Below, piece by piece: positions 1-36,499 of a stretch of 36,499 nt of DNA. Every line of letters begins with the position of its first letter. Position 1 is the first letter of the stretch. The DNA comes from Treponema sp. (GTDB lineage Bacteria > Spirochaetota > Spirochaetia > Treponematales > Breznakiellaceae). The position numbers and the translations under genes were made by a program. Below the pieces are notes generated by a model. It was given only the letters and a program-made list of their open reading frames with translations. It was not told the origin of the DNA and searched no databases. Location: NCBI GenBank assembly GCA_031282065.1, contig JAITEL010000060.1:1-36499 (forward strand), given 5' to 3'.

Positions 1-1
1 A

Positions 2-103
2 TGGAATAGAAGGCGCAACCAAGAAGCGCGTAAAATCAACTGGCGGTTTACCACAGCTGACGCCCGCATTAAACTGAAACGCCTATATCCACAGTTTAAA
101 TAG
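2..103 (+). pseudogene. IS630-family transposase, C-terminal end (cut by window edge)
   Basis: The frame is open from the window edge and ends at TAG 101-103. The visible 33-residue tail contains NWRFTTADARIKLKRLYP, which resembles the usual C-terminus of IS630-type DDE transposases (remembered family knowledge; no search was run). Members of this family insert at TA dinucleotides. TA steps at 112-119 lie just after the stop and would fit the right end of the element. Only the tail is visible, so it cannot be said whether the transposase is intact upstream. It matters because it interrupts an exporter gene on the other strand. Confidence 0.72.
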
Positions 104-115
104 AGACTCGATACT

Positions 116-255
116 AGTAAAAATAATAATACGGCGCTCAATGCAAACCGAAGTAAAAGCGTAAGATATGGCCCTAAATAAGGTAGGCTGAAAGCGCCGG
201 CAATAAATGCCGATGACCAGATAAAGCTGAAGAGTATCACTAAAAACGGATCCAT
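116..255 (-). pseudogene. EamA/DMT-family exporter, N-terminal fragment interrupted by the IS630 element
   Basis: ATG at 255 opens a frame with no stop down to the window edge. Its first ~47 residues look like the first 1.5 membrane helices of a drug/metabolite exporter: WSSAFIAGAFSLPYLGPY followed by a hydrophobic LLLRFALSAVLLFLL stretch. The typical EamA start has WSS/WGS, then a glycine-rich turn, P-x-x-L-x-x-x-R-F. After about 116 the frame runs into the transposase tail, so the match is lost. A short AAAAGG lies 2 bases before the ATG, a weak ribosome site. The gene starts 36 bases after crcB on the same strand and was probably the last gene of the thrC-ychJ-crcB group. The rest would lie left of the insertion, outside the window. 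The exact junction is uncertain by a few bases. Confidence 0.62.
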
Positions 256-290
256 TACCTTTTCAAAAACTTTTTTGTCAAGGGTTGACA

Positions 291-674
291 TCACGGGTGC
301 AGGGCCTTGCTTACGCCTATCCCCAGCCCTGCCAGAGCCAGGGCTGCCAGGTTGTTGCCGAGTATGTTGAGCAGGGCCTGCTTTACCTGTCCCGCTGAAA
401 AAAGCCTGAGGGTTTCCAGGGCATAGCTTGAAAAGGTAGTGTAGCCTCCCAGAAAGCCCGTGATGAGGAAGAGGCGCAGTTCTCCAGGAACCCTCTGGGA
501 TTCAAAGGTTTGAAACAAAAACCCTATCATGAAGGAACCCAGGGCATTGACACAAAAGGTCCCCAGGGGAAAGGGCTGTACCCATACGGCATTAAGCAGC
601 TGGGTAGAGCCATACCGGGCTGCCGCACCCAGGCCTCCGCCGATAATGACCGCCATGTAGTGCAGCATACCCAT
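291..674 (-). CDS. crcB: CrcB/Fluc fluoride channel
   Basis: This 127-residue, four-helix protein has the family signatures in order: GGGLGAAARY near residue 12, GTFCVNALGSFMIGF near 39 and GFLGGYTTFSSYALE near 73. The asparagine, the TTFSS serine/threonine run and the glycine-rich first helix belong to the fluoride pore of dual-topology Fluc channels, which export toxic fluoride as dimers in the inner membrane. The length is normal for a single-gene homodimer; no second crcB is visible. The ATG follows the ychJ stop with no gap, so translation is probably coupled. No fluoride riboswitch was recognised upstream of the operon. Confidence 0.93.
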   Translation of the reverse strand: MGMLHYMAVIIGGGLGAAARYGSTQLLNAVWVQPFPLGTFCVNALGSFMIGFLFQTFESQRVPGELRLFLITGFLGGYTTFSSYALETLRLFSAGQVKQALLNILGNNLAALALAGLGIGVSKALHP

Positions 675-1175
675 TCAGCTTTTTGCTACAGCCCCGCAGC
701 AATGCTTGTATTTCTTCCCGCTGCCGCAGGGACAGGCTTCGTTTCGGCCTACCTTGGGGGCGGAACGGACGACGGTCCTGGGTACTATATCCCCCTCGGT
801 ATAGAACCACCGGTCCCCCTGTTTTTTAAACCGGGCCCGTTCATGGTGTATATCCTGAAGGCCATCTCGTTCATAGGTGGCCTCAAACTCCACCACGCCT
901 TCGCTGTCCTCAAGTCCCCCCTTGGTACAGGAGAGAATCCTGAGCCCCAGCCACCGGGACTTCTCACTCCAGTCCTTAGTCTGCTTGATATCAATAGTAT
1001 CGTTGCTGTCTTTGCTGCATGTATCCAGGATGTAGATAATGGCATGTTCTACATAGGCAGTATAGCGGCTGCGCATGAGGGCTTCCGCGGTGGGGGGCCT
1101 TCTGACTCCTAGGATATAGGGTTCACAACAGGCCTCATAAGCAAGTCCTGAGCCGCAGGGACAGGGTTTTAGCAT
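675..1175 (-). CDS. ychJ: YchJ-like protein with two SEC-C zinc motifs
   Basis: This 166-residue protein carries a SEC-C motif at each end: [14 protein letters not shown] at residues 4-17 and [15 protein letters not shown] at ~145-159. Both keep the C-x-C-x8-CC/HC zinc ligands seen in SecA tails and in the UPF0225/YchJ family. The middle (LMRSRYTAY near 33, then [18 protein letters not shown]) fits the NTF2-like domain of that family. The cellular role of YchJ is not established. ATG 1175 has a clear GGAGG six bases upstream and overlaps the thrC stop by seven bases. crcB follows with no gap. Confidence 0.9.
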
Positions 1176-2530
1176 AGTACCTCCAAAAGTGCGGAACTAT
1201 CCGCAGGAATGATCCGCGCACGGGGCTTGCGCTCCAGTACGTGCGTGAGCGATTCAGGAACCGGTACCGGACCGGCTAAGGGCTCTACAATCCCGGCAAA
1301 CTTGGCCGGATGCGCCGTGGCCAGGATCCCCACAGGACCGGGAAGGGAAGCCCCGGGACAAATCTGATTAAGCCCCTGCCAGGCCACAGCGGTATGGGGA
1401 TCCAGGAAATACCCCTGGCTCTGGCGGACATCCCGGATGATCCTTCGGGTCGCCTCGTCACTGACATATACCCCTTGGAGGATCTGCCGCAGCGCTTCCA
1501 GGGACCACTGGTCACTCATGCGCTCAAAGTTACTGGGAGCCCCCACATCCATAGCATTGGAAATGGTGGCTTGAGAGGGCCGGGGCTGGTACAGGCCGCT
1601 GTCAAGGTAATCAGGAACGGTCTTGTTGATATTCGTGGCTGCAATGAAACCCCGAATGGGCGCGCCCATCTTCAAGGCATACAGCCCTGCGGTGAGGTTC
1701 CCGAAATTGCCTGAAGGTACGCAAAAGGTAATGGGCTCTCCCGGCTTGAGGCTCACCGTTCCTGGGGCAGCGGGCTTTCGCTCATCCCAGGGACTGGCCC
1801 CTTGGGGCGTATCGCACTTTCCCGCAAAGGCCTTTCCCGCAGCAGCGGCATAATAGATGCTCTGGGGAATGAGCCGGGCTATATTGATGGAATTGGCAGA
1901 GGAAAGGGAACGCTTCTTGTGCAATGCCTGGTTGCTAAAAGCGCCCTTCACCAGGCGCTGACAGTCGTCAAAGGTACCCTCCACTGCCAGGGCCTGGATG
2001 TTTCCTCCCAGCCCGGCAATCTGCTGTTCCTGCAAGGGGGACACCCTGCCCTTGGGGTAGAGCACGGTTACCTCAATACCCGCTACTCCGTGAAAACCCG
2101 CAGCCACTGCCCCGCCGGTATCCCCTGAAGTGGCCACCAGGATATGCAGGGGCCGATCCTCCCCCCTTCGCAGGTATGCAAAAGCCCTGGCCATAAAGCG
2201 GGCGCCGAAGTCTTTGAACGCTGCGGTGGGCCCGTGGAACAGTTCCAGCACCAGCCGGTCTCCCACCTGAACCAGGGGAGCGCTAAAGGGATAGGCCGCA
2301 TGTACCAGATCCGCTAAGACCGGATCCGGTATTTCACCCTGCACATAGGGCTTTATGGTTTCAAAGGCGATGTCATGGAAGTCCATAGTTCCTAGAGAAG
2401 ATTGCACCGCTGCCGGATACGGGGGTATTAGTTCGGGGACAAAGAGGCCTCCATCAGGAGCAAGGCCGGTCAAGGCTGCCTGGGCAAAGCTCAGGCCCTG
2501 GGACTTACTTCGGGTACTGTAGTAACGCAT
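1169..2530 (-). CDS. thrC: Threonine synthase
   Basis: At 453 residues this fits the PLP-dependent threonine synthases, which convert O-phosphohomoserine to threonine. The N-terminus ([18 protein letters not shown]) is typical. The PLP lysine lies in [13 protein letters not shown] near residue 103. The SGDTGGA motif follows near 134, and [14 protein letters not shown] near 210 is the family's substrate-loop signature. [13 protein letters not shown] near 273 binds the PLP phosphate. An AGGA lies about eight bases upstream of the ATG. It is the first gene of the run thrC-ychJ-crcB and complements asd and lysA at 32.6-35 kb, indicating aspartate-family amino-acid synthesis. Confidence 0.96.
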
Positions 2531-2547
2531 GGTTTTCCTGTCCTATC

Positions 2548-3591
2548 CTATCGTAATTTTTTGCGCAGTCTCCTGCGGCTTCTTTGAGATGCCTTTCGTT
2601 CCGCTACACTGCTTGCGGTATTTCTGCTGGAATCTGAGTATACCCGAACCGGTTTACGGTAGGGAAGCCGGGAGGCGATAATAAGCCAGAAGATGCCCCC
2701 TCCTATCATCACAAAAGAAAAAACCTGACCCGTGGAAAAATTGAGGAGCTCATGGGCCGCTGCCGGCGGGAGGGTGCTTGCTACCAACTGAATACGGTAG
2801 CCCAAGTCTGCATCAGGTTCCCGGAAGTACTCGATAAAGAAGCGGAACACCCCATAGCCTATGCCATAGATGCCCATCAAGAAGCCCTTAAAGGGTTTCC
2901 TGTTTCTGAGTACCCAGATGATGAGCCATAAAACCAACCCTTCAAAGAAGGCCTCATAGAGCTGGGATGGATGCCGGGGTAGGTTCACCCACAGGGTCTG
3001 GTCTGAAATGGGTATCCCCGCCTCTGCTGCGGCTTTCTGGACCCAGGGCTCTGTTGCCGAAAGCTGCTGGGCCTGGGGAAAGAGCATACCCAGGGCACCG
3101 GTGTAGACCCGGCCGTATAACTCACCGTTGATAAAATTACCCAGTCGGCCAAAGGTATAACCCAAAGGGATACTGGCGGCAAACATATCGCCGATTTCCC
3201 GGTAGTCAAATCGTTTGAGACCGGAATAGATGAGTACCGCCAGAATACCCCCGATGACTCCTCCGTGATAACTCATGCCCTGGAGGCCGGTAAAGCTGCC
3301 ATTTCGGAAGGGCCAGAATACCAGCCAGGGCTGGCGCCGGTACACATCGCTGGTTTCATAGACCAGGGTAGCGAAGACCCGCGCACCCACTACCAAAGCA
3401 AAGATGCCCCAGAGAAACAGGCCCGTAAGATTATCGTCGCTTATGGGGAAATGCCGTTCCAGCACCTGTTTACGGTACAACAGAAAGGCCACGCCAAAGG
3501 CTACAAGGTACATAAGCCCATACCAACGAATAGGAAGACCGGGAATGATTTCCGGTTTGAGCCAGGGGGGGAACGGTATAGTGATTAACAT
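2548..3591 (-). CDS. lgt: Prolipoprotein diacylglyceryl transferase
   Basis: Lgt moves diacylglycerol from phosphatidylglycerol to the lipobox cysteine of prolipoproteins in the inner membrane. The protein is a multi-helix membrane protein with IRWYGLMYL near the start, the catalytic-region MSYHGGVIGG near residue 108, the Lgt signature GRLGNFINGELYGR near 149, and HPSQLYEAFFEG near 208. ATG 3591 was chosen because AAAGAGG lies five bases upstream; an in-frame GTG two codons earlier has worse spacing. After the last helix there is a ~35-residue basic, serine-rich cytosolic tail ending SQRSRRRLRKKLR, longer than the short tail usual in the family. A terminator-like hairpin lies just upstream. 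Confidence 0.95.
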   Translation of the reverse strand: MLITIPFPPWLKPEIIPGLPIRWYGLMYLVAFGVAFLLYRKQVLERHFPISDDNLTGLFLWGIFALVVGARVFATLVYETSDVYRRQPWLVFWPFRNGSFTGLQGMSYHGGVIGGILAVLIYSGLKRFDYREIGDMFAASIPLGYTFGRLGNFINGELYGRVYTGALGMLFPQAQQLSATEPWVQKAAAEAGIPISDQTLWVNLPRHPSQLYEAFFEGLVLWLIIWVLRNRKPFKGFLMGIYGIGYGVFRFFIEYFREPDADLGYRIQLVASTLPPAAAHELLNFSTGQVFSFVMIGGGIFWLIIASRLPYRKPVRVYSDSSRNTASSVAERKASQRSRRRLRKKLR

Positions 3592-3610
3592 GAACACCTC
3601 TTTATCTATG

Positions 3611-3637
3611 AAAAAAACTGAGCCCCCGATAGGGGCT
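3611..3637 (-). terminator. Rho-independent terminator downstream of the MinD-like gene, just before lgt
   Basis: On the minus strand the stem AGCCCC pairs with GGGGCT around a five-base loop, followed after three bases by seven Ts. It lies 67 bases after the MinD-like stop and only ~20 bases before the lgt start, which leaves no room for an lgt promoter between hairpin and gene. Confidence 0.7.
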
Positions 3638-3703
3638 ACTTGACCATGCGTTATAGACCCTTAGGTAAAGGCGGCCAAGGTCCTGCCCGCTTTTTCATCC
3701 CTG

Positions 3704-4849
3704 CTAGGGTTTGAATCCCTGAGCCATAGCCTTGGACAACTTGAGTTTCAAAAAATTATTCTCTTTCTTGAGTTTGGATAGCTCAAACTGCTGAGTTTTT
3801 ATGGTCTCCACCAGGTCCCCTTGGCTCAAGGCCCCGGTGTGGAGCAGATCTTCCACATATTCCATTTTACTCTCAAAATCCACTTCTGCTTCTGCGCCGG
3901 CTTCCAGAAAAGTCTCATCAATATCCTTGGCGCTAAAGAGAAATTGATTTTCCGGCGAATTGAGGATCTTATCGGCAATCCGGTAAATCGCCTGAGCGAG
4001 AATAGACCGGGGCTTATAGATGGTAATGGGCAGCCGGGAAGAAAGGCTCGTATCTTGCATACTATCCCGGTAGAGTACGCCCAGGTGCTCAATCTGCAAA
4101 TCCAGGTATTCTTCACAGGATCGGCGGATCTTCATGGCCACCTCGGCATCCTTAGGGTTATCCAGCATGTTGGTGATGAGCCGGGGATGCAGCCGCTTAA
4201 GCCGGGTCATAAAGGCTTCATAGGAGAAGGGATCTATCGTGCGTATCTCCGGGAGCACCTTGGGGATATAGAGCCGCTGGGGACCTGAGCCTTCCCGGCG
4301 TATCTGCTCCAGGTAGGCATACGCGGCAGTTCCCTTGGTAAAAACCGTGTACATCATACGGAAAACCGTATTCTTCAAGAACACGTAGGCATTAAGCACC
4401 GCGGTAACTGCGGGAGAGGTTACCACTATCCCCTCACCGGAAAGGAGGAAGAAATCCAGAATAGACTGGTGGGTTCCTGCCCCCAGGTCGATGATAAGGA
4501 TGTCCGTATGGGCTTTTAAGGCTAATAAACGCTTGATGAGGATATTGCGCTGGGAGGCCTTGAGATTGGCGGTCCCCGGGATTTCCGTATCCCCGGGGAT
4601 AAAGCGCAGTCCCGGGACGTCGGTCCCTACAATGACTTTGGAAAAATCCGTATGAGGATCGTTTAAGAAGGTCCCTATGCCCACCTTGGGAGACTGATGC
4701 CCCAGGACCAGATGCAGGTTTGAGGCCCCCAGATCCAGGTCCGAGAGGATCACCTGCTTTCCGGCCCGAGCAAAGGCCACCGCCAGATTTGCCGCTACCA
4801 GGGATTTGCCGACCCCTCCCTTGCCGCTTGCAATGGGAATAATACGCAT
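3704..4849 (-). CDS. MinD/ParA-family ATPase with C-terminal coiled coil
   Basis: From ATG 4849 the product is 381 residues. A deviant Walker A box of the MinD/ParA class, GKGGVGKS, lies at residues 9-16, followed by DLDLGASNLHLVLG near 37 (Walker A' region) and ILIIDLGAGTHQSILDF near 117 (Walker B/switch region). The fold is that of FlhG/MinD-type ATPases that position membrane or flagellar structures, but the long C-terminal part (~260-381), ending in a heptad-like helix ETIKTQQFELSKLKKENNF, is not that of plain MinD. The start is set by GGGGAGG before the ATG and by the TAATG overlap with the upstream membrane gene; a longer in-frame N-terminus would lie inside that gene. No flagellar gene is near, so the cargo is unknown. 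Confidence 0.8.
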   Translation of the reverse strand: MRIIPIASGKGGVGKSLVAANLAVAFARAGKQVILSDLDLGASNLHLVLGHQSPKVGIGTFLNDPHTDFSKVIVGTDVPGLRFIPGDTEIPGTANLKASQRNILIKRLLALKAHTDILIIDLGAGTHQSILDFFLLSGEGIVVTSPAVTAVLNAYVFLKNTVFRMMYTVFTKGTAAYAYLEQIRREGSGPQRLYIPKVLPEIRTIDPFSYEAFMTRLKRLHPRLITNMLDNPKDAEVAMKIRRSCEEYLDLQIEHLGVLYRDSMQDTSLSSRLPITIYKPRSILAQAIYRIADKILNSPENQFLFSAKDIDETFLEAGAEAEVDFESKMEYVEDLLHTGALSQGDLVETIKTQQFELSKLKKENNFLKLKLSKAMAQGFKP

Positions 4850-5364
4850 TAGATACCTCCCCCGACTTGAGCTACGAAGCGGTTCATCCGGCTTATCTTG
4901 CTTTGCAGCAGCACCCCTCCGAAAATCGAAAAAGCATCCGTTGCGGTGAGTAAGAGGATGAAACCGAGCATATTCCTTGTCCCTATATGCAAAGTAGAGA
5001 TGATTCCCTGCAAAGAAAAAAACGCCCATCCTATGAGGGATACCAGGCTAATGGTTTTACCGGCAATATACAAAGGAATATAGGAACGGTACAGGGAAAG
5101 GCGGATCCATACAAAATAGGTCATCAGGGGAAACAGGGCATGGGGAACCACATACACCACATACGGAAAGAGGCGGTTTGCCAATCCGCCTCCTGAGATT
5201 TCATGTAAGGGCCCTAAAACCGTAAACACCCCCAAGAGGAGGAGAAGACGGAACAATTCACCCACAAACAGCAGTATTCTCAAAGGCCCATATACATCCA
5301 TACCTAGAAATCTAAAGAGCTCACGAAAGAGAGTCAATGGGTGTACACGCCCTTCAGCGCCCAA
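4849..5364 (-). CDS. Hypothetical integral membrane protein (about five helices)
   Basis: The family was not recognised. The 171-residue product is strongly hydrophobic, with helix-like stretches near residues 28-48, 65-85, 96-117 and 128-150, and a basic C-terminus (SKISRMNRFV). The start is uncertain: TTG 5364 follows the carrier stop by ten bases and has only a poorly spaced GAGGG; ATG 5301 (MDVYGPL) is an alternative without a clear ribosome site. The stop overlaps the MinD-like start in TAATG, so the two are probably made together. Placed between a carrier and a MinD-type ATPase, it could be the ATPase's membrane partner, but that is only suggested by context. Confidence 0.68.
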   Translation of the reverse strand: MGAEGRVHPLTLFRELFRFLGMDVYGPLRILLFVGELFRLLLLLGVFTVLGPLHEISGGGLANRLFPYVVYVVPHALFPLMTYFVWIRLSLYRSYIPLYIAGKTISLVSLIGWAFFSLQGIISTLHIGTRNMLGFILLLTATDAFSIFGGVLLQSKISRMNRFVAQVGGGI

Positions 5365-5374
5365 GCCCTCATGC

Positions 5375-6619
5375 TCAAATAAAATGTCCGGGTCTCCCTC
5401 TTTCCCGTAGTCCGCTCATTTCAGCCAAGGCATAGACGGCAAAAGCGGTAACCAGGGTATCCAGTAAGGTCCCCAGGGCAATAAGATAGAAGGCCAGGGG
5501 TTTGAGTAAGAGATAGCCCCCTTCATAGCCCTGCCCATAATGCAGGCACAGGACCGCCAAGGCGGTATAGGCCCCGTCTCCCGGGTGACGGGCCAGGAAG
5601 AATGAAATGAGGAAGATCCGCAGCCCTAGGGATACCAGGTGTACCGGGAGGATCTCCAGACTTGAATAGGATTTGATGATCACGATAAAAGCCACGGCTG
5701 CCACCATAGCGCTTCCTGCTCTGCCAAAGGTACTGAACAGGGACAGGCCAAGCGCATTGACGCGCCTACGAACCCCAAAGTTCTCCTTGCTATGCCGCAG
5801 CAGCACGGGCAGGGAAAAGTTGAGATCCCCTGAAAAGAAAGCCGCCAGGGCAGGGCCGAAAACGCCGTATACCACCCGCGAGGGCTTCATCTCTGCTTTA
5901 AGCAAGCTCAGGAGCAGGGGCATGACGATACCGATCAGCACCAGGCTCAGGACCCCCAAGAGGATCATCACATACCGAAAGCCTTCTCCTGCGGCTGCTT
6001 CCTGATAGGACACTGCCCAGTATGCGCTGAGGGCGATCATGATAAGCCCCAGGATTTCCGAAAAAAAGGAACCGATGTGATAGAAGATCCGGGAAAGGGA
6101 ATCCACCAGGGTAATCACGGACTTGGTATAGCTGCGATCGTAGGAAAGGCCGATGCCGAAGAAAAAAGCGCATACAAACACGGGCACGAGGTAGACCCCA
6201 TCGCTTACCAGGGCGGAAAACATATTGGGAGGAAACAAGGCTTGGATACTTTCCAAGGTCTCCAGAGAAACCGGGTTAAGCTGCTCTTCCACCAGGATAG
6301 GAATGTGGGGAGGCGGGAACAGCAGTACCGCCACGATCCCGACGGTAATAAGCAGCGCCGTACTCCCTGCTATGAGCAGAAAGGTACGAAGCACCAAGGG
6401 CCAGAATCCCCCGTCCCGGCGCAGTTCATACACCCCAATAGTGAGGGAAAAGAACAGGATAGGCACCACCGTATACCGTCCTATCCTGATGGCCACATCC
6501 TGAAGCCAGGGCAAGAGCGTCACGCCCCCAGGATACACCGATGGAAGAAAGCTTCCCAAGACAATACCCAAAATAGAACCGATTAAGAGCTTGACCCAAA
6601 TCCTCATGGCATTCAGCAT
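5375..6619 (-). CDS. Divergent SDF (DAACS) family dicarboxylate/amino-acid:cation symporter
   Basis: The 414 residues follow the glutamate-transporter layout: helices from residue 6, a serine-containing hairpin region (FFSGDLNFSLPVLLRHSKEN near 263), then a helix starting FSTFGRAGSAMVA near 298, and a second hairpin with PGDGAYTALAV near 345. The two most conserved ion/substrate motifs of the family are absent: NMDGT is replaced by FGRAGSAM, and the helix normally holding N-x-x-G-D reads LDTLVTAFAVYALAEM. Substrate and coupling ion therefore cannot be inferred, and it may not be a conventional symporter. It heads a tight run with the membrane protein and the MinD-like ATPase. No strong ribosome site is visible. 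Confidence 0.75.
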   Translation of the reverse strand: MLNAMRIWVKLLIGSILGIVLGSFLPSVYPGGVTLLPWLQDVAIRIGRYTVVPILFFSLTIGVYELRRDGGFWPLVLRTFLLIAGSTALLITVGIVAVLLFPPPHIPILVEEQLNPVSLETLESIQALFPPNMFSALVSDGVYLVPVFVCAFFFGIGLSYDRSYTKSVITLVDSLSRIFYHIGSFFSEILGLIMIALSAYWAVSYQEAAAGEGFRYVMILLGVLSLVLIGIVMPLLLSLLKAEMKPSRVVYGVFGPALAAFFSGDLNFSLPVLLRHSKENFGVRRRVNALGLSLFSTFGRAGSAMVAAVAFIVIIKSYSSLEILPVHLVSLGLRIFLISFFLARHPGDGAYTALAVLCLHYGQGYEGGYLLLKPLAFYLIALGTLLDTLVTAFAVYALAEMSGLRERGRPGHFI

Positions 6620-6666
6620 ACTTTATTGCGGGAACTTATGACAATGGGGATGTTTGACCGGCGTCT

Positions 6667-7155
6667 TTACGGTCTTTCCAGCAGGCACACCGCCAGGGCT
6701 TCTACGGCTTGAGCGGCTCCCAGCGCTCCCAGTCCCTCGTTGGTCTTTCCCTTAACAAAAACCGCCTGTTCAGGCACCCCTAAGACCCGGGCGAGAGACG
6801 CCCTTATCCGGTCCCGGTACGGCAGGACCTTAGGGCGTTCACAGGTAACCACGCAGTCCAGATTGATAAGCCTCCAGCCCGCCTTTTGTACCAGCCCAAA
6901 GGCAAGGGCAAGCAGCTTGAGGGAATCCGCATCCTTCCAGGCGGCCTGGGAAGGGGGGAAGAGCTCCCCAATGTCCGCGAGCCCTGCGGCCCCCAGGATC
7001 GCATCTGTCACCGCATGGGTGAGCACATCCCCATCAGAATGGCCCCATTCACCCCGGTCCGAAGGGAGCTCAACCCCTCCTAATAAGAAGGGCCTCCCCG
7101 GAACCAAAGGATGCACATCCCTCCCCAGGCCCACCCGGAGCATCCCCGCGTTCAT
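6667..7155 (-). CDS. ispF: 2-C-methyl-D-erythritol 2,4-cyclodiphosphate synthase
   Basis: IspF closes the 2,4-cyclodiphosphate ring in the MEP isoprenoid pathway. The 162-residue product shows the metal-binding GRDVHPLVPG at the start (D-x-H), HSDGDVLTHAVTDAILGA near 33 with the third ligand, DIGELFPPS near 54 and the C-terminal substrate loop KGKTNEGLGALG near 134. ATG 7155 overlaps the ispD stop in ATGA and gives the normal family length; a longer in-frame opening would run inside ispD. Together with ispD and carD it forms one transcription unit. Confidence 0.95.
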   Translation of the reverse strand: MNAGMLRVGLGRDVHPLVPGRPFLLGGVELPSDRGEWGHSDGDVLTHAVTDAILGAAGLADIGELFPPSQAAWKDADSLKLLALAFGLVQKAGWRLINLDCVVTCERPKVLPYRDRIRASLARVLGVPEQAVFVKGKTNEGLGALGAAQAVEALAVCLLERP

Positions 7156-7910
7156 ACACCGGTCCCCCCTTCCGCCCCGGTAAGGAGATCTTCCGGAAAG
7201 GTGATCTTCCGGTTCTCTGGGGAGCCGGGTATAACCGCCACAGGGCCGATAAATTCCCCCCACACCTCGGCGTCATCGGTATACTCTTTATGGCTGGCCC
7301 GTTCCTGTTCTGCTGCCTGTTCATGGGCCCGCAGAATCTCAGGATAGGCGAAAGCCTGGGGGGTTTGGGCGGTTCCTACCCGTGCGCGGGCTAGGTGCCG
7401 GCACACAAAGCCTGAACCGTCGATTTCCTTAGGGGTTTCAATCAGCGGCAGGAGGGGAAGCACCGCCTTATGGAGGATGACCGCGTCGATGGTTCGCTCT
7501 ATTAAGCTCCTGTCAACCCAGGGCCGGGCTCCGTCATGGATGAGTACAAAATCCGGGGTTTCTCCGGGAAAGGCGGAAAGCCAAGACAGGGCATGATGCA
7601 CCGAGATACGGCGGGTCTTCCCCCCGGGGACAAAGTATATCCGGGGTTTGGCAGCGGCCTGCAAAAGCCTCTGGGGAAGGCTTGCTCGAGCGGCCAGTTC
7701 CCCTGTTTCCCCATGAGGAGGAACGGAGATCACCACGGTTTGGATGCGATGGGAAGCGGCAAAGGCCAGCACTGCGGCTCCCAGCACGGTGAGGGGTTTG
7801 TGATCGGCATCGGTACGGTTTGAGCCCAGGGTACGGTACTCTTTCTTGAGACCTCCCATACGGCGGGAGGAGCCTGCCGCGCTGATGACGGCTGCTATGG
7901 AACAAGCCAT
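7152..7910 (-). CDS. ispD: 2-C-methyl-D-erythritol 4-phosphate cytidylyltransferase
   Basis: IspD couples CTP to methylerythritol 4-phosphate. The nucleotide-binding start AAVISAAGSSRRMGGLKKEY (residues 6-25) has the expected glycine-rich loop with the conserved arginine and lysine. VLIHDGARPWVDRSLI near 122 is the family's metal-site region, and ARVGTAQTPQAF near 178 is also typical. At 252 residues it is slightly longer than E. coli IspD, with an insertion near 28-40. It starts three bases after the carD stop, with an AAGGG overlapping that stop, and overlaps ispF by four bases. Confidence 0.93.
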   Translation of the reverse strand: MACSIAAVISAAGSSRRMGGLKKEYRTLGSNRTDADHKPLTVLGAAVLAFAASHRIQTVVISVPPHGETGELAARASLPQRLLQAAAKPRIYFVPGGKTRRISVHHALSWLSAFPGETPDFVLIHDGARPWVDRSLIERTIDAVILHKAVLPLLPLIETPKEIDGSGFVCRHLARARVGTAQTPQAFAYPEILRAHEQAAEQERASHKEYTDDAEVWGEFIGPVAVIPGSPENRKITFPEDLLTGAEGGTGV

Positions 7911-7913
7911 CCC

Positions 7914-8414
7914 TTATTTGGATACCAGACGGGAAAAGATACGCGCTTCTACTTCTGCTTTGGGAATGTCTAAGGAAAAGGCGACCTCATCAACGAGGAG
8001 TTTTAGAGCAGAATCATAGAGTTTCCGTTCCAGGATAGGCAGCTCTTTCACTTGGCTGCGATGGTAGAGGGAACGTACAATCATGGCAATATCCATGACG
8101 CTCCCCTTTTTGAGCAGGTCCAGGTTCATTTGATACCGCAGTTTCCAGTCTGAGGGTATGGGATCAAAGGTTTCGCCGATAAGATCCAGGGCTTTCTGAG
8201 CATCTTCCTCCATCACAATGGAGCGGATTCCCAGTTCTTCTGCCTTATCCACGGGAACCATGATGGTCATATCTGAAACTTCAAGGTAAATAACGTAATA
8301 GGGAATTGTCAGGTTCTTAAATTCCTTATCCTCAATGGAAATAATGGTACCCACCCCCTGGCTGGGATACACTACCTTCTGATTGATCTGAAATAGGTTC
8401 GTCACGTCGCACAT
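7914..8414 (-). CDS. carD: CarD/CdnL-family RNA polymerase-binding regulator
   Basis: The N-terminal Tudor-like domain is clear: FQINQKVVYPSQGVGTI, a beta-rich stretch (YYVIYLEVSDMTIMVPVDKAEELGIR), then an all-helical C-terminal half. CarD proteins bind the polymerase beta subunit and stabilise open promoters, in particular at rRNA and other growth genes. ATG 8414 (MCDVTNLFQ) was chosen because a strong promoter ends seven bases upstream; an in-frame TTG at 8435 would fall inside that promoter. There is no ribosome site, so a leaderless mRNA is predicted. It heads the carD-ispD-ispF unit. Confidence 0.9.
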   Translation of the reverse strand: MCDVTNLFQINQKVVYPSQGVGTIISIEDKEFKNLTIPYYVIYLEVSDMTIMVPVDKAEELGIRSIVMEEDAQKALDLIGETFDPIPSDWKLRYQMNLDLLKKGSVMDIAMIVRSLYHRSQVKELPILERKLYDSALKLLVDEVAFSLDIPKAEVEARIFSRLVSK

Positions 8415-8450
8415 TGGACTAAGTATAGCAGACAAAAGGACTTATAACAA
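8415..8450 (-). promoter_or_regulatory. carD promoter with extended -10
   Basis: On the minus strand TTGTTA (8450-8445) is separated by 17 bases from TATACT (8427-8422), which is preceded by TGC (extended -10). Initiation seven or so bases after the -10 would fall at the A of the carD ATG (8414). Confidence 0.75.
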
Positions 8451-8511
8451 GCAGCAAAGCAGACTGCGAGGTTTGCTGCCTTTTACCCCAGCCCTGTGCT
8501 GCTCAATGACA

Positions 8512-8600
8512 CTAGCTAGATCGATCCCATCGATCTAGGCTGGATCGACTCTATCGATCTAGGCTAGATCGACCCTATCGATCTAGGCTGGATCGATGGG
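8512..8600. repeat. 24-bp minisatellite with internal dyad, about 3.5 copies
   Basis: Three full 24-base units begin at 8529, 8553 and 8577, preceded by a partial one from 8512. Units have the form ATCGATCTAGGCTGGATCGA plus four variable bases (consensus read by eye). ATCGAT, GATC and CTAG palindromes recur in each unit. It lies between carD and the dispersed GC-rich repeat and has no coding character. Confidence 0.88.
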
Positions 8601-8604
8601 AGGA

Positions 8605-8730
8605 TTATATGGGGGGCCGAAAGGCCCCCCAAACCCCCCGGAAGTGCGTCTTGACCACCGCATACTGGAGGCAAGGGGCGCTTCGATTCCTTACTGCCCC
8701 TGCCGGCCATGGGCTTTAAACCCCCTGGGG
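8605..8730 (-). repeat. Dispersed GC-rich repeat, copy 1 (~130 bp), overlapping the 3' end of the DUF58 gene
   Basis: Read on the minus strand this segment matches 30174-30306 on the plus strand nearly throughout. Shared blocks include CCAGGGGGTTTAAAGCC, GGAAnCGAAGnGCCCCTTGC, GACGCACTnCCGGGGGG and TTCGGCCCCCCATATA. Its first ~40 bases encode the C-terminus of the DUF58 protein (PRGFKAHGRQGQ), so the element supplied the gene's last codons and stop. Confidence 0.8.
8611..8630 (-). terminator. GC-rich hairpin, likely terminator of the moxR-DUF58 unit
   Basis: GGGGGGCC and GGCCCCCC form an eight-pair stem closed by GAAA (plus strand) or TTTC (minus strand). It lies 60 bases after the DUF58 stop. 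There is no U-tract, only ATATAAT after the stem, so termination is plausible but not certain. It is the distal part of the dispersed repeat. Confidence 0.5.
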
Positions 8731-9908
8731 CGGTAACTGCTTATGCAGTTTGCTGCCGCCGCTTCATAGGCGCTTCCCTCATACAAAAACACGATATCCA
8801 CCCCTTGCCGGGCTCCACGCTGCTGGAGAAAGCGATCCAGGGCGCTTTCAATCCCCAAAGAGCGGGGCAGGGCAAGGATGAGTATACCGGTGTCTTCTGG
8901 AATAGGCAGCGCTTCAGGGCCGGAGAGGGGCAGGGCAGCAGGATAGGCCAAGACCACGGCCAGTTCCCCGGGGCTGCCCTCGTGAATCTCCCCGCCGGTA
9001 TACCCGATAGACAGGTCCATGCCCCGGTCTGCATAGCCTATGGCCAGGGCCATGGCGTTTTCACAGAGCAAATCCACCCCCCGGCAGGCTGCCTGCGGGG
9101 TGTACAGGGCATCGTCGCTTTGGGTATCCACCAGAATGAGCAGCCGGGAATGAGGCGGCGGCTCAGGCTCTCCTTCCCTGACAAACAGGTCCCCTGCATG
9201 ACCGTAGAGTTTCCAGTTAAGCCGCCGGGGATCATCCCCCGGCATATAGGGGCGGTGATCAATGAGATTGTCGCTTCGTAGGAAGTGAGGGCGCTGCTGC
9301 TGGAGGGTCCCCCCTGGGTGGATATGCAAGGGGATGCAGGTTTCTGCGATACCCGGGCTTACCAGGAGCCGGGGGCTTGAATCCTGCGGTATGGGTATAG
9401 ACCGGTAAAAAAAGCCCGGTGCATCGGCGATGATGAACCCGTCATAGACGCTGTAATAGGCCCCCCGTTCCGGCACGGGGAACACGCTCAGTCCTTGCAG
9501 AAGGGCATCCGGATCAAAGCTATGATGAATAGTCCGTCCGTCCTTGGTAACCAGGCTCATTTCGTATCGCAGGAGTATGCCGGGGAAGCGGAAGAAGCGC
9601 TTGTTTCTGCCGTTCAGGGAGTAAGCCGGACCGAGCTCAAAGCTTAAGGTTCCTGTACCGCCTTGAGGGACCTGTTTATTGAGTATGCGCACCGATGCGG
9701 TACGGGCCTTTTTGCTCAGGAGCACCGAAAGAACCAAGACCCCCAGGAAACAAGCGCCCAGGGTAAGGAGAAACACCGTACCCACCAGCATAAGCACCAG
9801 CTCGCTCCGAATGGTCCCCGCGCTGAAGGCCAGGATGGTAATAAGCAAGGTGAATATCCCCATGGTTTTCGGCAGGGGGATCCTGCCGGCTATAGAGGGG
9901 TGCCTCAC
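8691..9908 (-). CDS. DUF58-domain membrane-anchored protein
   Basis: Two hydrophobic segments near residues 16-34 and 38-62 anchor the N-terminus. The DUF58 signature is at ~215-245: DHRPYMPGDDPRRLNWKLYG, followed by LFVREGEPE and LLILVDTQ, the start of a von Willebrand A-like fold. DUF58 proteins are the usual partners of MoxR ATPases; together they are thought to act on envelope proteins or metal-cofactor insertion, but the substrate is not known here. GTG 9908 lies six bases after the moxR stop; it has no clear ribosome site, and ATG 9863 is an alternative. The last residues (PRGFKAHGRQGQ) come from a dispersed repeat. Confidence 0.85.
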   Translation of the reverse strand: MRHPSIAGRIPLPKTMGIFTLLITILAFSAGTIRSELVLMLVGTVFLLTLGACFLGVLVLSVLLSKKARTASVRILNKQVPQGGTGTLSFELGPAYSLNGRNKRFFRFPGILLRYEMSLVTKDGRTIHHSFDPDALLQGLSVFPVPERGAYYSVYDGFIIADAPGFFYRSIPIPQDSSPRLLVSPGIAETCIPLHIHPGGTLQQQRPHFLRSDNLIDHRPYMPGDDPRRLNWKLYGHAGDLFVREGEPEPPPHSRLLILVDTQSDDALYTPQAACRGVDLLCENAMALAIGYADRGMDLSIGYTGGEIHEGSPGELAVVLAYPAALPLSGPEALPIPEDTGILILALPRSLGIESALDRFLQQRGARQGVDIVFLYEGSAYEAAAANCISSYRPRGFKAHGRQGQ

Positions 9909-9914
9909 CGGGGA

Positions 9915-10862
9915 TTAGCCCTGTTTGATACTGTTGATTCGTGCAAGAGCCAGTTCCCTAAGGAGAGGGGCTACTTCAGCCCGGGGGTCCCGCAGTTTCA
10001 GCCTATGGACTAATACCGGGCCGGTCATGGTAAGGAGGTCCTCATCGGTAACATAGTTTCTTCCCCGGACCAGGGCCAGGGCTTTAACCGCCGCAAGGAA
10101 ATGCAGGGCTGCCCGGGGGGAGGCTCCCAAGAGGAAGGCCTTATGGGTACGGGTATCTCGGACTATATCGGCGATGGCCTCTTTTAAGGATCCATGGCAA
10201 AACACCTGGGAGGCTTCCTCCCGGGCTGCTAAGAAGTCCTGTTGCCGGAGCACGGGTTCAAGCCGGTTTAAGGGCTGTTCCCCGGGATTTTCGGTTAATA
10301 TGGACAATTCCGTTTCCCGGTCAGGGTATCCCAGGGAAAGGCGCAGCATAAAGCGGTCAAGCTGGGCTGCGGGTAAGGGAAAGGTGCCCTCGCTCTCTAT
10401 GGGGTTTTCCGTAGCAATGACCGCAAAAGGTTCAGGGGGATAGTGGGCTTCTGAGCCAATAGTTACCTGCCGTTCAGCCATGACTTCAAGCAGGGCGGAT
10501 TGTACCTTAGGGGTGGTCCGGTTGATTTCATCGGCCAGTACGATATTGGCGAGTACAGGGCCGGGGACAAAGCGGAAGGAGCGGCTTTCAGGATCAAAGA
10601 TATCCACCCCGGTAATATCATAGGGAAGGAGGTCTGGGGTAAATTGGATACGCTTGAAGAGCAGGGGCCTTCCCTCCTCATCGGTAATGAGCCGTGCAAA
10701 GGTTTTGGCCACAGTGGTCTTCCCGAGCCCTGGATTATCCTCAATAAGCACATGCCCTTTGGCAAGGAGCCCCGCGGTAAACAATGCAAGGAAGTCCTCT
10801 TTCCCCCGGATTATCCGGGCGGCCCCTTGCATAAGGATGTGTGCAGCCTGTTCGCTTCTCAT
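9915..10862 (-). CDS. MoxR-family AAA+ ATPase (first of two)
   Basis: This 315-residue ATPase has Walker A GLGKTTVAKTF near residue 44, the MoxR signature DEINRTTPKVQSALLEVMAE near 107 (Walker B DE), sensor ATENPIESEGTFPLPAAQLDRF near 147 and the C-terminal GASPRAALHFL near 246. MoxR ATPases act as chaperone-like remodellers together with VWA or DUF58 proteins, as here. ATG 10862 has AAAGGA seven bases upstream and a TGC-TATACT extended -10 at 10888-10883. A longer in-frame opening to 10997 is rejected because it would translate a dispersed repeat. Confidence 0.93.
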   Translation of the reverse strand: MRSEQAAHILMQGAARIIRGKEDFLALFTAGLLAKGHVLIEDNPGLGKTTVAKTFARLITDEEGRPLLFKRIQFTPDLLPYDITGVDIFDPESRSFRFVPGPVLANIVLADEINRTTPKVQSALLEVMAERQVTIGSEAHYPPEPFAVIATENPIESEGTFPLPAAQLDRFMLRLSLGYPDRETELSILTENPGEQPLNRLEPVLRQQDFLAAREEASQVFCHGSLKEAIADIVRDTRTHKAFLLGASPRAALHFLAAVKALALVRGRNYVTDEDLLTMTGPVLVHRLKLRDPRAEVAPLLRELALARINSIKQG

Positions 10863-10882
10863 ATCGTGTTCCTTTATCCGTG

Positions 10883-10891
10883 AGTATAGCA
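10883..10891 (-). promoter_or_regulatory. Promoter of the moxR-DUF58 unit (extended -10)
   Basis: TGC-TATACT on the minus strand, with only a weak -35 match (TGGATT) 17 bases upstream. Predicted initiation near 10876 leaves a short leader holding the AAAGGA ribosome site. Confidence 0.6.
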
Positions 10892-10920
10892 TGATAGGAT
10901 CAAACAATCCATACTGCGAA

Positions 10921-10995
10921 GCATTCACGTATCGGTGAGAGACGATATCCCGCGCCGCGTAGCTGGAAAGCAGCCTTCCCTGTTTTCGGAACTCC
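10921..10995. repeat. Dispersed 75-bp repeat, copy A
   Basis: It aligns without gaps to 16597-16671 with 12 mismatches (63 of 75 identical, counted by eye). Shared blocks include GCATTCACG, GAGAGACGAT, TGGAAAGCAG and CTTCCCTGTTT, and both copies end in GGAACTCC. In this copy that end pairs with GGAGTTCC at 11031-11038, enclosing a second stem GGTAT/ATACC (11007-11019), so a cruciform or hairpin can form. Confidence 0.85.
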
Positions 10996-11041
10996 ATCGC
11001 ACTCAGGGTATGTAATACCCAGGCTATGGAGGAGTTCCTGC

Positions 11042-11070
11042 TTGTATGGGGAAACCCCTCATGGTATGCT
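11042..11070 (+). promoter_or_regulatory. serS promoter
   Basis: TTGTAT (11042-11047), a 17-base spacer and TATGCT (11065-11070) preceded by TGG (extended -10). Eight bases separate it from the serS ATG, so the mRNA would begin at or next to the start codon. Confidence 0.68.
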
Positions 11071-11078
11071 CAGTCATT

Positions 11079-12398
11079 ATGTTAGACTATCGTTTCATCC
11101 TAGAACATCTTCCCCAAGTAAAGCAGAATATCGCCCACCGGTATATGAAGGCGGATGCGGATAAGGTCTCCTCACTCTTTACCCAAAGGAACCAGTTGAC
11201 CCAGACCCTGCAAGCCCTGCAACAGCAGCGCAACGCCCATGCCGCTGCCATGAAACAGCGCCGGGATGTGCCTGAACAGGAGCGCCTCGTGGAAGCAGGA
11301 AAAAAGCTCAAAGCCGATATTGCCGCACTGGAAGAACGCCTTGCCCAGGTGGAGCAGGAACTGGCTGCCGAGGGCCGGCGTATCCCGAATATGGCCCATC
11401 CTGATGCTCCTATCGGTAAGGAGGATAAGGATAACCTCGAAGTAAAACGGGTGGGAGCGCCCAGAACCTTTGATTTTGAGCCTCGAGACCATGTGCAACT
11501 CGGTCAGGACTTGGACATCATCGACTTCGACAGCGGGACCAAGGTTTCGGGGACCAAATTCTATTACCTTAAAAACGAAGGGGTGTTTTTGGAGCTGGGG
11601 CTTATCCGCTATGCCCTGGATATACTGACGCGAAAGGGCTTTACCCCCTATATCACCCCGGATATTGCCAAAGAGGAGATCCTTGAAGGTATTGGGTTTA
11701 ACCCCCGCGGGGCAGAGTCCAATGTGTATACCTTGGAGGGAGAGGGAAGCTGCCTTGTGGGGACTGCGGAGATTACCCTGGGGGGCTATTATGCCAACAT
11801 GATCGTGCCCAAGGAGAGCCTCCCCCTGAGGATGGCCGGGCTTTCCCACTGCTTTCGCCGGGAAGCAGGCGCGGCAGGGCAGTTTTCCAAAGGCTTGTAC
11901 CGGGTGCATCAGTTTACCAAGCTGGAGATGTTCGTCTGCTGCCTGCCGGAAGAGTCGGAGCATCTGCATGAAGAGCTGCGCTTAGTGGAAGAGGAGATCT
12001 TTAGCGGTCTTGAGATCCCCTTCAGGGTGGTGGATACCTGTACCGGAGACCTGGGAGCCCCGGCCTACCGTAAGTGGGACCTGGAAGCCTGGATGCCCGG
12101 AAGGGCCAACCCTCCTTCCCCCAGCGGCGGTGAATGGGGAGAGGTAACCTCCACCTCCAACTGTACCGATTACCAGGCCCGCAGGCTCAACATCCGCTAC
12201 AAAGACGAGACCGGGAAAAACCGCTTTGTCCACATGCTCAACGGCACTGCCTTGGCGGTGTCTCGGGCTCTCATCGCGGTCCTGGAGAACTTCCAAGAGG
12301 CCGATGGTTCGGTTCACCTGCCCCAGGCCCTGGTGCCCTATTGCGGCTTTGCGGTGATTTCCCCACGATCCAATCGCTCAAAAGCACGGGCCAAATAA
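11079..12398 (+). CDS. serS: Seryl-tRNA synthetase
   Basis: SerS charges tRNA-Ser. From ATG 11079 the product is 439 residues with the normal start MLDYRFILEHLPQV and the long N-terminal coiled-coil arm (residues ~28-100) that grips the long variable arm of tRNA-Ser. Class II motifs are present: motif 2 in FRREAGAAGQFSKGLYRVHQ near 266 and motif 3 in LNGTALAVSRALIAVLENFQ near 388. The Ser-specific TSTSNCTDYQARRL lies near 352. An in-frame start 33 bases upstream would fall inside the promoter. No ribosome site is present, which suggests a leaderless start. The 3' end overlaps the convergent tatD by 21 bases. Confidence 0.96.
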   Translation: MLDYRFILEHLPQVKQNIAHRYMKADADKVSSLFTQRNQLTQTLQALQQQRNAHAAAMKQRRDVPEQERLVEAGKKLKADIAALEERLAQVEQELAAEGRRIPNMAHPDAPIGKEDKDNLEVKRVGAPRTFDFEPRDHVQLGQDLDIIDFDSGTKVSGTKFYYLKNEGVFLELGLIRYALDILTRKGFTPYITPDIAKEEILEGIGFNPRGAESNVYTLEGEGSCLVGTAEITLGGYYANMIVPKESLPLRMAGLSHCFRREAGAAGQFSKGLYRVHQFTKLEMFVCCLPEESEHLHEELRLVEEEIFSGLEIPFRVVDTCTGDLGAPAYRKWDLEAWMPGRANPPSPSGGEWGEVTSTSNCTDYQARRLNIRYKDETGKNRFVHMLNGTALAVSRALIAVLENFQEADGSVHLPQALVPYCGFAVISPRSNRSKARAK

Positions 12399-13172
12399 AG
12401 CACTCACGTTCTGGGCAATCGCCGCTTGTAAGGCTTCAAGGCTCATCTGCCGTAACGATGCAGCCAGCCTATAGGTTTCCGCCACCATGCCCGGTTCCGC
12501 GCTTTTCCCCCGAAACGGCTGGGGTGCAAGATAGGGGCTATCGGTTTCCAAGAGCAGCCTATCCAGGGGAACAAACTGCAGGGCCTCCCGCAGTCCTTGG
12601 GCATTTTTATAGGTGAGATTTCCTGCAAAGGAAAGGTAATAGCCTGCCTGTAAAAAGCGTTTGGCTTCGGGAATGCCATAGGAAAAACAATGAATCACCC
12701 CCTGAACCTGCGGGTATTGGGAGAGGATGTCCCCGGTTTCCTGGGCAGCTTGCCGGGAATGGATGATAATGGGAAGCCTATGCCGTTGCGCTAGGTCCAG
12801 GTGCCGTTCCAGCAGTTCCCGCTCCCCTAGGAGATCCGCACCGTTTGCTTCCTGGTTATGGTAACGATCAAGCCCGCATTCGCCTATAGCAATGAGACGG
12901 CCTTGGGCTGCCGCGCTGATATGCCGCTCTAGGCAGGGAAGCAAGCGCTTACGCCCGGCAATAGCTTCCGGGGAAGGCCATATACCGGCACTAAAGCGGA
13001 TGCCCTCAAAGCGGGCAAACGCCTTGAGCCTGGTTTGGAGATCCCCTGCCTCGGTTCCAATATCAATAATCCCGCGGAATCCTCCCCGGAAAAGCTGCTC
13101 AAGCTTTTCTTCCCGGCAGCGGGCCTCACAGGGAAGCAGGGAGAGGTGGGCATGGGTATCAATGAAGCGCAT
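12378..13172 (-). CDS. tatD: TatD-family metal-dependent hydrolase (DNase)
   Basis: The product is a TIM-barrel hydrolase of 264 residues. FIDTHAHLSLL at the start holds the first H-x-H metal pair. IGECGLDRYH near 95 carries the conserved glutamate and aspartate, PIIIHSRQA near 134 and GVIHCFSYG near 158 the later histidines, and LLLETDSPYLAP near 208 the last aspartate. TatD enzymes show 3'-5' DNase activity and are linked to DNA repair. ATG 13172 is preferred over ATG 13178 because AAGG then lies eight bases upstream. It starts 10 bases after the second moxR. Confidence 0.92.
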   Translation of the reverse strand: MRFIDTHAHLSLLPCEARCREEKLEQLFRGGFRGIIDIGTEAGDLQTRLKAFARFEGIRFSAGIWPSPEAIAGRKRLLPCLERHISAAAQGRLIAIGECGLDRYHNQEANGADLLGERELLERHLDLAQRHRLPIIIHSRQAAQETGDILSQYPQVQGVIHCFSYGIPEAKRFLQAGYYLSFAGNLTYKNAQGLREALQFVPLDRLLLETDSPYLAPQPFRGKSAEPGMVAETYRLAASLRQMSLEALQAAIAQNVSALFGPCF

Positions 13173-13182
13173 TTCCATAGCC

Positions 13183-14256
13183 TTAGGGGACGGGGACTAA
13201 GCTGAGCAGCCGGGAAATGACCGCATCCGGATCCAGGCCCTCTGCTTCAGCTTCATAGGACAGGACTATACGGTGCCGAAGAGCCGGCAATGCCACTGCT
13301 TTCACGTCTTCCGGGCTCACAAAGGAGCGCCCTTCAAACAGGGCCCGGATCCGGGAGCAGCGGTACAGGGCAAGAGAGGCCCGGGGAGATGCGCCAAAGG
13401 CGATATACCGGTACAGCTCCTCTTTAAGGGCTTTTTCCACTGCCTCTCCAGGGGGCCGTCCTCCTTTGGACTGAACTGTCCCAGCTTTTGCGGATCGGGG
13501 CCTTGAAGCGGCCACCACCGAGACTATGTAGGCGATAATCTGCGTATCAATAAAGACGGAATCCGCAGCAGCCCGTAAGGTCCTCAGCGTAGCGGCATCT
13601 AAGACCGGTTGTAAGGGGGGCAGTTGCTCGCCGGTTTTAAGGCTCAAGGTTTTCTGGGAAGCGGCCATCTGCAATATCTGGGTTTCCTCTTCCATGCTGG
13701 GATAGCGGATAAGGAGTTTAAGGAGGAAGCGGTCCAGTTCTGCCTCCGGCAGTATATAGGTGCCTTCATGTTCAATGGGGTTTTGGGTGGCCAATACAAA
13801 GAAGGGGTCTGCCAGAGGATAGCTCGTTTCCCCGATGGTAACCTGCCGTTCTTCCATAGCCTCAAGCAAGGCGGATTGGACCTTTGCCGGGGCCCGGTTG
13901 ATCTCGTCTGCCAGGATCACCTGGGCAAAAACCGGTCCTCGCCGCACTGAAAAGGTCCCGGATGCCTGCTCCCATACCAGGGTACCGGTGAGGTCTGCGG
14001 GAAGCAGGTCTGGGGTGAACTGGATACGCTTAAACGAAAGGCCGGTAATATCCGCAAGACTCTTAACCGCCAAGGTTTTCGCCAGCCCCGGGACCCCTTC
14101 AAGGAGTATATGTCCTCCGGCAATGAGGGCCATAAGCAGCCCCTGGATCATTTCTTGTTGACCGACGATGCGTTTGGCTAATTCGGTTTTACAGGCATCC
14201 AGGATGGCAGGAACAAGCTGAGGGGCGCTTTCTTCTGTATCTGCAAGAGCTGTCAT
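13183..14256 (-). CDS. MoxR-family AAA+ ATPase (second)
   Basis: This 357-residue ATPase has the same architecture as the first: Walker A GVPGLAKTLAVKS near residue 58, MoxR signature DEINRAPAKVQSALLEAMEE near 118, sensor ATQNPIEHEGTYILPEAELDRF near 158 and GASPRASLALY near 288. It is typical MoxR but lacks a DUF58 neighbour; its neighbours are a proline-rich TPR protein upstream and tatD downstream. ATG 14256 has AAGGG five bases upstream, overlapping the stop of the TPR gene, so the two are coupled. A short insertion rich in K/G (AKAGTVQSKGGRPPGE near 250) distinguishes it from the first copy. Confidence 0.93.
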   Translation of the reverse strand: MTALADTEESAPQLVPAILDACKTELAKRIVGQQEMIQGLLMALIAGGHILLEGVPGLAKTLAVKSLADITGLSFKRIQFTPDLLPADLTGTLVWEQASGTFSVRRGPVFAQVILADEINRAPAKVQSALLEAMEERQVTIGETSYPLADPFFVLATQNPIEHEGTYILPEAELDRFLLKLLIRYPSMEEETQILQMAASQKTLSLKTGEQLPPLQPVLDAATLRTLRAAADSVFIDTQIIAYIVSVVAASRPRSAKAGTVQSKGGRPPGEAVEKALKEELYRYIAFGASPRASLALYRCSRIRALFEGRSFVSPEDVKAVALPALRHRIVLSYEAEAEGLDPDAVISRLLSLVPVP

Positions 14257-14262
14257 AATCCC

Positions 14263-15777
14263 TTACTGAATCGTAAAATAATACCGCTCAAGGTAGGCAA
14301 TCCGTCGCCGGGCATCGTTCCCCCGTATACTTTGGGGGTATTCCCGGATAAGGCGCTGGTAATACTCCAAAGCAGCACGAATATCCCGGCTTGGACCGGG
14401 AGCTTCCAAGGACTGAGCGTAGAGCCACCATGCTTCATCAGTCCCCGCCGGGTACTGTTCCCGGAACTGATCAAGGGAAGCGATAACCTGGGGAAACTGT
14501 CCTGCGCTATAGGCTTCCCGTGCTTGCTGCAAGTAATCGACCTGAACTGGGGCAGGGGGAAGTTCCGGCGGAGGGATCGCCGCAAGGGGAAGTTCGGTAA
14601 GAGGCAGTTGGACAGAAGGGCCCGCTTTGCTGTCCTGGGCAGCTTCCCGGGGAAGGGGAGGCCAGCGGGGTTCTGCAATCACCCGGCCCGGCTCAGCAGC
14701 CGTAGAAGGCCCGCTTCTCTCAGGGGCTTTAGGAACCGGATTGACTATCACCTGGACCGCATCGTTGACAATGGCATCTGCAATAAAGTCCTGTTTATAG
14801 AAGCTCAGGGTATAGGTTCCTGGCAGCTCTGTTTGGAACAGGAAGGTCTGCCCTTCTTTTTCCACGTACCGGGACGTATAGGCTATCCCCGGCCGGGATT
14901 CCTGTTCCCCCAGATAGATCCAGCCGGTTCCCCTGAAGGGAATTTCCAGCACCTGGCCTACTGTGGCTTGAACGGTCCGTGAATATGCGGCCTTTGCTTG
15001 TCTTTCCCCTTGCTGAGCAGGCCTAGGCCCTTGAAGAGAAACTTCTTGACGGGTATTCCCCTGCTGGGGAAGCCCTTGACGGACTATCTGTGGGGCCGCT
15101 TCCGGTTCTGCGGGTCTGATAAACCGAGGGGCTTCCGGCATTGGGGCCGCTTCCGGTACTGCGGTAGCAGGAGGAGGGCTCAGGGGCCGCACGGTTATGA
15201 TAGAACCAGGAGGAGAAAGGACCGGAGGCGGTGCAGGTTCCGGCAAGGTAACTGCCGTCGGTTCAGCGGGCCCCGCAGAAGGCGGAGAGGGGGGCGCTGA
15301 AACCAAAGGAACTATTCCCGCAGCAGGAAGGATATCCGCGATAGAGGGTTCAAGAATCGGAGGCAAGGCCGGTTCCGAAGACCCCGCAGGCGGTACAGGC
15401 GGGGGCACCACGGTAAGCGGGGGAACCATACCGGCAATAGAAGGCTCAGGAGCAGGGGGTAAGGCGGCTTCCCCATTCCGAGGCGGCCTAGGGGGAGCGG
15501 AGAACTGCATCTCGGTATCCGGTATTTCTGTTAAGGCCGAAGCCTCGGGTCCTGGCAAAGGGGCCATGAAGCCCTGTTCAAGGGGAAGCTCTTTCGGAAG
15601 ATAGGTTTCAGGAAGCAGGGAATCTCCGGAACCGGGAGCCGTGGTTTCAGCAACCAAGACCTTTTGGAACCCGTATCCTGGACCGGTATGCCCTGCCTCT
15701 TCAGTCCCCCTAGCTCCCGACGTAAGGGAAAAAACCAACAACCCGTAAAAAACACCGTGCATCCTGGGTATCTTCAT
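14263..15777 (-). CDS. Proline-rich exported protein with C-terminal TPR-like repeats
   Basis: Residues 1-24 look like a signal peptide (basic start, VFYGLLVFSLTSGARG). Residues ~60-250 are low-complexity and rich in Pro, Ala and Glu, with a repeated block seen as ALPPAPEPSIAGMVPP and ALPPILEPSIADILPA. A beta-rich segment at ~265-345 (for example GTYTLSFYKQDF) precedes a second proline-rich linker. The C-terminal ~95 residues fit TPR-type helices: AREAYSAGQFPQVIASLDQF and ALEYYQRLIREYPQSIRGND. The proline-rich part probably spans the periplasm or peptidoglycan. The function is unknown, but coupling with a MoxR ATPase suggests an envelope job. The start overlaps the upstream gene in ATGA. Confidence 0.82.
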   Translation of the reverse strand: MKIPRMHGVFYGLLVFSLTSGARGTEEAGHTGPGYGFQKVLVAETTAPGSGDSLLPETYLPKELPLEQGFMAPLPGPEASALTEIPDTEMQFSAPPRPPRNGEAALPPAPEPSIAGMVPPLTVVPPPVPPAGSSEPALPPILEPSIADILPAAGIVPLVSAPPSPPSAGPAEPTAVTLPEPAPPPVLSPPGSIITVRPLSPPPATAVPEAAPMPEAPRFIRPAEPEAAPQIVRQGLPQQGNTRQEVSLQGPRPAQQGERQAKAAYSRTVQATVGQVLEIPFRGTGWIYLGEQESRPGIAYTSRYVEKEGQTFLFQTELPGTYTLSFYKQDFIADAIVNDAVQVIVNPVPKAPERSGPSTAAEPGRVIAEPRWPPLPREAAQDSKAGPSVQLPLTELPLAAIPPPELPPAPVQVDYLQQAREAYSAGQFPQVIASLDQFREQYPAGTDEAWWLYAQSLEAPGPSRDIRAALEYYQRLIREYPQSIRGNDARRRIAYLERYYFTIQ

Positions 15778-16199
15778 GGAACACCTTCTAAGAATTCATC
15801 AATAGCCGCTTTTATTCGCTCTCGCCACTGTTCAGGATCATCCTGCAAGGGATTTGTCCAGAATGGACGGACATCTTCAACTGTCCAGGGGTTCCGCTGT
15901 TCCCGTTCCAGGAGCACCTCCGGGAGAAAGTCCGGTTCATCAGGGAGAAAAAGCGCTTCCGGTGCAATTGATAAGGGCCTAAACTCATTGCGTAAGGTTC
16001 GGGAGAATTGCGACGGGTTCTGAGGGCTATGGTTCATGAGGAAGAGTACCCCTATGAGGCAAAGTACCAGGAACACCAAGCCTCCCGCGCAGCGCAGCAC
16101 CAGGTTCCGCCGGGTATGCCAGACCTGCTCAAGGTTTACCCTGAGGGTCTGTAGGGTGGAACGTATCTTTAAGTAGGGGAACATTGACCAGAACGCCAT
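15774..16199 (-). CDS. Hypothetical single-pass membrane protein
   Basis: No family was recognised. From ATG 16199 (MAFWSMFPYL) it has 141 residues: a short cytosolic part, one strong membrane helix near residues 40-60 (GGLVFLVLCLIGVLFLM), and an acidic extracytoplasmic part with many prolines. ATG 16199 is favoured because a TGT-TACAAT extended -10 ends seven bases before it; upstream in-frame starts would overlap the promoter. The purine stretch GAGGAG sits only one base before the ATG, too close for a normal ribosome site. It heads the run with the proline-rich TPR protein, moxR and tatD. Confidence 0.72.
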   Translation of the reverse strand: MAFWSMFPYLKIRSTLQTLRVNLEQVWHTRRNLVLRCAGGLVFLVLCLIGVLFLMNHSPQNPSQFSRTLRNEFRPLSIAPEALFLPDEPDFLPEVLLEREQRNPWTVEDVRPFWTNPLQDDPEQWRERIKAAIDEFLEGVP

Positions 16200-16206
16200 A
16201 CTCCTC

Positions 16207-16215
16207 ATTGTAACA
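16207..16215 (-). promoter_or_regulatory. Promoter of the membrane protein-TPR-moxR-tatD run
   Basis: TGT-TACAAT on the minus strand (TACAAT at 16212-16207) is an extended -10 seven bases upstream of ATG 16199. The -35 region is weak. Confidence 0.6.
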
Positions 16216-16340
16216 AAAAACAATACTTTATACAGTACCTGCCTTTCATTTTTCTCAAAGATAGGGGCTCATAGCAGGATAAACGCATAGCAATTCCCCG
16301 GAAGCTATCGAGGTATTATACTCCCCGAGAGGAGAGGACT

Positions 16341-16478
16341 ATGGTCAAACAGAGCACACCGATCAGCGAAATCAAGAAATTGACGGGAGAGACGGGTCTG
16401 GTCATTATCGACCGGGTGGGGATAGATGCCCTGGGGGAACTCCCCCAAGGCTTAGAGTGTCTCTATCCCAAGGGTTAG
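16341..16478 (+). CDS. Small ORF (45 residues), probably a truncated gene ending in a minisatellite
   Basis: ATG 16341 has a strong AGGAGAGG ribosome site five bases upstream and a TATTATACT promoter-like stretch before it. The sequence starts MVKQSTPISEIKKLTGETGL and continues VIIDRVGIDALGEL, which looks like folded protein, not random sequence. The last ten codons come from the first unit of the 23-bp repeat array, which brings a TAG. It was not recognised. The array has probably cut off a longer gene, and no continuation was found beyond it. Confidence 0.45.
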   Translation: MVKQSTPISEIKKLTGETGLVIIDRVGIDALGELPQGLECLYPKG

Positions 16479-16561
16479 AGTGTCTCTATCCCAAGGGTTA
16501 GAGTGTCTCTACCCCAAGGCTTAGAGTGTCTCTACCCCAAGGCTTAGAGTGTCTCTACCTC
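16447..16561. repeat. 23-bp minisatellite with dyad, five copies
   Basis: Five 23-base units begin at 16447, 16470, 16493, 16516 and 16539. The consensus begins AAGGCTTAGAGTGTCTCTA and ends in a C-rich run; each unit contains the perfect dyad TAGAG-TGT-CTCTA. It is followed 36 bases later by copy B of the 75-bp dispersed repeat. Confidence 0.93.
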
Positions 16562-16596
16562 AAGGCAGGGTGGAGACTCCCACCTTAGGCACAGGA

Positions 16597-16671
16597 GCAT
16601 TCACGCATCGGGGAGAGACGATTTCCGGTGTAGCGCAGATGGAAAGCAGGCTTCCCTGTTTGAGGAACTCC
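16597..16671. repeat. Dispersed 75-bp repeat, copy B
   Basis: Same orientation and length as copy A at 10921-10995, with 12 mismatches and no gaps, five of them clustered at positions 31-40. It lies between the 23-bp array and aat; it does not have copy A's downstream inverted repeat. Confidence 0.85.
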
Positions 16672-16766
16672 TGCTCTCCCCTCCAGGTTGATGGTCTATG
16701 CGTTTATCCTGGGCTCATAGAAAAAATGATAGGCAAAGCCCTGGGGCTATGCTAGACTCTCTGACT

Positions 16767-17498
16767 ATGGATTTCGGTCTTCGTTATACCGCCTCTGGGC
16801 ATGTGTTTATTTCTCCTGAGGATGACCTGGATGCCCTGGTAGATGCCCTGGTGGAAACAGATTATGCCCAAGAATTTTGCCTGGCTTTGGACTTTGATCC
16901 CCGGTTTATCGCCGCGCTTATGGCAGCGGGTTTCCTCGTTATGTCTACGGAACTTTCCGCGGATGCTTCGAGCCACCCGGTGGGCGAACCGAGCTTTCTC
17001 CTGCTCCCCAAACTCCACCTGATACGGTCGGTACTCTTTTTTTCGGATCTCCACATCAAGAAATCAGTTAAACCCCTTTTGCCCCGGTATGAGCTCAGAG
17101 TAGATACGGACTTCCAGGGTATCATGGAACGTTGTGTTCATATCCACGGTGACGCCTGGCTTACCCCGCCCCTGCGAGAGAGCCTCACCCGAATACGGAC
17201 CTGTCAGGATCTCCAGGTCAGGCCCATCTCCTTTGGGGTGTACCGGAATGGGGAGCTTAAAGCAGGAGAATTCGGGGTTTTGGCAGGCCGGGTGTATACC
17301 AGCTATTCGGGGTATTATGATGAGAATTCTGCGGGAACCGTGCAAATGGTCCTCACTGCGCAATATCTAAAGGAGCAGGGCTTTGCCTTCTTTGATCTGG
17401 GGATGCCTTTGGACTATAAAGATACCCTGGGAGCCTGTAACCTAGAGCCGCAACGCTTTGTAGCGCTGTTCCGTGCTGCCCGGGACCCCGGTATATAG
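16767..17498 (+). CDS. aat: Leucyl/phenylalanyl-tRNA-protein transferase family protein
   Basis: Aat adds Leu or Phe to proteins with N-terminal Arg or Lys, marking them for ClpS/ClpAP. The 243-residue product has the family order: GFLVMSTEL near residue 53, LHLIRSVLFF near 79, HGDAWLTPPLRESL near 128, the GNAT-like core GVYRNGELKAGEFGVLAGRVYTS in outline near 158-180, and GFAFFDLGMPLDYKDTLGACNL near 212. The usual W-W-S-P tract of the acceptor pocket is not kept, so it is divergent. ATG 16767 is chosen for alignment with the family and because TGC-TAGACT (16750-16758) lies eight bases upstream; no ribosome site is seen. Confidence 0.78.
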   Translation: MDFGLRYTASGHVFISPEDDLDALVDALVETDYAQEFCLALDFDPRFIAALMAAGFLVMSTELSADASSHPVGEPSFLLLPKLHLIRSVLFFSDLHIKKSVKPLLPRYELRVDTDFQGIMERCVHIHGDAWLTPPLRESLTRIRTCQDLQVRPISFGVYRNGELKAGEFGVLAGRVYTSYSGYYDENSAGTVQMVLTAQYLKEQGFAFFDLGMPLDYKDTLGACNLEPQRFVALFRAARDPGI

Positions 17499-17641
17499 CC
17501 CCAAGCTGAGGAATAAGAGCATCCTTTCCCCCCTGTTTCTTTGGGTATTCTGACAAGCTTGTCGGGAGATAACCGGCAGCGTTGATGGGGGATAGCCATT
17601 GATGAGGAACGAAAGGGCCGCCTTCCGCTACGCCCACCGCA

Positions 17642-17808
17642 GGTGCGCCCACGGCAGGTGAGAAGGGATGTGCGCCGTATTCCTTCAGTGCGCCGCCCAC
17701 TGCTATGCTCACCGCAGGTGCGCCCAGGGCAGGTGAGAAGGGATGTGGCCGTATTCCTTCAGTGCGCCGCCCACTGCTATGCTCACCGCAGGTGCGCCCA
17801 GGGCAGGT
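17642..17808. repeat. ~75-bp tandem repeat, about 2.2 copies
   Basis: This is the main content of the 351-base gap between aat and pilZ. Units start at 17642, 17717 and 17791 (75 and 74 bases apart). Each starts GGTGCGCCCA and runs through GAGAAGGGATGTG, GTATTCCTTCAGTGCGCC and CACTGCTATGCTCACCGCA. The two complete units are nearly identical, indicating recent duplication. The array ends seven bases before the pilZ -35 element. Confidence 0.9.
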
Positions 17809-17814
17809 GTGTCA

Positions 17815-17842
17815 TTGACAAAGGATATTCAATAATCATAAT
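17815..17842 (+). promoter_or_regulatory. pilZ promoter
   Basis: A perfect TTGACA (17815-17820), a 16-base spacer and CATAAT (17837-17842). The ATG of the PilZ gene lies seven bases further on. Confidence 0.7.
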
Positions 17843-17849
17843 AAAGACT

Positions 17850-18203
17850 ATGCAAGAACGACGAAAAGATATCAGATATCGTACCCTTGGGCGAGTTCGT
17901 ATTCCCGCGGTTTTTGAGGGAGATATGCTCTTAAAGGATCTCAGTATTACCGGCTGCCGTATACAATGCGCCAAGCATATTCCTATACAGCTCAACACCC
18001 GGTATACCATTCAGATTATCCCGGAACCGGTGGTAAAAACCGGTTCCTTTGAATTGATCGTTGAATCCCGCTGGATCCATCCCCGGGAGGATTCCTATGA
18101 AGCTGCTTTTATGGTAGTGGAGTCTCCTAAAGGAAAGCAATTTGAGAGTTATGTAGATTACCTTGCGTGGCGTTCTAATCCAGAACCAGATACTACGCTC
18201 TAA
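17850..18203 (+). CDS. PilZ-domain protein (putative c-di-GMP receptor)
   Basis: The 117 residues are a single PilZ domain. The start MQERRKDIRYRTLGRVRI has the R-x3-R-type arginine motif (QERRKDIRYR) and LLKDLSITGCRI near residue 28 corresponds to the D/N-x-S-x-x-G motif; together these bind cyclic di-GMP. A single-domain PilZ protein usually works by binding another protein. ATG 17850 fits the domain start and follows the promoter directly, with no ribosome site. The RlmM-like gene follows 28 bases later. Confidence 0.88.
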   Translation: MQERRKDIRYRTLGRVRIPAVFEGDMLLKDLSITGCRIQCAKHIPIQLNTRYTIQIIPEPVVKTGSFELIVESRWIHPREDSYEAAFMVVESPKGKQFESYVDYLAWRSNPEPDTTL

Positions 18204-18231
18204 ATAGCTTGGCTTCCTTATTTGATACCCC

Positions 18232-19167
18232 ATGATGCTTACTCCCCTTAGGGGTCAGGTGTATGAGCGGCTTGAGGCATTTGAAGATCACCTGCAAATG
18301 GAACTCGGGCTCAGGGCTGCCTCCTTTGGGCCTTTGTATTACCTGGACCATCCTGAGGGAATAGGGCAAGATGCTTGTTTCTGGAACCAGAATAGGTGGC
18401 TGCGCCCCTTTCGGCTTAGTTTTGGCTCCATTAGCGAGGCGGTTACTGCCCTGCGGGATATGCAGCGGAATTGGGCACCTCGCTTATTCACCCAGTTCCG
18501 CCGGGGCGCGTTGATTCAGTCTCAATTACCCTTTCTTTCCACTAAGCCTCGGACTTTTCCTTGGCTTGTGCCCGATACACCGGTAGGGGCCTGGACCTTG
18601 TTGGATGCCCATACCCTCATCGGTTCGACGCATTGTTCCAGCCCTTTTCCAGGAGGGGTCATTAGCTTTGAAGAGGATAAGGAAGGGCCCCCAAGCCGGG
18701 CCTATCTTAAGCTCTGGGAAGCCCTGGTACGCTTCAAAAAATGGCCGGGGCCGGGGGATCGCTGTCTGGATGCAGGAGCCAGCCCAGGAGGCTGGACCTG
18801 GGCATTGGCCCGGCTTGGGGCAGAAGTCAGTGCGATAGACCGCGCTCCCCCGGCAGAGCGGGTACTGGCCATGCCGGGGGTCCGCTGGATAAAACACGAT
18901 GCCTTCACCCTCAAGCCGGAAGACATAGGGCCCCTGGACTGGCTCTTCTGCGACGTGATCTGTTACCCCCCCAGGCTCTACGAATGGATCCAGCGCTGGC
19001 TTGCTTCCGGCTTATGCAGTAACTTCATTTGCACTATCAAGATGCAGGGGAAACCGGATCTTGAAACCCCCCGGCGTTTTGCGGCCATCCCCGATAGTAA
19101 GGTGGTCCATTTGTATCATAATAAGCATGAATTAACCTGGATATGTGGTGCAGGGAATGTTCCCTAG
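18232..19167 (+). CDS. RlmM-like (FtsJ-fold) 2'-O-ribose RNA methyltransferase
   Basis: The 311-residue product has an N-terminal substrate-binding half and a C-terminal Rossmann methyltransferase. The SAM-binding loop is CLDAGASPGGWTWALARLGA near residue 178, followed by AIDRAPPAERVL, the acidic LDWLFCDVICYPP near 238 and CTIKMQGKP near 273. The positions fit the K-D-K-E tetrad of 2'-O-methyltransferases. RlmM methylates 23S rRNA C2498 in E. coli; the target here is inferred only. Two ATG codons lie in tandem at 18232, with no ribosome site; it is probably expressed with pilZ. Confidence 0.8.
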   Translation: MMLTPLRGQVYERLEAFEDHLQMELGLRAASFGPLYYLDHPEGIGQDACFWNQNRWLRPFRLSFGSISEAVTALRDMQRNWAPRLFTQFRRGALIQSQLPFLSTKPRTFPWLVPDTPVGAWTLLDAHTLIGSTHCSSPFPGGVISFEEDKEGPPSRAYLKLWEALVRFKKWPGPGDRCLDAGASPGGWTWALARLGAEVSAIDRAPPAERVLAMPGVRWIKHDAFTLKPEDIGPLDWLFCDVICYPPRLYEWIQRWLASGLCSNFICTIKMQGKPDLETPRRFAAIPDSKVVHLYHNKHELTWICGAGNVP

Positions 19168-19191
19168 ATACGGGTGCTGATAGCGGGTCTC

Positions 19192-20007
19192 TTAGGTGAA
19201 TAGGGTTTCCTTTCTCCAGTTACTTGGATTTCCCGGACCAACCCATTGATTAAGGGCAAAATTGCCGTAAAGACTTTGGGTGATGAATCTTTTTGCCAGG
19301 GCAACCGCGTCATACACGGAAAGTCCCCGCGCTAAACCCGCGGCTATTGCCGCGGATGAGGTACACCCTGCCCCGTGGGTCCAACTGGTGTGTATCAAGG
19401 GGGCCTCCAGCAACGCGAAGCTGTTCCCGTCATATAACAGGTCAATCGCCTTTGTTTGCTTAGGTAGTTTTGAACCGCCTTTTATAAATACATGAGCTGC
19501 CCCTTTATCAAAGATGATACGGGCAGCTTCTTTCATTTGCTCAATTGTTGCAATAGGGCTTACTCCAGAAAGCTGTCCTGCCTCAAACAAATTGGGCGTC
19601 GTTACCAGGGCCAGGGGAAGCAGTTCTTCCTCAATGGCGGTATTGAGTTCAGGATTCAGGGCTTCGTCGTTTCCTTTACACACCATCACCGGATCAAGCA
19701 CATAGTTCTTGATGTGATGGGCACGTATATAGTCACGGGTCAAGGCTACCGCATAGGGTGTTCCCAACATGCCGGATTTTGCCGCCACCACTCCTACGCC
19801 CTTAAAGATAGTGTCCAACTGTGCCTTAAGCGCCTTTTCATCTACGGGAAACACCTGATGGGCCCAATGGTTTTCCGGATCCATGGTGGCAATAAGCGTT
19901 ACCCCTGCCATACCATAGAGGCCGTATTCTTCAAATGTTTTTAAATCCGCCTCAAGACCAGCCCCGCCTGAAGCATCTGAACCAGCAATAGTTGCAATCT
20001 TAATCAT
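19192..20007 (-). CDS. pdxK: Pyridoxine kinase (PdxK of the ThiD-like type)
   Basis: This 271-residue ribokinase-fold enzyme begins KIATIAGSDASGGAGLEADL. ThiD and PdxK of this group share that start, but DPENHWAHQVFP near residue 45, DPVMVCKGNDEAL near 108 and the C-terminal FALNQWVGP agree with the B. subtilis pyridoxine kinase PdxK as remembered. The active-site HGAGCTSSAA lies near 211. It phosphorylates B6 vitamers to PLP precursors; hydroxymethylpyrimidine kinase activity is possible. AAGGAGT lies six bases before the ATG, a clear leadered start. The gene stands alone. Confidence 0.86.
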   Translation of the reverse strand: MIKIATIAGSDASGGAGLEADLKTFEEYGLYGMAGVTLIATMDPENHWAHQVFPVDEKALKAQLDTIFKGVGVVAAKSGMLGTPYAVALTRDYIRAHHIKNYVLDPVMVCKGNDEALNPELNTAIEEELLPLALVTTPNLFEAGQLSGVSPIATIEQMKEAARIIFDKGAAHVFIKGGSKLPKQTKAIDLLYDGNSFALLEAPLIHTSWTHGAGCTSSAAIAAGLARGLSVYDAVALAKRFITQSLYGNFALNQWVGPGNPSNWRKETLFT

Positions 20008-20106
20008 AGCTACTCCTTAGGGTTATAACATATAGTTTTTGTAGGGCTTATACAATGCGGTCAATCCTGCTTTTTTTTTCTTGATGAACCGAGTAGACTT
20101 GAGGGT

Positions 20107-20571
20107 ATGGGAATTATTGACCGTCTTGGAAATGTGATACGAAGCTATCTTAATGATGAACCTGAAGATCCTTGGGGAAAATCCTTCCAAAGCAGAGGGC
20201 ACTTAGGTGAGGATCCGGATATGCGAGCGGCCTTTGAAGAACTGGATGACTATCTTCAGTGGAAGCCAGGCAGAAAGGAGGGTTTCTCCTTTGATACCGG
20301 TACTTTTAGGAGGGCATCGTCGTTTACCGGGCCTGAAACTGCCCAAGGGGTTCCTGAATCCCTGAAGCAGGATTTTGCGGAACTGGAAGTGCCCCTGGGG
20401 GCCTCCCCGGAAGTGTGTAAGGCCGCCTATAAAAAGCTCCTCAAAATCCACCATCCTGACCGCCATGCAGGGCATCCGGGAAATATGAAAAAAGCCACTG
20501 AGAAGTCCGCCCGCTTGAATACCGCCTTTGATCGCATTGAACGGTGGCGGCAAACCGGGAAGGTGGAATGA
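20107..20571 (+). CDS. Small J-domain (DnaJ-like) protein
   Basis: The first ~95 of 154 residues are unrecognised and rich in acidic and glycine residues. The C-terminal ~60 residues are a J domain: LEVPLGASPEVCKAAYKKLL, then IHHPDRHAG with the essential HPD, then a helix with KSARLNTAFDRIERW. It should stimulate an Hsp70 ATPase; a C-terminal J domain is less common than an N-terminal one. TAGACT (20094-20099) lies seven bases before the ATG. GAGGG sits only two bases before it, too close to serve well as a ribosome site. Confidence 0.85.
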   Translation: MGIIDRLGNVIRSYLNDEPEDPWGKSFQSRGHLGEDPDMRAAFEELDDYLQWKPGRKEGFSFDTGTFRRASSFTGPETAQGVPESLKQDFAELEVPLGASPEVCKAAYKKLLKIHHPDRHAGHPGNMKKATEKSARLNTAFDRIERWRQTGKVE

Positions 20572-20583
20572 AGAAGCCGGACC

Positions 20584-20867
20584 CTATACGGTGGGCGGAC
20601 CGGTCAAGGCTACCTTTTGATACTGTTCGGTACAGTATGCGATCTTATGGGTAAGCTTCTGGAGGTACCGCGGCATCTCTTCGATTTGGTTTTCCACCGC
20701 TTTCTTGTGTTCCTGTAACAGGGCACAACGCTGCGGTAAGGTGCAGATCCTGCTCTGAATACCGGCTCCCGTACATACTGGGTAACAAGCCCTTGTTTTT
20801 ATAATACCGTAAGACATACGGCGCCTAAGGCGGTCTTCTCTGCTACCTGCTTAATCGTAAAAAACAA
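20584..20867 (-). pseudogene. Decayed MerR-family regulator (two frameshifts and an internal deletion)
   Basis: Reading the three minus-strand frames in turn rebuilds a MerR protein. From TTG 20867 (AAGGAG six bases upstream) comes FFTIKQVAEKTALGA, the first helix-turn-helix. In a second frame comes LRYYKNKGLLPSMYGSR and then YSEQDLH, the MerR wing. In a third frame comes LPQRCALLQEHKKAVENQIE and then LQKLTHKIAYCTEQYQ, the dimerisation coil. The 35-50 residues normally between wing and coil are missing. A 77-residue open frame covers the last part but is not a real gene. The ribosome site overlaps the end of the potassium-channel gene, so the regulator was probably co-transcribed with it. Confidence 0.8.
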
Positions 20868-20877
20868 AGTCTGCTCC

Positions 20878-21705
20878 TTATTCGATTTCTTTGCCGCAGT
20901 GGGGACAGACCTGTTTAGCCCCAGGGCTGCTTGTTTTGGGAACCGCCTCCTGTCGGGCCTGTTCTTCCTTGCTTATGGCCTTGATAAACCCTGAGCTGAT
21001 GATACCCGCAGGGAGGGCCACGAGGCCTATACCTAAAATAGCGATCAAGCCGCTCAGGACCTTGCCGATGTGGGTAATGGGATAGACATCACCGTACCCA
21101 ACCGTGGTGAGCGTTGCCACGGCCCACCAGAGGGTGGCAATGATATTGGGAAATTTGTCCGGCTGAGCGGCATTCTCCACATAGTACATCACCGATGCAG
21201 CGAGTAAGAGCATGACGCCGGTCATAAAGACCGTGGTAAGGATCTTCTCTTTTTCCCCTTTGAACACCTGGGCGATGAGTTCCACCGCGTTATTGTACCG
21301 GTTGAGCTTGAGGATCCGAAGGAGGCGGAACAAGCGCAGGATCCGAAGCACCCTCAGATCCACCCCCACAATAAAGGGCAAGTAAAAGGGCAAGATCGCA
21401 CACAAATCGATAAGCGCCATAAACGACAGGATATACCGCAGGTAGGGAAAACGCCGAGACGGGTATTTATAGGGAGCGGTCCATAAGCGTAAACCGTATT
21501 CCAGGGTAAATATCCCAATGGACAGGTATTCAAAGATGCTTAACCCCCGCGTAAGCAGAACCGGCAGATCATTAAAAGAACTGATAATCACCGCCACGAT
21601 GTTAAGCACGATGATGAGGATGATCCCATAGTCCACTACAATGCTGAGGGTATCCCCCGGCATGCCCCGTTCAAGGATTTCAAAAACCCGTTTTCTCCGT
21701 ATCAT
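20878..21705 (-). CDS. Voltage-gated potassium channel (six-helix, KvAP type)
   Basis: The 275-residue protein has a voltage-sensor segment with evenly spaced arginines, LRVLRILRLFRLLRILKLNR near residue 118, and the potassium selectivity filter TTVGYGD near 192 between the last two helices. This layout (S1-S4, pore loop) is that of bacterial Kv channels in the inner membrane. The C-terminus ends with CPHCGKEIE, one half of a zinc ribbon. ATG 21705 is chosen because GGAGGAG lies four bases upstream; an in-frame GTG at 21723 is less likely. The decayed MerR gene follows directly. Confidence 0.93.
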   Translation of the reverse strand: MIRRKRVFEILERGMPGDTLSIVVDYGIILIIVLNIVAVIISSFNDLPVLLTRGLSIFEYLSIGIFTLEYGLRLWTAPYKYPSRRFPYLRYILSFMALIDLCAILPFYLPFIVGVDLRVLRILRLFRLLRILKLNRYNNAVELIAQVFKGEKEKILTTVFMTGVMLLLAASVMYYVENAAQPDKFPNIIATLWWAVATLTTVGYGDVYPITHIGKVLSGLIAILGIGLVALPAGIISSGFIKAISKEEQARQEAVPKTSSPGAKQVCPHCGKEIE

Positions 21706-21741
21706 ACGCTCCTCCGCAGACACTCTGGACAGGAAGATCCC

Positions 21742-23526
21742 TTAGGGTGCCGCCTTTTCCTTGATCTTGTTCCAGGTATCCCTAAGTCCCACGGTCCGGT
21801 TAAATACGGGCTTGTGCGCTCCCCCTTCTTCCTGGGTATCGGGGTCCCGGACAAAGTAGCCGAGCCGCTCAAACTGGAAGCGGTCCCCTGCACAGGCCTC
21901 CCCAAGACAGGGTTCGCCGTAGGCTAAGGGAATCACTTCCAGGGACTGGGGATTGAGCATATCTATAAAGGAAGCCCCCGGGGGAACTTCCATAGGCCGC
22001 TCCACCTTAAAGAGGTAGTCATAGAGGCGCACCTCCAGAGGAATGGCATGGCTACAGGCTACCCAATGAATGGTGCTCTTCACTTTCCGGTTGTTCTGAG
22101 CATTCCCCCCACGGGTCTCCGGGTCATAGCGGGCCCGGACCTGGGTGATCTTCCCGGTACGCGGATCCTTATCAAAGCCTGTGCAGGTAATGATGTAGCC
22201 GTAGCGCAACCGCACCTGATTACCCGGATAGAGCCTGAAGTATTTAGGCGGAGGGACTTCCGCAAAGTCTTCTGCTTCGATCCACAGTTCCCGGGAAAAA
22301 TGAAGCCTACGGCTACCGGCAGCAGGGTCTTCAGGGTTGTTCATGGCTTCCAGTTCCTCTTCCCTAGGGCTTTCCCAATTCTCGATGATGAGCTTCAAGG
22401 GCTTAAGGACCGCCATGACCCGGGGGGACCGCTTGTTCAGGTCTTCCCGCAGGCAGTACTCCAAAAACGCGATGTCTACCATGCTGTCGTTTTTCGCGAT
22501 GCCGATCTGGGTAATGAAACTGCGCAGCGCCTCTGGGGTGTAGCCCCGCCGCCGCAAGCCCGCGATGGTGGGCATCCGGGGATCATCCCAGCCTGCCACG
22601 TACTTTTCCTGGACCAGCTTCAGGAGATAGCGTTTGGAAAGAACCGTATACGTCAGGTTAAGCCGGGCAAATTCGATCTGCCGTGAGGGAAAGGCCTCTG
22701 CTTCCTGGATGAACCATTCATAGAGGGGTCTATGGATCTCGTATTCCAGAGAACACAGGGAATGGGTGATCCCCTCTTTGGCATCTGAGAGGGGATGCTG
22801 GAAATCGTACATGGGGTAGATGCACCAGGCGGTTCCGGTCCGGTAATGGGTGTCCCGCCGGATCCGGTACATCACCGGGTCCCGAAGGAGCAGATTGGGG
22901 CTTGCCATATCGATCTTAGCCCTGAGGGTCTTGGCGCCGTCCGGGAATTCCCCCCGCCGCATACGGGCGAACAGGTCCAGGTTCTCCTCCACGGTCCGGT
23001 CCCGGTAGGGACTGTTCCTGCCCGGCGGGGTGTAGGTGATGGCGCTTTTGTCTTCCACCGCGGTTCCCCGGTATTCGCTTATGGCCTCTTCTGAAAGGTC
23101 ATCCACATAGGCCTTACCCTTCTTGATGATCTTCACCGCAAGCTCATAGAGGTACTCATAGTAATCCGAAGCGTAGTACTCCCGGTCTTTCCAGTCAAAG
23201 CCCAGCCAGCGGATATCCCGCTTAATGGCTTCCACATAGGAGCTATCCTCTTTTTCCGGGTTGGTATCGTCAAAGCGCAGGTTACACCGGCCCGCGAATT
23301 GCTCGGCCATAGCAAAATCCACCATCAGGGCCTTGCAGTGGCCAATGTGAAGCCAGCCGTTAGGTTCTGGAGGGAAGCGGGTATGCACATAGGTATAGCG
23401 GCCGGTACGCAGATCTTCGGTAATAAAGTCGGCGATGAAGTTTGCACCCATGCCGCGACGGGAGTTTGCCGCCTCGTGAGCAGCGGCAGGAGCACGGGAA
23501 ACAATAGGGTCTTGGGTTTCACCCAT
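21742..23526 (-). CDS. glnS: Glutaminyl-tRNA synthetase
   Basis: This 594-residue class I synthetase charges tRNA-Gln directly. The HIGH box is in [17 protein letters not shown] near residue 51 and the KMSKS equivalent is VLSKRYL near 298. The C-terminal beta-barrel anticodon domain begins after ~360 and keeps the normal length. The N-terminal extension of bacterial GlnRS is short, ending in [20 protein letters not shown] lies seven bases before the ATG. Presence of GlnRS means a direct route for Gln-tRNA; the Glu-tRNA amidation route cannot be judged from this window. Confidence 0.96.
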
Positions 23527-23559
23527 AGGGTCCTCCTTATGCCTTTGTAGGGAAAGGGA

Positions 23560-24159
23560 TTAAAAATTAGTTAGGTAACATAGGCCGATGAGGAGTATGG
23601 CTTTCAGGCACTCTCTATCCACGGGACGGTCTTGGGTGAGCTTTTGCAACTGGCCAATCTGCTCTCCATACCACCAAAAGAGCCCCATCTGGGTATCAAT
23701 GCGAAAGGTATACTCGGTAAAGTCTTCTTTATGGCTTTGGGCGCCGAAGAACAGGTAGGCCAGTTCCTCCAGGATGCGGCTAAAATCCGTGAGGGCTTCC
23801 GCGTACTGTTCTTGTTCTATGGCAGCGATAAAGGGCAGGACGCGGTCTTGCAGCCGTTCTTTATAGCCTTCATCGTCCTTTGCAACCCAGGTCTTTTGAA
23901 TCAGCAGATCCAGGTTATTCTGAAAATGGTTGAGGAAATGAGGCATGGTATAATGCTCGTGAACAGGGGGGGTGTTGGCGCTGGAACCTTCCAAAAGGAG
24001 GGTATAATCCGAGGCTATCCCCAAAATACCGGCAAAAGCCTTGGCAGCCTGGATGCTTGGCCCGCCTTCTGGGGGAAATCCTTCGCATGGGAAGAGCGCC
24101 CGTGCGATCTGCCGGTATTCTTCAGGAACTTTAAAGATGCTGGGGGAACTACGTAACAT
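23560..24159 (-). CDS. Hypothetical protein, mostly helical
   Basis: No family was recognised in these 199 residues. The sequence looks soluble and helical, with a glutamate-rich middle (AIEQEQYAEALTDFSRILEE near residue 111) and an aromatic stretch (MGLFWWYGEQIGQLQKL near 158). No signal peptide or membrane helix is evident; the C-terminal ILLIGLCYLTNF is short and hydrophobic. ATG 24159 follows a perfect -35 (TTGACA) and a weak -10 by six bases, and there is no ribosome site. glnS lies 34 bases downstream and has its own ribosome site. Confidence 0.7.
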   Translation of the reverse strand: MLRSSPSIFKVPEEYRQIARALFPCEGFPPEGGPSIQAAKAFAGILGIASDYTLLLEGSSANTPPVHEHYTMPHFLNHFQNNLDLLIQKTWVAKDDEGYKERLQDRVLPFIAAIEQEQYAEALTDFSRILEELAYLFFGAQSHKEDFTEYTFRIDTQMGLFWWYGEQIGQLQKLTQDRPVDRECLKAILLIGLCYLTNF

Positions 24160-24165
24160 AGTGTA

Positions 24166-24194
24166 ACCATGCTGAGAAAAGCAAAAATTGTCAA
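24166..24194 (-). promoter_or_regulatory. Promoter of the hypothetical gene upstream of glnS
   Basis: TTGACA (24194-24189), a 17-base spacer and CATGGT (24171-24166). Initiation seven bases after the -10 falls on the A of ATG 24159. The -10 matches the consensus poorly. Confidence 0.5.
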
Positions 24195-24221
24195 CCGAGA
24201 GAAAGACCGTGTACAGGGATA

Positions 24222-24262
24222 GCCCCCGGCTGAGGAGGGAAAGGCTCAGGCTTCCCGGGGGC
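24222..24262. other. Long GC-rich inverted repeat between divergent genes
   Basis: GCCCCCGG (24222-24229) pairs with CCGGGGGC (24255-24262), and inside it CTGAG pairs with CTCAG. It lies between the promoters of the hypothetical gene and nth. It could be a protein site or a cruciform; there is no U-tract. Confidence 0.6.
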
Positions 24263-24324
24263 GTATCAAAGCAGTCCGGGGGTACACCGGTGATTTTTCC
24301 GGGCTTTTAGGGTACAACAAGACT

Positions 24325-25041
24325 ATGAAAACAAACCCTACCAGCCCGTCCTGGGATCAGGTGGTCGCAGCCTTGGAAGCATGGCGGAAGGCCCTTCGGG
24401 AAGAGCCCGCCCGGGGGCAGGGTGCAGCAGGCCCCGGCTCAGAAGAACCGGCGGTCAGCACCGTGGCAGAACAATACAAGCGGGATCCCTGGGCCATCCT
24501 GGTTTCTACCATCATCAGCCTTCGTACCAAAGATGCCGTAACCTTGACCGTGTCCCAGGCTCTCTTGCAAAAGGCCCCGAATCCGGTACTTTTGGAGGCC
24601 CTTCCGGTGGAAGAAGTGGCCCGCCTGGTGTATCCTGCAGGGTTCTACCGGACTAAGGCAGCCAGCCTTAAGAAGATCGCCGGTATACTTATCGAACAGT
24701 ACCAACAGCAGGTACCGGCAACCATGGAGGAACTCCTGGCCCTTCCAGGGGTGGGGAGGAAGACCGCGAATCTGGTCTTGACCGAAGCCTTTGATCTGGA
24801 CGGGATCTGTGTGGATATCCATGTACACCGGATCAGCAACCGCCTGGGCTGGGTTACCTCAAGCACTCCTGAACAGACCGAAACCGCCCTGAGGGCGGTC
24901 CTTCCTCAGCAGTATTGGAAGGGTATCAATGCCCTGCTGGTGCTTTATGGTCAGCGCCTGTGCCGGCCGGTAAGCCCCTTCTGTTCCCGCTGCGTGATCC
25001 GGCCCTATTGTAAACGCCGGGGGGTTGAACGATCCCGCTAA
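24325..25041 (+). CDS. nth: Endonuclease III (DNA glycosylase/AP lyase)
   Basis: Nth removes oxidised pyrimidines in base-excision repair. The 238-residue product has the helix-hairpin-helix LLALPGVGRKTANLVL near residue 134, holding the catalytic lysine, the catalytic aspartate in CVDIHVHRISNRLGW near 162, and the iron-sulfur ligands CRPVSPFCSRCVIRPYC near 212 (C-x6-C-x2-C-x5-C). An N-terminal extension of ~45 residues rich in Gly, Ala and Pro precedes the catalytic core. TACAAC (24313-24318) lies six bases before the ATG, with no ribosome site. It converges with the sfsA fusion gene, six bases apart. Confidence 0.94.
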   Translation: MKTNPTSPSWDQVVAALEAWRKALREEPARGQGAAGPGSEEPAVSTVAEQYKRDPWAILVSTIISLRTKDAVTLTVSQALLQKAPNPVLLEALPVEEVARLVYPAGFYRTKAASLKKIAGILIEQYQQQVPATMEELLALPGVGRKTANLVLTEAFDLDGICVDIHVHRISNRLGWVTSSTPEQTETALRAVLPQQYWKGINALLVLYGQRLCRPVSPFCSRCVIRPYCKRRGVERSR

Positions 25042-25047
25042 GGGCTT

Positions 25048-26259
25048 TTAGGTAAGCCTCGCTCTATACCGCAGCAGCATCTCCACAAAGGCCCGGTTTC
25101 CCATAGGCGGGCGGGCCATATAAAAGAGATGGCTTTTACAGGAGCAGTCGGAACAGCCAAACCCGGGGATAGGCCGAGCCCCTAAGGCAGTAAGGCTTCC
25201 GGCGAGTTCACATTCCCGGTTTTGGTAGGCCATTATGGGCAGGGCTTTGATGGTCCTGCTATGGGGGGTGAGATAATCTATATGCCAGTGCGGGTGTTTT
25301 CGCACTTTTCGCAGGTGCCGCTTGATCCGGTGGGATAGGTTTTTTTGTGCAGACCCGGCGTACACATACCAGCCGGGGGCAAAGGTACGGGTACCCAGGG
25401 ACCCCACAGAAACGCTCTTTTCCTGGACTACTTCCAGGAGTATCAGGTAATTCCCCCGGTTGCTTTCGGCTAAGGCCCCGTGACTGAGATCCACCGGCAC
25501 ATAGGGAGCGGCCAGGACCGCCTCCCCTTGAGGCGTACACCGAAGCAGGCTGGCATGGATCTGTACGGTACCGGTCTTAGGCTGGAGTATCCCCGGGGTA
25601 TTCTGGCCTGGGGGCCCTGCGGCCACTCCATACCGGCTGAGCCCTGCGGCAAAGAGGGGATCCGTGTGCAGGTTTGGGATGAACACCCGGGGATCGCCAT
25701 GCATAATGACAAAGACTACATGCCCCCAATACCCCTGCGTGCTCAGGGCTGCCAGTTCTTCCAGATGCTTCAGCGCACGGGTACTGGGCGCATCGGGAAA
25801 CATAGCCACCTGGTTTTCCACCAGAGAACAGGCTTTCACCTCAACCAAATGGGGACGGTTTTCTGCATCCAGTCCCAGGAAATCAAAGCGGGAGGAACCT
25901 GCCTTATACTCAGGGTGCAGTTCCTTCAGGCCGGGGATAATCTGGTGCAGGATCAGGGCCTCTGCCGCCCGGTTGGCCCGGGATGCAAAAAGGGGAACCA
26001 CCCCGTTGCGGTAATAGAGTCCCCCTATGGTCCAGCTGGTCTTGGGCCGGGAAGAGGTTTTTGCTGAAGGGGCTTGCCCTCGTTTTTCCAGGATCAGCCT
26101 CAGCCCGGGAAAGAGGAATTCTATAAGCCGTCCTGGATTGGGGCAATGACAGGGCAGTTCCTCATCGCCGTCCCGGGTAATGATGAGAAAGCGGTTGGGC
26201 CGGGTGAGAAAGATCCCTTCCCGGTCATTGGTAAAAAGCCGTACCTGGTCCTTGTCCAT
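25048..26259 (-). CDS. SfsA-DUF123 fusion protein
   Basis: Residues ~1-245 are SfsA-like: FLTRPNRFLIITRD, PCHCPNPGRLIEFLFPG near 38, a core with SRFDFLG near 151 and HLVEVKACSLVE near 165 (E-x-K of a PD-(D/E)xK nuclease fold), and MFPDAPSTRALKHLEEL near 182. Residues ~285-403 match DUF123, a GIY-YIG-related domain: GNYLILLEV near 290, PGWYVYAGSAQ near 319, RHPHW-like HPHWHIDYL near 348 and a cysteine-rich FGCSDCSCKSH near 376. Either half alone is usually a whole protein. The N-terminal half is a possible DNA-binding nuclease, and the C-terminal half has lost or altered the tyrosine pair. ATG 26259 directly follows the exporter stop; AAAGG lies eight bases upstream. Confidence 0.84.
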   Translation of the reverse strand: MDKDQVRLFTNDREGIFLTRPNRFLIITRDGDEELPCHCPNPGRLIEFLFPGLRLILEKRGQAPSAKTSSRPKTSWTIGGLYYRNGVVPLFASRANRAAEALILHQIIPGLKELHPEYKAGSSRFDFLGLDAENRPHLVEVKACSLVENQVAMFPDAPSTRALKHLEELAALSTQGYWGHVVFVIMHGDPRVFIPNLHTDPLFAAGLSRYGVAAGPPGQNTPGILQPKTGTVQIHASLLRCTPQGEAVLAAPYVPVDLSHGALAESNRGNYLILLEVVQEKSVSVGSLGTRTFAPGWYVYAGSAQKNLSHRIKRHLRKVRKHPHWHIDYLTPHSRTIKALPIMAYQNRECELAGSLTALGARPIPGFGCSDCSCKSHLFYMARPPMGNRAFVEMLLRYRARLT

Positions 26260-27180
26260 CTAGGAAGCCTTTGCAAGACCGGTGATACGCTCCCACTGAG
26301 CCGCGACCATGCCGCAGAACATGCAGATGAAACCTAAAAGGGTCCATGAACCCAGGGGTTCGGCCAGGATGAGACAGCCCCCCAGGGCGGCAAAGACCCC
26401 TTCCAGACAGAGGATGATCGTGGCGTGGGCAGGAGGGGCATCCTGCTGGGCTACAACCTGGAGGGTATAGGCAATACCCACAGACGCTAAGCCGCCATAG
26501 AGCAGGGGAACCAGCCCCTGCACCACCGCATCAAGAGAGAGGGATTCCCGTGTCCCCAGGGCCAGGGCCAGGGAACAGAGACCGCACCAGGCAAATTGGC
26601 CTGCCGAGAGGATGAGGGGATCCACCCGTTCTACCAAGCGGTCAATCACCAGGACATGAAAGGCCCAAAAGATGGCCCCTACCGCGGTAATCAGGTCTCC
26701 CATATTGACGGACTGCATGTTCCCCCCGGTGCTGAGGAAAAAAAGCCCCGTGAGCGTACAGACCGCACCGATCCAGGTAGCCGGTCCGGTTTTTCTTTTC
26801 AGGGCAATGCCGAAGAGGGGGACCAGCACCACATACAGCCCGGTGATGAACCCGGAGTGTCCTGCGGTAGTGGAGAGTATCCCTACCTGCTGCAGGGAGG
26901 CGCCCATACAGAGACAGCTTCCGGCCAGCACCGAAGCCCCTATCCACAGCCCTTTCCCCGCGCTTTGGCTTTGCAGGGATGAGGATGTATCGGATTGAGG
27001 AAGGAGCTTTCTGAGGATAATAAGGGGGAGCAGGGAAAAGCTCCCCAGAATGAACCGTATCCCGTTAAAGGTAAAGGGGCCCAGGTATTCCATACCCGTA
27101 CGCTGAGCTACAAAGGCAAAACCCCAGATACAAGCGGTTACCAGCAAGAGCAGATCCGCCCGGATTGTGCGTTTATGCAT
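26260..27180 (-). CDS. EamA/DMT-family exporter
   Basis: The 306 residues form ten hydrophobic segments in two EamA repeats. The first starts LLLVTACIWGFAFVAQRTGM and continues FNGIRFILGS; the second starts near residue 155 (GDLITAVGAIFWAFHVLVI) and ends with PLGSWTLLGFICMF. Such proteins export metabolites or amino acids; the substrate is not predictable. TATGCT (27197-27192) lies 11 bases before the ATG and GAGGG lies in between, so a short leader is likely. The stop touches the start of the sfsA fusion gene, forming a two-gene unit. It is a second DMT exporter beside the broken one at 116-255. Confidence 0.9.
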   Translation of the reverse strand: MHKRTIRADLLLLVTACIWGFAFVAQRTGMEYLGPFTFNGIRFILGSFSLLPLIILRKLLPQSDTSSSLQSQSAGKGLWIGASVLAGSCLCMGASLQQVGILSTTAGHSGFITGLYVVLVPLFGIALKRKTGPATWIGAVCTLTGLFFLSTGGNMQSVNMGDLITAVGAIFWAFHVLVIDRLVERVDPLILSAGQFAWCGLCSLALALGTRESLSLDAVVQGLVPLLYGGLASVGIAYTLQVVAQQDAPPAHATIILCLEGVFAALGGCLILAEPLGSWTLLGFICMFCGMVAAQWERITGLAKAS

Positions 27181-27353
27181 GCCCTCAGGGTAGCATAGGC
27201 CCAGGATCTTGGGGAAGAGGGAACCGGGGGTACATGCTCCGCTAAGGGCCCGGCCCTATCCCGGTGGCCGGCTAGGGATCTGCCCAGTATGATGCAAGCA
27301 ATCCCCGGAGAATCCATGCCCGTCTTGAGCCTAAGCCATCTGCCAAGGGCTTA

Positions 27354-27458
27354 AAAGCAGCTACCGACAGGCTGGAAGTAGCTACCGATGGGACAAAAGT
27401 AGTTACCGATGGGGTAAAAGTAGTTACCGGTGAGGTGGAAGTAGATACCCGCGGTCTG
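27354..27458. repeat. 21-bp minisatellite, five copies
   Basis: Units start at 27354, 27375, 27396, 27417 and 27438. The best-kept unit is AAAGTAGTTACCGATGGGGT plus A, with a partial dyad TTACC-GAT-GGGGTA. It is part of the 565-base gene-free stretch 27181-27745. The first 170 bases of that stretch (27181-27350) show only the exporter promoter. The array is followed by the riboswitch promoter. In one frame it encodes heptads such as KVVTDGV, but no start codon precedes them. Confidence 0.9.
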
Positions 27459-27471
27459 TTTGTACTTACGC

Positions 27472-27501
27472 TTGACTATAGGCTAAACAAGGGGTTATGG
27501 T
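27472..27501 (+). promoter_or_regulatory. Promoter before the cobalamin riboswitch
   Basis: TTGACT (27472-27477), an 18-base spacer and TATGGT (27496-27501). Initiation near 27508 would put the riboswitch at the 5' end of the transcript. Confidence 0.6.
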
Positions 27502-27504
27502 AGT

Positions 27505-27690
27505 TTCAGCGTGTATTCGAGGAAGGGGGTGCAAGTCCCCCGCTAGTCCGTAACTGTGATTGGAACGTCGTGAAAAGATGAAGCTGTGCTGCCCTTGAAG
27601 GCCACCGGCGTAAGCCGGGAAGGCCGGCAGCCCGAAGCGCGGGTTTTCCCCGCCTGAAGCCATAAGCCGGGATATTTTGGTACACCGAAC
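27505..27690 (+). ncRNA. Cobalamin riboswitch
   Basis: The conserved core of the B12 element is visible: GGAAGGGGGTGCAAGTCC (around 27521-27538), then CCCGCTAGTCCGTAACTGTG with the CTGTGA of the B12 core, and near the 3' end GAAGCCATAAGCCGG (27656-27670). GTGTA (27511-27515) can pair with TACAC (27681-27685) as the closing P1 stem. A GC-rich hairpin (GCGGG-TTTT-CCCCGC near 27640) lies between. Identification is by motif comparison from memory. Downstream, a strong ribosome site (CCGGAGGA, 27731-27738) precedes a tiny ORF, so control could be translational. No B12-related gene follows. Confidence 0.85.
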
Positions 27691-27745
27691 ACCGGGGCGT
27701 TTCAATAGTTTCTTAGGTTTCGACGACAGACCGGAGGAATCCTAA

Positions 27746-27781
27746 ATGACTGTTTACGCTTTGCCTATAGATTATAGATAG
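27746..27781 (+). pseudogene. Eleven-codon ORF downstream of the riboswitch, possible remnant of the original target gene
   Basis: CCGGAGGA lies seven bases before ATG 27746, and the ORF reads MTVYALPIDYR then TAG. The start resembles the first residues of certain 4Fe-4S ferredoxin-like subunits (aromatic, then hydrophobic, then ID-Y), but this is too short to prove. It is either a leader peptide or the broken 5' end of the gene the riboswitch once controlled. Confidence 0.35.
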
Positions 27782-27797
27782 CGGGTAAGGAGGTTAA

Positions 27798-28019
27798 ATG
27801 CCGGTGTATTTACCCTTACCATACACATGTAGAGGAGACTCAAGTGATAATTTCCGACTTTATTTCAATCGTTCTGGCAATGGCCGGCACGATGTCTGGT
27901 ATAATCCTCATACCAACAGAACCTTTGTACTATCTGATAAAATAAAATCCAGATATAGGGCAAATGAAATAATGAAGCACGCAGGTATAGATATTTCGTA
28001 TAGCAAGAGGAGGTTTTAG
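27798..28019 (+). CDS. HicA-like small protein (orphan)
   Basis: The C-terminal half of the 73 residues resembles the HicA mRNA-interferase fold: GNGRHDVWYNPHTNRTFVL, with the G-x-H-x-x-W/Y core, then IKSRYRANEIMKHAGI. The usual first helix (S-x-x-L-I-K-L-L-x-x-x-G) is not evident before it, so the N-terminus may be decayed or replaced. No HicB antitoxin is next to it. TAAGGAGG gives a strong ribosome site six bases before the ATG. The debranching-enzyme gene starts one base after its stop. It could be a degraded toxin or just a HicA-like RNA-binding domain. Confidence 0.5.
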   Translation: MPVYLPLPYTCRGDSSDNFRLYFNRSGNGRHDVWYNPHTNRTFVLSDKIKSRYRANEIMKHAGIDISYSKRRF

Positions 28020-28020
28020 T

Positions 28021-30189
28021 ATGCCATTTGAAGATTGTGTCCTGGAACCAGGGAAAGCCCTGCCCGTAGGGGCCTCGCTAACCAGCCGGGGGGTGAACTT
28101 TTCCGTGTTTTCCCGTAATGCCTACTCGGTTACCCTGGTGCTTTTTGCCTCTCCTGCACCGGATAGCCCCTACAAGCAATGGAAGCTGGATACAAAGATA
28201 AACCGAACCGGGGATATGTGGCATTGCCACATCCAGGGGCTGAGGGCCGGGGCCCTCTACCTCTATTTGGTAGACGGCCCTTATATCCCGGAAAAGGGCT
28301 TTCGCTTTAATTGCCACAAATCCCTGCTCGATCCCTATGCCAAGGCCCTCACGGACTTACGCGGCTGGGACCTGCGCTCATGTATGGGCTACAACCCGGA
28401 GGATCCCCTGGGGGATATCTCCTTCTCCCCCTACGATGACCTCCATACCCAGCCGCGCTGCATCGTGGTAGACGATGCCTTTGACTGGCAGGGAGACAGG
28501 CCCCTTAACTATCCCCTGCGTTTCAGTGTGCTCTACGAAACCCATGTCCGGGGTCTTACCAAGCATCCTAACTCCGCGGTGGCCCATCCGGGCACCTACC
28601 GGGGGGTGATAGAGAAGATACCTTTCTTTAAGGAGCTGGGTATCACCAGCCTGGAATTCCTGCCCATTCAGGAATTCAATGAACGAGAACAAACCCGTAT
28701 AAACCCCCGGACCGGGGAGCCCTTGCTGAACTATTGGGGCTACTCCACGGTGGCCTTCTTTGCCCCCAAGGGTTCTTATGCTTCGGATACCAGCCCCGGA
28801 GGACAGGTGAGGGAATTCAAGGAGATGGTCCGGGAACTGCATAAGGCAGGGCTTGAGGTGATCCTGGACATCGTGTTTAACCATACGGCCGAAGGGAATG
28901 AGCAGGGCCCCACCTTCTCCTTCCGGGGCCTGGATAACAGCATCTATTATATCTTGGATGAAAACAAGCGCTGCTATAAGAACTATTCCGGCTGCGGCAA
29001 TACACTCAACTGCAACAACCCGGTGGTTCGCTCCTTCATCCTGGACTGTCTTCGCTACTGGGTCATAGAGATGCACGTAGACGGCTTCCGCTTTGACCTG
29101 GGCTCTATCTTGGGGCGGGATCAGCAGGGGCATCTCATGGAAAATCCCCCCACCTTGGAACGGATCGCCGAAGATCCGGTTCTGCGGCATACCAAGATCA
29201 TTGCGGAAGCCTGGGACGCGGGCGGGGCCTACCAGGTGGGCTGGTTCCCCGGAGGCCGCTGGGCAGAATGGAACGACCGCTACCGGGATGATGTACGCAA
29301 ATACTGGCGAGGGGATGCCCACCAGACCCGGCACTTGGCCACGCGGCTTGCCGGGAGTTCGGATCTGTACCTGCGAGACGGGAGAAAGCCCTTTCACTCG
29401 ATCAACTTCATCACCAGCCACGACGGGTTCACCCTCAAGGACCTGGTCTCCTACGCGCACAAACACAACGAGGAAAACGGCGAGTATAACCGGGACGGGA
29501 ATGATACGAATTACAGCGCGAACTATGGCTTTGAAGGCCCCTCATCGAACAGCGCGATAGAGTCGGTGCGGGAGCGGATCATGAAGAACTACATTGCGAC
29601 CTTGATGGTTTCTTTAGGAACCCCCATGCTTCTGGGAGGGGATGAGCTGGGACGGACCCAAGGGGGAAACAACAACGCCTATTGCCAGGATAACGAGATC
29701 TCCTGGTATGACTGGTCTTTGCTTGAGCAGAACCGGGGCCTTTTCCGCTTTGTCAAGGAGATGATCGCCTTCCGGCTTCGCCACCCGGGGTTCATGCGCC
29801 CGGAGTTTTACACGGGCAAGGACGGCAACTACAATGCGATTCCCGATATAAGCTGGTTCGATGAAACCGGGAAGGCCCCTGATTGGGAAGCCCTAGGCTC
29901 GTGTCTGGCCCTGCGCATGGACGGCAGCAAGGCGGATATCCTGGCGGACCGGGATGACCATGATTTCTTCATCATGTTCAACGCCGGGGAAAGGCAGGTT
30001 CCCTTTAAGGTATGCCCTCCCCTGGAAGGCAAGCCCTGGGTCAGGATCATTGATACGGGCCTTCCCTCTCCAGAGGATATTTACCCCCTCGGCAAGGAGG
30101 CGGCCCTGGCCCATCCTGACTTCTACCTCACCAAGCCCCGAAGCATGGTGGTCTTACTTTCCCGCCCTCCAGCCCCCCAGGGGGTTTAA
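28021..30189 (+). CDS. glgX: Glycogen debranching enzyme (GlgX/isoamylase, GH13)
   Basis: This 722-residue protein hydrolyses alpha-1,6 branches of glycogen. An N-terminal CBM48-like domain (GASLTSRGVNFSVFSRNAYS near residue 17) precedes the GH13 barrel. VILDIVFNHTAEG near 279 is region I, MHVDGFRFDLGSILG near 349 holds the nucleophile aspartate, KIIAEAWDAGG near 394 the acid glutamate, and FITSHDGFTLKDL near 462 the third carboxylate. GAGGAGG lies upstream of the ATG. The last codons (QGV) come from a dispersed repeat. It may be controlled by the upstream cobalamin riboswitch if transcription reads through, which would be unusual. Confidence 0.95.
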   Translation: MPFEDCVLEPGKALPVGASLTSRGVNFSVFSRNAYSVTLVLFASPAPDSPYKQWKLDTKINRTGDMWHCHIQGLRAGALYLYLVDGPYIPEKGFRFNCHKSLLDPYAKALTDLRGWDLRSCMGYNPEDPLGDISFSPYDDLHTQPRCIVVDDAFDWQGDRPLNYPLRFSVLYETHVRGLTKHPNSAVAHPGTYRGVIEKIPFFKELGITSLEFLPIQEFNEREQTRINPRTGEPLLNYWGYSTVAFFAPKGSYASDTSPGGQVREFKEMVRELHKAGLEVILDIVFNHTAEGNEQGPTFSFRGLDNSIYYILDENKRCYKNYSGCGNTLNCNNPVVRSFILDCLRYWVIEMHVDGFRFDLGSILGRDQQGHLMENPPTLERIAEDPVLRHTKIIAEAWDAGGAYQVGWFPGGRWAEWNDRYRDDVRKYWRGDAHQTRHLATRLAGSSDLYLRDGRKPFHSINFITSHDGFTLKDLVSYAHKHNEENGEYNRDGNDTNYSANYGFEGPSSNSAIESVRERIMKNYIATLMVSLGTPMLLGGDELGRTQGGNNNAYCQDNEISWYDWSLLEQNRGLFRFVKEMIAFRLRHPGFMRPEFYTGKDGNYNAIPDISWFDETGKAPDWEALGSCLALRMDGSKADILADRDDHDFFIMFNAGERQVPFKVCPPLEGKPWVRIIDTGLPSPEDIYPLGKEAALAHPDFYLTKPRSMVVLLSRPPAPQGV

Positions 30190-30306
30190 AGCCAATGACG
30201 GGCAGTGGTGATGAGGAAGCGAAGAGCCCCTTGCTTCTGGATGAGCGATGAGCAGGACGCACTACCGGGGGGCGTGTGGGGGGACCTTCGGCCCCCCATA
30301 TATTCC
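30174..30306 (+). repeat. Dispersed GC-rich repeat, copy 2 (~130 bp), overlapping the 3' end of glgX
   Basis: It matches copy 1 (8730-8605, minus strand) across nearly its whole length, with small length differences only. The first bases contain the final codons and the TAA of glgX in GGGGGTTTAAAGCC. It ends in a hairpin and an ATATATT stretch between the convergent glgX and chemoreceptor genes. Confidence 0.8.
30278..30297. terminator. GC-rich hairpin between convergent glgX and the chemoreceptor gene
   Basis: GGGGGG pairs with CCCCCC around an ACCTTCGG loop region, a TTC(G)-type loop with one bulged A. It could serve as a terminator for both strands. It has no long U-tract, only ATATATT on the plus strand. 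Confidence 0.55.
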
Positions 30307-30312
30307 GGGGGC

Positions 30313-32070
30313 CTAGGCGGGACCTTCTCCCACCAGTCCCTTTGCCTTATCCAGCAGTTCCCCTATGTGCAAGCTGGCAAGCCGCACCTCCCGCACCCGT
30401 TCCGTTACGTCGTGGGATATGCCGGTCAGCGCGGCTACCTCCTTGTGAATGGCCTCACTCCCCGCATCTATGGCGCCGCTTCCCGCCTTCACCTGATCGG
30501 TCATCTCCTGTATGGCCTGTAAGCCCTGGAGAATCTGACTGCCCTCTGCCGCCTGTTCCTCCACTGCCTTATGGATGAGGCTGAAGGAGGTATTCATGGT
30601 GTGTATCTCCGTAAAGATCGCCTCCATAGCCGCCAGGGTCTCCCCGGAAACCCCGCTTATCCGGCCCACGGACTGCACCATGGCGTTAATCTCCGTGTAA
30701 ATCCCCTTGGACTCCTGAGCGGCTAATTCCGCCAGCTTGCGAATCTCCCCGGCCACCACCGCAAAGCCCTTGCCCGCTTCCCCGGCATGGGCCGCCTCTA
30801 TGGCGGCATTCATAGCCAAAATGTTGGTTTGCGCCGCTATGTTGGCAATGCTCTGATTGGCGCTCTGGAGCGATGCGGATCGGCGCTCCATCCCCGTGAG
30901 TTCCTCGCTCAGCCGGGACAAGAGCCTGTGCCCGGCCTCAGTGGAGCTGCTTAGGGCCTGAGTCGTCTCCCCGGCCTGGGTAGCAATGGAACGGATGGAC
31001 CTTATGTTGGCGACCATCTCTGCTATGGCCGCAGAGGATTGGTTAAGGTGTTCCTTCTGAATCTTGACCGCCTGATCCAGAGACTGGATATGGGTAACAA
31101 TATCCGCCAGAGAACCGGCGCTCTGCTTCACCGATTGGAGCTGCGAGTCCGCTTGGGTCTGGACGAGCTGCATGGAACCATTAATCACCGAGAGGGACTC
31201 GGAGGATTGGTGGACTATGGCCTTGAGGTTCTTGTCGGCAGCAGCCATTTGCATGCGGTGGGACTGATGGAGGCCGGCTAGGGTCTCCCGGAGTTTGTCC
31301 CGGATGTGCAGGAGGGAACGCTGGAGAAGGCCCAGCTCGTCCTTTCGTATACGGGACAAGGTCACGTCAAAGTTGAGCTGTACCAAGGCGCCGGCGATCT
31401 GTTCCACCTCTTTAATGGGCTTAATCAGGGAGGAGGAGATCCCAAAGACGATAAGGCCCGCAGCGATACTGGCCGCTATCATGCCCAACAGGAAGGCCCT
31501 GAGGGCACGCTGTTCGAGGGCTTTGACGAAGGAGACTTCATAATCCAGCCCCAGAATGCCGATGCACTGTCCGTCTTTGATAATGGGGTAGGCCAGGGAT
31601 ACCAGGGTTCCCCACTCGGTATCCACCGGGGTTTTGCTTATATGTATGGTTTTACTTCGGTGGGCTATTTCGAAATCCGGGCCCAGGTCTTCATTCGTAT
31701 AGAGGGGATTGAGCAAGGTGTCAGGGTTTTCCGGGGTAGCATCGGCATCCAAGAGAAACTGCCATTTACCCTCAACCGGTTTCAGATAATAAATATAGAT
31801 CATATTGAAAGCCACCCGTATCTGGTCAAAGGCGACGTTTATTGCCCAGAACGAATCAGACGAGGCTCGGGCTTCCCGCTCAAGATAGGCAGGATCCGCC
31901 AAGATTGGGTATTGAGCCTCGATCATGGCCGCCACCCGCTTCAGGGTGTCTTCGTAGGTGTCCTTGATGTACCTATTGTATTGAATATACATAAGCAGTC
32001 CTACTCCAAAGGCCGCTGCAATCGTTAATCCCACAAAAACCAAAAAAAACTGTGTTCTCAGACTCTTCAT
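30313..32070 (-). CDS. Methyl-accepting chemotaxis protein
   Basis: A 585-residue chemoreceptor. Helix 1 is at residues ~8-27. The periplasmic sensor at ~30-190 has cache-type features ([34 protein letters not shown]). Helix 2 is at ~193-213, followed by a HAMP domain with [17 protein letters not shown]. The signalling hairpin tip is near 410-440: [20 protein letters not shown] followed by [19 protein letters not shown]. It binds an unknown ligand and signals to CheA. AAGGAGTG lies about six bases before the ATG. No methylation-enzyme binding pentapeptide is seen at the C-terminus. Confidence 0.95.
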
Positions 32071-32120
32071 AGTACACTCCTTGTAAGGTATTGGAATGCC
32101 CTAAGCAGCAGGCTCACGGC

Positions 32121-32288
32121 CTTAACCCGCAGGGTAGTGCGCTTAACCTACGGGTTAGTGGCCTTAACCGGCAGAGTAGCGTTCTTAACCTACGGGTTAG
32201 CGTTCTTAACCTACGGGTTAGCGGCCTTAACCGGCAGAGTAGCGTTCTTAAGCTGCCGGTTAGCGGTCTTATCCTATAGGGTAAGCGT
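32121..32288. repeat. 21-bp minisatellite with dyad, eight copies
   Basis: Eight 21-base units run from 32121 to 32288; the typical unit is CTTAACCTACGGGTTAGCGT plus one base, with a perfect dyad TAACC-TAC-GGGTTA (CTTAACC...GGGTTAG). Two unit types alternate (ACCTACGGG and ACCGGCAGAG). It fills part of the 583-base gap between the chemoreceptor and asd, which are divergent. One frame encodes heptads such as LNLRVSG, but this is thought to be an effect of the repeat period. Confidence 0.94.
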
Positions 32289-32539
32289 CTCCTGCCACCG
32301 GGAATAAGGCCTGTCCCCGGGTACAGCATGCTGCTTGCAGTCAATACCGAGGATACCCCTTGGAATAGCGGGCATTCCCGGCAGGCAAAGTACCCTTCCC
32401 TGTTGCGCCGCCGCAGAGCCCCCAAGGCCGGGGGAGCGACAAAACAGCGCAGCCTATCTGCTCTTCAGCTTCACGGTATCTACACTAGCATACTTATTGC
32501 GGAAGATCACGGGAAGGAGCCCTCTTTTCAGGAAAAAAA

Positions 32540-32585
32540 CTCCCCCTCCAGGGCTAGTCTTTACCCCCGGAGGGGAGGGTATACT
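32540..32585 (+). promoter_or_regulatory. Hairpin and -10 element upstream of asd
   Basis: CTCCCCCTCC (32540-32549) pairs with GGAGGGGAG (32569-32577), with one bulged C. It is followed at once by TATACT (32580-32585). A transcript from here would carry a ~60-base leader before asd. No good -35 is seen. The hairpin DNA would lie in the promoter, so it may be an operator or cruciform. Confidence 0.45.
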
Positions 32586-32653
32586 GAAATATGCCTCCCG
32601 GGTTCTCCCGCACGGAGGCGTGTAATGACAGAAGCATGAGGAAGGAGAGAATT

Positions 32654-33754
32654 ATGCAGAAGATTTCGGTGGGAGTCCTGGGAGCCACGGGCATGGTGGG
32701 GCAGCAGTACATAGCCCTCTTGGCCCAACACCCCTGGTTTGAGGTGCGCTATGTGGCGGCCTCTCCCCGAAGCGCGGGTAAACCATACCATGAGGCCATG
32801 ACCGGCCGCTGGCAGCTTGCCGGGGCCTGGGGGCCTTCAGTAGGGGGCCTTATCCTGGAGGATGCCAATGACCTGGCTGCTGCGGTACGGGCTTCACGGC
32901 AGGGGCGGCTTGGCTTTGTATTTTCCGCCCTGGAAATGGAGAAGGAGGCCGTCCTGAGCCTTGAGCAGGCCTACGCAGCCCAGGGGATCCCGGTGCTGTC
33001 CAATGCCTCGGCTAACCGCTGGACAGCGGATGTGCCTATGCTCATCCCGGAAGTGAATCCCCAGCATACGGATATCATCCCTGTCCAGCAGCAGGCCCGG
33101 GGCTGGAAGGGGGGGTTCATCGCGGTAAAGCCGAACTGTTCCATTCAAAGTTACCTGATCCCGGTCTACGCCTTGCTCAAGGCAGGCTACGAGGTCCGGC
33201 GCCTCTTTGTTACCACCTTGCAGTCGGTCTCCGGCTCAGGGTATCCGGGAGTACCCAGCCTGGACATCATCGACAATGTGGTTCCCTATATAGGCGGTGA
33301 AGAGGAGAAGTCTGAGGGTGAGCCCCTGAAGATCCTGGGGCAGATTCGTAACGGTCGGATCGAACCTGCCGCCGGCCCGCTGATCAGCGCCCACTGCAAC
33401 CGGGTGCCCGTGGTGAACGGGCATACCGCCTGTGTAAGCCTGGAATTCGGAACGAAGAAGCCTTCTATCGAGGAAGTGAAGGCTATCTGGACCGGCTTTT
33501 CCAGCCTGCCCCAGGAATGGGATCTCCCTATGGCGCCGAAACAGCCCATCATCCTGCGGGAAGAAGCGAACCGTCCTCAGCCCCGCAAAGACCGGGATGC
33601 AGACAAGGCTATGGCCATTACCCTCGGCAGGATCCGGCCCTGTCCGCTCTTTGACCTGCGCTTTGTGGGCCTCTCCCACAACACCATCCGAGGCGCCGCA
33701 GGGGGGGGCGTCTTGAATGCAGAACTGCTCAAATCACAAGGGTATCTGGGATAA
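32654..33754 (+). CDS. asd: Aspartate-semialdehyde dehydrogenase
   Basis: Asd reduces aspartyl phosphate to aspartate semialdehyde, the branch point to lysine and threonine. The 366-residue product has the NADP loop GVLGATGMVGQQY near residue 7, the catalytic cysteine in KPNCSIQSYLIPVYALL near 158, and SVSGSGYPGVPSLDII near 192 with the family glycine-rich turn. The active-site HCNRVPVVNGHTA near 250 contains the histidine. The motifs (PNCS rather than GNCT) place it in the archaeal/fungal type of Asd. ATG 32654 is chosen for GAAGGAGA six bases upstream; a start at 32591 is possible but adds 21 residues unlike the family. lysA overlaps in TAATG. Confidence 0.93.
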   Translation: MQKISVGVLGATGMVGQQYIALLAQHPWFEVRYVAASPRSAGKPYHEAMTGRWQLAGAWGPSVGGLILEDANDLAAAVRASRQGRLGFVFSALEMEKEAVLSLEQAYAAQGIPVLSNASANRWTADVPMLIPEVNPQHTDIIPVQQQARGWKGGFIAVKPNCSIQSYLIPVYALLKAGYEVRRLFVTTLQSVSGSGYPGVPSLDIIDNVVPYIGGEEEKSEGEPLKILGQIRNGRIEPAAGPLISAHCNRVPVVNGHTACVSLEFGTKKPSIEEVKAIWTGFSSLPQEWDLPMAPKQPIILREEANRPQPRKDRDADKAMAITLGRIRPCPLFDLRFVGLSHNTIRGAAGGGVLNAELLKSQGYLG

Positions 33755-35040
33755 TGGCTTGCGCGCATAAGTCCTTTCCTTTAACGAAGGCCCGGCTCCA
33801 GAGCCTGGTGCAGCAGCATCCCACCCCTTTCTACCTGTATGATGAAGCCGGGATACGGCAAAACGCCCGCGCTATCCTCAATGCCTTTTCGATTTTTCCC
33901 CGCTTCAAAGAGCACTATGCGGTTAAGGCCCTGCCCAACCCGTTCATCTTGCAGATCCTTGCACAAGAGGGCTTTGGTGCGGACTGTTCGAGCCTGCCGG
34001 AATTGCTTCTGGCACAGCAGGCAGGGATACATGGGGAGGATGTGATGTTCACCTCCAATGAGACCCCGGCCAAGGAATACAAGACCGCTTTAGCCATGGG
34101 TGCGGTCATCAACCTGGATGATTTCACCCATATTGCCTTTCTTGAACAAACCGCCCGTATCCCGGATCTCATCTCCTGCCGCTACAACCCCGGTCCCCTC
34201 AAGGGGGGCAACGCCATCATCGGGAAGCCCGAAGAGGCCAAGTACGGCTTTACCCGGGAACAGATCCTCCGGGCCTTCCCCCTGCTTCGGGACAAGGGAG
34301 CCCGGCGCTTTGCCCTGCACACCATGGTAGCATCCAACGAGCTTAACCCTGAGTATCATATTGAGACCGCCCGGATCCTCTTTGAACTGGCCGTGGAATT
34401 GTGGGTAAAAGCCGATATTCGCCTGGAATTCGTGAACCTGGGCGGCGGACTGGGGATTCCCTATACCCCGGAACAGCAGCCCGTAAACTATACATACCTG
34501 GCAGCAGGGATCAGAAAAGCCTACGATGCCCTCATAGTCCCTGCCGGACTGGATCCTTTGGGGATACACACCGAATGGGCCCGGGCGGTAACCGGCCCCT
34601 ACGGGTGGCTGGTGGCCCGGGCCATACACCGCAAGCACATATACCGGGAATATATAGGTCTGGATGCGTGTATGGCGGATCTCATGCGGCCTGCCTTGTA
34701 CGGGGCCTATCACCACATCACCATACCCGGTAAAGAGGAGGCTCCCTGCACCGAGACCTACGACGTGGTGGGAAGCCTCTGCGAAAACAACGATAAATTC
34801 GCGGTTCAGCGAAAGCTCCCCAAGATAGAGGCAGGGGAATCCACCGGCGACTTCGTGGTCATCCATGATGCCGGGGCTCACGGTAGGGCTATGGGTTTTA
34901 ACTACAACGGGAAGCTCCGCTGCGGGGAACTGCTCTTGGGTTCCGATGGGGCCCTGAGCCTGATACGGCGGAAGGAAACCCTGGAGGACTACTTTGCCAC
35001 CTTAAGCGCCAAGCCACTTCCTCTGTGCAGAGGGCTTTAG
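33754..35040 (+). CDS. lysA: Diaminopimelate decarboxylase-family protein
   Basis: This is a fold-III PLP decarboxylase of 428 residues. The PLP lysine is in HYAVKALPNPFIL near residue 51, FGADCSSLPELLLA near 72 and CRYNPGPLKGG near 143 follow, the phosphate-binding LGGGLGIPY lies near 230, and the second active-site motif SLCENNDKFAV near 339 carries the catalytic cysteine of the partner subunit. LysA makes lysine from meso-diaminopimelate in the cytosol. The match to classic LysA is moderate (HDAGAHGRAMGFNYNG replaces GAYGFSM), so a related amino-acid decarboxylase is possible. The asd-lysA overlap supports lysine synthesis. Confidence 0.85.
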   Translation: MACAHKSFPLTKARLQSLVQQHPTPFYLYDEAGIRQNARAILNAFSIFPRFKEHYAVKALPNPFILQILAQEGFGADCSSLPELLLAQQAGIHGEDVMFTSNETPAKEYKTALAMGAVINLDDFTHIAFLEQTARIPDLISCRYNPGPLKGGNAIIGKPEEAKYGFTREQILRAFPLLRDKGARRFALHTMVASNELNPEYHIETARILFELAVELWVKADIRLEFVNLGGGLGIPYTPEQQPVNYTYLAAGIRKAYDALIVPAGLDPLGIHTEWARAVTGPYGWLVARAIHRKHIYREYIGLDACMADLMRPALYGAYHHITIPGKEEAPCTETYDVVGSLCENNDKFAVQRKLPKIEAGESTGDFVVIHDAGAHGRAMGFNYNGKLRCGELLLGSDGALSLIRRKETLEDYFATLSAKPLPLCRGL

Positions 35041-35261
35041 GAAACCTCTTTCTTCCAGGGTGATGGGGAAGCAGGGGTCTCCAGCGAGGGCGTGGCGCTG
35101 GGAAGGGGTGTGGAAGCGGCGGTAGCCCCCGTATTCCCCCGGACACCCATGAAGGTTTGCTGATCGAGGAACCCATACGCCGCAGCAAGGCGATCCCTTC
35201 CGGCCCCTCCCCTGGAAGAGCGTATGAGGGTAAGATAGGTATTTTGAGGCAATGCGTGCTG

Positions 35262-35290
35262 TTGACATGGGTATTGGCAGCCTTCATACT
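35262..35290 (+). promoter_or_regulatory. Promoter of the phosphatidyltransferase gene
   Basis: A perfect TTGACA (35262-35267), a 17-base spacer and CATACT (35285-35290). Six bases separate it from ATG 35297, so transcription should start on the A of the start codon. Confidence 0.75.
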
Positions 35291-35296
35291 GGTTAT

Positions 35297-35890
35297 ATGA
35301 CTCTAGCTGACAAGGTAACTTCTCTTCGTCTGATTTTGGCCCCGTCTTTTTTTGTACTGTATTTGCTTCCTCATAAGAAGCTATCAGGGGTGCTTCCCGG
35401 GGATCCCGATGATTTCAAGTGGGTTGTGCCGGTCCTCTGGGGATTGTTCATTCTTTCGGAGATCACCGATTTAGTTGACGGTAAGATCGCCCGTTCCCGA
35501 AAGGAGGTGAGCGATTTTGGCAAATTGTTTGATCCCTTTGCGGATGTACTGGTGAGGATCACCTATTTTCTTTGTTTTGTCTTGGATGGTATTTTGCCGC
35601 CCCTGTTTTTTCTGGTAATTTTGTACCGGGAGATAGGTATCCAGTTTCTACGGAATCTTATGCTGAAGAAAGGGGTAGTTATGGGTGCCCGTAAGGGCGG
35701 TAAGATAAAAGCGGTTACTTATATGCTTGCAGGTGTGGTGGCGCTCCTTGCGGCGAGTGTGGAGCGCCTAGGCTTCGAAGCCGGGATTTCGCTGCTGTTG
35801 CGGATGAGCGCGCAGGTTGTTTTTGGTATGGCAATGGTGACTTCGATAGTTTCTTTTCTGGATTATCTGGCAATATATACGAAACAGTAA
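35297..35890 (+). CDS. pgsA: CDP-alcohol phosphatidyltransferase (PgsA-like)
   Basis: The 197-residue multi-helix membrane enzyme has the complete family motif: DGKIARSRKEVSDFGKLF then DPFAD near residues 62-84 (D-G-x2-A-R-x8-G-x3-D-x3-D), which binds metal and CDP-diacylglycerol. The start MTLADKVTSLRLILAP resembles phosphatidylglycerophosphate synthases; the product feeds phosphatidylglycerol, which Lgt uses as a donor. Other CDP-alcohol transferases share the motif, so the acceptor is not proven. ATG 35297 directly follows a strong promoter and has no ribosome site, suggesting a leaderless start; the 256 bases after lysA show nothing else. Confidence 0.87.
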   Translation: MTLADKVTSLRLILAPSFFVLYLLPHKKLSGVLPGDPDDFKWVVPVLWGLFILSEITDLVDGKIARSRKEVSDFGKLFDPFADVLVRITYFLCFVLDGILPPLFFLVILYREIGIQFLRNLMLKKGVVMGARKGGKIKAVTYMLAGVVALLAASVERLGFEAGISLLLRMSAQVVFGMAMVTSIVSFLDYLAIYTKQ

Positions 35891-35903
35891 AATCCGATTG
35901 ACT

Positions 35904-36222
35904 AAGGGCTTATCCCTAAATAACAAGTGATTTGCGGAGGCGATGAAGGCGCACGTAAGCATACGCAAGCCAAGATATGGACTCTCTAATTTCTCAAACC
36001 AAACTTGTATTTTGCCAAAACATCCACCACTGAGCGGCTTCCCCTATCCACCGGCTCACCTTACACGCTGAATGTACTGGCCGTCTTGCGCCCTTTTTTC
36101 GGTAGTAATGGCCTTGAGGCTTCCCAGAATGCATGGGTTATTTTCCATGAGTGAGGTTATTTTATACTTTCCCCTGGTTTCATATTGGCAACCAGGGGGA
36201 AAGTATTTAGGGACAGGCCTTA
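35904..36222. mobile_element. Internally deleted IS-like remnant with terminal inverted repeats
   Basis: The left end AAGGGCTTATCCCTAAATA (35904-35922) and the right end, read inwards on the minus strand from 36222 (TAAGGCCTGTCCCTAAATA), agree at 14 of 19 positions, identical for the innermost nine bases. The ~320-base interior has only short frames. One minus-strand tail reads VWFEKLESPYLGLRMLTCAF and may be a transposase end, but it is not assigned. The element is too short to encode a transposase. Confidence 0.55.
36166..36206. other. Long stem-loop in the right end of the IS-like remnant
   Basis: TACTTTCCCCTGGTT pairs with AACCAGGGGGAAAGTA with a single bulged base, around a ten-base loop. 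It overlaps the inner part of the right inverted repeat and resembles the subterminal hairpins of IS elements that block read-through from outside. Confidence 0.65.
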
Positions 36223-36263
36223 AGTATGGAACCTAAAATATTTTTAAATTGCGTTAAAAACAT

Positions 36264-36292
36264 TTGACCTTTATGATTCGTTTATTTATGTT
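36264..36292 (+). promoter_or_regulatory. Promoter in an AT-rich leader of the last gene
   Basis: TTGACC (36264-36269), a 17-base spacer and TATGTT (36287-36292). The stretch 36225-36360 is far more AT-rich than the rest of the window, including T8A7 at 36342-36356. It would give a leader of ~180 bases, unlike the leaderless genes elsewhere. Confidence 0.5.
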
Positions 36293-36389
36293 CATTTTCA
36301 TCGTTATTATAAAGGTAATGAGCTTACAATCAGTCTGGTGATTTTTTTTAAAAAAAGTGGGTATAGCCTCTTGACGAAGGGGGTGAGGA

Positions 36390-36422
36390 ATGAGTAAGTT
36401 CAAAACACCTAATGAAGCTTAA
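36390..36422 (+). CDS. Ten-residue ORF in the leader (uncertain)
   Basis: GTGAGGA lies next to ATG 36390, and the frame reads MSKFKTPNEA then TAA. It may be a leader peptide for the gene at 36480 or chance; nothing is known of it. Confidence 0.25.
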   Translation: MSKFKTPNEA

Positions 36423-36479
36423 CTCGGGAGGGTTATTCTTCAGTGATATTTGGTAATAGAGGGAAGGGGAGGAAGCGAT

Positions 36480-36499
36480 ATGCACAAAGGTGTGTATCG
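36480..36499 (+). CDS. Start of an unidentified gene (cut by window edge)
   Basis: GGGGAGG lies seven bases before ATG 36480, and the frame opens MHKGVY. Too little is present to identify it. The strong ribosome site and the promoter at 36264 argue that it is a real gene. Confidence 0.4.

Follow-up and report, generated by a model that had tools for sequence, protein, structure and literature searches.

The DNA analysed here, which we call the window, is a stretch of 36,499 nucleotides from Treponema sp. (contig JAITEL010000060.1, assembly GCA_031282065.1). At 25048..26259, on the minus strand, it carries a gene of 403 amino acids with an ATG start in which Pfam, NCBIfam and a structure model reveal SfsA joined to a DUF123 domain. 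The N-terminal OB domain of SfsA (SfsA_N, 26026..26208, minus strand; residues 18-78; PF17746, E 1.1e-9) is followed by the PD-(D/E)XK nuclease domain (SfsA RE domain, 25633..25980, minus strand; residues 94-209; PF03749, E 8.6e-31), by the DUF123 or GIY-YIG domain with its His/Cys cluster (25117..25464, minus strand; residues ~266-381, with the PF01986 match at 292-380, E 3.2e-26) and, 3' of DUF123, by a C-terminal helix (25054..25095, minus strand; residues 389-402) that is found in most fusions. Directly upstream on the same strand, with zero bases between, lies an EamA-type transporter gene (26260..27180, minus strand; PF00892). On the other side is nth (24325..25041, plus strand; PF00730), an endonuclease III-like gene of a second Nth subtype that scores 172.5 bits against TIGR01083, below the cut-off of 211.7. 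The fusion and nth converge, with the six bases 25042-25047 between their stop codons, a spacing that a preliminary description made from the letters alone had given correctly. Between nth and a class I tRNA synthetase gene (E/Q type) there is an ORF of 199 amino acids (23560-24159, minus strand) with no match in Pfam or NCBIfam.

All three Pfam matches of the fusion exceed their cut-offs (38.6 against 25 bits for SfsA_N, 107 against 22.8 for SfsA RE and 92.1 against 25 for DUF123), and both halves proposed in the preliminary description are thereby supported in the profile search that had been set beforehand as a check. The catalytic residues are in place in the two halves, D126, E140 and K142 in SfsA (the ID-ExK of PD-(D/E)XK) and Y298, Y300, R311, H315 and E349 in DUF123, as is the His/Cys-rich C-terminal cluster of the latter (FGCSDCSCKSHLF, residues 367-379). 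The genome has a single DUF123 match and a single SfsA match, both of them in the fusion gene. Three fusions screened against the PADLOC anti-phage defence models matched none of the families, and a defence-system identity was dropped on this ground.

The AlphaFold model of the fusion protein has a mean pLDDT of 91.7 and a pTM of 0.89, and this whole-chain value implies that the two domains would be held in a defined mutual arrangement. The fold of the SfsA half is complete, since residues 6-258 of the model align with E. coli SfsA (4dap; Z 26.6, 1.9 Å, 227 of 232 residues), and DUF123 starts only a few residues past the end of this alignment. The P. furiosus SfsA-DNA complex (4dav) gives a Z of 25.9, and the next-best matches after SfsA are nucleases, such as EndoMS (5gke, Z 6.7). 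The window protein thus has in common with SfsA (COG1489, PF03749; 4dap from E. coli, 4da2 and 4dav from P. furiosus) the OB and PD-(D/E)XK domains, the D-ExK residues and the full-length fold, but differs in its extra C-terminal nuclease domain and in a score slightly under the cut-off of the NCBI equivalog for sfsA (TIGR00230, 115.8 against 126.45 bits), which other fusions exceed (e.g. 177.1 bits at locus L207).

With the isolated DUF123 model, GIY-YIG proteins take all of the nine best VIA-align places, in agreement with the kinship that had been proposed: I-TevI (Z 6.5, 2.9 Å, 82 residues), UvrC (4.3) and Slx1 (3.7), with unrelated folds from 3.5 down. These Z values are modest, and what carries weight is that all nine of the leading matches agree. 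The GIY-YIG fold is visible only in VIA-align; Foldseek returned nothing below E 0.001 for the isolated domain, its top rows being photosystem chains. The Y-Y-R-H-E residues and the His/Cys-rich cluster are shared with the COG1833/DUF123 family of GIY-YIG proteins, whose members, as described in PMC1564403, stand alone or behind endonuclease III, whereas DUF123 of the window stands behind SfsA.

Distribution and descent of the fusion

The fusion is present in 26 of 392 genomes of the window's phylum, in 46 of 395 of a second phylum (that of the Syntrophorhabdaceae genome G392) and in 3 of 389 from three others (1/131, 0/129 and 2/129). Since it recurs across many genomes, including several chromosomes assembled as a single contig, chance and mis-assembly both fail as explanations, and the fusion is genuine and no assembly artefact. 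DUF123 occurs in 29 of the 392 genomes of the window's phylum; in 26 of them SfsA lies in the same ORF, a count that includes L058, cut by a contig end, and L053, with a degenerate SfsA half. The second phylum has DUF123 in 106 of 395 genomes, the 46 with the fusion among them, and 3 of its 49 long DUF123 ORFs are without SfsA. When 80 loci were ranked by likeness to stand-alone DUF123, two proved to be SfsA fusions and 78 DUF123 ORFs without SfsA, and no separate SfsA gene was found in the available flanks of these 80. In the 72 genomes of the first two phyla that carry the fusion, SfsA is matched only once per genome, and the fusion is therefore the sole SfsA there. Separate DUF123 and separate SfsA genes showed no excess of co-occurrence (18/60 against 141/289; odds ratio 0.45, p 0.01, without kinship correction). 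SfsA and DUF123 appear together in no paper within the open-licence part of PMC, though a description may exist in subscription journals or domain databases.

A tree of 69 SfsA domains, which uses 19 of the 47 fusions from outside the window's phylum and omits X_L180, S_L058, S_L053, O_L141 and X_L187, places the fusions and their decayed kin all on one side of a branch (99/97), with the plain SfsA of both phyla opposite. One protein regarded as a possible decayed fusion, L180, was dropped: it groups with plain SfsA. A tree of 74 DUF123 domains, selected from a larger set, likewise has the fusion lineage on one side (94/91), although its bootstrap is not fully settled. The two trees fit about one fusion event. 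In a larger, quick DUF123 tree of 160 rows, from which D_L239 and S_L058 were omitted, four unfused rows fell on the fused side, namely L047 and L242, explained by the loss of SfsA in the one and of its nuclease domain in the other, L128, which starts 80 bases from a contig end, and L244, a long branch absent from the later 74-row tree. On the SfsA tree the fusions L048 and L054 of the window's phylum nest among those of the second phylum, and this mixing of phyla suggests that the fusion spread by horizontal transfer.

Active sites and decay of either half

Residues D126, E140 and K142 of SfsA are present in 72 of 73 fusions, and R311 and E349 of DUF123 in 71 of 72, the one further protein (L058) being cut by the contig end; all eight listed DUF123 residues are intact in 68 of the 72, the exceptions being L221, L231, L238 and L239. 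These counts exclude the later-found fusions L254, L259 and L261.

Decay was observed in both directions. In seven proteins of the window's phylum (L176-L179 and L182-L184) the SfsA residues are intact and DUF123 is without E349 and nearly all its other catalytic residues, while their C-terminus is still recognisable as DUF123 by profile comparison of the group (Prob 99.1). Three C-termini of like length in the position of DUF123 (L174, L175 and L181) reached a Prob of 0.2 and were set aside, their kinship with DUF123 being unsupported. Conversely, L053:6740-7945(-) keeps DUF123 and has a degenerate SfsA half from which E and K are gone, and its sister (100/90), L047:7596-8042(+), has DUF123 and no SfsA. 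L047 is flanked by the same neighbours as L045, L052 and L053, which we take to be aroC-, IspA- and IspH-like genes, and this synteny shows that the SfsA half has been lost in L047. In L242 the start of the OB domain remains, as does DUF123, but there is no SfsA nuclease domain. Since either half decays while the other stays, the two activities appear, from these sequences, to be separable, and the seven relatives with SfsA and a DUF123 lacking its active site indicate that dual cutting is not obligatory. As a separate observation, the DUF123 matches G451:C25:5968-6225(-) and G471:C20:11265-11543(-) contain one in-frame TGA each, which may reflect a pseudogene, a sequencing error or recoding.

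Neighbouring genes and the link to endonuclease III

A comparison of 73 fusion loci found an EamA gene near the fusion in the window, in five relatives of its own family and at L241, and the transporter is a steady neighbour of the fusion in the window's family. The nth gene is not. It flanks only the window among the 29 DUF123 loci of the phylum, some of which have short flanks, and among the 73 SfsA-DUF123 loci it adjoins the fusion in the window and at L207 only, there on the same strand and about 29 bases upstream. When the window, the discovery case, is removed, one adjacency in 72 is observed against ~0.05 expected by chance (p ~0.05), a weak signal. Two other loci counted as nth neighbours by cluster, L205 and L213, were rejected, as NCBIfam ranks both genes as 3-methyladenine glycosylase-like. 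The preliminary description had read the convergent nth as support for a DNA-repair role of SfsA and had proposed a survey of such adjacencies; the survey bears out a recurrent SfsA-DUF123 fusion but no conserved nth beside it, and we rejected the adjacency as functional evidence. In three single-contig genomes of the window's family, the fusion and the second-type Nth gene lie 33 kb (G212), 56 kb (G194) and 1.86 Mb (G310) apart. The first two distances are shorter than chance (0.016 and 0.035), which tempers the rejection, so that the adjacency in the window may be a local rearrangement inside one region.

The 532 genes within four positions of the 73 fusions form no conserved repair operon and include only clade-specific neighbours. 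In one clade (L194, L195, L196, L197, L199, L201, L203, L206 and L221) the next genes after the fusion are of the phosphorylase-superfamily and DnaJ-like types, and several of its loci have SpoU-type and PUA-type methyltransferase genes nearby.

A link between DUF123 and endonuclease III, which the preliminary description had mentioned, was supported at the level of gene fusions. PMC1564403 describes the Nth-DUF123 fusions MJ0613 and MMP0538 in Methanococcales, and we found two more proteins, of 345 amino acids each and with both domains above the Pfam cut-off, in two genomes of another phylum, that of G399: L258:3334-4371(-) and L260:3328-4365(-). In these two the order of the domains is reversed, and the joining of DUF123 to Nth therefore happened at least twice, in opposite orders. 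This supports a functional connection of some kind between DUF123 and Nth, but not one that involves SfsA in particular, and the reversed fusions make the link testable. As in the SfsA fusion, DUF123 is joined in MJ0613 and MMP0538 to an enzyme that acts on DNA; there, however, the partner is a glycosylase/lyase and not a nuclease, and the fusion event is a separate one. The DUF123 of L258 and L260 also falls outside the SfsA-fusion lineage, while their Nth groups with that of the window in the second subtype (89/88). This subtype coexists with the standard one in many of 23 genomes examined; in the window's own genome nth alone matches Nth strongly, the other match being weak (44.8 bits).

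A probable two-headed nuclease

SfsA is widespread, and its metabolic name dates from old overexpression work. The sugar-fermentation label is probably misleading. The idea of a nuclease is not new, because SfsA was predicted as one already in 2005 (PMC1189080) and because the title of 4dav states that the structure was solved with DNA. E. coli SfsA is reported in PMC1189080 to bind DNA non-specifically, and the NCBI name is DNA/RNA nuclease. What the fusion adds is a second nuclease: a join made about once, present in several phyla and with both sites intact, ties SfsA firmly to nucleic-acid cutting. We favour, at a probability of about 0.55, the reading that the fusion is a two-headed nuclease, probably DNA-processing. 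The OB and PD-(D/E)XK domains of SfsA, tied through a short linker to the GIY-YIG domain of DUF123 with its His/Cys cluster, would bind nucleic acid with the OB domain and cut it, most likely as DNA, at two distinct active sites, leaving two nearby incisions or trimming nicked ends. A possible analogue in working mode, not in family, is UvrC, which also has two different nuclease domains per chain, one of them GIY-YIG; its second domain is RNase H-like (PMC8307549), against PD-(D/E)XK in the fusion, and its GIY-YIG domain is N-terminal, against C-terminal.

Three observations argue against a tight obligatory pathway: no conserved repair operon was found, either half decays freely, and the separate genes show no excess of co-occurrence. 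The last two observations also favour the view that the join was merely fortunate, two independent nucleases in one polypeptide each acting alone, with L047 and L053 having lost what L176-L184 keep and vice versa. We consider this doubtful, as the fusion has persisted in several phyla, nearly all its members retain both active sites, and the modelled domains appear to adopt a defined arrangement. A role in base-excision repair is plausible but unproven, and the convergent nth alone is no argument for it. In the form in which DUF123 cleaves at or beside endonuclease III breaks and SfsA makes a cut on the opposite side or trims, giving UvrC-like paired incisions, we think it unlikely: it would account for DUF123 and Nth being fused in both orders (in Methanococcales, as described in PMC1564403, and in L258 and L260), for the subtype shared by the Nth of these two proteins and of the window, and for nth adjoining the fusion in the window and at L207, but in the Nth fusions DUF123 is not of the SfsA-fusion lineage, 28 of the 29 own-phylum DUF123 loci have no nth near the fusion, the nth of L207 is of the standard subtype, and several lineages show decay of DUF123 without loss of SfsA.

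An RNA-processing nuclease, whose OB domain binds RNA and whose two heads trim or degrade structured RNA, is less probable again. The NCBI family name allows for it, and the RNA methyltransferase genes (SpoU, PUA-methyltransferase) next to the fusion are compatible with an RNA substrate too; yet this neighbourhood is confined to one clade, 4dav is a complex of SfsA with DNA, and the DNA binding reported for the E. coli protein (PMC1189080) points the same way. It is similarly a long shot that SfsA-DUF123 works in bacteria as an excision enzyme with two nucleases, in the manner of UvrC, and acts on what is left by the second endonuclease III, the Nth subtype that adjoins it in the window and is fused to DUF123 in L258 and L260. 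If true, this would make SfsA a base-repair nuclease and not a sugar regulator. For the two-headed nuclease that we favour, the lineages missing one active site are natural mutants, and a guide to which activity is worth assaying first.
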